Positions 1-64,000 of a stretch of 64,000 bases of DNA are shown piece after piece (positions within the stretch are counted from its first letter, which is position 1; every line of letters starts with the position of its first letter). Source of the stretch: Elusimicrobiota bacterium (GTDB lineage Bacteria; Elusimicrobiota; Elusimicrobia; Elusimicrobiales; UBA9959); the NCBI GenBank assembly GCA_016208085.1, contig JACQYT010000056.1, positions 1-64,000 of the forward strand. Reading direction: 5' to 3'. The notes beneath the pieces are model-generated. The model saw only the letters and a list, made by a program, of their open reading frames with translations. It was not told the DNA's origin and ran no database searches. Position numbers and translations under genes: made by a program.

Positions 1-1
1 G

Positions 2-136
2 GAAGTGGAAGACATCGTTATAGATGCCTTTGTCGCTTCCATGGAATATAAACCCGGGGAGATGCCGAAGTTGGAGTGCTTATGTGGCGAAACCCTGCTA
101 TATAATCCCATGAAGAGTCCGCCCGAAGGGCGTTAA
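2..136 (+). CDS. possible upstream part of the split M23 peptidase gene (5' end outside window)
   Basis: A frame open from the window edge runs 44 codons and stops at 134-136. Its last codons are made by a short palindromic repeat (116-140) that supplies the TAA, and a second TAA follows at 143-145. The M23 peptidase downstream is in this same frame, is open again from 146, and has no signal peptide of its own. I infer that one exported peptidase gene was interrupted by the repeat. The visible residues include a Cys-x-Cys pair but no domain I recognise. It could instead be the 3' end of an unrelated upstream gene. Confidence 0.35.
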   Translation, partial: EVEDIVIDAFVASMEYKPGEMPKLECLCGETLLYNPMKSPPEGR

Positions 137-140
137 TTTA
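116..140. repeat. 25-bp palindromic repeat, copy 1
   Basis: The core cgcccgaagggcg is self-complementary. The 25-base unit recurs at 1079-1103 with two mismatches, three bases before another start codon. This copy supplies the TAA stop at 134-136. Confidence 0.75.
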
Positions 141-163
141 TCTAAAATCTGGGTTACATCCGC

Positions 164-781
164 GTGCATAACGGCCGCGGGCTGCTCTACGAGGTGACCG
201 TGGACGGCGAAACCCTGGACGGCATAGCCGGGCGTTTTAAAAGCAAGGACGCGGACCTGGCGGCTTTTAAGATCGGGATAGTCAGGGAAAACGGCCTGCC
301 GCCTTCCGCCCTGCTTGCGCCGCACAAGTTTAAAAAAGGCGATCGTCTTCAGCTCCCCGGCGTCTATATCAATCTGGACGCCTACCGCCTGCCGTTCAAC
401 GGCGGCGAGATACGGATAAGCTCCAGTTTCGGGATGCGTTATCACCCGATCCTTAAACACAGGATCTTTCACAAAGGCTGCGACATCCCCATGCCCAGCG
501 GCACGCCGGTCTATCCTTCCCGGTCGGGCACGGTGGTTTTCTCGGGCTGGAAGGAAGGCTACGGCTATACCGTTGAATTAAGGCATAAAGACGGCTCCAT
601 GGCGCGCTACGCACATCTCTCAAAAGCGCTGGTGGCGGCGGGCGCGGAAGTGCAAAAATCAAAGAGTATGCTGGGCCGCGTGGGCTCCAGCGGCCTGTCC
701 ACCGGCCCGCATCTCCATTTTGAGATAATAACGCCTTCCGGCAGGTCCATCAACCCGATGAAGAAGCTGGGCAGAAGGTAG
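164..781 (+). CDS. M23-family murein endopeptidase with LysM-like N-terminus (probably 5'-truncated)
   Basis: A zinc metallopeptidase expected to cut peptidoglycan cross-links in the periplasm. From the GTG at 164, residues about 8-66 look like a degenerate LysM module (YEVTVDGETLDGIAGRF). Residues 85-200 form the M23 fold, with the HxxxD pair H103/D107, H151 in a YAHLS motif and the HLH triplet at 183-185, so the usual zinc ligands are present. No signal peptide or Shine-Dalgarno precedes 164, and the frame is open back to 146, just after two stops introduced by a repeat. The stop TAG runs directly into a GGTAGAGGGG tract. The peptidase assignment is firm; the start and functionality are not. 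Confidence 0.8.
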   Translation: MHNGRGLLYEVTVDGETLDGIAGRFKSKDADLAAFKIGIVRENGLPPSALLAPHKFKKGDRLQLPGVYINLDAYRLPFNGGEIRISSSFGMRYHPILKHRIFHKGCDIPMPSGTPVYPSRSGTVVFSGWKEGYGYTVELRHKDGSMARYAHLSKALVAAGAEVQKSKSMLGRVGSSGLSTGPHLHFEIITPSGRSINPMKKLGRR

Positions 782-803
782 GGTAGAGGGGATGGGGATA
801 CTA

Positions 804-828
804 ACCCGTCCGCCTAAGGCGGACGGGT
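804..828. repeat. GTCCGCC palindrome (hairpin), possibly a terminator
   Basis: Twelve-base perfect arms (acccgtccgcct / aggcggacgggt) around one base, 22 bp after the M23 stop. The same GTCCGCC/GGCGGAC core recurs at 6061-6085, 28484-28500, 54463-54486 and 56350-56377. T-rich sequence follows at some distance, so a terminator role is only possible. Confidence 0.7.
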
Positions 829-1078
829 GTTACGGGTTTTGAGTTTTAAGTTTTCTCCGCGCGACTAATTTCATAACTCTAAGTGAAACAGCGCCGAATG
901 CAAATATGATATAATTTAACACTATAGAATTTTCCTTTTTTTGGCAGCGTAGGTTCAACCACAAAAGGCACAGAAAGCGCAAAATAGCTGACTGGATTTC
1001 TGCCAACAGATCGCAGGAATAACAACTCTCTCATCTGTCATTCCCACATGTTGTAGGCGGGAATCCATAATCGGAAAA

Positions 1079-1103
1079 AGTCCGCCCGAAAGGCGTTAGT
1101 TTA
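1079..1103. repeat. 25-bp palindromic repeat, copy 2
   Basis: Differs from 116-140 at two positions. It ends two bases before the ATG at 1106 and occupies the place where a ribosome-binding site would be expected; no Shine-Dalgarno is visible. Confidence 0.75.
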
Positions 1104-1105
1104 TT

Positions 1106-2648
1106 ATGAAAAAGATCGGATTATTTTTTCTCTCTTTTACGCTTTTGTTCGCGGCTCATCACGTTTCAATTTCCCTTGCTGAAAACAATAAAAATGCTTC
1201 TAACTCCCCCTGTACATCTGATTGCCGGAAAGCCGGTGATTCCGGCAAGAAACAATCCGTGACAAAGAGAATCTGTTCCTCCCTCGCCGGCATTCTTACA
1301 AATGAAATAGGAAAGACCACAAATAAGACAAAATCAGGCATTCTTAAAGGCGGTTTGAAATACGTCAACGAAGTATGCGATCGGGGTGGAACCCCGGATC
1401 TGGCAAAAATAACAAAAGGTCTTCCTGAGGAAGACAAGAAAAGGATTTCACAAAAAACAAGTTCGGCGCTTTTTGACGGCAAAGGGGATCTCCCAGACAA
1501 AGATTTAGATGTAAACTCCAACCAGACCGCGACTTTAACCGGCGCCGGCGGCTGGGTAACCGATTTAAAAACCTCTGAGCCGGACCTAAATAAAATCAGC
1601 CCCGTCACAGACTTCAGCCTGAGCGGCACAAAACTGTCCGGAGAAACTCCGGGCCAGGCGGCAACAAAACAATCCCCCAGTCTGTCGGCATCCGCTTCGT
1701 CGGCAAAATCCCTGGCCGCCGTTGCGTCCGCCGCAGAAAATCAACCGCCGGCTGAGGCAGGCACAATTGCACCATTTGATTTACAACGTAAATGTCCTAA
1801 ACCATGCTGGTGCGATAAAAACCTTTATGCAGATTACACGACTGATATAAAAGTGTGCGACAGTAAATGTGAGATATTATGCGAAGGGTATTCCACAGAC
1901 GGCGGGGCCGGCGGTTCCACTTTGGGTAAGTTAATAAAACGCTTCAGAGACTGGATGGCAAGTATTTATCACCGGCTTAAAGGCGACGAAAAGTGCGGCA
2001 AGGCCTGGCACGATCCGGATAAAACATGCTGCGCGAACGGAACAACAATTGTTACGCTGTGCGGCGGAAAGTGTTATGACCCCGTGACGGAATACTGCGA
2101 AAACGACACGATATGCGAGAACACGTGTTCGGCGGGGGTTATCAGCGCCTCCCCGGCTCCGACAAACGGCGAGGTCGCTGTCGGTATCAGGCGAAAAGGG
2201 AGGGCAATTTCAGTGGTTGTCAAGCAGTGGGCAATTAAAAGCTTCGTCAGATAATAAACAGGCTACTATTACAAGTGCGGATCCCGGCAAAATCACGGTC
2301 ACCTTCGGAAGCAAAACATGCAGTAAGTGCCGTACAAGCATCACTGTCGCTTTTGTCAAGGTGTTAACAATTATTGCCTATCCCACTTCTGTTAACACAG
2401 GTAAAACTATAAAATTTACGGTTACAACCGAACCGGCAGGGGCAGCTTACATGAACCTGGTGCGGCTGACTCCGATTGCGGTTGACCCCATCATAATGTC
2501 AGGCAGTTCCGTAGCGCTGACATCGAAATCTCTGGAAGAGGGGATCTTCATCTACCAAGTCAAAGCATGGATGGGAGTATTTGTGATGCATGCGACGGCA
2601 GGAGGAAGTGACAAAGGACAATCCTCCCAAATGCTATGGGTATTTTAA
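1106..2648 (+). pseudogene. cysteine-rich exported protein with C-terminal Ig-like region, broken by a frameshift
   Basis: The first frame (1106-2254) encodes a signal peptide (MKKIGLFFLSFTLLFAA), a Lys/Ser/Thr-rich stretch, and a region at residues 225-350 with about 20 cysteines in CxxxC-like spacings. After about 2185 that frame gives a basic, unlikely tail, while frame 3 becomes coding. It reads through an Ig-like motif (GGQFQWLSSSGQLKAS... then an ITSADPGKITVTF strand) to a stop at 2646-2648. The two halves join naturally near 2184-2190, so one gene of about 510 codons carries a single-base shift. I do not recognise the family. The downstream gene starts 16 bases after the end and may be co-transcribed. 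An assembly error is an alternative to real decay. Confidence 0.6.
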
Positions 2649-2663
2649 TTGCGGCAGGGAATT

Positions 2664-3500
2664 ATGAATAAAAAAACAGCGATATCCGCGCTGATCAGTC
2701 TTGGGATAATAATGGCAGTATTGTTTGTTTTTAAAATATCTAGAACCTCGAAATACAACAACGAACTAAATGTAAAAATGGATTGTACGTTTGACAATGT
2801 TGATTTATTTGAAATTACCAGTCTGAGCAAGTGTGATGTATCCAGTAAATTAGCTATAGGAGTGGAAGTAAACTTTTCATTTGATGAAAGTCAGGATGGA
2901 AAAAGCCTGCGTTTTTCGCTAAAGGTTTCGTCCATGTCTAAGCGGGATATCCTGGATGAGATTATACGCAAGAACCCCGGATACAACTGGAAGGAAATAG
3001 ACGGCGTCGTTAGTATCCGGCCTTATCAGGCTGTGGGCGCACCCGTATCTCCGCTTGATATGACAATTTCCCGTTTTGAAGTGCATCAAACATCGCCTTT
3101 TTCTGCATTGGAATATCTGAGGCGGCTGGCAAATGAGAATAATATTCCGGTTACTACTCCTTTGTATGAGATAGCTGTAAAAAGAGGAACTAAGGTGCCG
3201 GATTCCGGAAAGCTGGAAAATCCGGGAGATTACGATCCTGAGCAACTAATAAGTGTGGTTATACCCCACGAGGTAAGTATCCGGGATTGCTTGAATGCGA
3301 TAGTTTTAGCTGCTCCGCCAGCGTATTGGAAAGCTATAAAATTCAAGGATAATAAAACAGCCTTATTTATAGACAGCTCCCGGCCCCGATATAGTCAGGG
3401 TAAAAACATGAAGCCATTTGCCTATGCCGACATTACGACCGGATTTAATTTTGTGCCGATAAAAGATGATCAATCAGTGCCTGCTTCGTCAACTCATTAA
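2664..3500 (+). CDS. membrane-anchored protein of unknown function
   Basis: I choose the ATG at 2664 because AGGGA lies five bases before it; an upstream TTG is possible. The protein (278 aa) has one N-terminal transmembrane helix (residues about 5-24, [17 protein letters not shown]), then a soluble domain expected outside the membrane. The segment [19 protein letters not shown]...[14 protein letters not shown] resembles the short STN-type motif seen in secretin and TonB-receptor N-termini; that is a weak resemblance, not an assignment. It follows the broken cysteine-rich gene closely and shares its low-GC composition, which differs from the GC-rich housekeeping genes downstream. The pair may be a recently acquired unit. 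Confidence 0.6.
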
Positions 3501-3537
3501 GGTTATAAAGCTAATATCTTACTGGAGGACATACAGT

Positions 3538-3891
3538 ATGAAAGCCGATATCCATCCCAGATACAATTTATGCGAAGTGGCCTGCGTATGCGGCAACGCT
3601 TTCCAGACCCGCTCCACCAGGCCTGCTATAAAAGTGGAAATATGCAGCGTCTGTCATCCTTTCTACACCGGCAAGCAGAAATTGATAGATACGGCCGGCC
3701 GGGTGGAGAAATTCAATAAGAAGTTCTCCGCCACCGGCGGCAAGATGGTGACGCGCAAACCCAAGACCGCCGCGAAGACCTCTGTGACGCCCAAGCATAA
3801 GAAAAAAGTGCTTTCCTCCGCGCCCAGGGCAAAAACCGCCAAGGCGGCCAAAGCGGAGGCGAAAGCGGAAAAGAAAGCCGAAACCAAGTAG
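3538..3891 (+). CDS. rpmE: 50S ribosomal protein L31 with basic C-terminal extension
   Basis: Large-subunit ribosomal protein. Residues 1-68 are a standard zinc-type L31: MKADIHP start, a CVCG pair near residue 16 and a CSVC pair near residue 37, then [19 protein letters not shown]. Typical L31 stops around 70 residues; this one runs to 117 with a Lys/Ala-rich tail ([14 protein letters not shown] near the end). The ATG at 3538 is set by a GGAGG at 3524-3528. A strong hairpin terminator follows 11 bases after the stop, so the gene probably ends its transcript. The tail is probably disordered and RNA-binding (inference). Confidence 0.95.
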
Positions 3892-3902
3892 CGCCGTTTT
3901 CT

Positions 3903-3942
3903 AAAACAGGCAAATCATGTTTAACGGGTTTGCCTGTTTTTT
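3903..3942 (+). terminator. Rho-independent terminator after rpmE
   Basis: Perfect 12-base arms (aaaacaggcaaa / tttgcctgtttt) separated by 14 bases, with a T run continuing past the right arm. It lies directly after rpmE. Confidence 0.85.
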
Positions 3943-3946
3943 AGGG

Positions 3947-3989
3947 AGCGAATAACGCGAATTGATGTGTAATATTCGTGTTATTCGCT
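3947..3989. repeat. inverted repeat in the prfA leader
   Basis: Sixteen-base arms (agcgaataacgcgaat / attcgtgttattcgct) with one mismatch and an 11-base spacer, ending 31 bases before the prfA start. Another case of a hairpin in the leader of a housekeeping gene that lacks a visible Shine-Dalgarno. Confidence 0.7.
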
Positions 3990-4020
3990 GTTGTTTGTTC
4001 GCATAATTCGCTGTCAATTT

Positions 4021-5115
4021 ATGCATGGAAAAGAACTTGAGCGCATGACTGCCGAACTGGCCGATACCGAAGCGCGGCTGGCTTGCGGCGGGCTTGAGGC
4101 CAAAGAGATAGAGACCCTTTCGCGGAAACACTCCCGCCTTAAAACCGTTATTGACACCAAGCGGGAGCTGGACGCCGCCCGCGCCGAGCTCGCCCAAACC
4201 CAGGGCATGCTTACCGACACTGACCCCGCCCTGGCGGAACTGGCCCTGGCCGAATTCGGGCCGCTGAAGGCGAAAGCCGAAACCCTTGAGAAAAAGCTGG
4301 AACTGCTGATCTTGCCCCCGGACCCGCAGGACTCAAAAAATATTTTCATGGAAATACGCGCCGGCGTGGGCGGGGACGAATCCGCCCTCTTTGCGGCGGA
4401 CCTGCTCAGGATCTACACCAAATTCGCCGCTTCCATGGGCTGGAAAGCCGAATTGCGCGACCTAGCCTCTACCGGCCTTAAAGGCATAAAGAACGCCGTT
4501 CTGTACATAGAGGGCGCCAACGCCTACGCCTGGCTCAAATACGAGGGCGGCGTGCACCGCGTGCAGCGGGTGCCGCTGACCGAGGCCTCCGGCCGCGTAC
4601 ACACCTCAACCGTAACGGTGGCCATAATGCCGGAGACGGACGAGCTGGAAATAAAAATAGAAGCCAAAGACCTCAAAATAGACACCTACCGGGCCGGCGG
4701 CGCCGGCGGCCAGAACGTGAACAAGGTGGAGACCGCGGTCCGCATCACGCATCTTCCAAGCGGTATGGTGGCGGCTTGCCAGCAGGAGCGCTCCCAGGGA
4801 CAGAACAGGCAGAAAGCCATGCAACTGCTGGCGGCTAAGCTGGCCAGCGCCGCCATTGAATCACAGAACGCATCCCTGGCCGGCCAGCGGAAGAAGCAGG
4901 TCGGCACCGGCGGACGCTGCGAGAAAATAAGGACTTATAATTTTCCGCAAAGCCGCGTGACCGACCACCGCGTCCAGAGGTCCTGGCATAATATGGACGA
5001 GATAATGGAAGGCGGGATAAAAGGCATGCTTGAAGACGTGAAATTAAATATCGGCGGAAAAAAAGCCGATACCCGCTCAGCAGACCTTTCCGCCGAAGGT
5101 GAGAATGGCGAATAA
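4021..5115 (+). CDS. prfA: peptide chain release factor 1
   Basis: Recognises UAA and UAG in the ribosomal A site and triggers peptide release. From the ATG at 4021 it is 364 aa, normal length. Residues 1-100 are the helical domain 1. The stop-codon reader PxT motif is PLT at 185-187 (usually PAT). The catalytic GGQ is at 229-231 in [12 protein letters not shown], followed by the usual QERSQGQN segment. No Shine-Dalgarno precedes the start; an in-frame TTG at 3991 is less likely because it would put residues in front of domain 1. Its end overlaps prmC by 11 bases. PrmC methylates the glutamine of this GGQ, so the coupling is functional. Confidence 0.97.
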
Positions 5116-5971
5116 AGGCGGGGTCACGGCGAAGATTTTGCTGGCCGAGGGCACGGCGCGGCTTCGAGCCGCAGGAATAAGCGAGGCGGGGCTTAATTGC
5201 GCCTGGCTGCTGGCGTACGTGCTTGGAGACGACAGGCTTTCCCTGCTTGCCGACGGCGCGCGGCCGGTGCCGCCCCGGGCGGCCGGAAACTTTAAAAAAC
5301 TTTTGGCGCGCAAAGCCCGGGGCGAGCCGCTGGCTTATATACTCGGCTGGCAGCCTTTCTGCGGCCTGTCCCTGAAAGTGGATCGGCGGGTGCTGGTCCC
5401 TAGGCCGGAGACCGAAGAGCTAGTCGGCCTGGCAGCGGATTTTATACTTAAGAATCACAAGAACGGCGCGCCGGAGATACTTGATTTCGGCGCCGGTTCC
5501 GGCGCCATAGCGCTGGCGCTGGCTTTTCGTTTTCCCAAAGCCTCGGTCACGGCGGCTGAGAAATCAAAGGACGCTTTAGCCTGCGCCAAAGAAAATGCCG
5601 CTGCCCACGGCCTTGAAAGCCGGGTAAGATTTTTACGGGCCGCTTCACTTAAAGGCGCAAAAGGCCTTTTTGACGTGATAGTTTCAAATCCCCCTTATAT
5701 CCCCACTACGGTCATACCAGGGCTGGATAAAGAGGCGCTGTCCGAGCCTTTCCTCGCTTTGGACGGCGGCGCTGACGGGCTTAAAGTGGTCAGGCCCATA
5801 ATACGCCAGGCGCCGGAAGCGCTTAAAAAGGGCGGAGCGCTGTTCCTTGAGCTGGGAGACGCCCAGGCGCCTCAGGCGTTTAAGCTGTTTAACGGCCGGT
5901 TCTGGCGGGAAAAAAAACTTTTCAGTGATTTGAACGGAAAGAAGAGATTTATGCGCGCCGTGAAAAAATAA
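5105..5971 (+). CDS. prmC: release factor glutamine N5-methyltransferase
   Basis: SAM-dependent enzyme that methylates the GGQ glutamine of release factors. The 288-aa protein has the PrmC N-terminal helical domain (1-95), the [14 protein letters not shown] signature (95-107), SAM-binding motif I DFGAGSG at 127-133 and the active-site NPPY at 195-198. The ATG at 5105 follows an AAGGTGAG ribosome-binding site inside the prfA 3' end, so translation is probably coupled to prfA. Downstream lies a repeat that leads into murA. Confidence 0.96.
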
Positions 5972-5984
5972 AAAAATTCTGTTC

Positions 5985-6085
5985 CTGACCAGTGAAGCAA
6001 ATTTGCCGGGCGGTTATTGGAAAAATCTATTGGTAGAGGTTGGTAAACAGGCGAACGGAAATCCGTCCGCCTTAGGCGGACGGAT
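5985..6085 (+). repeat. ~100-bp hairpin-leader repeat, copy 1 (murA)
   Basis: Begins CTGACC, has TTATTGGAAAAATCTATTGG in the middle and GCGAACG at offset 66. It ends in a perfect 11-base-arm palindrome (6061-6085) whose last base touches the murA ATG. The same layout precedes nusB and purH, and occurs inverted after tolB and kbl. The TGGAAAAAT may be a weak extended -10 (inference). Confidence 0.8.
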
Positions 6086-7408
6086 ATGGATAATTTTATA
6101 ATACACGGTTCAAAATCTTTGCGCGGCGAGGTGAAGATAAGCGGATCCAAAAACGCGGCGCTGCCGATACTTGCCGCCACCATGCTTACGCGGGAAAAAT
6201 GCGAGATACGGAACGTCCCCGACCTGATGGACATCAAATCCACTTTTGAACTGCTTAATTATATGGGCAAAAAATGTTTTTTCGGATTCAACGTTTTCAG
6301 CGTGGAGGAAGCTTCGGCCCTGAAACAGCACGCCCCCTACGACATGGTCAGGAAGATGCGCGCGTCGGTGCTGGTGGCGGGGCCGCTGCTGGCGAGATTT
6401 AAAAAAGTCAGGTTCTCGCTGCCCGGCGGCTGTTCAATAGGAGTGCGGCCCATAGACATACATCTTGAGGCTTTCCAGAAACTGGGGGCCCAAGTGTCTT
6501 ATGAACGGGGCGATGTAATAGTGAGCGCCGCGAAACTTAAAAGCGCCCGGCTGAAGTTCCGTTTCCCCAGCGTCGGCGCCACCGAGAACCTGATGATGTG
6601 CGCCGCGCTGATAAAAGGGACCACCGTGCTTGAAAACTGCGCCCGGGAGCCGGAGATCGCCGACCTTGCCGGGGCGCTCCGTTGCATGGGAGCCGTTGTG
6701 GAAGGGGAAGGCGCCGCCACAATAAAAATATGCGGCAGGGACGCTTTGAAAGGGCTTAAATATTCCGTCATGCCGGACAGGATAGAGACAGGCACCTTTA
6801 TGCTGATAGCCGCCGCGGCCGGAGGCAAACTCAAACTTTTAAACACCGATCTCAGGCTGGTGGAAGCTGTCACGCGCGGGCTTAAAAAAGCCGGGGTAAA
6901 GATTTCCACCGCCTGCCCGCCAGAAGCCCAACCAACGCCGGTTCGGGAATTTGGCAGGCGGGCCGCGCCAAAGCTCCGCTGGGGGGGGATAACCGTGGAA
7001 GCCAACGGATGCAGGCCGGCGCCGATCGGCGTGGCGACCAAACCCTATCCCGGATTTCCCACGGACCTGCAGGCACCCTGGATGGCGTTTATGGCGCGCG
7101 CCAGAGGTGAAAGCCTGATACACGAAGCGATCTTTGAGAACAGGTTCATACATGCCGCCGAACTTATGCGCATGGGCGCCGATATTACCGTCACCGACCG
7201 GAAAGCCGTCGTCAGAGGCGTCAAACGGCTTCTGGGCGCCCCGGTAATGGCCTCGGACATCAGGGCAGGAGCCGCGCTTATAGTGGCCGCGGCCGCGGCC
7301 AGGGGGATAACGGTGATCAAAAGGGTCTATCATATAGACCGGGGCTATGAAAAAATAGAGGACAAGCTCCGTTTGGCGGGCATGAGGATAGAAAGGGTAA
7401 AAGCATAG
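6086..7408 (+). CDS. murA: UDP-N-acetylglucosamine 1-carboxyvinyltransferase
   Basis: First committed step of peptidoglycan synthesis: transfers enolpyruvate from PEP to UDP-GlcNAc in the cytosol. The catalytic cysteine is C116 in LPGGCSIGVRPIDIH. Other family landmarks are KISGSKNAALPIL (17-29), PYPGFPTDLQAP (320-331) and YHIDRGYEKIEDKLR near the end. At 440 aa it is about 20 longer than usual. The excess is a proline/arginine-rich segment at about 276-298 that has no counterpart in MurA and is encoded by an imperfect inverted repeat. The hairpin of the leader repeat ends exactly at the ATG, leaving no normal Shine-Dalgarno spacing. Confidence 0.96.
   Translation: MDNFIIHGSKSLRGEVKISGSKNAALPILAATMLTREKCEIRNVPDLMDIKSTFELLNYMGKKCFFGFNVFSVEEASALKQHAPYDMVRKMRASVLVAGPLLARFKKVRFSLPGGCSIGVRPIDIHLEAFQKLGAQVSYERGDVIVSAAKLKSARLKFRFPSVGATENLMMCAALIKGTTVLENCAREPEIADLAGALRCMGAVVEGEGAATIKICGRDALKGLKYSVMPDRIETGTFMLIAAAAGGKLKLLNTDLRLVEAVTRGLKKAGVKISTACPPEAQPTPVREFGRRAAPKLRWGGITVEANGCRPAPIGVATKPYPGFPTDLQAPWMAFMARARGESLIHEAIFENRFIHAAELMRMGADITVTDRKAVVRGVKRLLGAPVMASDIRAGAALIVAAAAARGITVIKRVYHIDRGYEKIEDKLRLAGMRIERVKA
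6911..6979 (+). repeat. in-frame repeat-derived insertion within murA
   Basis: The left end gcctgcccgcc and the right end ggcaggcgggc are largely complementary. The block codes for the ~22 residues by which this MurA exceeds its family, between the VKI strand and the GITVEANG strand. Confidence 0.55.
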
Positions 7409-7420
7409 CCGTAAAACGGC

Positions 7421-7507
7421 TGCCGTAAGCCTTAAGCCATAGGCCGTAGGCAGAAAAATAAAAAGCCAAGCTCTTCTGCATACGGCTTATGGCGTATAGC
7501 CTATGGC
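7421..7507. repeat. GCCATAAGCC-type inverted repeat between murA and folC
   Basis: Two ~35-base arms built from variants of gccataagccgta are roughly 80% complementary around a short AT-rich spacer. A single half-unit recurs at 14880-14898 after the thymidine kinase gene. The right arm ends 21 bases before the folC ATG. Confidence 0.65.
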
Positions 7508-7528
7508 AATAAATTGCAGAGCAAACTG

Positions 7529-8842
7529 ATGACTTTTGAAGAGGCGGGAAAAATACTGGCGGACAGGCAGAATTTCGTGAAGAAAAACGGCCTTGCGCGG
7601 GTTTTTGCCTGTCTTTCCAGGCTTGGCGATCCCCATGAAAAAATAAAGACGATACACGTGACCGGGACCAACGGCAAAGGGTCGGTATGCGCGCTTTTTG
7701 ATTCGGTGCTCCGCTCTGCCGGCTACAAGACGGGGCTTTTTATCAGCCCGCATCTGATAAGCCTGACGGAGCGCATATGTGTGAGCGGTTCCGAGATAAG
7801 CCAGGAAGAGTTTGCCGGCGCCTTTGAGGAGGTGTTCAAGGCCGGGCCGAACTTGAGTTTTTTTGAGCTGCTGACATGCATGGCGTTTTTATATTTTGAA
7901 AGGGCCGGGACCGAGATAGCCGTAATAGAAGTGGGCATAGGCGGGCGTTATGACACCACCAATGTGCTGGCGCGTCCCGAACTCTCCGTCATAACTTCGG
8001 TGGATTACGACCATGAAAAATACCTGGGCGGCACCATTGCCGAAATAGCCGGCCAGAAAGCCGGCATCATCAAGAAGGGCTGCGTGTGCCTGGCGGCGCT
8101 GCTCCCGGAGGAGGCCAGGGGGCCGGTTATGAAAGAGGCGCAGGAAAAACCGGCCCCGGTACATTTTATGGCGTCGGCCTTCGACATAACCGGTTACGAC
8201 TGGAAGAGCGGCATGATGACGCTTAAAAACAAGAAAACCGGAACCGTGTTCAAACTGGGCATAATAGGCGCCACGCAAAATTCCAACGCCACGCTGGTTT
8301 ATGAGGGCGTCGGTATTCTGAACAGCGCCGGATTTAAAATAAGCCAGGAACATATAGCCGAAGGCTTCGCCCGGGTCAACTGGCCGGGACGGTTTCAGAT
8401 CGTAAGCGCTTCCCGGCCGGGGACACACCTTGCTGCAAGGTGTGTCCCCTATATCCTGGACGGCGCCCATAACGTGGAGGCTGTAAGGTCTTTTACGCGC
8501 ACTTTTGAGGCCTCGCCCTTTAAAACGGCTGATACGGCTTTTGTCATAGGTATTTTAAACGACAAGAACTATGCCGCGATACTGCGGCTGCTCGCCCCTT
8601 ACGCGGCCAGGGCGGTATTCACCATGCCGCAATCGGAAAGGGCGGTAAGCCCCTACGCGCTGGCTGATGAGTTTTCAAAGATCAGACCGGACGCGGAGAT
8701 AGAGGCGCAGGAAGATATAGAAGCGGCCCTGGTCTCGGCTGGCAGGTCCGGCGTAGTGGCGGTGCTGGGTTCGTTCTATCTTGTAGGCTCGGCGCTGGAA
8801 ATTTTGAAGCAGCGGCGTATTGTCGGAGGCGTGGATGTGTAG
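7529..8842 (+). CDS. folC: dihydrofolate synthase / folylpolyglutamate synthase
   Basis: ATP-dependent ligase that adds glutamate to dihydropteroate and to folates. The 437-aa protein begins MTFEEAGKIL as the family does. It has the P-loop GTNGKGS at 46-52, the HLISLTERICVSG segment, VEVGIGGRYDTTN and the C-terminal ILDGAHN motif. Just before ILDGAHN, residues 297-307 (GTHLAARCVP) are extra and are encoded by a perfect 31-base palindrome. The ATG at 7529 is preferred over an in-frame TTG at 7514; neither has a clear ribosome-binding site. Confidence 0.95.
   Translation: MTFEEAGKILADRQNFVKKNGLARVFACLSRLGDPHEKIKTIHVTGTNGKGSVCALFDSVLRSAGYKTGLFISPHLISLTERICVSGSEISQEEFAGAFEEVFKAGPNLSFFELLTCMAFLYFERAGTEIAVIEVGIGGRYDTTNVLARPELSVITSVDYDHEKYLGGTIAEIAGQKAGIIKKGCVCLAALLPEEARGPVMKEAQEKPAPVHFMASAFDITGYDWKSGMMTLKNKKTGTVFKLGIIGATQNSNATLVYEGVGILNSAGFKISQEHIAEGFARVNWPGRFQIVSASRPGTHLAARCVPYILDGAHNVEAVRSFTRTFEASPFKTADTAFVIGILNDKNYAAILRLLAPYAARAVFTMPQSERAVSPYALADEFSKIRPDAEIEAQEDIEAALVSAGRSGVVAVLGSFYLVGSALEILKQRRIVGGVDV
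8419..8449. repeat. perfect GGGGACACACC palindrome inside folC
   Basis: Thirteen-base arms (ggggacacacctt / aaggtgtgtcccc) around gctgc, translated in frame within folC. The motif resembles REP sequences associated with RAYT/IS200-like transposases in other bacteria (established in general; the link here is inferred). Confidence 0.85.
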
Positions 8843-8939
8843 AGGTATGGCTGCATAGAAGAAGGAATTCTTTTTCCGAACATCTAAATTGCTGCGCATC
8901 CAAACTGCCATGCGTCTTACTTTATCAAAAGGAGTTGAT

Positions 8940-9881
8940 ATGAACGGCATCGGAATAGACATAGGCGGCACCAATACCAAGATAATCGTCATAAACGGTT
9001 ATGGCCGGCTTTTACACGCGGAAAGATTTCACACCCTGGGCGAAAACGGTTACGGCGAGTTTATAAAAAGGCTGCTGGACCGGGTCAAGCGGCTTAAAAA
9101 TATCTGGGAGCCGGTTTCTGTCGGCATAGGCGCAGCCGGGGATGTGGACCCGCAAAAAGGCCTGATACGGTTTTCGCCGAACCTGGAGAAGTGGCACAAC
9201 GCCGCCATAACGTGCCCGCTTAAAAAACTGACCGGGCTCCCCTGTACGCTTGAAAACGACGCCAATATGGCCGCCTGGGGCGCTTATGTGCTGGAACTGA
9301 AGAGAAAATACGCCAACGTGCTCACCATAACGCTCGGCACGGGCATAGGCGGGGGCTTGATCCTGGACGGCAAACTTTATCACGGGGCCACCGGCTCGGC
9401 CGGCGAAATAGGCCATAACAAAATACAACCGGGCGGCGAGCGCTGCCACTGCGGGGCGCAAGGATGCCTGGAAGCCTACTGCGGCAGTTACGCCATAATA
9501 CGCGACGCGCGCAAAGCCATAAAGAGTCCGGAAGCTTTTGTGAAGAAATACGCCGCTCCGGGCCGTGAAAGGCTTAACACCATCTGCCTGACAAGGGCCG
9601 CGGACCGGGGGCATAAGACGGCGCTGCGCATATGGCGCGAGCTGGGCGCCAATCTCGGGAGGGGACTGGCCGACGCCATACTTCTCTTTAACCCGGACTG
9701 CGTGCTGCTGACGGGGGGGGTGTCAAAAGCCTGGCGGCACTTTATCGGCCCGCTTAAAAAAGTGTTCGAAGCTCAGCAGATAGCGACGCCTTTTCAAAAG
9801 GTCCGGCTTCGGGTGGCTAAGAACGCGGATCTGGGAGTGTTCGGGGCGGCGCTGCTGGGCATGGAGCTCAGGAAAAAGTAA
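8940..9881 (+). CDS. ROK-family sugar kinase, probably glucokinase
   Basis: Phosphorylates glucose or a related sugar in the cytosol using ATP. The 313-aa protein has the N-terminal phosphate-binding GIDIGGTNTK (4-13), GIGAAGDVD, the catalytic ENDANMAAWG segment and LGTGIGGGLI. The ROK zinc motif CHCGAQGCLEAYCG follows EIGHNKI, and NPDCVLLTGGVS lies near the C-terminus. No N-terminal DNA-binding domain is present, so it is an enzyme rather than a ROK repressor. The start at 8940 is set by AAGGAG eight bases upstream. It follows folC by about 100 bases with no terminator visible. Substrate specificity cannot be read from the sequence. Confidence 0.9.
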   Translation: MNGIGIDIGGTNTKIIVINGYGRLLHAERFHTLGENGYGEFIKRLLDRVKRLKNIWEPVSVGIGAAGDVDPQKGLIRFSPNLEKWHNAAITCPLKKLTGLPCTLENDANMAAWGAYVLELKRKYANVLTITLGTGIGGGLILDGKLYHGATGSAGEIGHNKIQPGGERCHCGAQGCLEAYCGSYAIIRDARKAIKSPEAFVKKYAAPGRERLNTICLTRAADRGHKTALRIWRELGANLGRGLADAILLFNPDCVLLTGGVSKAWRHFIGPLKKVFEAQQIATPFQKVRLRVAKNADLGVFGAALLGMELRKK

Positions 9882-9949
9882 CGGCACAAAGCGGTAAAAC
9901 GATATAACTGGGCGCTATAGGAATTTCATTTTTTGGCTTTTTGCGTTGT

Positions 9950-10035
9950 TGTAGCGGCGGATGTGAATGGGCGTTGCAATGTAGCGGCGGATGTAAGTCC
10001 GCGTCAGAAAAGGGCGATTTACATCGCCCGCTACA
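9950..10035. repeat. TGTAGCGG-terminated repeat upstream of lptD
   Basis: Starts tgtagcggcgg, contains a second tgtagcggcggatgtaag unit, and ends with the complement cccgctaca. The same ends recur at 28522-28571, 30221-30272, 50742-50793, 53045-53102 and 63316-63371. It lies 31 bases before the lptD start. Confidence 0.75.
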
Positions 10036-10066
10036 TTTTGTGGCTAAATTTTACAAGCGGATATTC

Positions 10067-12163
10067 ATGGAAATTCCGGGCATTTCAAAATATTTCATCG
10101 TCGCGGCCTATATCTGGGCTTTGACGGCTTCAGCGGCCGGGGCTTACGAACTGCCGGCGGCCACAGGCGCGCACCGGGTGGCATTCTCGTCCGAGGAAGG
10201 CGACTTTAACGAATATACCAGGGTGATAAATCTTAAAGGTTCCGTGCAGCTTGACGAGTTGGACGAAGAAGATAAAGTGATCAGGACCATAAAAGGCAGG
10301 AACCTGAGCATTGATGTCGCGAGCAGGACTATCCAGGTGCCGGGAGATTTCGTCATGGATTCCGATTCCGGCGCTGTTTACGGCAAGAGCGGAATGTTCG
10401 ACTACTACGGCGAAACCGGGTACATAAACGAGGGGCGGTTCACTTACAAAAACTTCGTTTTTTTCGGCAAAAAAGTGGAACTGGGAAAAAAACGCTACCT
10501 TTATAAAAAAGCCACCATCACCACGTGCGACGAGAACCCGCCCCATTACCAGATAAAGGCTTCCAGGATCTACCTGTCGCCGGGCCGGTATTTCCTGGCG
10601 TACAATACGCTGTTTTATATCGGCAAAGCGCCTGTTTTTTATTTCCCGGTCCTTTATAAGCCTCTTGTCGGCGGCACTCCGTTCATCAGCAGCTTCTCTC
10701 CGGGCGCGGACGGGCGCAACGGCGCCTACGTCAAGTCCAATTATATTTTCAGGTTCAGTCCCTCTACCAAGGGTAAATTGTTCCTGGATTATTTTTCCAA
10801 AAAAGGCTTCGGCATCGGCGCGGAATTCGATTATCAGAAGAAAGAAAAAAACATCACCAACCTGTCCGTCTACCGGATACGCGAATACGGCGCCGGCAAT
10901 GACCGCTGGGGCGCGAACGGCGGTTCCTGGCACATGCTGAGCCGTTTCAATGAAACGGACCGCGGCGCTTATTACAGTCAGATTTTTTTCAGGGCGCTTT
11001 CGGACCCCCAATTTAATAACGACTTTTTCAGGTCCAACCCGTTCGCCGTAAGCCCGGATAAACAGGCGAGCCTCGCGTTCACCAGGAAATCCAACTCCAC
11101 GATCACGCGCCTGAGTTTTGACGGGAAATACGCCCGCACGCCGGACTTGAAGCATTTTTATAAATCCTATGAATCGGCCCCGCGGCTGGATTTCCAGACC
11201 GTGCCCTTCAAGCTGGGTAAGACCCCTTTTTTACACGCTTTTAACGGGTACTTTGCAAGCGCCAGGGAAACGGAACTCCCTTATTACCAGAAGAAAGGCC
11301 AGGGCGTGTGGACGGTTTCCCAAACGGCGCCGCTGGCGCGCAATGTAATCTTTTTCCCTTCGGTCTTTTACGATGCCCGGGTGTTCGTCGCGACCGGCGC
11401 CATGACGTCGGACCTGTGGGTGGGAAGATACGGGACCAGTCTTAATCTGCGCTATGACCGGTTGTGGGGGGCGTTCGATCTGCGCTACTTATACACCGGG
11501 CGGCTCTCCGCCAATAAACTTGCAAAGGACCGGAACGCCGCCGACAAGGGGGAAGAGGTAAGCTCGCTGTCGCCGGAGTTGTTCGTGATGCCCGGCTACA
11601 ACGCTTATTTCAAAGTCAATACGTCCTATAAACTGCGCAACTCCGCGCGCGGAAGTTTCGCGGACCATCTGTCCACGATGACCGTCGAATATTATTATGC
11701 GCCGCGCAAAAACCTGGATATATATCTGCAGGATTCCTACAGCTTCGCCAAAGGCAACCTGAGCTTCGTGGCCCAGGTGAATTCCGGCGGCGCCCAAAAT
11801 TATGTGGGGCTGGGACTGGCCGGTTACAGGCCCCAGCCCGGCGCCCTTGTTTTCAACCAGACCTTCGGGTTTAGAGTGCCGTGGGCGGACTCCTGGCGGG
11901 CCGAGGCGGTACTGCGCTATAAATTCGTGCATAAAGCAGGGCTGAATTTCACCGATTTTTATTTCTTTGAGAAAAGCCTGATACTCTACAAGGATTTCCA
12001 CGATTTCCGCACCCGCTGGGATTTCAGGGTGCGCAGGGGCGTCAAAGAGTTCTCTTTCCTTGTGAGTCTCAAGATGAACGACCCGGCCAGGAACGACGCT
12101 CTTGAGGAATCGTCCAGGAACTACTGGCATCCCTGGCGCAAGGCCGGACAGATAAGGGATTAG
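10067..12163 (+). CDS. lptD: LPS-assembly protein LptD-like outer-membrane barrel
   Basis: Expected to insert lipopolysaccharide into the outer leaflet. From the ATG at 10067 it is 698 aa. A signal peptide (1-26, ending ALTASAAGA) is followed by an OstA-like domain (about 40-220: VINLKGSVQL, the IKGRNLSIDV strand, then cysteine-containing ITTCDENPPHYQIKASRI). A long barrel rich in alternating aromatic strands follows, for example FLDYFSKKGFGIGAEFDY. The ITTCDE..PHY segment is characteristic of LptD N-domains. It is shorter than proteobacterial LptD (~780), and I see only one conserved cysteine where E. coli has four, so the disulfide wiring must differ. The leader carries a TGTAGCGG repeat and no Shine-Dalgarno. 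Confidence 0.85.
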   Translation: MEIPGISKYFIVAAYIWALTASAAGAYELPAATGAHRVAFSSEEGDFNEYTRVINLKGSVQLDELDEEDKVIRTIKGRNLSIDVASRTIQVPGDFVMDSDSGAVYGKSGMFDYYGETGYINEGRFTYKNFVFFGKKVELGKKRYLYKKATITTCDENPPHYQIKASRIYLSPGRYFLAYNTLFYIGKAPVFYFPVLYKPLVGGTPFISSFSPGADGRNGAYVKSNYIFRFSPSTKGKLFLDYFSKKGFGIGAEFDYQKKEKNITNLSVYRIREYGAGNDRWGANGGSWHMLSRFNETDRGAYYSQIFFRALSDPQFNNDFFRSNPFAVSPDKQASLAFTRKSNSTITRLSFDGKYARTPDLKHFYKSYESAPRLDFQTVPFKLGKTPFLHAFNGYFASARETELPYYQKKGQGVWTVSQTAPLARNVIFFPSVFYDARVFVATGAMTSDLWVGRYGTSLNLRYDRLWGAFDLRYLYTGRLSANKLAKDRNAADKGEEVSSLSPELFVMPGYNAYFKVNTSYKLRNSARGSFADHLSTMTVEYYYAPRKNLDIYLQDSYSFAKGNLSFVAQVNSGGAQNYVGLGLAGYRPQPGALVFNQTFGFRVPWADSWRAEAVLRYKFVHKAGLNFTDFYFFEKSLILYKDFHDFRTRWDFRVRRGVKEFSFLVSLKMNDPARNDALEESSRNYWHPWRKAGQIRD

Positions 12164-12263
12164 GCTAAAGATGGACGGCACATTTGCGTGAAACTCTTGA
12201 CTTGTCCTTCGGATTTCTATAAAGTTGTTGGGTTACGGAGATTAGCTGCTTTAGGAGGAAGAA

Positions 12264-12824
12264 GTGACTGACATCGAATTCAATAAAAAAAAACTGGAGT
12301 ACACCGCCGCTCAAGAAATGCTGTGTCACTATGATTCCCTGAATTGGCAAATAGGAGCGGCGCTTATCGCCGCCACGGTTATTCTTACCGGCCTCGCGCT
12401 TTAAAAAGATGTTATTGAACTGATTCGTGCTAATGGTAGCTGTTTGGTCATTTGGGCAATTCCTTTGTTTTCGTTTTTAATTCTTTCGACTTGGTTCCTG
12501 TGGTTTAGTCGGCATCGAAACCTGTATAACTTGCGCAACGAGACCCTGCACCGTCTGGAGATAGAACTTGGCATGTTTCACTACCTGCGAGTAGTCGAAG
12601 CGGATTTATCAAACGAACCATCTTCTTCCGAGAACGCTGAATTACTCGCAAAATTACATGCGGCAAAACGTGCTGCCGGCTATGCCGATAGCAATAAGAA
12701 TAGTGGTTTTACACCTTTCTATCCCCAGGGCGGATTGTCAAAACTTTCCGGCTTCCATCTTGCCTTGGTATTAACTATTGGCATTCCATTTTTTCAGGCG
12801 TTTTTAATATGGTTGTTTTGTTAA
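12264..12824 (+). pseudogene. two-TM membrane protein of unknown function with an in-frame stop
   Basis: A GTG at 12264 sits eight bases after AGGAGG. Translation runs through NKKKLEYTAAQEMLCHYDSL and a first membrane helix (IGAALIAATVILTGLAL) to a TAA at 12402-12404. The same frame then continues open, giving a second helix (VIWAIPLFSFLILSTWFLWF), a basic RHRNLYNLRNETLHRLEIEL segment and a C-terminal helix (LALVLTIGIPFFQAFLIWLF). It therefore reads as one ~186-codon gene with a single nonsense codon after the first helix. Such small membrane proteins often accompany defence or signalling modules, but no partner is nearby. Codon use is AT-richer than the flanking lptD. Confidence 0.55.
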
Positions 12825-13357
12825 GGGTGATTTAAGAAATGGTTTTACCGGTTTAAACTCGATTTAAAGGCAGTCGGCAAAGGAAGATGTAACCGATTCA
12901 ATATCTCCGGAACTTTTTATAATTCCGCATAGCAGTATTTATTTCACGTCGCAGACTTACCACCACCTTACAAGATTGTTCTCATTCCTTTTTTAGCGCC
13001 TGTTCCCGCTTATCTTCAAACTATATTCTTTGCCGTGTACGGTTCCAGGTTCATTTTTTAGACCCGACACACTGCATATATTTATAGGCTTCCCGAACAA
13101 AGTGGGAAGGCCGCGTCTGTACAGGGGCTAAAGAGTTATATTTTCTGGCAGCTTTGAAACTGAGAATCCACGCGGTGAAAGACGGTTTTGGCTCTGACTC
13201 AGGGATATTATAGGTCACTGGCGAAAAGTGGTGAAGTAAAACGCTCTGGCAGTCTGAGAGTCAGTGAGTTGACTTTAAAAATCTGTGACTCTAAGACCCT
13301 AGACTTTTCGTTTAAGCCCCAAAATGATAAACTATGTTTTTAAGGAGAATATCTATC
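12825..13357. other. gene-less stretch of ~530 bp
   Basis: No ORF with plausible composition or start was seen on either strand. None of the GC-rich palindromes found elsewhere is present. A TTGACT at 13269 is the only promoter-like hexamer noticed, and it lacks a good -10 partner. The end carries the AAGGAG ribosome-binding site of the epimerase. Confidence 0.5.
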
Positions 13358-14302
13358 ATGAAAAAACCTCTTTGGCTGGTTACGGGCGGGGCGGGTTTTA
13401 TTGGCTCCAATATAACGGAAGAACTGGTAAAAAGAGGGGAGCGGATACGTGTTTTTGACAATTTTTCAACCGGAAAAAAAGAAAATCTCGCGAATCTGTT
13501 GGATAAAATAGAGCTGATAAAGGGCGATATACGTCGGCCCGCTGATCTTAAAAAAGCGATGAAGGGCGTTAACTATGTTCTGCACCAGGCGGCCCTGCGT
13601 TCCGTTCCACGTTCGATCTATAATCCGGTTGACACCAACGAGGTTAATATTACCGGCACACTGAATGTTCTGTCAGCCGCCAAAGCGGCGGGTGTAAAAC
13701 GGCTGGTCTACGCTTCTTCAAGTTCGGCTTATGGCGATTGCGAGGCATTTCCCCAGAAAGAGAGCTTGAGCGCTTCCCCGCTCTCCCCTTACGCCGTGAG
13801 CAAGCTGGCGGCTGAAAACTATTGCATGGCGTTTACGTGCACATATGGCTTTGAAACCGTGTCGCTGCGCTATTTCAATGTGTTCGGACCCAGACAAAAC
13901 CCGGAATCAAAGTATTCGGCTGTCATTCCCAAGTTTATGGAACACGCGCTGAAAGACACGCCGCTTGAAATACACTGGGACGGCCGCCAGTCAAGGGACT
14001 TTACCTACGTGGCGAATGTGGTGGATGCGAATATAAAAGCGGCGCTGGCAGGGCCCAAGGCTCCGGGCGTTTACAATATAGCCGTGGGGTCAAATAACTC
14101 CCTGCTTGACATTGTTAGAGAGCTTGAGTCGTTAACGGGAAAAAAGCTTAAAAAAAACTTCCTCCCCAAGCGTACCTCCGACATACGCAAAACTTATGCG
14201 GATATTTCCAAAGCTAAAAAACACCTTGGATACAAACCCCTGGTCGGTTTTTCAAAAGGTATGGCACTTACTTGGGAATACTTTAAGACAAAATTTAGTT
14301 GA
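13358..14302 (+). CDS. NAD-dependent sugar-nucleotide epimerase (extended SDR; UDP-GlcNAc/UDP-Glc 4-epimerase type)
   Basis: Interconverts C4 epimers of nucleotide sugars for cell-surface polysaccharides. The 314-aa protein has the Rossmann TGGAGFIGS motif (9-17), the SSSSAYG strand (120-126), the catalytic YxxxK (Y145, K149) and the RYFNVFGPRQNP substrate loop. The GSNNSLLDIV and LGYKPLVGF endings are typical of WbpP-like and GalE-like enzymes. The ATG at 13358 follows AAGGAG by nine bases; the ATG at 13334 lacks one. Thymidine kinase follows after ten bases, so the two are probably co-transcribed. Substrate is undecided between UDP-Glc/Gal and their N-acetyl forms. Confidence 0.9.
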   Translation: MKKPLWLVTGGAGFIGSNITEELVKRGERIRVFDNFSTGKKENLANLLDKIELIKGDIRRPADLKKAMKGVNYVLHQAALRSVPRSIYNPVDTNEVNITGTLNVLSAAKAAGVKRLVYASSSSAYGDCEAFPQKESLSASPLSPYAVSKLAAENYCMAFTCTYGFETVSLRYFNVFGPRQNPESKYSAVIPKFMEHALKDTPLEIHWDGRQSRDFTYVANVVDANIKAALAGPKAPGVYNIAVGSNNSLLDIVRELESLTGKKLKKNFLPKRTSDIRKTYADISKAKKHLGYKPLVGFSKGMALTWEYFKTKFS

Positions 14303-14312
14303 GGGGGGTATT

Positions 14313-14876
14313 ATGTTCTTGAATGTTTCTTCATCTTCGGGCTGGATAGAAGTCGTTTGCGGGAGCATGTTCTCCGGCAAGACCCAGGAACTTATCAGGC
14401 GGCTGAGGCTGGCCAATATCGCCCGGCAGAAAGTGCAGGTGTTTAATTCGCACTTGGACGTGCGCTACGGCAAAGAACACCTCGTTTCGCACGATAAGTC
14501 CATGCTCCCTTCGCGGCCGGTCAAGACGGCCAGGGACGTTCTTAAGGAAACAGACCACGACACACAGGTGGTGGGTATAGACGAAGCGCACTTTTTCGGG
14601 GAAGAGATAGTCGAAGTCTGCCAGAGGCTGGCTAATTCCGGCAAAAGGGTGATAGTCGCGGGCCTGGACCAGGACTACCGGGGAGAGCCTTTTGTCAATA
14701 TGGCCAGGCTGATGGCGGTGTCCGAGTCCGTCACAAAGAACCTGGCTATCTGCATGGTCTGCGGCAATCCCGCCCATTTCAGCCAGCGTCTGACCGACAG
14801 CGCCAAAAGAATAGAAGTGGGCTCAGGCGATAAATACGAGGCCCGTTGCCGGAAATGCTTCAAGCCGGAGAAGTAA
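14313..14876 (+). CDS. tdk: thymidine kinase (type II, zinc-containing)
   Basis: Salvage enzyme phosphorylating thymidine to dTMP. The 187-aa protein has the P-loop GSMFSGKT (17-24), the DEAHFF motif (90-95, E91 the likely catalytic base), the VAGLDQDYRGEPF lasso region and four zinc cysteines: C147/C150 (CMVC) and C179/C182 (CRKC). Length and order match bacterial TK1-type enzymes. The start at 14313 has GAGGGGGG just upstream. The gene sits ten bases after the epimerase, with no metabolic link between them obvious. Confidence 0.96.
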   Translation: MFLNVSSSSGWIEVVCGSMFSGKTQELIRRLRLANIARQKVQVFNSHLDVRYGKEHLVSHDKSMLPSRPVKTARDVLKETDHDTQVVGIDEAHFFGEEIVEVCQRLANSGKRVIVAGLDQDYRGEPFVNMARLMAVSESVTKNLAICMVCGNPAHFSQRLTDSAKRIEVGSGDKYEARCRKCFKPEK

Positions 14877-14929
14877 AAATGCCATAAGCCATAAGCGATC
14901 AAAATGGGTGTTTATAAAAGGCATTCAAT

Positions 14930-15430
14930 ATGTACATACCCAAAGACAGCAACACGCCGAAACTTTTCCCGGACTTTTTCCAACTGGGGGCCAGGTTCGA
15001 TCCTTCCAACCGCTGGCTGAAGCTAGCCGGGGTCATTCCGTGGGAGCGCCTTGATGAGTTCTATGGGCGCTATTTTTCCGAGACGGGCCGCCCGGCCAAG
15101 GATTCAAGGCTCGTCTGCGGTCTTTTTATTCTTAAGCAGCTCAAGAACCTTTCGGACGACGAGGCCGTCAACGAGTTCAAAGAAAATCCCTACGTGCAGG
15201 CGTTCTGCGGCTGCGAGTATTTCGTGACGGAGAACGCGCCGTCCGCCGGGCTCCTTTCGGAGCGCAGGAAGCGCCTGGGCGAGGATTTTTTCGATTATCT
15301 GGAAGGCGACGTAGCCAAAATCCTCCGCGAGCAGAAATTCATCCGAGCGAAACCCCGCCAGGAAAAGCCGGGCATCCTTGATTCCATCATCTCAAACATC
15401 CGAGACCTGTACAGAATCTTCCATCTCTGA
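14930..15430 (+). mobile_element. truncated transposase (N-terminal DUF772-type domain only)
   Basis: The 166-aa product begins as IS5/IS1182-type transposases do: a short basic lead, then RLVCGLFILKQLKNLSDDEAVNEFKENPYVQAFCGCEYF and SERRKRLGEDFFDYL. It then ends in an unrelated tail (ILDSIISNIRDLYRIFHL) before any part of the DDE catalytic domain. No terminal inverted repeats were recognised around it. Either the 3' part was deleted when the surface block was joined here, or the domain is kept for DNA binding. A half-unit of the GCCATAAGCC repeat precedes it at 14880-14898. Confidence 0.7.
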
Positions 15431-15512
15431 TACAGTCTCAAATTACACTACACTGGTCGCGGTGAAGACCGCTGATAGTATCAGGGCTTTTATTCTCATA
15501 GCAATTTTCGCT

Positions 15513-16826
15513 TTAGAACTGCATCCAGAAGCCGAAGCGGTGGACATTGCCCAAATCGCCGAACGGCAGGTAAGCGTAATCCACGCCCAGGCCCGACACT
15601 TTCAGCCCGAATCCGAGGCTTAAGCCCACTTCCAGCCCGAGATTGGCGCTGTCGTAGCCGAATTTATAACCGCCCCGCAGCGCGAAGGAATCCCTGAACC
15701 AGTATTCCGCGCCCGCCGACGGGTAGAATTTTTCGTCCACGAAGTACTGGTTCAGCTCCGCCACGAAGTTAAGGCGGGGCTGCGGCTTGTAAAGCATGCC
15801 GGCCCTTAAGCTGAAAGGCAGCGGGTCGGACTCCGAATCAAATTTCATCTTGCTGCCGAGGTTCGCCAGCGCCATGGAAAAGTTCACGCGCTCGGAAGCG
15901 TGATAGATGACGCCGGCGTCCACGGCCAGCGCGAAGGCGCTATCAGTGTCTATCGCGGACCTTATGAATTTAAGGCCGAAGCCCGCATCCAGCTTATCCA
16001 GGAAGTTGGGGAAGGCGTCCTTTTTGGCGTAAGCCAGCGACACGGCCAGATCATTGGAGCTGAAAGCGCCCAGCTCGGGCACCGTGCCGAGAGCGTCGCT
16101 CGCGCCCCGCCTTTCTATCCCGCCGACATTCATAAAAGTCGCGCCCAGCCCGAAGCGTTTGTCGGCCAGATTGCCGGCATATGAGAGATTCCCCATTTTG
16201 GCGTCCTGGAAATAAGAGGTGAAACCAAGACCCACTTCCTGCTTGTCAAACTGCGCCAGGCCCGCCGGGTTGACGAACACAGCGCCGGAATCGTCGGCCA
16301 GCGCGCTGAAGGCGCCGCCCATGGCTATGGCCCGGGGGCTCATGGCCACTTTAAGAAACGGGGCCGCGGTGGTGCCCGCGCCGGAGGCAAGGCAGGGTAG
16401 AGGGGAGAGGGTAGAGGGTAGAGTTAAAGCCAGAAACAAAAGAACAGCGGCTATTTTAACTTTCCCCGCCTCCTTTTTAAGTGAGTTCATCAATCCGGTA
16501 ATCATTTTAATCACCTCTCCAATATTAGAGTAAACAGACGCGTACACCGCCTCATTTACATAGCCCAAATCTTTCGCAAGCATCCATTGTGTTTCCAATT
16601 CAGCCGCTGAACCCATAGCCATTGACAGAAACTGGAGATATTCCGCCATATGGGTACGGCGGTATCCCTCGGCTATATTACTAGGAATGGAGAGGGAAGC
16701 TCTGCGCATTTGAGAAGTTAACCCGTAGAGTTCCGTTTTGGGAAAGGTATCAGTGGCCTTGTATACTTCAAGAACCAGCCGATACGCTTTTTTCCAGACC
16801 TTAAGTTCCTTGTAATCCCGAAGCAT
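15513..16826 (-). CDS. four-helix-bundle (23S intervening-sequence type) protein fused to a PorV-family outer-membrane barrel
   Basis: Residues 1-117 match the four-helix-bundle family first described from 23S rRNA intervening sequences: LKVWKKAYRLVLEVYK, ELYGLTSQMRRASLSIPSNI, AEGYRRTHMAEYLQFL, ELETQWMLAKDLGY. Without a stop the frame runs into a signal-peptide-like helix (IAAVLLFLALTLPSTLSPL, about 125-143). A PorV/PorQ barrel follows: GAGTTAAPFLKVAMSPRAIAMGGAF, the NPAGLA box, and a C-terminal strand ending in F. PorV proteins in Bacteroidetes shuttle cargo of the type IX secretion system. A signal peptide placed 120 residues in cannot work normally, so internal initiation at M113 (codon 16488-16490) or a non-functional fusion is likely. 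Part of the signal region is written in GGGTAGAGGG repeat. Confidence 0.85.
   Translation of the reverse strand: MLRDYKELKVWKKAYRLVLEVYKATDTFPKTELYGLTSQMRRASLSIPSNIAEGYRRTHMAEYLQFLSMAMGSAAELETQWMLAKDLGYVNEAVYASVYSNIGEVIKMITGLMNSLKKEAGKVKIAAVLLFLALTLPSTLSPLPCLASGAGTTAAPFLKVAMSPRAIAMGGAFSALADDSGAVFVNPAGLAQFDKQEVGLGFTSYFQDAKMGNLSYAGNLADKRFGLGATFMNVGGIERRGASDALGTVPELGAFSSNDLAVSLAYAKKDAFPNFLDKLDAGFGLKFIRSAIDTDSAFALAVDAGVIYHASERVNFSMALANLGSKMKFDSESDPLPFSLRAGMLYKPQPRLNFVAELNQYFVDEKFYPSAGAEYWFRDSFALRGGYKFGYDSANLGLEVGLSLGFGLKVSGLGVDYAYLPFGDLGNVHRFGFWMQF
16395..16423. repeat. GGGTAGAGGG tract inside the PorV signal-peptide region
   Basis: Four tandem units of gggtagag, translated on the minus strand as LPSTLSPLP. 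The same tract occurs at 34016-34044 at the same place in the second PorV gene. Confidence 0.8.
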
Positions 16827-16841
16827 AACGCACCTTGCTAT

Positions 16842-16930
16842 AGGGTAGAGGGTGCAGAAATAAGGAATTCCTTATAACTCTCCCCTCTACCCTAAACCCT
16901 CTCCCCTAAACCCTCTACCCTCTACCCTAC
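16842..16930. repeat. GGGTAGAGGG / CCCTCTACCC inverted tracts
   Basis: A gggtagaggg unit at 16842-16852 faces a run of ccctctaccc units at 16881-16930. The last unit supplies the stop codon (TAG, 16927-16929) of the preceding minus-strand gene. Confidence 0.75.
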
Positions 16931-17625
16931 TTTATTATCGCCAGTTTGTGGGCTTTATTGCCCAGCTTATTGCCGTTCAGATAGGTCAGCATGAAGTAAA
17001 CGCCGGACGCGCAGTCCGCGTTCTTGTCGTTCTTGCCGTCCCATTCCGAATAATATAAATAGCCGCCGGTCCTGTCGCCTTCGTCTAAAGTCCTGACCTT
17101 TTCTCCGGCCAGGTTGTAGATGACGAACTTCAGGCTGCCGGATCTGCCGGACGGCAGATGGTATTTGATTATCGTGCCGCGGGTATCATAACTGGAAGCC
17201 GAGAACGGGGGCGTGCCACCGGAAGTCCCGTCGGCGCTTATTGACACAGTTTTGCTCTTCAGGCTGAACGGATTGGGCATGTTATACACGTCAAACGCCG
17301 CGCCGGAGTAACTTACACCGGTGGGCGGCTTGGCCGTGAACACCGCGAACTGGCCGCTCTGCGAAGTGCTGGCGGCGGACGGCACATACCGCCCGTTCTG
17401 TACCGCGCTCATCTTGAAGCGCTTGCGGCCCAGCGGTGTATTGGCGCCGCCTGCGCCCTCGTAGGCGGAATCAAGGCCGGCTATGTCCACGGACACCACG
17501 CCCAGCATCGGGTCTATGGTGTAATTGCCGGGGATTTCTTTCCAGGAGCCGCTGGCGGAGTCATACTGGTATATTTTCAGCGAGCCGGAGTTCAGCGCCT
17601 TCGGGTTTTCCTTGTCGTATTTAAG
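16927..17625 (-). pseudogene. frameshift-separated C-terminus of the giant surface protein (FlgD-like Ig fold)
   Basis: This frame is open from at least 17625 and continues the giant protein after a one-base shift near 17622: LKYDKENPKALNSGSLKIYQ follows directly. It ends in a FlgD-like/T9SS-like C-terminal fold (YNMPNPFSLKSKTVSI, VIYNLAGEKVRTLDEG, WDGKN, ASGVYFMLTYLNG). The second giant protein (34252-39090) has the same ending in frame, which shows where the shift happened. If the shift is real, the giant protein loses its probable sorting domain. It could be re-initiated separately, but I see no ribosome-binding site for that. Confidence 0.7.
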
Positions 17626-20600
17626 CGTCCGCGTTGTCCAGGTTCATGTTATAGACCTCGGAAGCCATTATGTCCTTCAGCGCGCTCTCTATGGTCAGAT
17701 TGCCCTTGGCCGTCTTGACCGTGCGCACGTTGGGCAGCGCGCTGAAGAAACCGCCGACCAGATTGGAGAAGTCGGCGGTGCCGGAAAGGGTCGTGAGAGC
17801 GCCCGCGTCCAGCTCTATGCCTGAGTATTCCTCTTTTTCGGCGTCCATGCTGATTTCGCCGCCGGCTATGGCCTCGTCCTGGATGTACTGTTCGGTCCTA
17901 GCCTCGTTGGTCTTGTCGTAAAGAACGTATTTTTCCATCCTATTGTCGCCATCGCCCGCAGCCACATAGATCGTGTAGTATTGCTTGTTGCTTGAAACAG
18001 TAAACTGGCCATAATAACTGTTGTTGGGGCCGGGCACAAGCGCCATGCTGACCGCGCTGGTGGAGTCAAAGACTTTTCCGGGATTGTACTTGCACACCGG
18101 AGTCGCGACCAGTTGCTTGGGGCTCTTTATGATGACATCCACCTTGCTGGCGGAATCCGGCGATTTTCTCACCTTGACCATGATCTGCGGCGGAATATCC
18201 CTTAGCACTATATCGGCAATGACGGTATCGCCCTCAACGGCGTCTATATCCAGCGTTTCCGGCGTTTTGCCCTCGTAAAAAGCCGAGATCTTGTAGGTGT
18301 GGCCGGCTATGATTCCGGTAAGTTCGTAACTTCCGTTCTCGTCTGTCTGCGCTTCCAGCTTGGGTAGGTACGCGCCGGGGTCTTCCACGTTCATAGTCTC
18401 ATCGTAAGCCACTATCTTTATGCCGTCTTTCGTGGAAGGAGACGGGAACTTGCTAAGATATACCTTCCCCGTTATCCTGGACACCGAAGACAACAGATAG
18501 AACTTAAAACTGGCGGAGTCGTTTCCGGTGAGCGAGGTCTTCATGCCGGCCTTGACGAAGCCGTCCCGCGTCGCTTCCAGGCGGTAAATGCCGCTCGGTA
18601 GGTTGGCGAAGGAGAAATCCCCGGAAGAATCCGTTACGGTGAATTTCTCCACTGTCCTGTGTTTTAGATAGACTGTAACGTCTTCAAGCGCCTCGCCGGT
18701 CGCTGAACTCCTTACCACGCCGGTTATCTCGCCCACAAGAATATTTTGGCTGTCAAAGTCGAAATTATAAGACTCATTGGCCGGCAGCTCTATCTCCTTA
18801 GCCAGCGGCGGATAGTTGGGATTGGCGAACACAGCCGTGTATCTGCCCGGCGGCACGCCCCATATCAGGTACTTTAAAGGGTTGTCCTTGATGGCCTTTA
18901 TTATAAGCTCCTTGTTTTTACCGATAACGCCCTCCCAGAATCCCGGTAATGCCTTCTCATCCGGCAAGGCATGGCCAAAGCCCCGCAGATCGCCGGCAGT
19001 GTCATAGAGCATGACCGCCGGTATAAGCGGCACAATTTCGTCCTCAAAGTTGGCGAATATCCTTTCGTAATCCGGGTCAGTGAAGATGTTGATGCCTTTA
19101 ACCGATCCACTGATTTCGCCCTGGCCGACGGAGCCGAGTATGTATAGCGGTATCGGCTGTTCAAACGAGCCGAGGCCGGGATTGGAGTCGGATTTTTGCA
19201 CGGCGACGTTTTTCGCGCGGCCGATAAAGTTCGCGAACTGGTGATAGCTGATCTGCTCATTCTTGTCCTCTTTATCCCCGGGGTTATACCTGACCGTGAC
19301 CAGCAGGTAGAAGTCATACTGCCCCTGCGGCAGGTATTTTCTGTCCCAGCCGCCGGCTGCGGTATCATAATCAAAGGTGTATTTCGGCTCCTCAAAGAAC
19401 ATTTCGGTTATATTCCTCTGGTTCATCTGGAAACCGGAAGGCACGCCTATAACTTTATAACGCCATGTTTTCGTGGAGAGTTCCGGCAGGCCGAATATCT
19501 GCGGCTGGACCACAAGGCCGTCCTCAAGACGCAGTTTGATTTCCGTCGTTTTGCCAACGGCCACCACGACATCGTTCAATTCGGCCGGCGGCCAGCGGAA
19601 ACCGGCGCCCCTGGGTTGCACTTTTACGGTGTATTTGCCGGGAGCCAGGTTCGGGAATTCAAAACCCCCGTACTCATCCAGGCCGGTTCCCTGATAGACC
19701 TGCACATTCTGGCCGCCCGCTTCTATATCGGCCCAATATCCGGTCGGATCATTTTTGTCATCGGTGTAGCGGGGCTTGAAGCTGGTGCCGTCCGGCAGTT
19801 TTAGAACGCCTTTCAACGCGCCGGATTTAGTCAGCATAAAGTCCATTCTGGCCGTATCGGTGGATGACAGATTGACCTGGTCGTTGAAGGAGGAATCCTG
19901 CCCCCACTCCGTTGAATAGATCCTGCTCCAGTAGTCAACGCCGGTGGAAAGCGTCACGCTGTAAGTGGCGACATTCGTAATGAAAACCCCGGATATGGAG
20001 GCGAAGCCGAGCTTTTGATCGGCGCAACCGCCGTCGCATTGTTCCATGACCATGACGACCACCGGCGAGGAAGCATAGATTTCAAGCGGCGAGGCCTTGG
20101 TCACCGTGTAGGTGGTGATAAAGGCTATATCGCCGTAAAGCGTGCCGGCGGCGTTGGCGTCGGTGGAAGACATAATGTTGAATATGATGGAGCCGGCCGA
20201 TAGGCAGCTGCCGCCGGCATTAAGCGCCCAGGTCCGGCCGGCTTTGCATTGATTATTGAAGGGACTTAACGGCGCAACGGCTCCCTGTGAGGATATTACG
20301 ATCCTTACATCGTCGCTATTGTCCTTGGAGTTGTTGCCCCGGTTGAGCTCTCTCCAGACACCCATAAATTCCGCGTTTAAGCGCACATTGCCGTCGGTCA
20401 GGCCTTTTAAGGCAAATAAGCCGTCGGCGCCGGTGTTTACTTTCGCATCGCTCTCCATGCCGTTGTTGCCTAGGTAGGAATCGTCGCCGATGGAATACCC
20501 ATTCCAGTCGCCGTGGGCCATAACCCTGGCGTTCGGCAAGGGCGTGCCGTTATACTTCAGAATGCCGGTTAGGGTATACGTGGCAAGCTCCAGGACATAT

Positions 20601-23600
20601 TCCATGTAGATAGTCGCGCCCGCGCTGTCCGCGGAGAAATAATCCCAGGCGTTCCTGTAACCTGTTTTCCTTATCTCTATATTCCCCGTGCTTATGGGGA
20701 GGTTATAGAAAGAAACCCGGCCGTTTACATCGGTCATGTTCTCGTAGCTCGGCCCGCTGCAGCCGTCGGTTCCGCATATCTGCTGCGAGATCTCCACACG
20801 CACCCTGTCCAGCGGGGCGCCATCGGTGTTCCTGACCACGGCCTGGAAGGAAGGCGGCACTGTGGAGGCGTTCACGTCAAAGCCGGCCATGGAAATGGCG
20901 TTGGTCATATCCACAGTGTAGGTATTGGCGCTTGGGAAAGCCTTGTCCAGATAAATGGTTATCGCTTTATTCTTGCCGGGGATATTTATATTTACGCCGT
21001 AGACTCCGGCCGCGGCCGGAGGCACGTTATGGATGGGGAACGCCGTGTTCAGGGCCGTGGATTTACCTACGCCGTAAGCCGCTTTCTCGCTGGTCTTTGC
21101 ATAGAACACCTCGGCCATCGCATAATCGCCGCTCTCCATGCCGCCTGAGATCTCAATATTGAGGGTATAGGCGGTTTCAGCCGCGGGCTTTGGATAGAGC
21201 TTGTACTGCTTGGTGACGTCGTAGGTTGAAAGATTGACCATGAAGCTGCCGTAAGGGTCCATCATCTGGTCTTTTATGGTCGGCTTGTAGCCGGGCGTGG
21301 AGATGCCTATGAAATACTGGAAACCCGCCGGCAGACGCGCGGCATATTTGCCGTTTGAATCCGTGGTCCCTATTGAGATAAGCTCCGGATTCACGCCGCC
21401 GGTAGCATCAAAAGGCAGGATTATAAGGCCGGTACCTGCCATCGGGGTGGAGATGTCCGGCGCGGAAACGGAATTTATGAAGACTGTGAGCATCGGATTG
21501 GTATTTGAGAAAATCAGTTGTTTATAGCGGTAGATGCCGCAGCCGTTGTTGAAGCTTCCGCCCACATAAACAACGCCTAAAGAGTCCACCAGCACGTCAA
21601 AACCACTCTCGTATGAAGACCCCGAGGCGTTGAAAGTCCTGGTCCAGATGGTATCGCCGGCTGCGCTATATTTCCTTATAAAGAGATTCTCGCTCTGGTT
21701 AATGTCCCAGCGCGATTCCGAGCCGACCACATAAACGCCGCCTATGGCGTCTATCCCTATGCCGTAGCCTGCGTCATAATTGTTGCCGGGATCGTTATAG
21801 GTGCGCTGCCAGGCGTTATTCAGGGAGGAATCGTACTTAGCGACCAGTATATCATTGCCCTGCGTCGCAGAGTTATTGATACTGCCTGTGACATAAGCAT
21901 TGCCCAGGCCGTCGGCCGCCACGCCGTAACCATTATCCTGGCCGTTGGAACCTCCGTTTATGGTGGCCGATGAGATAAGTCCCAGATTATCATTGTATTT
22001 ACCCAGCCAGATATTGGCGTACTGACCCGTCTCCTCAACCGAACCGACCGCATAGACAACTACGGCCGTGGAATCAAAAACTATGTCCGTGCCTTCGTCA
22101 TAACCGTCTGTGCCGTTTATGGTAATTGAGCTTACAACCGCCCCGCTGGAAGAATTTATCATTCCGATGAATATATCCTGGTTCGCCCCGGGTTTCCTCA
22201 CGCTGCCGGCTATATAGAAATTGTCCGCGTTACCGGCCGCGATGCCGTAGCCATTGTCCTCATCGCCAGAATAATCGTAGGCCTTATACCACAGCCGGTT
22301 TCCGGCTGAATCGTATTTTATGACCAGGATATCCTGCTTGGTCGGCGAATCCCCCGCCCCTTTACTGCCGGTGACATAGATATTGCCCGCGCCGTCCAGC
22401 GCCAGGGCGCGTCCTTCCAGATTTTCATTGGGCGCGCCGCCGAAGAACTTTGTCCACTGCACGGATAGATCCGGGTTGTATTTCCTTAAGACTATGATGT
22501 TGACGCCGCCGACTGTAGCGCCGGCAGGGTCGGCCGTTATATTGCCTGCGGTATTGTCGTCCATGCCGGACCGATTGGCGACCGCGTAGATATAGCCGTT
22601 AGCGTCCCTGGCTATTTTATTTCTCCGGCCGTAAGTTTGATTGATAGTGAACACCTTGCTGTCGGGGTATATGGCTGCGCTGTCGGAAACCCCGGGTGTG
22701 CTGGCATAAGAAGAAGCCGGGGTTGTGGAGACCTCTGTTACCGTATCACCGTAGGGTTTATACCAGGCCCTGAAATAATAAAGCGGCGAAATGCTCCCCC
22801 CCGCGGCGTTTCTGCCAACGTCGAGGCTTGGAACAGCCAGAGTCTGGAAAGAGCCGCTCAGGACGGTCTGCGCGGTGACGCTTACCGTCTGCGCGTCAGC
22901 CGCGGACCAGGCCGCGTCCTGGAAAGTGCTGTACTGCACGTAATAGGTGGAACCCTTGGGCAGTTCCACCGGCATGGTCCAGTAAACCTCGGCGGAGGCC
23001 GCAATATTGCCGGGCCTGGCCAGCAGGTTGAAATAAGGCGGACTGAACTGATACAGGCCCGGGAAAGCGGCGATGGTAATACCCGCATAAACATTGCCGT
23101 CATTGCCGGCGATAACGGAGTGCGCGCGTTCATTTAAGGAATTGCCCGCGTCAAAAGTTTTGGCCCACACGGGATCAAGGGTAACCGGGTCCACTTTTGT
23201 CATGCGTATATTGTCGCCCTGGCTAATGTCACCGCGCGTTTCATAACCGGCCGTATAAATATAGCCGCCGGCATATGTTACGGCGAAGTTCATATCGCCG
23301 CCGTTGGCCACGCTGTTATAGGTGGAAGCGAGCACAAGCGCGCCGCTGGCGCCGTTGTCCTTATATTTGCCAAGCCAGGCGTCGCTGAAGGTCAACGCTT
23401 TAAGTCTGCCCGCCACATACACATTGCCGGAAGCGTCCGCGGCCACGCCGTAGCCGTTATTATCCTCATCCGCTAAGCCGTGATAAACGGCCCAGAATGT
23501 GGTCCCGTCGGCCAGGCTGTATTTATGCAGAAAAATATCGCTGTTGGTGGGAGACAGGCCTTTTTTGCCGGTTACATAAACCGCATCGCCGTACAAAGCG

Positions 23601-26008
23601 ATGCCTTTAGCCACATTACCGGCGCCGCCGACCCAGGGAAAAATGGAGGTCCAGACAACGGTACCCGTGGACGAGTATTTATTTAGCAGCGCGTTCCTCT
23701 TGGTTATTTCGGCAAATTCCTGACCGGCGGCGTAAACAGCCCCGTTGTTATCAACCGCCACAGCATAAAAAGCGTCAATGTCGTCTGCCAGGCCGCTATA
23801 GGTCCTGGACCAGGCGAGAGAGCCGTCGGAGTTTATTTTCGCCGCGAAAGCGTCAAAAACGGTCGGGCCGGGATTTTCTTCGCCCGCCACATACACATTG
23901 CCGGAAGCATCCGCTGTAAGCGCGTTTATCTTGTATTCAGCGCCGCCGGGACTGTTATAGAACCTGGTCCATAAAAGCTTCCCTGACGGATTATACTTCC
24001 TGACAGCATAACCATTATCCTTATTCAGCGAACCGCCGAAAGCCAGATAGCTATTACCCGCCGCGTCGCGCGCTATCGGCGCGTTCAGGGACAGGACGTC
24101 GGACATTGCATTCACCGAACTATCGGGCAAAGTTAAATTAACGTCGGAGAGATACGGGGTTTTGGCGGTGGAGGAGGAGATGTCGCCCACGGTCTGGAAA
24201 TTTATCCCGTTGGTTGATGTCCACACCGTAAAATAATAGACGGGGGAGGTGATATTGCCGGTTGCGTCACTTGAGGTTGGAAATCCGCCCAGCAGCTGGT
24301 TCTGGTAAGAACCTTTGGCGGCCTGGGTGGAGACGACTGTGTTGGTGGAGGCCTGGGGATCCCATGGACCGGTCGGAGATACGGAGGCCTGCGCGTAATA
24401 AGACGAGCCTTTGGGAAGATCCGTGGTGTAATTCCAGCTCAGGCCGACCGAGCCGGCATAAGGCCCCGGATAGACCGACAGTAAAGACAAAACAGGCTGC
24501 TCATAATAATAAACGCCCACAGATGCGCCGAATTGGCCGATGACATTGACCGCGCCGGCGCTGGAAACCCTGATGCCATAGCCCGCGTCAAACTCGCTCC
24601 CGCCGCTGTTGAACATCCTGAAATTAATGAACTGGCCGCGGGGGCCGTATTTCCCGACCCAGAGATTGCCGCCCCCCACATTGTCATACACCCGGCCGCT
24701 CACATAGACAGCGCCGAAATTATCCGTCGCCACCGCCCAACCGTAGTCATGGTCATTGGTCGGGGCATTATAGCTCCGGGTCCAGAGCGTATTGCCATTG
24801 GCATCGTATTTTCCGACCCAGATATTATTGCCCTGGCTTAAGTCATATCTATCCTCGCTGCCGGCCACCACGATATTGCCGATATTGTCAACAACCACGC
24901 CATAAGCCTCGTCATCGCCGTTGGAAGGGCTGTTATAGGTCCGGGTCCAAAGCTCGGCTCCGGCGGAATCGTATTTCCTTACCCAGATGTTTTTACCCTG
25001 CCCCAGGTCATTTCTATCCTCGCTGCCGGCCACAATGGCGTCTGATTTATCCACGGCCACGGCGAAGCCGAAATCATAGCCGTTGGCGGGGCTGTTATAA
25101 GTCCTGGACCAGAGCAGAGCGCCGCCGGCGTCATACTTCCCCAGCCAGATATCGGTATCGGAACCGTTAGATATGTAACCGGCCGCATACACATTGCCGG
25201 AGGCATCCACGGCCACGGCTAGGGCCTGGTCCACGCCGGGATTATGATATACCCTGTGCCATATCAGGTTGCCGGCCGCGTCGTACTTCTTCAAAAATAT
25301 ATTCTCATTGCCCAGCGGATCGGGCTCGCTGCCGGCCATATAAACGCCGGAAACGTCCACCGCCACAGCCCCGGCCGCGACATAAGCAGAATTGTTATAG
25401 AATCGTTCCCACATCAAAGTCTTGTCCGGAGAAAATCTGCGCAGCATGACGCCGCTGCCCGTGCTGGTCACCACATAGAGATTGCCGTCCTTATCTAAAG
25501 CTGGTTTAGACAGCCCTGTATTACCGTTAAATGAAACAAGAGCGGCCCCATCCGCCATGGAGGTAGTTAAAACCGTTGCCGGAGGGACATTAACCGAAGC
25601 CGACGAGGAAGAAACGCCGGGGGAGATGCCGGATGCGGCAGCCGAAGTGCCTACCCAGATATGGTAGTAATAACCCTCCGCCGGGAACTGGGCCGCGCCG
25701 TCGCGGCCGACATTGACGCCCGCGGTATAAAACACCGTAGAAGTAGATGCTGTTATGGGGCCTGTGGAAAAAACGATCTGCGCGTTAGCGGTACTCCAGC
25801 TGATGACCGCCGTATTGTATTGTATATACATTGTAGCGCCGGATGGAAGATTTTCATTATATGTCCAGGATAGCTTTACAAGCCCCGGCGAGGCATTGGG
25901 CGCCGCCTCAAAAGAGGTCACATCCGACGGCGCGGCGTCCGCCTTAAAACAAAAACCACCCGCCGGCACCAGCAGTAAAGCCAAAATTATATTTTTCAGT
26001 TTAAACAT
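17621..26008 (-). CDS. giant secreted protein with SBBP beta-propeller repeats and carboxypeptidase-regulatory-like domains
   Basis: About 2795 aa from an ATG preceded by AAGGAG. The signal peptide is 1-24 (MFKLKNIILALLLVPAGG...). Three modules follow, at about 30-500, 510-980 and 990-1490. Each has a fibronectin-III-like opening (VKLSWTYNENLPSG, VGLSWNYTTDLPKG, AEVYWTMPVELPKG) and then a run of SBBP propeller blades (for example VAVDASGNVYAAG then DIWLGKYDAGG). Residues from about 1500 carry a series of CarboxypepD_reg/Ig-like beta-sandwich domains with the motif 'DENGSYELTGI'. The C-terminal domain is cut off by a frameshift (see 16927-17625). It is probably a long extracellular stalk or adhesin. 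It lies between a toxin-antitoxin pair and a PorV gene. Ligand and role are unknown. Confidence 0.85.
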   Translation of the reverse strand: MFKLKNIILALLLVPAGGFCFKADAAPSDVTSFEAAPNASPGLVKLSWTYNENLPSGATMYIQYNTAVISWSTANAQIVFSTGPITASTSTVFYTAGVNVGRDGAAQFPAEGYYYHIWVGTSAAASGISPGVSSSSASVNVPPATVLTTSMADGAALVSFNGNTGLSKPALDKDGNLYVVTSTGSGVMLRRFSPDKTLMWERFYNNSAYVAAGAVAVDVSGVYMAGSEPDPLGNENIFLKKYDAAGNLIWHRVYHNPGVDQALAVAVDASGNVYAAGYISNGSDTDIWLGKYDAGGALLWSRTYNSPANGYDFGFAVAVDKSDAIVAGSEDRNDLGQGKNIWVRKYDSAGAELWTRTYNSPSNGDDEAYGVVVDNIGNIVVAGSEDRYDLSQGNNIWVGKYDANGNTLWTRSYNAPTNDHDYGWAVATDNFGAVYVSGRVYDNVGGGNLWVGKYGPRGQFINFRMFNSGGSEFDAGYGIRVSSAGAVNVIGQFGASVGVYYYEQPVLSLLSVYPGPYAGSVGLSWNYTTDLPKGSSYYAQASVSPTGPWDPQASTNTVVSTQAAKGSYQNQLLGGFPTSSDATGNITSPVYYFTVWTSTNGINFQTVGDISSSTAKTPYLSDVNLTLPDSSVNAMSDVLSLNAPIARDAAGNSYLAFGGSLNKDNGYAVRKYNPSGKLLWTRFYNSPGGAEYKINALTADASGNVYVAGEENPGPTVFDAFAAKINSDGSLAWSRTYSGLADDIDAFYAVAVDNNGAVYAAGQEFAEITKRNALLNKYSSTGTVVWTSIFPWVGGAGNVAKGIALYGDAVYVTGKKGLSPTNSDIFLHKYSLADGTTFWAVYHGLADEDNNGYGVAADASGNVYVAGRLKALTFSDAWLGKYKDNGASGALVLASTYNSVANGGDMNFAVTYAGGYIYTAGYETRGDISQGDNIRMTKVDPVTLDPVWAKTFDAGNSLNERAHSVIAGNDGNVYAGITIAAFPGLYQFSPPYFNLLARPGNIAASAEVYWTMPVELPKGSTYYVQYSTFQDAAWSAADAQTVSVTAQTVLSGSFQTLAVPSLDVGRNAAGGSISPLYYFRAWYKPYGDTVTEVSTTPASSYASTPGVSDSAAIYPDSKVFTINQTYGRRNKIARDANGYIYAVANRSGMDDNTAGNITADPAGATVGGVNIIVLRKYNPDLSVQWTKFFGGAPNENLEGRALALDGAGNIYVTGSKGAGDSPTKQDILVIKYDSAGNRLWYKAYDYSGDEDNGYGIAAGNADNFYIAGSVRKPGANQDIFIGMINSSSGAVVSSITINGTDGYDEGTDIVFDSTAVVVYAVGSVEETGQYANIWLGKYNDNLGLISSATINGGSNGQDNGYGVAADGLGNAYVTGSINNSATQGNDILVAKYDSSLNNAWQRTYNDPGNNYDAGYGIGIDAIGGVYVVGSESRWDINQSENLFIRKYSAAGDTIWTRTFNASGSSYESGFDVLVDSLGVVYVGGSFNNGCGIYRYKQLIFSNTNPMLTVFINSVSAPDISTPMAGTGLIILPFDATGGVNPELISIGTTDSNGKYAARLPAGFQYFIGISTPGYKPTIKDQMMDPYGSFMVNLSTYDVTKQYKLYPKPAAETAYTLNIEISGGMESGDYAMAEVFYAKTSEKAAYGVGKSTALNTAFPIHNVPPAAAGVYGVNINIPGKNKAITIYLDKAFPSANTYTVDMTNAISMAGFDVNASTVPPSFQAVVRNTDGAPLDRVRVEISQQICGTDGCSGPSYENMTDVNGRVSFYNLPISTGNIEIRKTGYRNAWDYFSADSAGATIYMEYVLELATYTLTGILKYNGTPLPNARVMAHGDWNGYSIGDDSYLGNNGMESDAKVNTGADGLFALKGLTDGNVRLNAEFMGVWRELNRGNNSKDNSDDVRIVISSQGAVAPLSPFNNQCKAGRTWALNAGGSCLSAGSIIFNIMSSTDANAAGTLYGDIAFITTYTVTKASPLEIYASSPVVVMVMEQCDGGCADQKLGFASISGVFITNVATYSVTLSTGVDYWSRIYSTEWGQDSSFNDQVNLSSTDTARMDFMLTKSGALKGVLKLPDGTSFKPRYTDDKNDPTGYWADIEAGGQNVQVYQGTGLDEYGGFEFPNLAPGKYTVKVQPRGAGFRWPPAELNDVVVAVGKTTEIKLRLEDGLVVQPQIFGLPELSTKTWRYKVIGVPSGFQMNQRNITEMFFEEPKYTFDYDTAAGGWDRKYLPQGQYDFYLLVTVRYNPGDKEDKNEQISYHQFANFIGRAKNVAVQKSDSNPGLGSFEQPIPLYILGSVGQGEISGSVKGINIFTDPDYERIFANFEDEIVPLIPAVMLYDTAGDLRGFGHALPDEKALPGFWEGVIGKNKELIIKAIKDNPLKYLIWGVPPGRYTAVFANPNYPPLAKEIELPANESYNFDFDSQNILVGEITGVVRSSATGEALEDVTVYLKHRTVEKFTVTDSSGDFSFANLPSGIYRLEATRDGFVKAGMKTSLTGNDSASFKFYLLSSVSRITGKVYLSKFPSPSTKDGIKIVAYDETMNVEDPGAYLPKLEAQTDENGSYELTGIIAGHTYKISAFYEGKTPETLDIDAVEGDTVIADIVLRDIPPQIMVKVRKSPDSASKVDVIIKSPKQLVATPVCKYNPGKVFDSTSAVSMALVPGPNNSYYGQFTVSSNKQYYTIYVAAGDGDNRMEKYVLYDKTNEARTEQYIQDEAIAGGEISMDAEKEEYSGIELDAGALTTLSGTADFSNLVGGFFSALPNVRTVKTAKGNLTIESALKDIMASEVYNMNLDNADA

Positions 26009-26013
26009 ATTAA

Positions 26014-26289
26014 TTATCTCCTTAAATACAGCAGGGTAGAGGGTAGAGGGTTTAGGGTATAGGGTAAGAAATTCCTCATTTCGGCGCACTCTACACTGCT
26101 ATACCTCTCCCTTTTCTTCATAGCCGTTGCTTGTGCTTGTGACTTAACATTAACATTCAGACGATTCCCAACAATCTCCTCTTTTTCTTCAAAACCGGCT
26201 TCTTCAAAAACCTGTTTCAGTATGCCCAGCTGCTTTGCGCTTTCCAGATACAGCTCCACGGCTTCAGTCAGGTTTTTTGGATTCTTCAA
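26014..26289 (-). pseudogene. remnant of a HicB-like antitoxin with repeat-coded tail
   Basis: The segment LTEAVELYLESAKQLGILKQ resembles the C-terminal part of HicB-type antitoxins (EAVELYLE.. then an acidic end). The upstream HicB core and its pattern 'CPELPGC' are missing. The frame overlaps the HEPN gene by 26 bases and would need a TTG start. Its last 20 codons (LPYTLNPLPSTLLYL) are pure GGGTAGAGGG repeat on the complementary strand. It looks like debris in the toxin-antitoxin locus rather than a working gene. Confidence 0.4.
26034..26066. repeat. GGGTAGAGGG tract upstream of the giant gene
   Basis: Variants gggtagaggg, gggtttaggg and gggtataggg in tandem, 26 bases upstream (minus strand) of the giant protein's start. 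Confidence 0.7.
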
Positions 26290-26653
26290 TATACTTCTCG
26301 GCTGCGCTTAGAAATTCTTTCGCGTTTTGCAGCGTCTGCGTGGCTTTCTTCTGATCTATTTCCGGCAGCAGCTCATAGTCGCAATTCTGCCTCAAGCCAA
26401 AAGCGTTGCTCAACATTTTTTGGAATTTTTTATCAAAAGCGCCGGTCTTGATAAACTCTTTGCCGAAATTGGAAATCACGCCCTTGTGTGAAGAAAACGA
26501 CAATCCCTTCGCCAGCAGCAAAGCTTCAGCGGCATAAAACATGGCATAATACGTTCTGGAAACGGCAATACGGCGCATTTCTCCCACGACAAGCATTTCA
26601 GCCGCTTTTATATCTTCCTGCGCTTTTTTCAACAGAATGCCTACCTCGCCCAT
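26264..26653 (-). CDS. HEPN-domain protein, probable toxin of a HEPN/MNT pair
   Basis: The 129-aa all-helical protein matches the HEPN (UPF0332-like) family: LLKKAQEDIKAAEMLV, then SRTYYAMFYAAEALLLAKGL, then LRQNCDYEL and AAEKYIEES. In HEPN/MNT modules the HEPN protein is an RNase-type toxin and the paired nucleotidyltransferase neutralises it, in some cases by AMPylating the HEPN tyrosine. Here the start overlaps the nucleotidyltransferase stop by 13 bases, the usual coupled arrangement. I do not see the textbook RxxxxH motif clearly; RQNCDY is at the corresponding C-terminal position. So toxicity is inferred from context. Confidence 0.8.
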   Translation of the reverse strand: MGEVGILLKKAQEDIKAAEMLVVGEMRRIAVSRTYYAMFYAAEALLLAKGLSFSSHKGVISNFGKEFIKTGAFDKKFQKMLSNAFGLRQNCDYELLPEIDQKKATQTLQNAKEFLSAAEKYIEESKKPD

Positions 26654-26994
26654 AAACTTACTCCTTCTTTCCGCACGTTGAGCAGCAACGGGGTCAGCCC
26701 GGCGGAATAATCCTCCTCCTTCTTGATAACGAATGAAATCAGGAGATCGTAATTATAATCCTCCATCACGGCGTTGACCAGTTCCGACACCTTGTCGAAT
26801 TCGGCGTTCCAATCGCGATAATCCCTGAGCATAACCATCACGTCTACGTCGGAATCTTCCGTGGCGTCGCCGCGCGCTTTTGAGCCGTACAGGATTACGC
26901 GGCTTAAGTTCGCGCCGTACAATTCCCTGAGCCCGCGGATAAGCTTGTCCACGGCCTTTTTCTCTCCGACGGTCAACCCGTTCGCGGTTTTCAC
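26641..26994 (-). CDS. MNT-type minimal nucleotidyltransferase, probable antitoxin
   Basis: The catalytic motif GSKARGDATEDSDVDVMV (GSxARGD...SDxDV) marks a minimal nucleotidyltransferase of the DNA polymerase beta fold. The frame is open to a TTG at 27099, but I prefer the GTG at 26994. GAGGA lies seven bases before it, and the upstream codons are made of a palindrome (27053-27079) and make no domain sense. That gives about 117 aa. It overlaps the HEPN gene by 13 bases. Function: adenylylation and inhibition of the HEPN toxin (family knowledge), as a selfish or defence module inside the surface block. Confidence 0.82.
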   Translation of the reverse strand: MKTANGLTVGEKKAVDKLIRGLRELYGANLSRVILYGSKARGDATEDSDVDVMVMLRDYRDWNAEFDKVSELVNAVMEDYNYDLLISFVIKKEEDYSAGLTPLLLNVRKEGVSLWAR

Positions 26995-27052
26995 AACATC
27001 TTCCTCATGCTTGTGACTTGCGGCCCACACAGCAGGCTTACGCTCGCCGATG

Positions 27053-27079
27053 CACTTGCCCGACTTAGACGGGCAAGTG
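27053..27079. repeat. CACTTGCCCG palindrome upstream of the MNT gene
   Basis: Ten-base perfect arms (cacttgcccg / cgggcaagtg) with a seven-base loop, in the gap between the barrel gene's end and the MNT start. Confidence 0.7.
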
Positions 27080-27121
27080 TATACTTGGACGACTTCCAAC
27101 AGCTCAAAGAACCTGTTTTCC

Positions 27122-28396
27122 TCAGAACTCCCATTCCACGCCGAACAGGTACGTGTTGGCGCGGTAGTTGTACCTGTAATTCGCTTCGTAGCGCATATTT
27201 GAGCTTGAGAGCTGGTAATTATAGCTTGCCCTGGCGAAAAACCTGCTCATCAACGGATAGCGCGCGGACAGGCTTGTCAGCCAGGTATCCTGTTTTATTT
27301 TATCGGGGCTGTAATTGCCGCTGATGTCCTGTTTGAATCTGCCGAGGTAATAAAGCCGCTTGTACGCGACCGAGAAACCGAACTGCGCCCCGTTCTTTAA
27401 ACCGAACGTGACCGCGGGCGCCACGCCCAGCTCAAAATAATCGTAATAATCCGGGATATACTTGGTCCTTGAGGAATCATAGGAATTCTGATTTGAGCTT
27501 AAGTACGCGACATGCGCCCTTGCGGAAAGCAGCAGGGGCTTCATATTCTGCGTGATCTTAAAACCGGCGTTCTGGACAAGGTCGGTCCTCTTATCGCTCT
27601 TAAAGTACGCCGAGCCGGCGGCCGGCTGCGTCACCAGAGCCTGGTCGCCGTAACTGCGGTAAATGAAATCGTAACCGGCAGTCAGCACAAGCGGTTCCGG
27701 GAACCAGGTATAGCCGAAAGCCAGCCTGTGGTTGACGTTATCCATCGTGTCGGCGCCGGCGTTCTGCGAAAGTTCGTTGAAAGTGGTGGTGTCTATAACG
27801 GTGGCCGACTGCGAAAGCAGGGTGCTGTAATTGGGATACTTGACGGAATAATAGTCATAAGACTCGGTGAACGTGCCGTGCGGGCGCTCCTGCTCGGCTT
27901 CAAAACCCAGCGAAAAAGTGGCGTAGTCAAAAAGGCCGTTCCCCCAGGTTTCGTCTTTCGTTTCCCTGATCAACGCTTTTGAGTATGAGACGCGCGGCTT
28001 GTACTTGTCAAAATCCCTGGTATAGACGTATTTAAGCGAGAAATCCATGCCCCGGCGCTCTCTGGTGAGCACCCCGCCGCCGGCCAGTTCCTGCACGTCC
28101 TGCGTGCCGCTGTAATAACCGGAAAAGACCGGGATAAGCTCGTGAGAATCGGATAATTTTACGACCGGGGAGATGAACGCGTCCCCCCTGGCCTGGAACG
28201 AAGCGGCCTCCGCGTCAAGGAAATACTTGCCGCCCAGCAGCGAAACGTCTATTACCGGGGTCAGTTTGACTTCAGCCTGAACAAAGGTAATGAGGTTGGA
28301 AGTAAGAAGTAAGAGGTAAGAAGTAAAAATAGTAAATTTTAAATATTTGATGCCTGGAGCCTTTATTGTTTTCATATTTTTGAAATTCCCGCGCAT
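27122..28396 (-). CDS. outer-membrane beta-barrel protein, paralogue of the 31858-33084 gene
   Basis: The 424-aa protein starts at an ATG preceded by GGAGG. Its signal peptide contains a repeat-like stretch (SYLLLLTSNLITFVQA). The rest is a series of amphipathic strands ending in YLFGVEWEF, whose terminal aromatic residue fits the BAM insertion signal. It shares with the 31858-33084 product the marks QELAGGGVL / NELAGGGTL and RETKDETWGNGLFDY / RETKDEKWGKGLYDF, so the two are paralogues. It lies 171 bases downstream of a FecR-domain gene. No known porin family was recognised. Role as a channel or anchor for the FecR or giant proteins is inference. Confidence 0.8.
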   Translation of the reverse strand: MRGNFKNMKTIKAPGIKYLKFTIFTSYLLLLTSNLITFVQAEVKLTPVIDVSLLGGKYFLDAEAASFQARGDAFISPVVKLSDSHELIPVFSGYYSGTQDVQELAGGGVLTRERRGMDFSLKYVYTRDFDKYKPRVSYSKALIRETKDETWGNGLFDYATFSLGFEAEQERPHGTFTESYDYYSVKYPNYSTLLSQSATVIDTTTFNELSQNAGADTMDNVNHRLAFGYTWFPEPLVLTAGYDFIYRSYGDQALVTQPAAGSAYFKSDKRTDLVQNAGFKITQNMKPLLLSARAHVAYLSSNQNSYDSSRTKYIPDYYDYFELGVAPAVTFGLKNGAQFGFSVAYKRLYYLGRFKQDISGNYSPDKIKQDTWLTSLSARYPLMSRFFARASYNYQLSSSNMRYEANYRYNYRANTYLFGVEWEF

Positions 28397-28430
28397 TGTG
28401 CCTCCAAAAAATCCTGTTTATTATCCCATC

Positions 28431-28500
28431 TGTAGTTGCAAAGCTTGCTTTGCCTGTTTAGCAGAGTAAACTCTGCCACTACAGTCCGCCTAAGGCGGAC
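28431..28500. repeat. TGTAG...CTACA repeat plus GTCCGCC palindrome
   Basis: tgtagttgcaaagc to gccactaca (28431-28483) is followed immediately by gtccgcctaaggcggac (28484-28500), a perfect palindrome. Intergenic, between a FecR gene and a barrel gene. Confidence 0.7.
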
Positions 28501-28521
28501 GACTAACACCTTGCCTTTCCC

Positions 28522-28571
28522 CTAGTGTAGCGTCCCGCAAATGGCTAGTTATTTGCGGGACGCTACACTAG
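28522..28571. repeat. 50-bp perfect inverted repeat covering the FecR stop codon
   Basis: Twenty-one-base perfect arms (ctagtgtagcgtcccgcaaa...) with an eight-base loop. The outermost CTAG contains the TAG stop of the minus-strand FecR gene (28568-28570). It could act as a terminator, although no T run follows. Confidence 0.85.
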
Positions 28572-30013
28572 AACCTTATCAGCCCGGCGTCTTTCAGCAG
28601 TTTGGCCGAGAATTCAAGGTCTATCTTCCTGCCGTTGAACAGTGAGCTGGTATATATCCTTTGAAAATTGAGCTTGTCGGTCACTGTGTCCATGCTCTCG
28701 CCGAGCCGAGTGGTCAGATCGCCGGTGGAAACTATATTGCCGTTGTCGAACAGCACAAAGTCCGCCGCCTGTATCCAGGTGCCGCCGGCATCGGCATAGG
28801 TATTCTTGGTCACCGTGTAGAAAGTGTCCTCGCCGGCGGGGAAAGCCAGGAGCCCTGTCGGGGCCGAGCCGCCCAGGTAGGACAGCTCGCCGGCCTGTAT
28901 GGTATTGTCCATATTGGCGTCGCTGAAAGACCAGAGCTTCTTGCCCATGCCGTCGTTCTCCGGGGCGAGGTCCCCGCCCTGGACGTAAAACGCGTAATCG
29001 GCGAAAAAATGCGTCCAGACGGAGGGATTTGCCGGATCATCGGCGATCATTTTGCCGCCTGTCGCGTCTTCCGTCACTTTGTCCAGCGTATTGGACATAA
29101 TGCTGTTCATCTCGGTGAGCTGCCACTGGGGCGCGGCGGCGCCTGCGGCGGTTATCATGTTGCGGGTGGCCAGGGAAAGATCGTCCGGCAGCGGATTGTC
29201 GAAAGTGAACAGTATCTTGCCGAAATCAAAGCGGTCCTTGCGCGTATTCAGCACTACGTACTTGAACTGATCCGCCGCCGGCCTTATGACGTATTCCTCC
29301 ATCCTGACGCGGTTGCCGAAAGCGTCTATGGCGACCTTCCTGTTCTGGAACTCGGCGGACTGTATCTCCGCCTGCGCGCCGGCTATCACGTCCTCTTTGG
29401 ACATCTCGTTATAGATCTCTTTTTTGGCGAGGAGTTTGGCGTCGCCGATGGAGGAATCCATATTGGAAGGCTGGTTCGGATTTCTTTGCGGCGGGCCCAC
29501 ATCCCCGCCCTTGTCTATCCTGGCGAACTCCCCGGCCCTGAGCAGGGCGCTGTGCCCGGCCGAGTCGCCCGTCAAAACGCTGCCGTCATAGACTTCCACC
29601 CTGGTATTTCCCTCCGCGTCCGCCGAGACCATGAAATCGGTGCCGCGCACCGCGCAGACGGCCGAGGGCGTCCTTACCTCGAATTTTTTTGAAAATTTCC
29701 TGACCCAGGAACGGATCCTGCCGACATAAAGACCGATGGAAACGCCCTCTTTCGTCTCGGAACTCATTTTGAAGGCCGAGAGCGGGGCGAGTTTCACTTT
29801 TGTGCCGTCGTCCATATAGATTTCCACCGTGGAGGCCCTGGCGGTCTTTACCTCATCGCCTTCGGAAAGGGTTATCCTGTCGTTCCCGACCCCGCCCCAG
29901 TTTTCCGTGCCGGTTTTTTTAATGTCCACCTGACCCCGCTGTTTGTGAAGATAAGCGGCGTTTGAAAAACCCGTGAGTACGAGAATTATCAGTAAAGGCA
30001 TTAGAGATCTCAT
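28568..30013 (-). CDS. exported FecR-domain protein 1
   Basis: The 481-aa protein has a signal peptide (MRSLMPLLIILVLTGFSNA) and then a FecR domain at about 20-170: GDEVKTARASTVEIYMDDG, KLAPLSAFKM, and the hallmark VRTPSAVCAVRGTDF. Unlike FecR regulators there is no cytoplasmic N-terminus and no sigma factor nearby. The domain therefore probably has a structural or binding role outside the inner membrane. The C-terminal half (FGNRVRMEEYVIRP... PDDLS) is shared with the neighbouring FecR protein 2. The ATG at 30013 has AGGAG eight bases before it. The stop codon lies inside a 50-bp palindrome. Confidence 0.85.
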   Translation of the reverse strand: MRSLMPLLIILVLTGFSNAAYLHKQRGQVDIKKTGTENWGGVGNDRITLSEGDEVKTARASTVEIYMDDGTKVKLAPLSAFKMSSETKEGVSIGLYVGRIRSWVRKFSKKFEVRTPSAVCAVRGTDFMVSADAEGNTRVEVYDGSVLTGDSAGHSALLRAGEFARIDKGGDVGPPQRNPNQPSNMDSSIGDAKLLAKKEIYNEMSKEDVIAGAQAEIQSAEFQNRKVAIDAFGNRVRMEEYVIRPAADQFKYVVLNTRKDRFDFGKILFTFDNPLPDDLSLATRNMITAAGAAAPQWQLTEMNSIMSNTLDKVTEDATGGKMIADDPANPSVWTHFFADYAFYVQGGDLAPENDGMGKKLWSFSDANMDNTIQAGELSYLGGSAPTGLLAFPAGEDTFYTVTKNTYADAGGTWIQAADFVLFDNGNIVSTGDLTTRLGESMDTVTDKLNFQRIYTSSLFNGRKIDLEFSAKLLKDAGLIRF

Positions 30014-30220
30014 AGGTTGAACTCCTAAATGTAATATAGGCTTTTGATTCTCCCCAGGGAAAGAAAAGCCGCGGGCTGACAATATACTAGAATTATAGCT
30101 ATCGGGGTGTTACAAGTCAATAGCAAACTGCTGTAACTTTGGATACAAAAAAATGGAAGGAAGTAAAGAGGCAGGGGAGCAAGGATGGCTCTCTTGTAAA
30201 AAGCCGCTTTTGGGTCCAAC

Positions 30221-30272
30221 TGTAGCGGCGGACGTCAGTCCGCTAAATAGGCGGCTTGCGTCGCCCGCTACA
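30221..30272. repeat. 52-bp TGTAGCGG element between the two FecR genes
   Basis: Matches the reverse complement of 50742-50793 at 48 of 52 positions. Ends tgtagcggcgg and cccgctaca. It lies eight bases beyond the stop of FecR protein 2 on the minus strand. Confidence 0.85.
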
Positions 30273-30279
30273 AGCTATT

Positions 30280-31854
30280 TTAGTTAATGGCGAAGTCGCC
30301 CGCTGTGGTTGTGGCATCCTTCTTCTGCGTCAGTATTTCCGGGGCGAAGAGCACGTCAATGTTGCGGCCCTGGAACAGAGAGGAGTCTATGACCATTTCC
30401 AGGTTAAAGCTGCCTTTCTTTAGGAATGTCCCGGGCCCGGCGGAGCCGCTGATGCCAAGAATATCCCCTTCGTTGGAAACAAGCAACTTACGTGAGGAAA
30501 TGGAGGAGCCGTCCGCGTATACCGAATAAGCGAAAAAGTCCGCTTTCCCCGGTCCGCTCGGGAAGCTATTATATGCCGGCGTAAGGGCTTCCGGGTCTAT
30601 CGCGGCGTTATATAGTGTCGCGGTTCCTCCGGCATTTACATCGGCAATACTGGCTTGGTTTAGGGTAACCTGGTACATATTGCTTAGTACGCCCGCAACG
30701 TTCACTACTTTCTGAGTAAAGGTGAACTGGTTCGCGGTGGTGGAATTATAATCCTGTATCTGCTGGAACTGTGTGCGCTCGCCGCCCGGAACGCCAGGGC
30801 CGGAAAGTATCTGTTTATAGTCTATAGAGCCGGGATAATAGCGTGTGCCCGCTCCGTAGCCGGCGAAATTCACGGCGACAGGCTGGGTAAAATCTATCGT
30901 TTCTTTTATACTGTCCACCGTGTTGGTCAGGTAAACCTCAAAATATTTCATCCAGTTTGAGGGGGCGGTTTTTGAGAAATACATGCCGGCAATTATCTTC
31001 CCAACCTCGCTTATGTCGTCCGGTATTTTGGAATTGAACTGCTCTATCAGGTGGCCCCAGTCCAGGCGATTTTCCTCGGCGCGGCGGCTGAGGAACAGCA
31101 GTTTGAATTCCTTGTCGCTGGGACGCAGCAGGTATTCTTCAAGACGTACGCGGCGGCCGAAAGCGTCTATGGAATCCTTCCCAAGCTGGGACTCGTTAGC
31201 TTTGAGCTCACGGTTGCGCAGCTCTTCCAGCATGGTACGGGTACGCTCCCGGGCTGTCTCCTGGCGCACGGCCATGGGCCTGGCGGCATCGCCGGCGCGC
31301 TTGTCGCCGAGGGACATACCCTCCGGCTTTGACATGCCGTCCATAGCAATCTTTATCTTTTCCTCCGAGGAAACCACGGCCATATCGCCTTTGGAGTCGT
31401 TCACTTCTACCAGGCCTTCGGTAACGTTCATCTCGGTGCCGCCGTCCTTGCCTACCTCCATCTCAAACTCGGTGCCGCGCACGGCGCAGACCGCCGAGGG
31501 AGTGCGCACCTCAAGACGGCTTGAAAAATAGCCGGCCACCGCGGCTTTCAGTCTACCCAGCTTCAACCGGAAACCGGCCTTCTTCTTATTTGTCTCCTCA
31601 ACCAGGAAAATACTGCTGTTGCCCAGGGTGAATCGGGACCCGTCAGAAAAGAAAACCCCGGCCGTGGACTTATTGGAGGTCTTGATCTCCGAGCCCGCGG
31701 CAATCTTAACATTACTTTGCATCGCTTGCCAGGCGGAAGCCGGGGTAGCCCTAACATGAACTTCGCCATTTGGAACCAGCACTATATCCCGCGGCACAGC
31801 GCCGCAGGGAAAGGCCGCGAAAGAAACAAGTACAAGCGCGTAAAGGATTTTCAT
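30280..31854 (-). CDS. exported FecR-domain protein 2
   Basis: 524 aa with signal peptide MKILYALVLVSFAAFPCGA. The FecR domain spans about 25-180 (GSEIKTSNKSTAGVFFSDGS, FTLGNSSIFLV, VRTPSAVCAVRGTEF). The second half carries FGRRVRLEEYLLRPSDKEF and PDDISEVGKII, paralogous to FecR protein 1. It ends in a beta-rich region (LNQASIADVNAGGTA). The ATG lies three bases after the stop of the barrel gene 31858-33084, whose last codons contain the GGAGG used for this start, so the two are translationally linked. The partner barrel makes an envelope complex plausible. Confidence 0.85.
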   Translation of the reverse strand: MKILYALVLVSFAAFPCGAVPRDIVLVPNGEVHVRATPASAWQAMQSNVKIAAGSEIKTSNKSTAGVFFSDGSRFTLGNSSIFLVEETNKKKAGFRLKLGRLKAAVAGYFSSRLEVRTPSAVCAVRGTEFEMEVGKDGGTEMNVTEGLVEVNDSKGDMAVVSSEEKIKIAMDGMSKPEGMSLGDKRAGDAARPMAVRQETARERTRTMLEELRNRELKANESQLGKDSIDAFGRRVRLEEYLLRPSDKEFKLLFLSRRAEENRLDWGHLIEQFNSKIPDDISEVGKIIAGMYFSKTAPSNWMKYFEVYLTNTVDSIKETIDFTQPVAVNFAGYGAGTRYYPGSIDYKQILSGPGVPGGERTQFQQIQDYNSTTANQFTFTQKVVNVAGVLSNMYQVTLNQASIADVNAGGTATLYNAAIDPEALTPAYNSFPSGPGKADFFAYSVYADGSSISSRKLLVSNEGDILGISGSAGPGTFLKKGSFNLEMVIDSSLFQGRNIDVLFAPEILTQKKDATTTAGDFAIN

Positions 31855-31857
31855 GGT

Positions 31858-33084
31858 TTAAAACCTCCATTCCATACCCGCGAAATACATAAAACTCTCA
31901 TAGTTGTACCGGTAAACCTGCTCGTAACGGTTGTTGGAGCGCGAAGCCGCCCAGTTGCCCTGCAACTTCAGGTCAAGCGGGCGGGCGAGCGGGTAAACGG
32001 CTTCAAAGCTGAAGCTGTTGGAATACTGCGTCAGCTTCTTTGAGGTATAGGCGCCGTCGGACTTCTGCGCCGGCCTGCCGGAATAGCGCCGCATGGCGAT
32101 TTCATAACCCAGCCTGGCGATAAGGCCGGAACCGATGAAGGTGAACTGCGCGTTTGGCGCCAGGCGGGTCTCGAAATAGTTGTAGAAATCCCTTGTGAAC
32201 TTAAGGCGCGCGGGGTCTGTGTCCAGATGGCTCTGGTTGGAGAAAAGGTTAGCCAGCCCAAGGCGGACGCCCAGCGCCGGACGCACCCCGCCCAGCAGGT
32301 CCAGGTCGTTATAACGTTTAGAAAGCCCCGCGTTAAGCGCCTGGTAGGAGTCCGACCGCCTGGAGGAGAGATATTTGCCTTCGGAATTTATAACTTTCTG
32401 GTCCTGGTAGCCTATCATGGATACGGCCATAAAGATCTCGGCCTTTATGAAGCCGGGCAGGTCCAATTCATTGTCATATGAAATTTGGTTGGTAATGGTA
32501 TCCAGCGTGCGGCTGCCGGGATTTGGCGCCGCCAATTCCTGGCCGTACTGGCCGGCAAGCGTCTTAAAACGGGTATAGCGTGTATAAAAAATGTCCCAGG
32601 ACAACTGGTATATCCACGGGGCGGAAAGGCCGAGCCGCGTCTTGCGCTCAAGCGTGAGGCCCGCCTCGTAGCGGGTAAAGTCGTAAAGGCCTTTCCCCCA
32701 TTTTTCATCCTTGGTTTCGCGGAAAAGCTGGTTCTTTACCGCTGCCCTGGGCTTAAGGGAATAGCCGCCCTCGTAGCGCTTTATCCGTTTGAAGCCAAGC
32801 GAACTGTCCAGGCTCTGCTGGAAAAGAGTGCCGCCGCCGGCCAGTTCGTTCACCTGTTTAAAGCCGGTGTAGGCCGAGCGGGCGCTGATGAAAAAACCGG
32901 AGCTGGAGGAATAATTTTTGGCCAGCTGCGCGTCAAGAAAGCCGTAGCCGTTGAAAGCGCCTGACTGGTTCTCAAAGAAATACCGGCCCCCGAAAAGGTC
33001 CAGTTTTCCCATCAGTTCAAAACCTTTAGCGCCCGCCGTCCCGGCGGGCGCTAAAAGCAGTACTGCGAGTATTATTTTGTTCAA
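31858..33084 (-). CDS. outer-membrane beta-barrel protein, paralogue of the 27122-28396 gene
   Basis: 408 aa, TTG start with GGGGA eleven bases before it. The signal peptide is MNKIILAVLLLAPAGTAGA. The body is repeated amphipathic strands with YSGRPAQKSDGAYTSKKL and SRSNNRYEQVYRYNYESF near the C-terminus, ending FAGMEWRF. It shares RETKDEKWGKGLYDF and NELAGGG with its paralogue. It sits between PorV (upstream) and FecR protein 2 (downstream, three bases away). No enzymatic motif was seen. I read it as a channel or anchor of the surface system. Confidence 0.8.
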   Translation of the reverse strand: MNKIILAVLLLAPAGTAGAKGFELMGKLDLFGGRYFFENQSGAFNGYGFLDAQLAKNYSSSSGFFISARSAYTGFKQVNELAGGGTLFQQSLDSSLGFKRIKRYEGGYSLKPRAAVKNQLFRETKDEKWGKGLYDFTRYEAGLTLERKTRLGLSAPWIYQLSWDIFYTRYTRFKTLAGQYGQELAAPNPGSRTLDTITNQISYDNELDLPGFIKAEIFMAVSMIGYQDQKVINSEGKYLSSRRSDSYQALNAGLSKRYNDLDLLGGVRPALGVRLGLANLFSNQSHLDTDPARLKFTRDFYNYFETRLAPNAQFTFIGSGLIARLGYEIAMRRYSGRPAQKSDGAYTSKKLTQYSNSFSFEAVYPLARPLDLKLQGNWAASRSNNRYEQVYRYNYESFMYFAGMEWRF

Positions 33085-33157
33085 GATATTTCCCCGTCAG
33101 CGGTTAACCCGAAAGCTTCAGTTTAAATTGCTAACGATTTCAGCTGCAATTTTCGGG

Positions 33158-34186
33158 TTAAAAGTTAAAGCCCAGAGTCATCCTGTGAGTATCGCCAAGG
33201 TCGCCGAACGGTACGTAGGCGTAATCCAGCGCGAACCTGTCGAATTTCAGGCCGACTCCGGCGCCGAGACCCACCAGGCTGCTGCCCAGCTTATCGGCGC
33301 TGCGCCCGAACTGGTAACCAGCCCTGAAGGCGAAGTTCTTGTTCAGAAGGTATTCCGCGCCCAGGGCCAGGTAGATGCGCTCGTCGTTAGCCAGCCAGTC
33401 CAGTTCGGCGCCGGCGGCCAGTTTCCCGTCAAAGAAGCTGGTGGCCGCGCCGCCCTTGACGGCCAGGGGGAGCCTGTCCGGGCCTATGCTGCTGCCGAGG
33501 TTCTGCACCACGAAAGCTGCTGTCCAGGCGTTGTTAAGCTTATAGGAAGACCCGAGGTCCAGCGCCACAGCCTGGTCGGTCGCGGTGTCCAGCTTCTGCG
33601 AGATGTACTTCAGGTTTGCGCCCAGAGCCAGGCCGGGCCTTACTTCAGGCCTGGCGTAGGACAGCGTGAAAGCCATATTATCGTTGCTGAACCTGGAATC
33701 AGGGAGATCGCTGTCCCCGGCGCGCTTTTCTATATCGGAGACGGTCAGGTAGTTAAGGCCGGCGCCCACAACCCCCGAGCTCCCGCTGAGCGGGGCGGCA
33801 TAGACAAGCGCGCCCTGGGACTCGTCTATGAAAAGCATGCTGTAACTCGCGCTCAGGCTTTTCTGTTTTACCTCGGCCAGTTTGCCGGGGTTCCAGTTCG
33901 CGGCATTGGCGCCCTCGGTGATTACGCTGGCGGCGGAGCCGAGGGCTAGTTCCCTGGCCCCCACGCCCACTTTAAGGAAGCTTGCGCCGGTGGTACCCAC
34001 ACCCGCCGAGAACAAGGGTAGAGGGTAGAGGGTAGAGGGTAGAGCAAAACAAAACAACAGCATTAATACTTTAACCATGGGATTGTTGCCGGATTTTAGC
34101 GAAGAGATTAGTCCTGTTAACATACGCGCTACCTCCTGTTCTTTGTCATATATGTCTTTGAATTCGTCCTGGGAAACAAACCCCAT
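33158..34186 (-). CDS. PorV-family outer-membrane barrel protein 2, with four-helix-bundle remnant at the N-terminus
   Basis: The barrel (about residues 58-342) has the PorV marks AGVGTTGASFLKVGVGARELALG, ANAANWNPGKLAEV and SYSMLFIDESQGAL, and ends THRMTLGFNF. Residues 1-32 (FVSQDEFKDIYDKEQEVARM, then LTGLISSLKS) match the last helix of the four-helix-bundle protein fused to the other PorV. They are left over from a deletion, so the real start is probably the Met at residue 37 (NPMVKVLMLLFCFALPSTL). The signal peptide contains GGGTAGAGGG repeat. The product is expected to be a cargo-handling barrel for the adjacent giant protein (inference from T9SS PorV). Confidence 0.82.
   Translation of the reverse strand: MGFVSQDEFKDIYDKEQEVARMLTGLISSLKSGNNPMVKVLMLLFCFALPSTLYPLPLFSAGVGTTGASFLKVGVGARELALGSAASVITEGANAANWNPGKLAEVKQKSLSASYSMLFIDESQGALVYAAPLSGSSGVVGAGLNYLTVSDIEKRAGDSDLPDSRFSNDNMAFTLSYARPEVRPGLALGANLKYISQKLDTATDQAVALDLGSSYKLNNAWTAAFVVQNLGSSIGPDRLPLAVKGGAATSFFDGKLAAGAELDWLANDERIYLALGAEYLLNKNFAFRAGYQFGRSADKLGSSLVGLGAGVGLKFDRFALDYAYVPFGDLGDTHRMTLGFNF
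34016..34044. repeat. GGGTAGAGGG tract in the second PorV signal peptide
   Basis: Four units of gggtagag, read on the minus strand as LPSTLYPLP, at the same place as the tract in the first PorV gene. Confidence 0.8.
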
Positions 34187-34214
34187 GTTCTTGGATAAAA
34201 TAATCTTTCAGCAT
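34091..34214 (-). pseudogene. remnant of a four-helix-bundle (23S intervening-sequence type) gene
   Basis: An ATG at 34212-34214 starts MLKDY, matching the MLRDY start of the intact bundle in the 15513-16826 fusion. The frame then breaks, and 28 bases later the last helix (FVSQDEFKDIY, then LISSLKS) resumes at the front of PorV 2. About 80 internal codons are missing. Confidence 0.5.
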
Positions 34215-34251
34215 AACTTTCCCTCTCCCCCTATACCCTATAACCTCTACC

Positions 34252-37200
34252 CTATTTAACCACAGCCATCTTAAAGGTGGCGTCTTTGCGGTCGGGCGAC
34301 TTGCCGGCCAGCTCCACTACGCCGTAATACACGCCGTTGGCGACTTCCTGCCCGCCCTTGTTAAGGCCGTCCCAGCCCACGTAGTTGTATTTACCGGCTT
34401 CAAAGGTTACGCTTATATCCTTTACCAGCTCGCCCGCCAGGGTATAGATGCGCACGTGGCCGGGGCCGCCGTTGCCGGCGGGCACTTCCACATGTATCAC
34501 CGTGCCGTTGACAGCGCCGGGCAGAGCGGCGCCGTGGTTATTGGATATCGCCTTATTTTTCAGGTTGAAGGGGTTCGGATAGTTGAACACCTTTATCTTG
34601 CTTCCGGAGAAAGCGTCTCCCGCTATGGAAGGCTTGATCACCGAGAAGGTGCCGGCGGAGCTGGAGTCCCCGCTGGGCCGCACCACGTATTCGCGGCCGT
34701 TGAAGGTGGAGAACTGGGGCGTATGCCTGCCGTTCTTTACCGCCAGCACCGAGGCCAGGCTCTTGAGCTTCACCTTGATCGTGCCCTTCACGGGGTTGAT
34801 AGTGGCCACGCCGGTAAGTGTTTCCCACTTGCCGGTGGTTTCGTTATAGCGGGCAATGCCCAGGTCATCCAGATCGGCAGCGCTCTTGTCGTAAGCCAGC
34901 GTTATGTCAAAACCCTTGTCGGGGTTTATGCTGACGCTTGAGATGGAAATGGTATAGAGGTCGCCGGCGAAAGCGTTCGCGCCCAGCGCCGCCACCTTGC
35001 CCGCCACGGAGGAGTCGTCCTTGTCCTCGCCTTTGAACGAGCAGGTCGGGACCGCCGCGGAAGAAACAGGCAGCGCTGCGCCGGGCGGGAAGGACAGGGC
35101 TGAAGCGTCGCCGCCGCTCTTATCCATGGCAGCCTCGTTGCTTCTGCGGCCATAGCCGTCGTCGGAGTCGTCGCCTATGATGGCGTTGTCTATCTGCTGG
35201 TCGGCGTTGCCCTTAAAGCCCTTGCCGAACAGCAACTCCCTTACCACCTGCTTGCCGGAGTAGGAGATAGCCACGGCCTGCAGGACGTAAGTCTTGCCGG
35301 TTATCAGCGCGGACAGCGGTATTTTACCGCTCAGCTCGCCGCTGGACAATTTAGTCAGCGTCATCGTTGAGATGGTTCCTGAACCGTAAGGCGATATGCT
35401 CCAGGTGGCGACGCCGGTCTTGAAGTCCTGAGGATTTAACACGGTGAACTCGTAGGCGTTCTCGCCCTTCCTGACGAATATCTCTATATCCAGGGGCTTG
35501 GTCAGCATTGTGAAGTCTATGCCGGCCGTGTTGCCGGTAGAAGCCGTCACCGACTGGCTCAGCGTATACTTGCCGGGGACTTTAAGGAATACTTTATAAG
35601 TATCCCCCGGCACAAGTCCGGTCAGCTTATAGGCGCCGTCCGAGCCGGTTTTAGTCTTAAGCAGCGGCAGGGGCTTGGTCGGGTTAAGGCCGTTATAAGT
35701 GTCGTTATAGGCCATTATCTGCGCTCCGGCCTGCACCTTGGCGAAGGGCAGCTTCTGTGAATACACGGTGCCGGTTATGGAGCCGCCGGCCAGCGTCAAC
35801 TGGAAGTTCTGCGCGTAAATATTGCTGCCCACAAGGTCCTTTTCGGCTTCGGCCAGGGCGTAGCCCGGAGCGGCGACCTTAATTTTCACAGTGCCTGCCG
35901 GCAGACCTTCGAACAGGTAGAGGCCGGCGGTGCTGGTCATGATCGTTTTAGTATCCAGGGCCTCGCCGGATATTTCCACGGGGATATTGCCCAAGACTAC
36001 GGTATTGGTGTCTTTCACAACGCCCCTGACCGTTGCGCCGGAACCCACAGCGGAGTCCAGGTTTATGTTCGCCGTGGTAGTGGAACCGTTGACTCCCACG
36101 CATATCTTCTTCTGGTAGGGAGGATAATTGGGCGTCGCGGCGACCGCCGTATAGCAGGCGGAAGGCACCAGGCCCCGTATTTCGTACACGAACGTAGGGG
36201 CGGAGTTGAGCAGATTTTTGAACGCGGCGTAGCTTTCGGCGAAAGCCAGGTCAAAATTCGCCACGTTGGCCGCTATAAAGTCTATAGGCGGCACCACTAT
36301 GCCGGCCGCTTTGAAAACGCCGTTGCCGTCATAGAGGGTGACTATCGGCAGGAATTCAAGGAACTTCTCAAAATCCCCTCCGCAGGCGTCATAATCGTTC
36401 TGGCGGAAGAAGTTGTTCGCCGTTACCTGGCCGGAGAGCGCGGCGTTGCCCCAGCCGGACATATCTGTGGTCGGAGTCAGGTTCACCAGCACGCCGTTCA
36501 CGGGAACGGTGCTGTTCCAGGTAACCGGAGAAACCAAAGACGTGGCATGGGCATTATCCACAATTACGTTCTTGCTGGAACTGAGCAGGACGAAATGAGG
36601 CACAGGGGCGTTTGGCACCGAGCCCTGGCTTATATCGCCGAAGTCGCCGCTGCGCATCAGGTAGAAGTCGTAAAGCGCCGGCGAGGGCACCCTGGCGGCG
36701 CAGAAGCCGGGGGCGGGCCAGCCCGGCCCGCAGGGACTGTTGTTGGCGCTGGAACTGGTGGCGAGGGAGTAATTGAACCGCATCTGGTCGTCACCGCCGC
36801 CGGTGAGCATTTTAATGATGGTTTCGCCCTTGAGCACGGAGCCGGCCGGCAGAGTTACCACACGGTAGCCGAGAATGGTATTCCAACCGCTGCCTATAAT
36901 CGTCCGATCCGGCACCTTGGTCTCGTCAAGCGCTATTCCGACATAATTGGCGTTGACCAGGTTGATATTCACTCCGGAAGTGACGCCGGCTGTAACGGTG
37001 ACCGTGGGCGCGGGGGAAGGCAGGGTATACTGCAGCGAGGTCATGCCGCTCACTTCCACATGGATCCTGTTGACCCCGGGAAGCGCCCCGTCTATAGTGA
37101 AGGAGCCGTCCTTCTGAACCTGGCCGCCGGCCCAGCCGTTATTGGCGTCGGCGTTCACCCATACCCACTGGTTGTTGGAGGGAGTGAACACGGTGCCGTC

Positions 37201-39090
37201 CGGTTTGTAGACGAAGCCTGTAATGGCGCCGGCCGGCACGAAGCTCATATCAACGGTTACCGTGCCGGTGGATCTCAGGCTGACATTGCTGTCCCCGTCG
37301 CCTGTCCTGGCGCGGCCCCAGTTCTTGGCGCGCACGTCCAGCCAGTAGGCCGCCCCGGTGGACACGGCTATGGTGTAATCATAGCTGAGGGCGTCGCTTG
37401 AGTTTATAATGGCGAAGTTCCCCTGGGCGTTGCAGCCGCCTTCGTTGCACTGGGGGTTCAACGTGATCATGATGGGATTTTCGGTAAGGTCGGCGAGGCT
37501 GCTGAATTTAAGCGCGCCCTTTACCAGCCCGGCCGCGTTGAGCCCGGTCTCCACCACCACGGTGATGGAAGAAAAGTTCAGGTTATTGCCCAGGTTGTCA
37601 AACACCTGCAGCGACGGCGTGGTGTTGGTATCCACGGTGATGCGGATGTCGTTGACGCCCGTGCCGCTGCAGTGGGCGTTGTTCCACTCCCAGTTGAAAC
37701 CGTCCTTGGCCGGGTCGTTCACCGGGGCGGGGCCGCTCGCGCTGTTCTGGGAGAACGGCGTCCAGATATTCAGCATGTAGTTGCCGCTGGGCAGCCCGTC
37801 AAGAAGGGCATAGCCGGTAGCGGAAACATTGACGTTCTTGTTGGCAAAACCTGGATTGGAGACATTATCCCCCCAGTTCGCGGTGGAGGTGCAGGCGGTC
37901 ACATTCCAGGCGGAACTGTCCGGATTAATGCCGACATTCGCGTTGGGTATGGCATAGCCGGAAGCGGATTTTACATAAACCGGTATCTTGCCGATGCTGG
38001 GCGGCACTTTATTGAGCTTTATTGCCACGTACTGCACCTGGCTTGAACTTATGTACACAAAGTCGTTTATGCCCTTGGGCGCCGCGCCGGTGCAGAGGTC
38101 CTGCTGGCCCAGGAGGGCGGGGCTTCTGTAGGGTTCGTAGCAGTCGCCGGGGCCGGCATCGCTCCAGGTGCAGCCGCCGTAGGCCTCGACGTAATAAGTG
38201 ACCCCGGGAGTCAGGCCGGTGAGCTGGAAGCGGCCGTTCTCGTCCACGCGCGACCAATTGCCGCCCACGCAGGACTGGATATTTATCCCGTTCCACGGGA
38301 TGGGGGTCCAGGCTGTGGTTTCGGTGCTGCGCACAATACCCTCAACGCTCACATTGGAGGCGGCATCGGTGTTGGTTACATTCGTATTGTCCATACGGGT
38401 GGGAGGGATAGGGATGGACTCTGCGAAGTCAAGTTTGGCAACCCCTGTATAGGAAATAACGGGAGTGCCTGAATTTAAGGCGGTCATTACATTGCGGCCG
38501 ATGCCGCGGCTAATTTCAGGGTCGTAAAGACCTATATTATAAGTATTGGCATCGGCATAAGGCACATTGTCCACAACCAGGGTGCCGTTGCCGGAACCGT
38601 CCGCCACCACAATACCCGAAGCGCCCTGCATCTGGGAGGCCATGTTATAAACGCCGCCGAAAAGCGCCTTATTGGCGGTAGCGCCGGTAAATTCCTGTAT
38701 AAGCCTGCCCACATCAGCCAGGCCCGAAGTTACGGTAAAGGTGGAAAAACGGGTAGCGCCGTTGGTCCAGACATACCTGTTGGGGTCGTATTCCGGGTTG
38801 TTGAACTGGTCGGAGATGGACGGGGAGTAGCCGTGCGAGCTGTAGTAGAGGTTGTAGCTTTTATTGTCCACCAGGATGAAAGAGATGTTGCCCGCGGCGT
38901 TAGTAAGTCCCAATTGCGTATGCGTCGAAGGGCCGTTTATGCCGAACTCTATTGCCGCCACGGTCACGCTGCCGACAGCGACACCGGCCTGGTTTTTCAC
39001 GTGAACATTCAGCGTGGTTGCCGCTGAAACGAAGCCCGCTGTAATAATCGCCACTGCCGCCGCCAGTATCAGTTTAGTGAATGAATGCAT
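34252..39090 (-). CDS. giant secreted protein with carboxypeptidase-regulatory-like domains and FlgD-like C-terminus
   Basis: 1612 aa. The start has GGAGG four bases upstream. The signal peptide is MHSFTKLILAAAVAIITAGFVSA. A chain of beta-sandwich domains follows, with repeated motifs such as 'DENGRFQLTGLTPGVTYYVE', 'KDGSFTIDGALPGVNRI' and 'GSDGAYKLTGLVPGDTYKV' (CarboxypepD_reg/Cna-B-like). No SBBP propellers were seen, unlike the other giant. The last 90 residues (VFNYPNPFNLKNKAIS, VRIYTLAGELVKDI, WDGLNKGGQEVANGVYYGVV) form a FlgD-like Ig fold of the kind used as a C-terminal sorting domain in T9SS-type export. The stop TAG runs straight into a GGTAGAGG tract. A PorV gene follows. Confidence 0.85.
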   Translation of the reverse strand: MHSFTKLILAAAVAIITAGFVSAATTLNVHVKNQAGVAVGSVTVAAIEFGINGPSTHTQLGLTNAAGNISFILVDNKSYNLYYSSHGYSPSISDQFNNPEYDPNRYVWTNGATRFSTFTVTSGLADVGRLIQEFTGATANKALFGGVYNMASQMQGASGIVVADGSGNGTLVVDNVPYADANTYNIGLYDPEISRGIGRNVMTALNSGTPVISYTGVAKLDFAESIPIPPTRMDNTNVTNTDAASNVSVEGIVRSTETTAWTPIPWNGINIQSCVGGNWSRVDENGRFQLTGLTPGVTYYVEAYGGCTWSDAGPGDCYEPYRSPALLGQQDLCTGAAPKGINDFVYISSSQVQYVAIKLNKVPPSIGKIPVYVKSASGYAIPNANVGINPDSSAWNVTACTSTANWGDNVSNPGFANKNVNVSATGYALLDGLPSGNYMLNIWTPFSQNSASGPAPVNDPAKDGFNWEWNNAHCSGTGVNDIRITVDTNTTPSLQVFDNLGNNLNFSSITVVVETGLNAAGLVKGALKFSSLADLTENPIMITLNPQCNEGGCNAQGNFAIINSSDALSYDYTIAVSTGAAYWLDVRAKNWGRARTGDGDSNVSLRSTGTVTVDMSFVPAGAITGFVYKPDGTVFTPSNNQWVWVNADANNGWAGGQVQKDGSFTIDGALPGVNRIHVEVSGMTSLQYTLPSPAPTVTVTAGVTSGVNINLVNANYVGIALDETKVPDRTIIGSGWNTILGYRVVTLPAGSVLKGETIIKMLTGGGDDQMRFNYSLATSSSANNSPCGPGWPAPGFCAARVPSPALYDFYLMRSGDFGDISQGSVPNAPVPHFVLLSSSKNVIVDNAHATSLVSPVTWNSTVPVNGVLVNLTPTTDMSGWGNAALSGQVTANNFFRQNDYDACGGDFEKFLEFLPIVTLYDGNGVFKAAGIVVPPIDFIAANVANFDLAFAESYAAFKNLLNSAPTFVYEIRGLVPSACYTAVAATPNYPPYQKKICVGVNGSTTTANINLDSAVGSGATVRGVVKDTNTVVLGNIPVEISGEALDTKTIMTSTAGLYLFEGLPAGTVKIKVAAPGYALAEAEKDLVGSNIYAQNFQLTLAGGSITGTVYSQKLPFAKVQAGAQIMAYNDTYNGLNPTKPLPLLKTKTGSDGAYKLTGLVPGDTYKVFLKVPGKYTLSQSVTASTGNTAGIDFTMLTKPLDIEIFVRKGENAYEFTVLNPQDFKTGVATWSISPYGSGTISTMTLTKLSSGELSGKIPLSALITGKTYVLQAVAISYSGKQVVRELLFGKGFKGNADQQIDNAIIGDDSDDGYGRRSNEAAMDKSGGDASALSFPPGAALPVSSAAVPTCSFKGEDKDDSSVAGKVAALGANAFAGDLYTISISSVSINPDKGFDITLAYDKSAADLDDLGIARYNETTGKWETLTGVATINPVKGTIKVKLKSLASVLAVKNGRHTPQFSTFNGREYVVRPSGDSSSAGTFSVIKPSIAGDAFSGSKIKVFNYPNPFNLKNKAISNNHGAALPGAVNGTVIHVEVPAGNGGPGHVRIYTLAGELVKDISVTFEAGKYNYVGWDGLNKGGQEVANGVYYGVVELAGKSPDRKDATFKMAVVK

Positions 39091-39249
39091 AGTCCCTCCG
39101 TATTAAAAAATCCGCCTGGCCTAAAACCAGTGTGTTTGATAAAAATACCAAATAAGCTTACGGGATGTCAATGAAGCTGACGCGAAATCAAATGTAACTT
39201 TAGATACATTAGCGTAACGTACGCAAATGTCGATTTGTATTGACCTGCC

Positions 39250-39265
39250 TGCCTGCCGGCAGGCA
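39250..39265. repeat. TGCCTGCCGGCAGGCA palindrome
   Basis: Perfect 16-base palindrome between the giant gene and the DUF4175 gene. A 20-base version recurs at 42905-42924. Confidence 0.7.
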
Positions 39266-39338
39266 ACTTGATGAATAAAAATATCCAGGCAATTTTCGGG
39301 TTAGTTACACTACACTAACTACCTGCTTCATTACTTTT

Positions 39339-42300
39339 TCATTTGGTTATATTCTTAAAATATTCCTCTATAAGCTCTTTGCGGGAGGCGGGATAGCGCT
39401 CCCGGAGGGAATCCATGACTTTTTTGCGCAGGTCCCCGGACGGGACATAGTCGCCGGGTTTGGGCAGCCTGACCGGGGAAACGTTCATTCCGTCGGCGGA
39501 GCGCGCAAAAACCCCCGAAGGCCTGCCGCTTCCTGCGCTGCTGCCCTGCGCTTTTTTAAGGCTCTGGAGCATATTGTCCAGATCTTCGCCGCCAAGCTCC
39601 AGCTCTTCAAGGGCTTTCAATTGCGATGACACGGCCGGCCGTATCTCTTTGTCCGTCAGGGCCTGTGAGGCTTTGCGCATGTGGCCCCCGGCTTTTTCAA
39701 GCCTTTCCAGCAGTTTGGCCGCGAGTTCGCCTGAATAGCCCCCGTCTATCTTCGCGTAAAGTCCGCCGCTTTCCGCCTCTATTTCGTCCTGCCTTTTCGC
39801 GGCGGGCTCAAAAAATTCCAGCTCGGCCGGTTCAAGAAAGGCGGCGTCGGAGCCGAGCTTTGAAACCATTAGAAGGGCAAGGCTGAAGGATGAAGGATGA
39901 AGGATGAAGGATGAAGCGGTGGAAACAGAAACCGTTGCGTCATCGCCGTCCCCTCTACCCTCTACCTTCACCCCTCTACCCTGCTGTTGAAGAGCGGAGC
40001 TTTTTTTTAGTTCAAGTCCCGCTTTTTCTATCATGCTGCGCGCGTTTTCTATATTTTTGGCTCTTAAAAAGGACTGCGCCGAAGCGGCGGCGGAATACGC
40101 TTCAGGATTTTCGGCTTTATAAGCGGCAAGGCTGCCGACCAGGCCGTCTTGCAGCGCGGTAAGTTCATTGAACATGACGGCCTTCGCTTTTTCGGTCTTT
40201 AAAAACACGCTTTCTTCGAATTCTCTATTCGCCGACAGTTCCGCGCTTTGCGCCTCATAAAGGGCTTTCCACGCCTCGGCCAGTTCGCCGATTTTTGAAC
40301 TTTCAGCGCCGGCCCGGCTCTGTGCCGCTTCATGGTCAGAATATTCCTCCATGACGCGGCGCATCTGCGAAAGGGCCTCGGCCAGCTTTGCGGCCAGCTT
40401 TGCGGCCTTGCCGGCGTCTCTTTGGGCTATGGCGCGCGCCAGTTCGCCGGCCGTGCCGAGCGCGCTCCCGGCGGGCAGCGCGAAGGTCTTCCCCCCGTCG
40501 GCCGGCGGCGGCCTGTCTTTCAGCATCGCCTGTATGCGGGCCAGCTCCGAGGCGATCTTCGCCAGGGTCCTTTCCAGCTTTTTCCAGTCCGCGTCGCTGT
40601 CCGGCCCGCCGCCGGCCAGGGTCTCCGCCATGGCCTCCGTGTTCTGGGTCATGCTTTCAAACCCGAAAACGGCGGATCTTGCGCCTTCCCAACGAAGCAT
40701 GGCCTCCAATTCCCCGATGCCGGCGCCAAGCGCCCCGGACAGCTCTTTATGGGCTTTCAACGCTTGCGCGTTGCGGCCGGCCAGGGTTTCAGGCACGGCT
40801 TTTTCCAGAGCTGCGCGCGCGCCGTAACTTAACTCCCGTTCCACCAGGCCATAGCGCTCACGCGCGCCTTCGCCGGTGTAAGGGTCGCCGGCCAGGGTTT
40901 TGCCGAGGCGGCCGGCATCCAAAGCCAGGTCTTTCCACGCGGCGGACAGCCTGTCCATTTCCGTAGTGGAAAACGTTCCGGCGGAACTTTTCAACCTTTC
41001 TATTATTTCGTCTTCTTTTCCCTTGAGCGCGGCCGCGGACCTCCTGAGCGCTTCAAACCCGGCGTAGGCTGCCGCGTGGCGGGCGTCAAAATCCGTTACC
41101 TTTATATTTACAGGTTCGCTTTTGGCGCAAAGTCTGCCGGGAGCCCGGTCGCAGGCGCGGAGATAGAACTCCGCCCTGGCCCCGTCCGGCAGGTCGTATA
41201 GCTCCAAAGCCGCCTCGCCGGGAAACCGACGGACGGACGGCTCGGGAAAAGACCTGACGCTCCTTGAAAAAGAAAGTTCCGCGTCGGCCCGGCCGTTCAG
41301 GAACACCTTCCTTTCAAGGCCTAACTCCGCCAGGCCTATATCGTCCTCGGCTTCATAAACGGCTTTGAGCTCTTCCTGGGGCGCGGCCTCAAGAAGCGGG
41401 AACACCGGAGAAAGGAGCGTTATCAGCGGGGGCTCGTCTTCTTTAGCCTTGATGAGATGTATCCGGCCGCCGGAATTTTGCCCGCCTCCGGCGGAAAGGC
41501 CGCCCGCCGTTTTAAGCTCAAGCTGATAGCTGAGATCCTCAAAAACGGCGAACCGGGCGGCCAGCCGGCCGTCCGAAAGAGAGAGCGGTATTTTCAAGCC
41601 CGACCCGGCGAACACAACCCCGGCTGACTCCAGCTTTTGGGCGCAGGTCCCGGAAACGGACGCAAGACTGCCCTTCAGCGCTTCCGTTTCGGCCGGAAGA
41701 TAAGGATAATCCGTCTTCGGGGCGCCGGTATAGGCGGGCGGGAGGACCGAGAAAACCGGGTCTTTTAAAGAGGGGGCGTCCAACGCATTTACGCGGTATG
41801 CCGCGCTCTCCAGGCCCTTATAGCGGAACTTGTAAAAGAGGTCCTCGCTGAGATTTTCCACTTCATACGCGAACCGCCCGGGTCCCGCGGCCTGCATAAA
41901 ACCGCCGGCCCAGCCGCCGCCCGGATTTTTCAGAAAAAGCTCCGCCCCTCCCAAGCTTGCGGCCCCGGGCCGGGCGGACCGGCCGCCGTTTTTGAAAACA
42001 GCCTCTATTTTAAAAGCGCTTCCCCGGAGCAGGCCGGCATTTCCCGGACGTATCTCCATTATGCTTTCAAGCGGCGCCGCGGAAAAGGGGTGCAAAAGCC
42101 CGTAAAAAGCCTCCGGAGCGGTCCATGCAAAAAAACCGGCCGCGCAAAGCCCCGAGGCAAAAACGACCAGGCGTTTTTTGGCCGCCACCGCTCCAAAGGA
42201 CATAAAATCCGGCCGTTTTTCAAGCTTAAGCCGGGCCGCCGTGACCTCAAGGTGACGCTCTATGAAAGCGGAGGAAGCTCCCGGCGGACAGCCGCCGGCG

Positions 42301-42674
42301 GAAAGATCAAGCGCTGCGCGCAAATGCCTTTTTAAACCGGGCAGACGGCTCTCGACAACCCCGGAAAACCGCTCGAGACCGAACGACGGCAGGGACCTGA
42401 TAAAGGAGTTATAAAATCTGAAGACAAGATACAGGCCGGCCGAAACCGCAAAGACAAGCCTTTGCTCCCTGGACAGCTCAAAAAAAACCGCCGCCCCCAT
42501 GGCCGCGGCGCCAAGCCAAAAGCCGAGCCCCGCGCATTCAAGCAGCGCGCCGCAAAGCTTTGCGAGAATATACCGCGCGCGCCAGGCGTTCAACTTTTTT
42601 TTAATCTGTCGGGCCGGCATAAACACAGGGTTCCATCCTCCAGCCGCCAACTTGTTTTCCGCCGTTATTCCCAT
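39339..42674 (-). CDS. DUF4175-like large membrane protein
   Basis: 1111 aa. Two hydrophobic segments near the N-terminus (ALLECAGLGFWLGAAAMGAA; LVFAVSAGLYLVF), a third at about 170-190 (LVVFASGLCAAGFFAWTA), then a large outer region. It starts with MEIRPGNAGLLRGSAFKIEA, typical of DUF4175 proteins, and continues with long charged helices (KSSAGTFSTTEMDRLSAAW, GDAGKAAKLAAKLAEAL type). Around residue 900 a segment (VEGRGDGDDATVSV, then SSFILHPSSFSLALL) is encoded by tandem GGATGAA and GGGTAGAGGG repeats inserted in frame. The family has no established function. It could be the first gene of the surface block transcript. Confidence 0.7.
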   Translation of the reverse strand: MGITAENKLAAGGWNPVFMPARQIKKKLNAWRARYILAKLCGALLECAGLGFWLGAAAMGAAVFFELSREQRLVFAVSAGLYLVFRFYNSFIRSLPSFGLERFSGVVESRLPGLKRHLRAALDLSAGGCPPGASSAFIERHLEVTAARLKLEKRPDFMSFGAVAAKKRLVVFASGLCAAGFFAWTAPEAFYGLLHPFSAAPLESIMEIRPGNAGLLRGSAFKIEAVFKNGGRSARPGAASLGGAELFLKNPGGGWAGGFMQAAGPGRFAYEVENLSEDLFYKFRYKGLESAAYRVNALDAPSLKDPVFSVLPPAYTGAPKTDYPYLPAETEALKGSLASVSGTCAQKLESAGVVFAGSGLKIPLSLSDGRLAARFAVFEDLSYQLELKTAGGLSAGGGQNSGGRIHLIKAKEDEPPLITLLSPVFPLLEAAPQEELKAVYEAEDDIGLAELGLERKVFLNGRADAELSFSRSVRSFPEPSVRRFPGEAALELYDLPDGARAEFYLRACDRAPGRLCAKSEPVNIKVTDFDARHAAAYAGFEALRRSAAALKGKEDEIIERLKSSAGTFSTTEMDRLSAAWKDLALDAGRLGKTLAGDPYTGEGARERYGLVERELSYGARAALEKAVPETLAGRNAQALKAHKELSGALGAGIGELEAMLRWEGARSAVFGFESMTQNTEAMAETLAGGGPDSDADWKKLERTLAKIASELARIQAMLKDRPPPADGGKTFALPAGSALGTAGELARAIAQRDAGKAAKLAAKLAEALSQMRRVMEEYSDHEAAQSRAGAESSKIGELAEAWKALYEAQSAELSANREFEESVFLKTEKAKAVMFNELTALQDGLVGSLAAYKAENPEAYSAAASAQSFLRAKNIENARSMIEKAGLELKKSSALQQQGRGVKVEGRGDGDDATVSVSTASSFILHPSSFSLALLMVSKLGSDAAFLEPAELEFFEPAAKRQDEIEAESGGLYAKIDGGYSGELAAKLLERLEKAGGHMRKASQALTDKEIRPAVSSQLKALEELELGGEDLDNMLQSLKKAQGSSAGSGRPSGVFARSADGMNVSPVRLPKPGDYVPSGDLRKKVMDSLRERYPASRKELIEEYFKNITK
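39885..39985. repeat. GGATGAA / CCCTCTACC tandem repeats inside the DUF4175 gene
   Basis: Four copies of ggatgaa (39886-39915) and, 35 bases on, three copies of a ccctctacc unit. All are in frame, with no stop. Confidence 0.75.
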
Positions 42675-42726
42675 TATATAATTTCAAACGGCGTATAGAA
42701 CCGATATAAATGCTAAAATATTTATA

Positions 42727-42991
42727 ACTAAAAATTTTTGCCGCAAAAATTTTTACTATGCCCCGACCTGAAGAAAGGATAAAGGATTAGGGCTAAAGGC
42801 TAAAGGCCGGAATAATTTCTTTGTTTTTCCTTTATCCTTCAGCCTTCATCCTTTAGCCTTTTTTACGGCATAGCCTTGAGGGAGAAAGAAATTTCTCCCT
42901 CATCTCCCTGCCTGCCGGCAGGCAGGCGGCAAGGTGTTGAAGAAAACCCCGTGCCGGGTAGGATAAAATGTTGTCGGACAACATTTTATTG
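42727..42991. repeat. 265-bp hairpin-rich composite repeat, copy 1
   Basis: Contains in order: an aaaaattttt...aaaaattttt hairpin, ggataaagg...cctttatcc arms, a gagggagaaa/tttctccctc hairpin, the tgcctgccggcaggca palindrome, and an aaaatgttgtcggacaacatttt hairpin. The same order occurs at 60477-60785. It fills most of the 366-bp gene-less gap 42675-43040, where nothing else was recognised. Confidence 0.8.
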
Positions 42992-43040
42992 AGAAAAGTT
43001 CAGCCATTCTGAATTCTGTCTGGCTAAGTAATAACCAAAT

Positions 43041-44003
43041 ATGCTGAAAACCCGCGGCCTGGACGAATCCCTCTCGCGCATCAACCGGGAAATCAACTCG
43101 CTTTTTGAAAGCGTGGACAAAACCGTTTACGACCATCGGAAAACCCCGTTCAATTTTATGGGCAAAGCGGTCAGAGCGCGTTTTACCCTGCTGCTGGGCG
43201 ACGCTCTGGGCCTGGAAAGGAACGCGGCGGAGAAGCTCTCGGCCGCGGCCGAGCTGGTACATACCGCTTCCCTGCTGCATGACGATTGCATAGACCAGGC
43301 CGAGCTCAGGCGGGGCCTGCTGACCCTTAATGAACGGCTGGGCCTTAACACCGCCATCCTGGTGGGAGATCTCGTCGTTTCTTTTGCGTTTGACTACGCG
43401 GCTAAGATCGCCCCGGAAATACCCGGCCACCTGATAAAAACGGTGCGCAGCATGACCGAAGGGGCTCTGCTGGAGGAAAACTTAAGGCATAAAAATATCA
43501 CGGCCGTGGAGGCGGAGCGCGTCATAGAGCTTAAGACCGGCGCGCTTTTCCGCTGGTGCGCGCTAAGCGCCTGCCACCTGGCGAAAAAACCGCAGCTCTA
43601 CGCCGCCTGCGGGGACATAGGCGTCGCCACCGGCCTGGCTTTCCAGATCATAGACGACGTGCTGGATATCGAAAGCGCGGCCTCCGAAACCGGCAAGGAC
43701 GTCCTTAAGGATCTCATTGAAGGCAGGACGACCCTGCCGCTTATCCTGGCCCTGGACGACGCCCGTTTCCGGACACCCATACGGGAAAGGCTGTCGGCCC
43801 TTAAAAACCAGAAGATCCGGGATCTGGCCCCGGCGCTTGAGATAGCCGCCGTAATAAAAGAAAACGGCTTTACCTCCCGGGCCAGGGCCCTGGCTCTTGA
43901 AAAAGCGCAAGGCTTGAAAGACGCGTTTGAAAACCTCCCTCACAGGGAGGAGGCCCTCGCTCTGAAAGCTTTCATCTGCGCGCTCGCGTCACGGAGGAAA
44001 TAA
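43041..44003 (+). CDS. polyprenyl diphosphate synthase (trans-isoprenyl type)
   Basis: Condenses isopentenyl diphosphate with an allylic diphosphate to make quinone side chains or the undecaprenyl precursor pool. 320 aa with the first aspartate-rich motif DDCID at 81-85 in LLHDDCIDQAELRRG and the second DDVLD at 205-209 in FQIIDDVLDIE. KTGALF and GKDVLKDLIEGRTTLPLI are also family signatures. Chain length cannot be read reliably; the pattern suits octaprenyl/heptaprenyl-type enzymes. No Shine-Dalgarno precedes the ATG; the composite repeat ends 50 bases upstream. Confidence 0.93.
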   Translation: MLKTRGLDESLSRINREINSLFESVDKTVYDHRKTPFNFMGKAVRARFTLLLGDALGLERNAAEKLSAAAELVHTASLLHDDCIDQAELRRGLLTLNERLGLNTAILVGDLVVSFAFDYAAKIAPEIPGHLIKTVRSMTEGALLEENLRHKNITAVEAERVIELKTGALFRWCALSACHLAKKPQLYAACGDIGVATGLAFQIIDDVLDIESAASETGKDVLKDLIEGRTTLPLILALDDARFRTPIRERLSALKNQKIRDLAPALEIAAVIKENGFTSRARALALEKAQGLKDAFENLPHREEALALKAFICALASRRK

Positions 44004-44084
44004 TAAGGTCTGCTGCATTTTATTTGTATTGGCGCTGTTTTTTTTATAGATTATATCAATATAGCGATACGGAGGATGATATTA

Positions 44085-44627
44085 ATGCGAACAAAGACCT
44101 TGCTGATAAGCCTGCTCCCTGTTTTTATGGCGCTAACCGCTTTTTCCTGCAAAAAGAACGTCAAGACGGCGGACGCCGGAAAAATCGACATGACCGCGGA
44201 TACCGCCACCATACCGCCGCTTGACATTACCGAGAGCGCGGACACTTTAAGCGGCGAAAGCGACATCCGCGGCGGAGAATTCATCTCGCAGGAAACCATA
44301 CAGACCGTCCGTTTCGAGTTTGACCGCTACGCCCTTTCCGACGAAACCAGGACGGCCCTGCAGAAAAATGCCGCGACCCTTAAGATCCATAAAGACTGGC
44401 TGGTTAAGGTGGAAGGCCACTGCGACTCGCGCGGAACCATTGAGTACAACCTCGCCCTGGGCCAGAAAAGGGCGAAAGAAGTGCGGGACTATTATATCCG
44501 CCTTGGAGTGCCTGAATCTTCCCTGGGCACCATCTCATACGGCAAAGAAAAGCCCTTATGCGAAGAAGAGAGCGAGGCCTGCTGGGCCGATAACAGAAGA
44601 GCCGAAACCAGGGTGAAAGTGAAATGA
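44085..44627 (+). CDS. pal: peptidoglycan-associated lipoprotein Pal (OmpA-like domain)
   Basis: Outer-membrane lipoprotein that grips peptidoglycan and couples to TolB. 180 aa; signal peptide with lipobox TAFSC (acylated C22). The OmpA-like domain is at about 75-180: VRFEFDRYALSDETRTALQK, VKVEGHCDSRGTIEYNLALG, QKRAKEVRDYY and DNRRAETRV. The ATG at 44085 is chosen because GGAGG lies nine bases upstream; the ATG at 44076 would be too close. Overlaps the next gene by four bases (ATGA). Together with cpoB and tolB this is the periplasmic half of Tol-Pal; tolQ, tolR and tolA are not adjacent. Confidence 0.93.
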   Translation: MRTKTLLISLLPVFMALTAFSCKKNVKTADAGKIDMTADTATIPPLDITESADTLSGESDIRGGEFISQETIQTVRFEFDRYALSDETRTALQKNAATLKIHKDWLVKVEGHCDSRGTIEYNLALGQKRAKEVRDYYIRLGVPESSLGTISYGKEKPLCEEESEACWADNRRAETRVKVK

Positions 44628-45391
44628 GCGTGAAAAATATTTTAAAGACCTGCTCCGTCCTGCTCCTGCTTGTCCCCTTCTGGGGCTGCGTGGCCACGCA
44701 GCAGGACATGCTCCAGATGCAGAGCCAGATGGACGACCTGAACAACAACCTGAACAACATGCAGAAGAACCAGGCCGACCTGGCGCTTAAAATAGACCGC
44801 CTGTCCACCGACCTCAATGTTTTTTCGGAAAACATCAAGGACCTCTCCACCGCCATGGACCGACTCTCGCTCCGGCTTGACGATCTTGACGCGATGTTCA
44901 ACAAGCGGGTCAACGCCATCGGCGCCACCATAAAAAAACAGCAGGAGGAAGTCGAGACCGCCCTTTTGCCGGCTAAGCTCTACAACGACGCCTACAACGC
45001 TTTTTTGAACAACAACTTTGACGCGGCCGTAACGGGCTTCAAGGCCTACTTGGCCAAATTCCCGTCGGGCGATATGGCTGAAAGCTCGTATTTTCACCTG
45101 GGCGAATCGCTTTATCTCAGGGAAAGATGGCAGGACGCGGCCTTAAACTACGCCACCGTGCTGGACAAATATCCGAAATCCACAAGGATACCTTCAGCCA
45201 GACTTAAATACGCGCTGTCCATACTTAAATTCCCGGAGGACAAGAAACTTGAGGCTCTGAACTATCTTGAGTCTATCGTAAGGGATTACCCGAAATCGTC
45301 GGAAGCGCGGACCGCAAAAGATTACATCGCCAAATTAAAATCGCCCGGGAAGGAAAGTCCCAGACCCCAGCGCAGGACCCTGAAGAAATAA
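44624..45391 (+). CDS. CpoB/YbgF-like Tol-Pal lipoprotein with coiled coil and TPRs
   Basis: 255 aa; lipobox FWGC (C22), which is unusual because CpoB is normally periplasmic rather than lipidated. Residues about 28-105 form a strong coiled coil (QSQMDDLNNNLNNMQKNQAD). Residues 115-240 contain three TPR-like repeats (AYNAFLNNNFDAAVTGFKAY, SYFHLGESLYLRERWQDAAL, ALNYLESIVRDYPKSSEA). CpoB coordinates Tol with cell-wall synthesis in E. coli. Translationally coupled to pal by the ATGA overlap. The last ten residues are basic. Confidence 0.85.
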   Translation: MSVKNILKTCSVLLLLVPFWGCVATQQDMLQMQSQMDDLNNNLNNMQKNQADLALKIDRLSTDLNVFSENIKDLSTAMDRLSLRLDDLDAMFNKRVNAIGATIKKQQEEVETALLPAKLYNDAYNAFLNNNFDAAVTGFKAYLAKFPSGDMAESSYFHLGESLYLRERWQDAALNYATVLDKYPKSTRIPSARLKYALSILKFPEDKKLEALNYLESIVRDYPKSSEARTAKDYIAKLKSPGKESPRPQRRTLKK

Positions 45392-45402
45392 AAACATCAG
45401 TC

Positions 45403-45452
45403 CGAAGGCTGCCCGCCAAACAGCCCGGCGGGTACGCCTCCGGCGGAAAGGA
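45403..45452. repeat. 50-bp GCCCGCCAAACA repeat, intergenic copy
   Basis: gaaggctgcccgccaaaca... to cctccggcggaaagg. About 92% identical to 48443-48493, which lies inside the valS coding sequence, in the same orientation. Confidence 0.85.
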
Positions 45453-45500
45453 TGAGGCAAGAAGCAATTCAATACCTGCGCAGGCGCCGTATCAGGAGCT

Positions 45501-46850
45501 ATGCTCATCAGACGGCCTAAAACAAGGATTATTTTTCCATTCCTCCTCCCTCATCCCTCATCCCTCCGGTTAGGCTTCATAACGTTCCTGCTCTCCCTCA
45601 TAGCCGGCGCAGCCCGGGCCCAGGCCGACGTCTATATAGACGTCGCCGCCTCAAAAGAATTTAAGAAGACGGCTGTGGCGCTGGCCGAATTTCTGCCCGC
45701 TAGAGCGGAAAACCCGAAGGACCTGGGACTGGCCGAAGCTTTCCGCGCTATCATCCGCGCCGACCTGCTGTATTGCAGATATTTCGACCTCAAAGAAGAG
45801 CCTTTCAGCCCGGCGAACCTCTCCACGGGGCCGGCCGCCGTAAAATTCTGGAAGACGGCCGGCGCCGCGTATCTGGTAAGCGCCAAAGCCGCTCAAAGCG
45901 AAACCGTCTGGACTTTCAACGCGCGGCTCCACGATCTGGAAACCGGCAGAATAATCATGGAGAAATTTTACCAGGGCGAACCCCGCGCTTTAAGAAGAGC
46001 CGCCCATCTTTTTTCCGACGACGTCATCTTAAGGGTTACCGGCAGAAAGGGGCTGGCGCATTCAAAGCTGGCTTTTTCAAACAACTCCACCGGCTCAAAG
46101 GAGATATATATAGTGGATTATGACGGGGAAAATCTTATTCAGCTCACAAACGACCGTTCCATAGCTCTGCTTCCCCGCTGGTCCCAGGACGCCGCAAAGA
46201 TCTATTACACCACGTACCGCTACGGCAACCCGGACATGTTTGAGATAGACCTCAAAGCCGGCAAAATAAGGCCCTTCACCACTTTCCAGGGCCTCAACAT
46301 TCCGGGCGGTTTTTCCCCCGACGGCATAACCATGGTCATGACGCTGTCGCGCGGGGACGACCCGAATATCTACATGCTCAACGTAGTCACGAAGGGACTT
46401 GAGAAAATGCTGACCGCCTTCGGGGTCAGTTCAAGCCCGACCTACTCGCCTGACGGAAAACAGATAGCTTTCGTCTCAAACCGTTCAGGCGCCCCCCAGG
46501 TTCATGTCCTGGATCTTGAGACAAAAAAAACCAGAAAACTCACCCGCATGAACTGGTGCGACTCGCCGAACTGGTCGCCTTCGGGGGAATGGATAGTGTT
46601 CGCGGGCAGGGAAACCGCCAGAGAGACGCTGAACATTTTCCTGACCGACCTCAGCGGCCGGAGAAGGCGGCTTACCGACAAAGCCGGGAACAACGAGGAC
46701 CCGTCCTGGTCGCCCGACGGGCGGTTCATAGCTTTCACTTCGACGCGCCGGGGCCATAGAGAGCTTTTCGTAATGGACGCAGACGGCTCCGCCCCCCATC
46801 CCGTCACCGGCCTGAAAGGCAAAACCTACACCCCCAACTGGAGCCCGTAA
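45501..46850 (+). CDS. tolB: Tol-Pal translocation protein TolB
   Basis: Periplasmic beta-propeller that links Pal to the Tol motor. 449 aa: signal peptide (to about residue 41, ending AGAARAQ), a TolB N-terminal domain (about 45-190: VYIDVAASKEFKKTAVALAE, FRAIIRADLLYCRYFDL), then six WD40-like TolB repeats such as RWSQDAAKIYYTTYRYGNP, SPDGKQIAFVSNRSGAPQV and SPDGRFIAFTSTRRGHREL. The signal peptide contains a run of CATCCCT repeat units (PHPSSLRLG). The start ATG has no obvious ribosome-binding site. The last base of the stop codon is the first base of a 27-bp palindrome. Confidence 0.94.
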   Translation: MLIRRPKTRIIFPFLLPHPSSLRLGFITFLLSLIAGAARAQADVYIDVAASKEFKKTAVALAEFLPARAENPKDLGLAEAFRAIIRADLLYCRYFDLKEEPFSPANLSTGPAAVKFWKTAGAAYLVSAKAAQSETVWTFNARLHDLETGRIIMEKFYQGEPRALRRAAHLFSDDVILRVTGRKGLAHSKLAFSNNSTGSKEIYIVDYDGENLIQLTNDRSIALLPRWSQDAAKIYYTTYRYGNPDMFEIDLKAGKIRPFTTFQGLNIPGGFSPDGITMVMTLSRGDDPNIYMLNVVTKGLEKMLTAFGVSSSPTYSPDGKQIAFVSNRSGAPQVHVLDLETKKTRKLTRMNWCDSPNWSPSGEWIVFAGRETARETLNIFLTDLSGRRRRLTDKAGNNEDPSWSPDGRFIAFTSTRRGHRELFVMDADGSAPHPVTGLKGKTYTPNWSP

Positions 46851-46935
46851 CCCGAAAATCGCGGCGATTTTCGGGTCTTCGTTCGCCTCTCAAACAACTG
46901 GCATATTATGCAGCTGTTTCACATTATACCAGTGA
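46850..46935 (-). repeat. ~100-bp hairpin-leader repeat, inverted copy 4 (after tolB)
   Basis: Read on the minus strand: TTTCACTGGTATAATGTG, then GCGAACG, then a 27-bp palindrome (46850-46876) identical to the one before purH. It abuts the tolB stop. The TGGTATAAT matches an extended -10 box exactly, pointing antisense into tolB. Confidence 0.75.
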
Positions 46936-46942
46936 AATAAAA

Positions 46943-46976
46943 GGCCCCGGCATAATTGCCGGGGCCGTTCTTTTTT
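46943..46976 (+). terminator. Rho-independent terminator after tolB
   Basis: Perfect 10-base arms (ggccccggca / tgccggggcc), loop taat, followed by gttctttttt. Confidence 0.88.
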
Positions 46977-47011
46977 ACCCTTAACCCCTTGGTAACCCCC
47001 AAAGCCCTTCC

Positions 47012-47638
47012 CTATTGCAGGAAATCTCTGTCCGGCCAGTCGCCCGGAATGCCTTCAACCGAGATCAGCCGCGCATCTTCGTTTGAGGCGGCGCTCAGTT
47101 TCTGGAATGATTCCTTCAGTTCGGAGAGGGAGACATCGGAGCGTTTTATCTTCAGCAGCACCACGCCCGTCATCACCGCCATCGCCAGGGAGAGAGGCAG
47201 GATATATAGCCATGACATGGAGTGGAGTTTGAACAGCAGCGCCGCGCACAAAAACACCCAGAAGCTCAACAGAGCGCTTGCCCCGGAGAGGATGTAGGCT
47301 ATTATAAGGTAATACTCCTCGTTTTTGGGCAGCGAGAGCATTATTATGATGAGCGTTACGTGCAGCATCAGAAGATAGACGGCTCTCTCCACCCAGTTCT
47401 TCCAGCGGTCTTTTACGAACATAATAACGCCCCCGCGCCGGTCGCTTATTATCTCGGCATTCGCGTAATCCACCGAGATGGTCGCCGAGGCGAGCTGCGG
47501 TTCCTTGTCGCCGGGAGTCGGACTGTAATCAAAAACCTGGTCTTTGGCGGCCTGTCCGAACTGCGCCATCAGCGGGCGGGCGGTGATAAGGAAGCACGCC
47601 AAAAGAAGGCACAAAGGCACAGAGACACAGAGGCACAA
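47012..47638 (-). CDS. membrane protein of unknown function with four predicted helices
   Basis: 208 aa. A hydrophobic start (LCLLLACFLITARPLMA) resembles a signal peptide, but its first ten codons are written in a GTGCCTCTGTG repeat. A soluble part follows (FDYSPTPGDKEPQLASATIS), then three helices (AVYLLMLHVTLIIIMLSL; LIIAYILSGASALLSFWVFL; LYILPLSLAMAVMTGVVLL) and a short cytosolic tail. It overlaps the end of the 47569-47949 gene by 70 bases in another frame, with the repeat in the overlap. The two genes plus valS form a minus-strand run. Not recognised; it could belong to an envelope complex. Confidence 0.55.
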   Translation of the reverse strand: MCLCVSVPLCLLLACFLITARPLMAQFGQAAKDQVFDYSPTPGDKEPQLASATISVDYANAEIISDRRGGVIMFVKDRWKNWVERAVYLLMLHVTLIIIMLSLPKNEEYYLIIAYILSGASALLSFWVFLCAALLFKLHSMSWLYILPLSLAMAVMTGVVLLKIKRSDVSLSELKESFQKLSAASNEDARLISVEGIPGDWPDRDFLQ

Positions 47639-47949
47639 AGGCGGCCGCGCATCCGCGACTGGTGATCGGTGACAGTAGTTTTTTCTTCCAGTTTATAATA
47701 CTGAGTGGTTCCCGCCCTCAGTTTCGGCGTATAAAACTGCGCCTCTTTCAGTTTTTTTACCTCAACTTCCCGGGAGACGGCTTTTTTGGTCGTCTTGATA
47801 TTCGGTTTGACGCGGACCCTGTCCAAAAAATGCCAGTACGACGCCACAAAGCACGCGATAAAGCAGGCAATGGTGAAACCGTGCAAAAACCACGGCTCAC
47901 GGTCTCTTCTGATCCAGAATTTCTTGATCAGCGCCCTCAGGGTTTTCAT
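47569..47949 (-). CDS. small single-TM protein of unknown function
   Basis: 126 aa. A basic cytosolic start (KTLRALIKKFWIRRDREP), one helix (FTIACFIACFVASYWHFL) and a lysine-rich outer segment (KTTKKAVSREVEVKKLKEAQ). The final 30 residues come from the GTGCCTCTGTG repeat (LCASVSLCLCAFFWRA) and are probably not original. The ATG overlaps the valS stop by four bases (ATGA), so it is translated with valS. The topology resembles ExbD/TolR-type proteins, but no motif supports that. Confidence 0.5.
   Translation of the reverse strand: MKTLRALIKKFWIRRDREPWFLHGFTIACFIACFVASYWHFLDRVRVKPNIKTTKKAVSREVEVKKLKEAQFYTPKLRAGTTQYYKLEEKTTVTDHQSRMRGRLCASVSLCLCAFFWRASLSPPAR
47607..47642. repeat. AGGCACAAAGGCACAGAG repeat
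   Basis: Tandem variants of aggcacagag/aggcacaaag. They occupy the overlap of two membrane-protein genes and code for cysteine/leucine-rich ends in both frames. Confidence 0.75.
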
Positions 47950-50723
47950 GCCAGTTCCCTCAAGATCGTCTCAAGTCTCGCCAGTTTATTCTCCGCGTCC
48001 GCTTTGCGCGAGACGACCCTGTCCACTTCGGCTTTGGCGGCGCGGCTGATGAAATTCGGACTTTTCAGCTTTCCTTCGCAAAGGGCGAGATCCGAGCCGA
48101 GCCTGCCGGCCTCTTTTGCGATGCGCGCCTTTTCTTTTTCGAGGTCTATCATGCCTTCCAGCGGCACATAGATATTGAATGCGTCCGAAAGAGCCGAGGC
48201 CGCGCGCGCGGGCCTGGCCAGGTCCGGGGCTATTTCCAGACCTTCCGTCCTGGCCAGCCTTGAGATATAGCTTTCGTGCTTTTTAAGAAGTTCCAAAGCG
48301 TTCTTGTCCGCGGAAGTAATAAGGGTTTTGACGGTCCTGGCGGGCGGGATCTCGAACTCCGCGCGCAGCGTCCTTATCTGCGTGACAACGCCCATTATCT
48401 TTTTCATGGAGCTTTCGGCTTGTGAAGACTGAAGGCTGAAGGCTGAAGGCTGCCCGCCAAACAATCCGGCGGGTCCGCCTCCGGCGGAAAGGCTGAAGGG
48501 ATATTTTTCCTTCAAAAGAAACGGCTTGTCCGGGCTGGTATAAGCTTTAAGACCCGAGAACAGCTCTTCCGTGACGTAGGGCATGAACGGGTGCAGCGCT
48601 TTCAAAGTTCCGCCGAAGAGATGCAAAAGAATGCCCAGGGTAACGGCCTTATCAGCGGTTTCAAGCCTCGGCTTGGCCAGTTCCAGGTACCAGTCGCAGA
48701 AATCGTCCCAGAAAAACCTGTAAAGGACGCTGACGGCGTTCCCGATATCGTAGTCCGCCATGCAGGCCTTTACGTCGTCCAGGGCGCCGCCGTAGCGTTC
48801 AAGTATCCAGTCGTCGGCCAGGGTAAGCGCGCCTGAAGCCTTCAACGCTTTGAGCTGTTTTTCATCAAGGGAGGTTATGCCGGAATTTTCCGGCAGGTTC
48901 ATCATTATGAACCTGAATACGTTGTATATCTTGTTGACGAAGTTCCGTCCGCCTATGAGGGCCTCTTCCGAGAACGGGATGTCTTTGCCGCCCGCGGCCT
49001 GCGAAAGAATGGCGAACCGCATGGCGTCTGTGCCGTATTTGTCCGTCATGGAAAGCGGGTCTATGCCGTTGCCTAGGGATTTGGACATCTTTTTGCCGTG
49101 CCTGTCCCTGATGATGCCGTGCACGTAGACATAGCTGAAAGGCGGCCTGCCCATATGCTCTATGCCGCTCATGACCATGCGCGCCACCCACAGGTAAAGT
49201 ATCTCATAGCCGGTCACAAGGACCGAGGTCGGGTAGTAATAAGCCAGTTCCTCCGATCTTTGCGGCCAGCCGAAGACGGAAAACGGCCATAAAGCCGATG
49301 AAAACCATGTGTCCAGGACGTCGGGGTCCTGCACGAAGTCCGCGCCCCCGCAATCCGGGCACTTTGGGGGTTTCGCGAACGAAACCGCCGGCTTTGCCCC
49401 GCCTTTGAACGAGACTCTTGAAAGTTCTCCCGCCGCCGAAAACCTCAAGGCCGCCGAAGAACAGGTTTTGCAGTACCAGACCGGGATGCGGTGGCCCCAC
49501 CAGATCTGACGGGAGATGCACCAGTCCTGGATATTCTTCAGCCATTCTATGAAAGGCTTTTTCCAGGAAGAGGGATAAAATTTCACCTCTTCGCTTTCGG
49601 CCGCTTTTATCGCCGGCGCGGCCAGGTCTTTCATCTTCACGAACCATTGCTCGGAGACCAGCGGTTCTATGTGTTGATGACAGCGCTCGCATTTGTTGAC
49701 GGAATGCCTGTAGTGCTCTTCTTTCTCCAGGAATTCCCCGGCCTTGAGGTCTTCCACTATCTCTTTCCTGGCCGCCTGTGCGTTTTTGCCGCGGTATTTC
49801 TCCGGGCAATTGACCATTCTCCCGGTAAAATCTATGACCCTTATGAACTGAAGTCCGTGCCGCCGGCCTATTTCAAAGTCCGCCGGGTCGTGGGCCGGGG
49901 TGACCTTAACCGCCCCCGTGCCGAAAGTCTTGTCCACAACGCTCTCGGCTATCACCGGTATGACGCGGCCGGCAAGCGGGAGCTTCAGCTTCCCGCCTAT
50001 CAGCGTTTTATACCTGTCGTCTTCGGGATTTACGGCCACGGCGGTGTCGCCGAGCATGGTTTCGGGCCGCGTGGTGGCCACCGTAAGGCCTTTTGACCCG
50101 TCCGCCGCCGGGTAATGGATATGCCAGAGCTTGGATTTTTCCTCTTCGTACTCCACTTCAATGTCGGAGAGCGCGGTGCCGCAGCGCGTGCACCAGTTTA
50201 TCATCCTTTCGCCCCTGTAGATCAAGCCTTTCTTCCACAGGGCGCTGAAAGCCTCAAAAACGGCCGTTGCGCGCTTAGCGTCCATGGTGAAGCGTACATT
50301 GGCCTTGCCGGTGTCCAGGGCGCAGCCGAGCTTCCTGAGCTGGTTTAAGATGGTGTCGCCGCAAACCCAGTACCAAGCCCACATCCGTTCAAGGAATTTT
50401 TCCCTGCCCAGGTCTTCCTTGGTCCTGCCTTCGGTTTTAAGCATCTTCTCCATCACGTTTTGCGTGGCTATGCCGCCGTGATCGGTGCCAGGCACCCAGT
50501 AAGCCTCTTTGCCGGTCATGCGCTCGTAACGCACCAGCGAATCCTGTAAAATGTTGTTCAGGGCGTGGCCCATATGCAGCGCCCCGGTGATGTTCGGCGG
50601 GGGGATCACTATGACAAAAGGTTTCCTGCCCTTGTCGGCCGCGGAAATAAAAAGTTTTTCCTTCTGCCAGATTTCGGACCATTTGTCCTCTACCGGCCCG
50701 GGGTCATAAGTTTTTGGAAGCAT
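47946..50723 (-). CDS. valS: valyl-tRNA synthetase
   Basis: Charges tRNA-Val. 925 aa; class I signatures HMGH in NITGALHMGHALN (about residue 50) and KMSKS in KKMSKSLGNG (about 545), with the editing CP1 domain between (TTRPETMLGDTAVAVNPED). The C-terminal coiled coil (IDLEKEKARIAKEAGRLGSD) is present. At about residues 743-765 a glycine/serine-rich stretch (AGGGPAGLFGGQPSAFSLQS) sits between the anticodon domain and the coiled coil. It is encoded by a dispersed repeat inserted in frame. The ATG has GAGG six bases upstream. Confidence 0.97.
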   Translation of the reverse strand: MLPKTYDPGPVEDKWSEIWQKEKLFISAADKGRKPFVIVIPPPNITGALHMGHALNNILQDSLVRYERMTGKEAYWVPGTDHGGIATQNVMEKMLKTEGRTKEDLGREKFLERMWAWYWVCGDTILNQLRKLGCALDTGKANVRFTMDAKRATAVFEAFSALWKKGLIYRGERMINWCTRCGTALSDIEVEYEEEKSKLWHIHYPAADGSKGLTVATTRPETMLGDTAVAVNPEDDRYKTLIGGKLKLPLAGRVIPVIAESVVDKTFGTGAVKVTPAHDPADFEIGRRHGLQFIRVIDFTGRMVNCPEKYRGKNAQAARKEIVEDLKAGEFLEKEEHYRHSVNKCERCHQHIEPLVSEQWFVKMKDLAAPAIKAAESEEVKFYPSSWKKPFIEWLKNIQDWCISRQIWWGHRIPVWYCKTCSSAALRFSAAGELSRVSFKGGAKPAVSFAKPPKCPDCGGADFVQDPDVLDTWFSSALWPFSVFGWPQRSEELAYYYPTSVLVTGYEILYLWVARMVMSGIEHMGRPPFSYVYVHGIIRDRHGKKMSKSLGNGIDPLSMTDKYGTDAMRFAILSQAAGGKDIPFSEEALIGGRNFVNKIYNVFRFIMMNLPENSGITSLDEKQLKALKASGALTLADDWILERYGGALDDVKACMADYDIGNAVSVLYRFFWDDFCDWYLELAKPRLETADKAVTLGILLHLFGGTLKALHPFMPYVTEELFSGLKAYTSPDKPFLLKEKYPFSLSAGGGPAGLFGGQPSAFSLQSSQAESSMKKIMGVVTQIRTLRAEFEIPPARTVKTLITSADKNALELLKKHESYISRLARTEGLEIAPDLARPARAASALSDAFNIYVPLEGMIDLEKEKARIAKEAGRLGSDLALCEGKLKSPNFISRAAKAEVDRVVSRKADAENKLARLETILRELA
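48429..48493. repeat. in-frame repeat insertion within valS
   Basis: Three GGCTGAA units, then the 50-bp gcccgccaaaca repeat also present at 45403-45452. It is translated on the minus strand without a stop. Confidence 0.8.
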
Positions 50724-50741
50724 TATGCCTCTTTTGAAAGT

Positions 50742-50793
50742 TGTAGCGGGCGACGTAAGTCGCCTATTTGGCGGACTGACATCCGCCGCTACA
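50742..50793. repeat. 52-bp TGTAGCGG element upstream of valS
   Basis: Reverse complement of the 30221-30272 element with four mismatches. Lies 18 bases upstream of the valS start. A second imperfect hairpin built on aatcccc...ggggatt follows at 50811-50857. Confidence 0.85.
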
Positions 50794-50882
50794 CCAGTTG
50801 CTAACTGTCTAATCCCCCTCTTTCCTCCTTTTCATAAAGGGGGAGGAAGGGGGATTTTATTGTTTCGACCGGATGTGAAAAG

Positions 50883-51989
50883 CTATACGAATTCTCTGAA
50901 AACCGCGTTCGAGAGATAAAGACATTTCTGATTTATCTTTACACGCCTGCCCGAAACCTCCAGCAGCCCTCTGGCGGACAGTGCGTTTATCTCTTCCCTA
51001 AATTCTATAAATATACCGTCCGGCAATACAATTCCGTCTGTTTTGCGCAATCCGAGCCACACGCGCTCGGCGTTTCTCTGAGCGGGGGTCAGGGTTTCGC
51101 AATACGCCCTGGCCGGCCCGCCGGCGTCCCCCGCGGTCCTTATGTACTCGCCCAGGTTCGCGGTATTACCCCAACGTTGTCCGGCTCTGTGCGAAGCGGC
51201 CGCGGTCCCCAGGCCGATATAGTCGCCCTGCTCCCAATAATTGAGGTTGTGAAGAGATTCTTTGCCGGGTTTGGCGAAGTTAGAAATCTCATAATGCCTG
51301 AAGCCGGCTTTTTTAAGGAGCGGCAGGGCTTCTTCATACATGCCGGCGGCCGTCTCCGGCGCTTCCCTGACGCCGAGCGTTGAAAAAACCGTCCCCTCGT
51401 GCACTTCAAGGGCGTAGAACGAGACATGCTCCGGCCCAAGCGTTAAGACTTTGTTCAGGCTTTGCCTGAAATCTTCACGGCTTTGGCCCGGCAGGCCTGT
51501 CATCAGGTCTATGTTTATATTGTCAAAGCCCGAGCGCCTTAGAAAACCTAAAGCTTTTAAAAAGTCCTCAAAAACCGCCGGGCGGCCCAATTTTTTAAGC
51601 AGCGCGTTCTGCGCGGCCTCCAGGCCGAGGCTTACCCTGGTTATACCGGCGGCCTTGAGCAGGCCGGCTTTTTGAAGCGTAAGACTTTCGGGGTTGGCCT
51701 CAAAAGTTGCCTCTTTCAGGTCTTTTATGCGGCCGAAACTTTTTTCCACCAGCGAAAACAACTCCTTAAGCCGGGCCGGGGGGAGGAAGCTGGGGGTTCC
51801 GCCGCCTATATAAAGGGTGTCCGGACGGTTGGACAGCGAGGCGGCTTTTCGCCCGGCATATAACCCTGCTTCCAGCTTTAACGCTTCAATATAAGGGCCT
51901 ATCAGGTCCGTTCTGCCGGCGCTGGAGGTAAAATCGCAATAATGGCATCTGCTTGCGCAGAAGGGAATGTGAACGTATAAGCCATGCAT
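50883..51989 (-). CDS. hemW: HemW-like radical SAM protein (coproporphyrinogen III oxidase-like)
   Basis: 368 aa. The radical-SAM cluster motif CxxxCxxC is CASRCHYC near residue 12, followed by the GGGTPS loop, FEANPES, RVSLGLEA and the NINIDLMTGLPGQS strand. The C-terminal HemW domain (HYEISNFAKPGKESLHN, YWEQGDYIGLG) is intact. HemW proteins are heme chaperones; they have no CPO activity. The cysteine spacing and the missing N-terminal HemN extension fit HemW rather than HemN. Confidence 0.93.
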   Translation of the reverse strand: MHGLYVHIPFCASRCHYCDFTSSAGRTDLIGPYIEALKLEAGLYAGRKAASLSNRPDTLYIGGGTPSFLPPARLKELFSLVEKSFGRIKDLKEATFEANPESLTLQKAGLLKAAGITRVSLGLEAAQNALLKKLGRPAVFEDFLKALGFLRRSGFDNINIDLMTGLPGQSREDFRQSLNKVLTLGPEHVSFYALEVHEGTVFSTLGVREAPETAAGMYEEALPLLKKAGFRHYEISNFAKPGKESLHNLNYWEQGDYIGLGTAAASHRAGQRWGNTANLGEYIRTAGDAGGPARAYCETLTPAQRNAERVWLGLRKTDGIVLPDGIFIEFREEINALSARGLLEVSGRRVKINQKCLYLSNAVFREFV

Positions 51990-52000
51990 AGCGGGGAGAA

Positions 52001-52103
52001 GGATAAAGGATGAAGGCTAAAGGCTTAAGGAAGAGGAAGACGGGAAAAAATGTGGGGAACAAATATACCGCCTTTATCCTTCAGCCTTAAGCCTTTATCC
52101 TTT
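52001..52103. repeat. GGATAAAGG inverted repeat between hemW and the slipin gene
   Basis: ggataaaggatgaaggct... (52001-52030) faces cctttatccttcagcctt... (52071-52103). Similar arms occur inside the composite repeats at 42727 and 60477. Confidence 0.75.
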
Positions 52104-52110
52104 CCGCCTG

Positions 52111-52857
52111 CTAGTTCTGGTTCTTCTTCATGAACATCTGTATCAGGTCTATCGGCACCGGGAAGATGATGGTGGAGTTCTTTTCAATGGATATTTCAGC
52201 CAGCGTCTGCAGATAGCGCAGCTGTACGGCCACGGGCTGGGTGTTCATGATCTGGGCCGCGTCAGCCAGTTTCTGCGAGGCCTGAAATTCGCCTTCGGCG
52301 TGGATAACCTTGGCCCGCCTTTCCCTTTCCGCCTCGGCCTGTTTCGCTATGGCTCTTTGCATTTCCTGCGGAAGGTCCACGTTCTTGACTTCAACGCTGG
52401 AGATCTTTATGCCCCAGGGCTCGGTATGCAGGTCAAGTATCTCCTGGAGGTTTTTGTTTATCTTGTCGCGGTTGGCAAGCAGATCGTCCAGTTCCTGCTG
52501 GCCCAGCACGCTCCTGAGCGTGGTCTGCGCCAGCTGGCTGGTGGCGTACATATAGTTTTCCACGTTCAGCACGGCGGTCTGCGGGTTGACCACCCTGAAA
52601 TAAATGACCGCATTGACCTTCACCGAGATGTTGTCGCGGGTAATAACGTCCTGCGGCGGCACATCCAGCACCACTACACGGGTGCTCATCCTGAACATCT
52701 GCTGTATGCCGGGGATAAGGATTATCAGGCCCGGGCCTTTAACGCCGGTGAAGCGGCCGAACGTGAGGATCACACCCCGCTCGTACTCGTTAAGTATCTT
52801 GATGCTCGTGAAAACTATGATAACCGCAATTATTATCAACGGAGTCATACCGATCAT
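52111..52857 (-). CDS. slipin (SPFH/Band 7 membrane scaffold protein)
   Basis: 248 aa with one N-terminal hairpin helix ([18 protein letters not shown]) and the SPFH domain ([70 protein letters not shown]). A coiled-coil tail follows with the slipin signature [20 protein letters not shown]. Slipins organise membrane microdomains, and bacterial ones often pair with an NfeD protease partner, which is not present here. The start has AAAGGAGGG upstream. Confidence 0.93.
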
Positions 52858-53044
52858 TTAACCCTCCTTTTAAACCTTAATTTTCCGGCCGAAATCCGCC
52901 CCGGAAAAACTGCGCCAAGTTAAGTCTAGCAAAAGAAAGCGACAGAGCGCAACTTTCCGTTATTTTCCACAGCCCGCCTTGTCGCGCTTTTTCTAATTAT
53001 GTATATTAAGATTGGTTCATTCGTAAAAAGTCATTTTGCCGTTC

Positions 53045-53102
53045 TGTAGCGGGCGAATTACTATTCGCCTCTATTGGGCGGGATAGTAATCCCGCCGCTA
53101 CA
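53045..53102. repeat. TGTAGCGG element with two internal hairpins
   Basis: tgtagcgggcgaatta/tattcgcct and gggcgggata/taatcccgccgctaca. It lies 43 bases before the acpS remnant and is the main feature of the 287-bp gap 52858-53144. Confidence 0.8.
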
Positions 53103-53144
53103 ATTTTCCGGAATGCGGACTTTTTACGGGAGAGTCAAGATTGC

Positions 53145-53210
53145 ATGATTTTAGGGATAGGAACCGACTTCATCGAGGTTTCCCGGGTCCAAAGGCTTCA
53201 AAGAAATAAT
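53145..53210 (+). pseudogene. 5' end of acpS (holo-ACP synthase) fused in frame to kbl
   Basis: The first 18 codons read MILGIGTDFIEVSRVQRL, the near-universal N-terminus of holo-ACP synthase (MILGIGTDIVEI..R). The rest of acpS is absent; the frame continues after four codons into the kbl start. It may be a leftover from a deletion that joined acpS to kbl, in which case the acpS promoter now drives kbl. Confidence 0.6.
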
Positions 53211-54458
53211 ATGGCTTTCGCCGACACTGTCCGAGAGGAGTATCAGAAAGAGCTTGAGAGCTTGAGGAGCGCCGGCATGTTCAAGGTCGAGCGCTTCATC
53301 CATTCCGCGCAGGCCGCCGACATCGAAGTGGAATTCCCGGCGGGTTCGGCGCCCAAAAAAGTCATCAATATGTGCGCCAATAATTACCTTGGGCTCTCCA
53401 GCCATCCCGAGGTCGTCAAGGCCGCGCACGACGGCATGGACAGGCGCGGCTACGGGATGTCCTCGGTGCGCTTCATCTGCGGCACACAGGACATACATAA
53501 GGAGCTGGAAAAGCGCATGACGGAGTTCCTCGGTACCGAGGACACCATCCTGTTTGCGTCCTGCATGGACGCCAACGCCGGGGTCTTCGAGGCTATTCTC
53601 GGCGAAGCCGACGCGATCATCTCCGACCGCCTGGTCCACGCTTCCATCATAGACGGCATCAGGCTGTGCAAGGCGCAGCGCGACATCTTCAACCATACCG
53701 ACATGAAAGACCTGGAGGCCAAGCTCCGCCTTCATTGCGGCAGACGTCGTAAGATCGTAGTCACGGACGGCGTTTTCTCTATGGACGGCGACACGCCCCC
53801 GCTGGACGAGATGGTTGTCCTGTGCGAAAAGTACGGCGCGCTGCTCTTCGTTGACGATTCCCATTCCACCGGCTTTATCGGCAAGACGGGCCGTGGCACG
53901 CACGAAAAATACGGCGTCGTAGGCAAAATAGATGTCATAACCACCACTTTCGGCAAGGCCCTCGGCGGCGCCTCGGGCGGCTGCGTCTCGGGCCGCAGGG
54001 AACTTGTGGAGATGTGCCGGCAGAAGGCCCGCCCGTACCTGTTCTCCAATACGATTGCGCCTGTGGTGGTGGCGGGAGCGCTGCGGGTGTTGGACATTCT
54101 TTCCCGGAGCACGGAGCGCCGCGACAAGCTGGAGAGCAATTCCGCCTATTGGCGCAAGGGCCTGACCGAAGCCGGCTTTGTGCTCAAAGAGGGCGACACC
54201 CCGATCGTTCCGGTCATGCTGTTCAACGCGAAGCTCGCCCAGGATTTCTCCCGCGACCTCTTTGACGAGGGGATATACGCGATAGGCTTCTTCTTCCCGG
54301 TGGTTCCCAATGGCCAGGCCCGCATCCGCACGCAGCTTTCGGCCGCGCACGAGACGCACCATCTGGATAAGGCCCTTACCGCCTTTATCAAGGTAGGTAA
54401 AAAATACGGGATACCGGGCAAGACCAGGGAAGAGATCATCGCCAGGTACGGCGCTTAA
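53211..54458 (+). CDS. kbl: glycine C-acetyltransferase (2-amino-3-ketobutyrate CoA ligase)
   Basis: PLP enzyme of threonine breakdown: 2-amino-3-oxobutyrate + CoA to glycine + acetyl-CoA. From the Met at 53211 it is 415 aa and collinear with E. coli Kbl. VINMCANNYLGLSSHPEV, MSSVRFICGTQDIHKELE, TDGVFSMDGDTPPLDE and FVDDSHSTGFIGKTGRGTHE are present, the PLP lysine is in TTTFGKALGGASGG, and the close is FFFPVVPNGQARIRTQLSAA. These favour KBL over biotin-pathway AONS, though no threonine dehydrogenase is next to it. Translation may begin at 53145, giving a 22-residue acpS-derived extension. Confidence 0.9.
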   Translation: MAFADTVREEYQKELESLRSAGMFKVERFIHSAQAADIEVEFPAGSAPKKVINMCANNYLGLSSHPEVVKAAHDGMDRRGYGMSSVRFICGTQDIHKELEKRMTEFLGTEDTILFASCMDANAGVFEAILGEADAIISDRLVHASIIDGIRLCKAQRDIFNHTDMKDLEAKLRLHCGRRRKIVVTDGVFSMDGDTPPLDEMVVLCEKYGALLFVDDSHSTGFIGKTGRGTHEKYGVVGKIDVITTTFGKALGGASGGCVSGRRELVEMCRQKARPYLFSNTIAPVVVAGALRVLDILSRSTERRDKLESNSAYWRKGLTEAGFVLKEGDTPIVPVMLFNAKLAQDFSRDLFDEGIYAIGFFFPVVPNGQARIRTQLSAAHETHHLDKALTAFIKVGKKYGIPGKTREEIIARYGA

Positions 54459-54488
54459 AAAAATGTCCGCCTCAGGCAGACATTTTTT
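54459..54488 (+). terminator. Rho-independent terminator after kbl
   Basis: aaatgtccgcct / aggcagacattt arms (one mismatch) flanked by an A run and a T run, starting directly after the kbl stop. It doubles as the hairpin end of the inverted leader repeat. Confidence 0.8.
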
Positions 54489-54569
54489 TAATATTCGTTC
54501 GCCTGCTTGCCGGCTTCGGCCGATAGATTTTACCAGTGAACGCCTGTTAATTTTAGTATTGCCGATCAG
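54463..54569 (-). repeat. ~100-bp hairpin-leader repeat, inverted copy 5 (after kbl)
   Basis: Read on the minus strand: CTGATC, then AGGCGTTCACTGGTAAAATC, then GCGAACG at offset 67, then an ATGTCTGCC hairpin touching the kbl terminator. The body aligns closely with the murA copy (AAAATCTAT..GG). Confidence 0.75.
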
Positions 54570-54625
54570 GAAAGAAACTAAAAAACCCTCCTTTTAGCAA
54601 AGGGGGAAGAAGGGGAATTTGAATA

Positions 54626-56119
54626 ATGCCTTACGCTGTTTTTGCTGTTTATCTGCTGACGTTGGTGGGAATAACCATATACACCGCAAAGAGATCGCGG
54701 AATTCTTCCGATTTTATTTTAGGCGGCAAGCAGATCTCCGGAGTGTCGCTGGCCCTGTCCGAGAGGGCGACGGGGGAGTCGGCCTGGCTGTTACTGGGGC
54801 TGACGGGCGAAGCTTACCTGCTGGGCCTGCAGACCTTCTGGATCGCGCTGGGCTGCGTCGTCGGCATAATTTTCATCTGGTTCGTGATGGGCGAACGGCT
54901 GCAAATGGAGCGGGAAAGGACCGGCGCGCTGACGATTTCAAGCCTGCTCTCCAAAAAATTCCCCGGTTCTGAAAAAGTTATCGGGACTCTTTCGGCTTCC
55001 ATCATCGTGTTTTTCTTTTTGTTCTACGTGGAGGCACAGTTCTACGGCGGCGGCAAGGTCCTCTACGATACTTTCGGCCTGAACCCGCTGTGGGGCGTGG
55101 TCGCCGGCTCGCTGATAGTCGTCCTCTACTGCATGATAGGCGGGTTCATCACCGTCGTCTTCACCGACGTCTTCCAGGCGATACTGATGATAATCACGCT
55201 GATCCTTCTGCCGGTCATACTGATGTATATCGCGGCTTCAAAAGACATACACCTCGCGCAGGCGATAATGAAAGCGGGGACGGAATTTAGCTCGCTGACG
55301 GCCGGGAAGGAGGGGATGGCGGGCTTCCTGCTGGCTTTGAGCGGCATGAGCTGGGCGCTGGGCTATACCGGCCAGCCGCAGCTCTTGACCAGGATGATGG
55401 CCATCAGGGATAAAAAAGAAGTCACGGCCGCCAAATGGGTGGCAGCAGGCTGGACAGTGCTGGCCTACGGCGGGGCCCTGATGATAGGCCTTCTGGGCTA
55501 CGCTTTCGCCCAGAACGGCGTTCTCCCGGCGCAATCCCTGGCCAAGCTGTCCGACACTAAGGCCAACGGCTGCGAGCTGATACTGCCCGTGCTTATAAAT
55601 TTCTTCGTGACGCCGGTCGTCGGCGGCGTGCTGCTCTGCGGCGCCATCTCCGCGATGATGTCCACTGCTTCCTCCGAGATCATCGTAAGCTCCTCGTCGG
55701 TCACGGAAGACATCTACGGCGCTTTTTCAAAGAAGCAGATGACCCCGAAGCAATCCCTCCGGTTTAACAGGTGGGTAACGCTGGCTTTCGGCCTGGCCGC
55801 GTTCATAATGGCGCTGACGGTCAAGGATTCCGTCTACGGGCTTGTCTCTTACGCGTGGTCGGGCATAGGCTCTTCGTTCGGCCCGGCGCTGCTCTTATTG
55901 CTGTACTGGAAAAAGTTCTCCCGCGCCGGCGTCATAGCCTCGCTTATCAGCGGCACCGCCGGCACGATAATCTGGAAAACCTGGCTGGTGGGCCCAAGCG
56001 GCGGCATCTCGGAGCGCCTCGCCAGTTTCGTCTTCGCTTTCCTGATGGCCGTCCTGTTCTCGTACCTGTTCCCTGAAAAGAGCGAAGCGCCCGCCGAAGC
56101 GCGACCTTATTTTATTTAA
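54626..56119 (+). CDS. sodium:solute symporter (PutP-like)
   Basis: 497 aa, 12-13 transmembrane helices, SSS family. GGKQISGVSLALSERATGES corresponds to the proline permease region that forms the Na+ site, and the STASSEIIVSSSSVTEDIY segment matches PutP helix 8. Likely imports proline or a related amino acid with Na+. It follows kbl, so the pair might serve amino-acid use, but a terminator separates them. The start has GAAGGGGAA 10 bases upstream. Substrate is inferred from similarity only. Confidence 0.88.
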   Translation: MPYAVFAVYLLTLVGITIYTAKRSRNSSDFILGGKQISGVSLALSERATGESAWLLLGLTGEAYLLGLQTFWIALGCVVGIIFIWFVMGERLQMERERTGALTISSLLSKKFPGSEKVIGTLSASIIVFFFLFYVEAQFYGGGKVLYDTFGLNPLWGVVAGSLIVVLYCMIGGFITVVFTDVFQAILMIITLILLPVILMYIAASKDIHLAQAIMKAGTEFSSLTAGKEGMAGFLLALSGMSWALGYTGQPQLLTRMMAIRDKKEVTAAKWVAAGWTVLAYGGALMIGLLGYAFAQNGVLPAQSLAKLSDTKANGCELILPVLINFFVTPVVGGVLLCGAISAMMSTASSEIIVSSSSVTEDIYGAFSKKQMTPKQSLRFNRWVTLAFGLAAFIMALTVKDSVYGLVSYAWSGIGSSFGPALLLLLYWKKFSRAGVIASLISGTAGTIIWKTWLVGPSGGISERLASFVFAFLMAVLFSYLFPEKSEAPAEARPYFI

Positions 56120-56141
56120 TCTTACAATGCAATAGCCTCTA

Positions 56142-56162
56142 CCCCTCTTTTGGAAAGAGGGG
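56142..56162 (+). terminator. possible terminator hairpin after the symporter gene
   Basis: Nine-base arms cccctcttt / aaagagggg with loop tgg, 23 bases after the stop. A T run comes only after a further ten bases, so this may be another dispersed palindrome rather than a terminator. Confidence 0.35.
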
Positions 56163-56274
56163 AGGGGAAGATTTTTGCAAAGAAAATTAACGACGAGGCG
56201 GGGACCGGATAATAGTTTAAATTTTGTATTATATAAGTGGTTTCAAGGCCGGTTCTCTAAATGAAGTTTTCGCT

Positions 56275-56377
56275 CTGACCGGCGTGACGGAATTCACCGG
56301 CGTGTGCCGGTGAAATACAAAGCTGAAGTCGTCTGACAGGCGAACGGACACCCGTCCGCCTCAAGGCGCGGACGGGT
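56275..56377 (+). repeat. ~100-bp hairpin-leader repeat, copy 2 (nusB)
   Basis: CTGACCGGCG start, GCGAACG at offset 65, ending in an acccgtccgc/gcggacgggt hairpin (56350-56377) one base before the nusB ATG. Confidence 0.8.
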
Positions 56378-56378
56378 T

Positions 56379-58927
<2,549 letters not shown>

Positions 58928-58930
58928 ATT

Positions 58931-60430
58931 ATGGATAAAACCGCGTATCTCAGCGTTTACGACAAGACCGGCATCGTGGATTTTGCCCGCGGGCTGGAAA
59001 GCCTCGGTTTTGAGATCTACGCCTCCGGCTCCACTTTCAAGCTCCTCCGGGAATCGGAAATAGAGGCGGAAGATATACGCTACTCGCCGCCGGTCCCGGT
59101 TTCTATCCTCAAAGCCTTGTCCGGCCGCTCCGGCGTCCTTTCGGAAAACGGGGTGGAAGTGCCCGGGCCTTATATCGTGGCCGCCAACCTCTACCCGATA
59201 GCCAATATCGTGGGGCAGGAAGAATTCGCCATAGAGGAACTGTCCAATTACCTGGATCAGGCCAACGCCGCAGTCCTGCGCGCGGCCGCCAAAGATTTTG
59301 AAAATGTGATAACGCTCTGCCGGCCCCAGGATTACGGGCCGGTCCTTGAGGCGCTTAGAACGGCGGGGGGGCTTGAGCCCGCCAACAAGCGGCAGCTCGC
59401 CGCCCAGGCCTGGCAGTACCTGGCGGCCTACGACGCCACCGTCGCGCAGTATCTTTCCGAGACGCGGGACCTGCTGGGCGAAGAAGTGGTGATGAGCCTT
59501 AAGAAAGTCATGGAGCTCGCTTACGGCGAAAACCGCCATCAGAAAGCGGCTTTTTATGCCCTGAGCGGCGCCAGGCCGCGCGGCCTTAACGCGGCCCGGA
59601 TACTTTCCGGCGGGCAATTCAACCTGAACCATTATCTGGACCTGAACATGGCCTTTGAACTGGCCGCTGAATTCGAGGAGCCGGTTTGCGTCATTTCAAA
59701 ACATGCCAGGCCGGCCGGCGTCTGCGCGGCCGTAAAGCCGGTAGATTGCTTCAGGGGCGCTTTCAAAGCCGATCCCGCCGGGGCGGCGGGCGGCACGGCC
59801 GCCTTCAACCGCCAGGTGGACGAAGAAACGGCCCGGGCGCTGAAAGAGGTTTTTATTGAAACCGTAATGGCACCGGATTACGGCAAGGAAGCCCTGGCGC
59901 TGCTGCGCGCCAAGGAAGGCCTGAAGGTCATCGCCCTGCCGGCCCCGGTCCTTTCCCCCAGAGAGGTGGAGCTTTATTCCGTGGCCGGCGGGCTGCTGAT
60001 AGAGTCCAAGGACCAGGAAGTGCTGGGCGCGGAGCTGCAATGCGTTACCAGGCGCAAGCCGTCCGATGAGGAATTGCGTTCCCTCAAGCTGGCCTGGAAG
60101 ATTTCAAAATACGCCAAAACCTACGCCGTGGCGCTGGCATCCGGCGGGACTTCGGTTGCCCTGGGCGCGGCGGAAAGCTCCACCTATGACGCGGTCCGGA
60201 GCGCGGTTTTAAAGCTTAAGGATAAGCATCCGATCCTGGAAGGCAAGGCGCCGCTGGTGATGGCCTGCGACGCGGCGCTGCCGCTGAAGACACTGGAGGC
60301 GGCGCTGGCGGCGGGGATAAGCGCGGTGATACAGCCGGGGGGCTGGCGGGAAGACCTGGTCTGCGCCCAGTTCTGCGACTTAAAAAACATCGCGATGGTC
60401 CTGACCGGCGTAAGGCACTTCAAACACTGA
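58931..60430 (+). CDS. purH: PurH-like AICAR transformylase with divergent IMP cyclohydrolase domain
   Basis: Last two steps of purine synthesis. 499 aa from the ATG at 58931 (family about 520). The transformylase half keeps the KH pair (ISKHARPAGV; usually KHANPCG), AFNRQVDEETA and the IIQPGG/TGxRHFxH ending (VIQPGGWRED, TGVRHFKH). The cyclohydrolase half has YDKTGIVDFA, ASGSTFKLL, NLYPI and LRAAAKDF, but lacks the catalytic stretch 'GRVKTLHPKVHGG'. At residues 57-75 it reads SILKALSGRSGVLSENGVE instead. IMP cyclohydrolase activity is therefore doubtful; a second enzyme such as PurO, or changed function, is possible. Confidence 0.88.
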   Translation: MDKTAYLSVYDKTGIVDFARGLESLGFEIYASGSTFKLLRESEIEAEDIRYSPPVPVSILKALSGRSGVLSENGVEVPGPYIVAANLYPIANIVGQEEFAIEELSNYLDQANAAVLRAAAKDFENVITLCRPQDYGPVLEALRTAGGLEPANKRQLAAQAWQYLAAYDATVAQYLSETRDLLGEEVVMSLKKVMELAYGENRHQKAAFYALSGARPRGLNAARILSGGQFNLNHYLDLNMAFELAAEFEEPVCVISKHARPAGVCAAVKPVDCFRGAFKADPAGAAGGTAAFNRQVDEETARALKEVFIETVMAPDYGKEALALLRAKEGLKVIALPAPVLSPREVELYSVAGGLLIESKDQEVLGAELQCVTRRKPSDEELRSLKLAWKISKYAKTYAVALASGGTSVALGAAESSTYDAVRSAVLKLKDKHPILEGKAPLVMACDAALPLKTLEAALAAGISAVIQPGGWREDLVCAQFCDLKNIAMVLTGVRHFKH

Positions 60431-60476
60431 TTATTCGTTTTCACGGGCGAGATCGGCTTTTTCAAGGAGCTGGTTG

Positions 60477-60785
60477 ACTAAAAATTTTTGCAGCAAAAAT
60501 TTTTATCATGCCCCGCCCTAAAGAAAGGATAAAGGATCAGGGATCAGGGATAAAGGATAAAGGCCGGAATAATCTCTTTGTTTTTCCTTCATCCTTCAGC
60601 CTTTATCCTTTAGCCTTTCTTCGGGCGGGGTAACCTTGGGGCAAGAGGGAGTTTGAGGGAGAAATAAATTTCTCCCTCCTCCTGTTGGATACAGTTGAAT
60701 TGTGTCGCTTCGCTCCACCCCGGCAAGGTGTTGAAGAAAACCCCGCGCCGGGTAGGATAAAATGTTGTCGGACAACATTTTATTG
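60477..60785. repeat. 309-bp hairpin-rich composite repeat, copy 2
   Basis: Same order of hairpins as 42727-42991 and the same orientation, with a ~45-bp different insert before the ggcaaggtgttgaagaaaac segment. It overlaps the 3' end of the minus-strand gene at 60596. Confidence 0.8.
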
Positions 60786-61747
60786 TCTTTACCAGCAGGA
60801 CCGCCGACACGGGCTTTTTCAAAATCTTGATGTTGTGCCGGAAAGCGAATATCTCTATGAGCGAACGGAATAACAATATGGTTCCCCGGCAGGCGCAATC
60901 CGGCGGGAGCTGTGATCTCTCCGCGCCTGACCCGCAGGGTTTTCCGGCCGGACAATATTTTTTCCGTTTCCCGGCCGATCAGGGATTTAGGGCCGCCAAG
61001 TCCTTTATAGGCGATGATAAAGCCTCCATCCATTGTCCGGCATCGGCCGTTCAGGATCGCGAAAAGGAATTTATCCCAGAAAACTATCGGTTTTGACAGC
61101 ATTGTTTTGCGGGAGGCCGCTGTCAGGGGCATATAGCGCTTCATCACGTCATATATCAGCTTCCCCTTTTTCACCGTCTCCGCGCATAGGTAGGAGCAGG
61201 GATGCCACGGTATTATGGATTCGCGGTCCATACCCTGGTTCAATTTAGAAAAAGCCGCGTATTTCAGTCTGTCCTCCGGGCGGATAAGGCGGGAATAATA
61301 ATTGAAGACATTATTCATCCAGAACGGGAAAGTCGTTCCCGCGGGCGAGCGGGCGTATATGTGCCGTATCAGGTCTTCATTTCCGCGCCGGAGGTTCCAC
61401 TCTATGTAGGATCTGACGCAGCATTCGGGATAATCAAGCGCGATTCCCCATTCAAGAGACAGCACGTTCCTATAGGCTTTTTTGGCTGCTTCCAGTTTTT
61501 TGGCGCTCCTGCCTATAAGCACGCACGTTATCGGGACGTTGCCGACGTTCTTGTTGTTGCCCAGGTCCACCTTCTTCAGCTTCAGGTCGGCGCACAGCCT
61601 GTCTAAAAGCCGGGCGTCCCCGGCACCGCGCACGCTGGTGTAAACCAGTGATTTTACTCCGGCTGCCAGGCTTGCCAGGTCGTTGAACTGCAGCCCGGGG
61701 CAGCGGGGCCTGTTCATATTGTCGGAAAGGTGTTTGCCTATGTCCAT
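60596..61747 (-). CDS. DUF483-like protein (YPECC motif) with repeat-coded C-terminus
   Basis: 383 aa. Residues 1-318 are a compact protein with LGNNKNVGNVPITCVLIGRS, then IALDYPECCVRSYIEWNLRR (YPECC at 106-110) and PWHPCSYLCAETVKKG. The paired cysteines suggest a metal or cluster site, resembling DUF483-type proteins. Function is not established. From about residue 319 (KMLSDNILSYPARGFLQHL) the sequence is encoded by the composite repeat 60477-60785, so the true C-terminus has been replaced. A short stop was apparently not preserved. Confidence 0.6.
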   Translation of the reverse strand: MDIGKHLSDNMNRPRCPGLQFNDLASLAAGVKSLVYTSVRGAGDARLLDRLCADLKLKKVDLGNNKNVGNVPITCVLIGRSAKKLEAAKKAYRNVLSLEWGIALDYPECCVRSYIEWNLRRGNEDLIRHIYARSPAGTTFPFWMNNVFNYYSRLIRPEDRLKYAAFSKLNQGMDRESIIPWHPCSYLCAETVKKGKLIYDVMKRYMPLTAASRKTMLSKPIVFWDKFLFAILNGRCRTMDGGFIIAYKGLGGPKSLIGRETEKILSGRKTLRVRRGEITAPAGLRLPGNHIVIPFAHRDIRFPAQHQDFEKARVGGPAGKDNKMLSDNILSYPARGFLQHLAGVERSDTIQLYPTGGGRNLFLPQTPSCPKVTPPEERLKDKG

Positions 61748-61762
61748 TTGAGATATTGTACG

Positions 61763-63139
61763 TTATTTCACCTGCACGCTTATATATTTCCCTTCGCCGT
61801 TGCGCTCCAGATCAAACAGCACGCCTTCGGATAAATTCGCCGCGCCGAAAACCGCCGGCATCTCGGCGGCCGAAGTTATCCCGTTACGATTCACCGCTTT
61901 TATCACGTCTGCGCGGCGCAGGTAGCCGAACAGCCTGGAGTCGCCGCTTATCCGGTCCACGATCGCGCCTCCTTCTTCAAAACGCAGTTCCAGCCCTTCC
62001 CAGGCGCAGGCTGATTTCCGGGGTTCCAGATCCGCCCTTTTACTCCGGCCCGCCGTATAAACCACGTCCGCATTTTCCGCCGGACGTTCGGCAAGCGTTA
62101 TTTTTTCTTTTTTCTTCAGCCCTTTGCTGATGAGAGTCAGTTCTATCACGTCGCCGGGGCGCCTGGTATAGGTTCTGTAAAAAAGGTCGTCCTCCGCCTC
62201 AAGGGGCTCTCCATCGCATTCCGTTATGACGTCGCCCCTGACTATGGCGGCCTCATAAGCGGGCGAACCTTTGGCGACCGCGTTCACGAGTCCGCCGGAA
62301 ACGATATCAAGCCCGAGCCCGGCCGCCATGACCGAGTCCAGCGCCACGACGGAAACGCCGAGCCAGCCCCGTTTCACTTTTCTGCCGGCCACCAGATCGG
62401 CAAGAACCCGTTTTATTTCCGCGGCGGGTATGGCGAACCCGACGCCGGCGAAAGCCCCCGACGGCGAAAAAATGGCCGCGTTAACGCCTATTACCCGCCC
62501 GTCCAGATTCAGCAGCGGCCCGCCGGAATTGCCCCGGTTTATGGCTGCGTCGGTCTGTATGAGCTTTTCGTATTTGCGCCCCCCCACTTTCATGCCGGCG
62601 TTCAACGCGGAGATTATGCCGGAAGTAACCGTCTGCCTGAATCCGAACGGGTAGCCCACGGCCAGCGCGAAATCCCCGACTTTTACCTTGTCCGAGTAAT
62701 CGAGTTCCAGATACGGGAATTTATCCCGCGACTTTATCTTCAGGACGGCCAGGTCCAGCGCGGGATCGCCGCCGGCGACGGACGCCATGTAGGTTTTTTC
62801 CTTTCCGTTCGCGTCCGCGAGCGAGACGCGGATGCGGGACGCGCCTTCCACCACGTGATAATTGGTCAGAATATGGCCTTCGGGATCTATTATGAACCCG
62901 GAGCCCGCTCCCTGGACGTCATAGCTGTAAGTCCGCTCCCTGGGCACGACGTAGCCGAAAAAAAATTCAGGTTCTATGAAGGTCTCGGATTCCTCCCGTA
63001 CGACCTTTAAGGCTACCACGGCCGGTTTGGCCCTGGCGGCGACTTCGTTGAAAACCCGCTGGACCTTAAAGGCTTCATCCTGGGCTCCGGCGGCCGCGCA
63101 GATAAAAAGCGCGAGAGACGCGAAAACTGTTTTTTTCAT
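61763..63139 (-). CDS. HtrA/DegP-like periplasmic serine protease
   Basis: 458 aa with a signal peptide (FASLALFICAAAGAQ). The trypsin-like domain has the triad H95 (LTNYHVV), D129 (DLAVLK) and S205 (GNSGGPLL). Two PDZ domains follow (about 245-350: LGVSVVALDSVMAAGLGLDI; and about 370-458, more divergent). Degrades or refolds misfolded envelope proteins, which suits a genome making several large outer-membrane proteins. It lies 15 bases from the DUF483-like gene on the same strand. Confidence 0.92.
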   Translation of the reverse strand: MKKTVFASLALFICAAAGAQDEAFKVQRVFNEVAARAKPAVVALKVVREESETFIEPEFFFGYVVPRERTYSYDVQGAGSGFIIDPEGHILTNYHVVEGASRIRVSLADANGKEKTYMASVAGGDPALDLAVLKIKSRDKFPYLELDYSDKVKVGDFALAVGYPFGFRQTVTSGIISALNAGMKVGGRKYEKLIQTDAAINRGNSGGPLLNLDGRVIGVNAAIFSPSGAFAGVGFAIPAAEIKRVLADLVAGRKVKRGWLGVSVVALDSVMAAGLGLDIVSGGLVNAVAKGSPAYEAAIVRGDVITECDGEPLEAEDDLFYRTYTRRPGDVIELTLISKGLKKKEKITLAERPAENADVVYTAGRSKRADLEPRKSACAWEGLELRFEEGGAIVDRISGDSRLFGYLRRADVIKAVNRNGITSAAEMPAVFGAANLSEGVLFDLERNGEGKYISVQVK

Positions 63140-63463
63140 ATGCGGTTCCTCCGTTGAAAATATATAAATTGCTGAATATCCCCGTCAAGGCTGTAGGCTG
63201 ACGGAAAGCGGGGGGAAGCGCGAAAATACTTATAATTATACGGGAAAAATTTGGTAAATTATAGTTAAGGCGATTAGGCAACTGTAGCGTCCCTAACGCT
63301 TCTTTACATTATGGCTTGTAGCCGCAGAGCTTGCTCTGCTATTGGCGGCAAAGCAAGCTTTGCCGCTACACACAAAACAGAATCGAATATCAAGAGATTT
63401 ATGAGACACAGTTGGGCAATATAGGAAAAAGCTGAAATAGCAGGCTGGTTTTCCGGGTTAATT
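63140..63463. other. gene-less stretch with two TGTAG-type repeats
   Basis: A partial unit tgtagcgtccctaacgc at 63283-63299 and a full palindromic unit at 63316-63371. The rest is AT-rich and could hold divergent promoters for the HtrA and DUF4912 genes; none could be pinned down. Confidence 0.55.
63316..63371. repeat. TTGTAGCCGC...GCCGCTACA repeat
   Basis: Two nested hairpins (gcagagcttgctctgc and ggcaaagcaagctttgcc) inside tgtag/ctaca ends. Confidence 0.75.
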
Positions 63464-63856
63464 ATGACAGATGAACTTAACTTACCGCCCTCCAGCGACA
63501 AAGCCTGGCTGCTTGTAAAAAGCCCGGCCGCTGTTTTCGTGTGCTGGACCTGGAACAGGGCTAAGACAGAAGCGTTTGAAACAGCGTCTTATGAACCCGA
63601 GGTCCTGGTGAAGCTCGTTTCATGCGAGGACAAAACCCCGGCGGCCGAGGCCGAAGTACGCTGGGATGCGGGCAAGGTCTATTTGAAACCTCCGGCCGAA
63701 GGCGGGACCTGCTCGGCTGCGGTGTACGCCAGGAAAAAAGACGGCGGCCGGGAAAAGCTGCTGGAGAGCAATACCGTCACGTTGCCTGTTTCCGGCCCCC
63801 GGGGCGGAGTCTCTTCGGGGTATGCCAGCGCGGAGTTTATCAGGAGGATGGGATGA
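63464..63856 (+). CDS. DUF4912 domain protein
   Basis: 130-aa protein matching DUF4912, a small beta-sandwich (WLLVKSPAAVFVCWTWNRAK, VLVKLVSCED, VYARKKDGGREKLLESNTVT). In several phyla it is encoded next to glycan-branching GH57 enzymes, as here, where it overlaps the next start by four bases (ATGA). No Shine-Dalgarno visible. Probably carbohydrate-related (inference from neighbourhood). Confidence 0.8.
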   Translation: MTDELNLPPSSDKAWLLVKSPAAVFVCWTWNRAKTEAFETASYEPEVLVKLVSCEDKTPAAEAEVRWDAGKVYLKPPAEGGTCSAAVYARKKDGGREKLLESNTVTLPVSGPRGGVSSGYASAEFIRRMG

Positions 63857-64000
63857 GTTCCAAAGGCTCCCTGCTTTTTTTGCTGCACGCGCATCTTCCT
63901 TATGTCAATCATCCGGAACACGCGGATTTCCTGGAAGAGAACTGGTTCTTTGAAGGCGTGGTGGAAACCTATATCCCGCTTATTTCCATGCTTGAGGGCC
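63853..64000 (+). CDS. GH57-family glycosidase / glycan branching enzyme, 5' end only
   Basis: The first 49 residues visible include FLLHAHLPYVNHPEHADFLE then NWFFEGVVETYIPLI, the standard beginning of GH57 (DUF1957) alpha-glucan branching enzymes. The gene runs off the window. Coupled to DUF4912 by the ATGA overlap. Confidence 0.85.
   Translation, partial: MSSKGSLLFLLHAHLPYVNHPEHADFLEENWFFEGVVETYIPLISMLEG

Follow-up and report, generated by a model that had tools for sequence, protein, structure and literature searches.

In the window analysed here, a stretch of 64,000 nucleotides from an Elusimicrobiota bacterium, the coding sequences of tolB and kbl are each met at the stop codon by a hairpin, raising the question of whether these hairpins mark a conserved promoter firing antisense into the gene ends, as originally predicted from putative -10 boxes, or belong to an element of another kind. 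The gene names themselves follow from Pfam matches to TolB-like PD40 repeats, LigA and PurH; for kbl, a class I/II aminotransferase match is consistent with the putative name.

At tolB, the final A of the TAA stop codon (46848-46850, plus strand) doubles as the first base of a perfect 27-bp palindrome, ACCCGAAAATCGCGGCGATTTTCGGGT (46850-46876, minus strand; 12-bp stem predicted at -16.4 kcal/mol), which is identical to the palindrome at 58901-58927 upstream of purH. At kbl, the stop codon (TAA, 54456-54458) is overlapped by a hairpin at 54455-54491 (minus strand), TTAAAAAAATGTCCGCCTCAGGCAGACATTTTTTTAA, whose sequence is unlike that at tolB. On the minus strand the hairpins are followed by GCGAACG and then by TGGTATAAT in the tolB copy and TGGTAAAAT in the kbl copy, with TGGTAWAAT as the shared motif; the combination GCGAACG...ACCCG occurs three times in the window against an expectation of 0.13, which is above chance. 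The sequence details of the original prediction, namely the shared base and the identical palindrome, the closeness of the kbl hairpin to its stop and the two minus-strand continuations, were thus reproduced. The tolB hairpin does not have the form of an intrinsic terminator: the stem is followed by CTTCGTTCGCC with no T-run, and the terminator scan did not report it. The same scan placed a GC-rich terminator-like hairpin with a T-rich tail on the far side of the repeat (46943-46966, plus strand), a candidate tolB terminator; a T-run is also present in the left-end consensus of the repeat.

The source genome is an Elusimicrobia metagenome-assembled genome of 3.14 Mb in 136 contigs, 90% complete, and its nearest relatives by tolB are likewise Elusimicrobia; all data in this study are from metagenome-assembled genomes. 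With the tolB copy as the query, dozens of dispersed matches were found in the source genome. A covariance model trained on 20 copies recognised about 80, spread over dozens of contigs, and each locus was analysed together with some 1.5 kb of flanking sequence. The hairpins at tolB and kbl belong to one interspersed repeat family, of which they form the right-hand ends. The proposal of a single element repeated in both orientations holds, and its body is conserved outside these loci as a core common to the genomic copies. Outside the source genome, the right end, searched as an exact pattern, had no match in viral contigs or in 84,980 species genomes, a set from which the genome itself and near-identical records may have been left out, and only four of 60 relatives gave matches. 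A genome of another genus (G025) has many hairpin copies, some with a diverged core whose homology was judged by eye, and a genome of the same genus (G001) has one truncated core in 945 kb.

Five copies recognised by the covariance model, and one short relative, lie in the window. The tolB copy (46850-46947, minus strand, 55.6 bits) has a partly decayed core and an unrecognisable left end, and the kbl copy (54454-54580, minus strand) scores 82.4 bits. Two further plus-strand matches have exchanged the hairpin: one (5974-6085) spans the gap from a gene end at 5971 to an ATG at 6086 and carries ATCCGTCCGCCTTAGGCGGACGGAT, and the other (56264-56377), one base short of an ATG at 56379, carries a CCGTCCGC...GCGGACGG stem. 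The short hairpin-type relative (33105-33160) has the same ends, TA-ACCCGAAAG...TTTTCGGGT-TA, and ends exactly on the TAA (33158-33160, minus strand) of an ORF at 33158-34186. In the purH copy, the core and right hairpin (58814-58927, plus strand, 119 bits) end 4 bases upstream of the purH ATG at 58932, and the left hairpin (58797-58825, plus strand) is the translated end of ligA. The last nine or so ligA codons and the TGA (58797-58828) are supplied by this left hairpin, the TGA itself (58826-58828) falling within the CCTGACC of the repeat, and the last residues of LigA in relatives are different (the G001 protein ends in EEFIKLIGKYQ*, the source-genome protein in repeat-encoded residues). 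Not every copy brings the stop codon with it: ligA takes its stop from the element, but the tolB stop is ancestral.

Other repeats occupy the same neighborhood. Among the relatives examined, the ligA-purH gap (L384, L385, L390) holds differing hairpin-rich fillers, as if it were a repeated landing site, and in G025 (L390) a palindrome of the AAAAATTTTTGCnGCAAAAATTTTT type lies directly upstream of the purH ATG. A second interspersed composite repeat occurs in the window at 42727-42991 and 60477-60785, in which the palindrome AAAAATTTTTGCnGCAAAAATTTTT leads into runs of AAGGATAAAGG/AAGGCTAAAGG and the inverse of these, with a GGATAAAATGTTG...CAACATTTTAT segment after them. Additionally, intergenic arrays of a AGGGTAGAGGGTAGAGGG heptamer-like unit in direct and inverted order, able to form long hairpins, were observed at 16304-16428, 26033-26071, 34015-34053 and 39951-39987.

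The full unit measures about 146 bp, with a left-to-right length of mostly 141-149 bp, and on the purH strand consists of a left hairpin (ACCTGAAAGTTTCAGTTG-RAACTGATTTTTTTCGGG), a conserved core (CCTGACCGGCGA..AAATTTtAcaGGCGTTCATTGGTAAAA.......GTTG...ACAGGCGAACGA) in which conserved blocks alternate with variable spacers, and a right hairpin (ACCCGAAAATTGCnGCAATTTTCGGGT). Copies with a recognisable left end, which is kept in about 14-17 of them, have the terminal inverted repeats ACCYGAAA and TTTCGGGT and the boundaries TA-ACCYGAAA ... TTTCGGGT-TA; overall, the right boundary is strict and the left boundary variable. Shorter, hairpin-only units with the same ends are also present, that at 33105-33160 among them. 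The right hairpin folds at -10 kcal/mol or below in 72 of 81 copies, as scored in a 35-nt window that cuts off the long-loop forms, and it varies both through matching changes in the two arms and through wholesale swaps, the variants including changed loops, a roughly 50-bp loop (ATGGATATTTTTATTCGTCAAGTT...), nested palindromes and CCGTCCGCC..GGCGGACGG stem swaps. Some of the long-loop variants (L239, L247, L112, L113) contain nested palindromes of the GCCTGCCGGCAGGC type, that is, repeats inside repeats. Beyond the hairpin, RNAalifold found no conserved RNA structure in the core on either strand, a null result that is weak because the 82-copy alignment is gappy, and a search of five loci against Rfam returned tRNAs and one chance match and no described RNA family.

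The position of the right ends relative to genes was scored for the 80 copies in which it is definable, with ORFs of at least 70 codons for stops and at least 90 codons for starts; the ORF calls are mechanical, and the counts are therefore approximate. Exactly at a stop codon lie 33 right ends (28 TAA, 3 TAG and 2 TGA), another 21 are no more than 19 nt away from a start codon, and 26 are at neither. The distances between hairpins and gene ends are therefore not random, but the claim that a gene is faced by the palindrome end in every case is too strong. TAA makes up 28/33 of the repeat-bearing stops compared to 17/37 of the window genes (P = 0.001). With 371 intergenic TA sites in the window, and 31 of its 43 chosen ORFs ending in TAA or TAG, uniform insertion into TA sites would place 7.7% of right ends at stops, whereas 41% were observed there (P ~1e-16). 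TA is enriched in the flanks: it accounts for 6.7% of dinucleotides in the intergenic DNA of the window, yet among the 14 copies with a left end within two mismatches of the consensus, it flanks the left side in 12 and both sides in 10. The consensus for this flank test excluded the flank, and a separate left-end search used a TA-containing pattern. TA is also found at 20 of the 49 right ends away from verified stops, and a strict stop-codon target was dropped because TA is enriched at non-stop ends too.

Junctions in relatives lacking the element, a comparison suggested along with the original prediction, were examined at tolB. Twenty-nine other genomes of the family lack the element after tolB, yet the gene terminates at the same residue in them, and the three closest have TAA there; the tolB stop is therefore ancestral. 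A dozen loci were aligned with G001, whose available stretches total about 0.95 Mb. The element is absent from G001 at loci with alignable flanks, most of the gaps being filled by unrelated repeat sequence, while a truncated copy is present at C1:1404. Two sites are nearly clean, with gaps of 2 and 9 bp, and neither has a TA duplication: one has TA on the left only, and the other has lost 9 bp or diverged. The case for TA duplication therefore rests on flank composition. At C134:10536, the junction reads TAG in G001 and TAA in the source genome, which fits a TAG rebuilt as TAA; however, the change at C23:1209 runs in the opposite direction, so the former is no proof of rebuilding. At another copy (L054, C135:6826-6941), the right-hairpin arms ATCTGA/TCAGAT match the ATC TGA end of the gene itself, and G001 has the same gene end with no element there. 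Both arms thus track the coding sequence, which suggests arm correction by template switching.

Combined, these results make it probable that the repeats are small, non-autonomous, MITE-like mobile elements that insert at TA and were amplified in this lineage, and not a conserved antisense promoter. The dispersal of about 80 copies with a common core, the hairpin-forming end arms and the enrichment of right ends at stops and before starts all support this reading, and the units show the features of MITEs in being short, non-coding, multi-copy and dispersed, with terminal inverted repeats. A transposase acting in trans would recognise the ends of the unit and insert it at TA. With A as the first base of the unit, a copy landing in the TA of either stop codon, TAA or TAG, would rebuild TAA, and such an insertion would be harmless and survive because the protein is unchanged. 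In a transcript, the hairpin would open the 3' UTR immediately after the stop codon and may have a modest effect on termination or on how fast the mRNA decays; for copies facing the other way, the hairpin would become 5' UTR. Counting against the TA-insertion model are the two copies on TGA, the excess at stops above the TA prediction and the two nearly clean empty sites without a TA duplication. MITEs usually, though not obligatorily, have an autonomous partner with the same ends, and here too the result counts against the model: no mobilising transposase was found among the IS630-type (DDE_3) and Y1 loci of the 90%-complete assembly, the three IS630-type loci having no ends matching the repeat. 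An integron attC identity was also considered, as attC sites likewise follow stops, and was dropped because the copies are dispersed beside housekeeping genes.

The excess at stops bears on some of the other readings. A first guess at its cause is that insertions at other positions in short intergenic regions are removed by purifying selection, and a second is a useful 3' hairpin. The latter would make the repeat a domesticated host element whose stop-proximal hairpin is selected as an mRNA stabiliser, decay signal or termination modulator, and besides the number of right ends at stops, the persistence of the hairpin despite sequence swaps and the location of 10 of 17 hairpins sampled in another genus within 2 nt of a stop speak for it. 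On the other hand, the tolB hairpin lacks a T-run and a separate terminator-like hairpin stands beyond the element, the element is missing at tolB in 29 other genomes, most of the compared copies are not shared with G001, and 26 of 80 copies are at neither stop nor start; selection for host use is considered unlikely. That the repeat is actively directed to stops over and above a TA preference and selection, for example by insertion coupled to translation termination or to gene 3' ends, is considered very doubtful. Transposition by a Y1 (HUH) enzyme, as for REP/RAYT or IS200/IS605-type repeats with a terminal hairpin, insertion next to a short target such as TAA and no duplication, would explain the hairpins at both ends, the strict right and variable left boundaries and the one clean empty site without duplication, and Y1 transposase genes are present in the source genome and its relatives. 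Such a mechanism would not, however, be expected to leave TA at both flanks, as seen in 10 of 14 copies, and none of the Y1 loci examined in the source genome or its relatives has a core copy beside it, the closest being one bare hairpin about 1.2 kb away in G001; this origin is therefore rated as quite improbable.

The reading that started this work, a mobile promoter whose -10 box drives antisense RNA into the tolB and kbl 3' ends, has in its favor that the tolB copy reads TGGTATAAT, which contains TATAAT, and that the Correia elements of Neisseria carry promoters (PMC10969869). Among the 72 copies readable with a simple pattern, however, none has TATAAT at the -10 position and 14 have T1, A2 and T6, the usual hexamers being TAAAAC, TAAAAT and CAAAAC; the tolB TATAAT was missed by this pattern because the core of that copy is decayed. 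A sigma-70-type scan, whose consensus may not be that of Elusimicrobia, likewise found no -35/-10 pair at tolB or kbl. The predicted antisense -10 boxes were thus not borne out apart from the hexamer in the tolB copy: from the sequence, an antisense promoter at these ends appears unlikely, the hexamer variation and absent promoter pairs led to its rejection as a general property of the repeat, and a mobile promoter as the explanation of the family is hardly credible.

The TA-inserting mobile repeat, as the preferred reading, offers a neat example from a little-studied phylum of an element whose end renders insertion into a stop codon harmless. The many natural cases of a hairpin at an identical position behind stops would be useful for testing effects on mRNA, and the ligA example serves as a warning for annotation that a repeat can supply gene ends.

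The literature searched contained no description of repeats like these from Elusimicrobia, and as far as these searches go the family is undescribed and apparently of the RUP/ERIC-like kind. REP/BIME and RAYT systems are similar in being short extragenic hairpins at high copy number, and a REP unit is a simple hairpin of 20-40 bp with a short tag, alone or in pairs. Hairpin-only relatives occur in the Elusimicrobia family as well, but in most copies the hairpins enclose about 80 bp of conserved core, and TA flanks are present; a RAYT link is not supported. The overlap with stop codons has a precedent, since in Streptococcus pneumoniae 36 annotated genes take their stop codon and 3' end from a BOX copy, with no evident truncation (PMC3049150), but BOX is longer and modular (A-B-C), whereas the present repeat uses the same terminal base in each exact case. 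The 107-bp RUP of pneumococcus is a short, non-autonomous element with terminal inverted repeats and a TA target that is nested with other repeats (PMC2229807; PMC3049150), and the Elusimicrobia repeat is alike by description on each of these points; unlike RUP, whose ends match the resident IS630-Spn1, it has no matching transposase among the IS630-type loci examined. The 127-bp ERIC of enterobacteria is intergenic and palindromic with TA at its ends, and its insertion at a 3' end can change the transcript level (PMC10969869; PMC2229807). The Elusimicrobia repeat shares the palindromic form, the intergenic position and the terminal TA, but differs in its host phylum and in ending exactly on a stop in 41% of copies. 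Among known repeats, the family stands closest in kind to RUP, ERIC and Correia (PMC2229807; PMC10969869).
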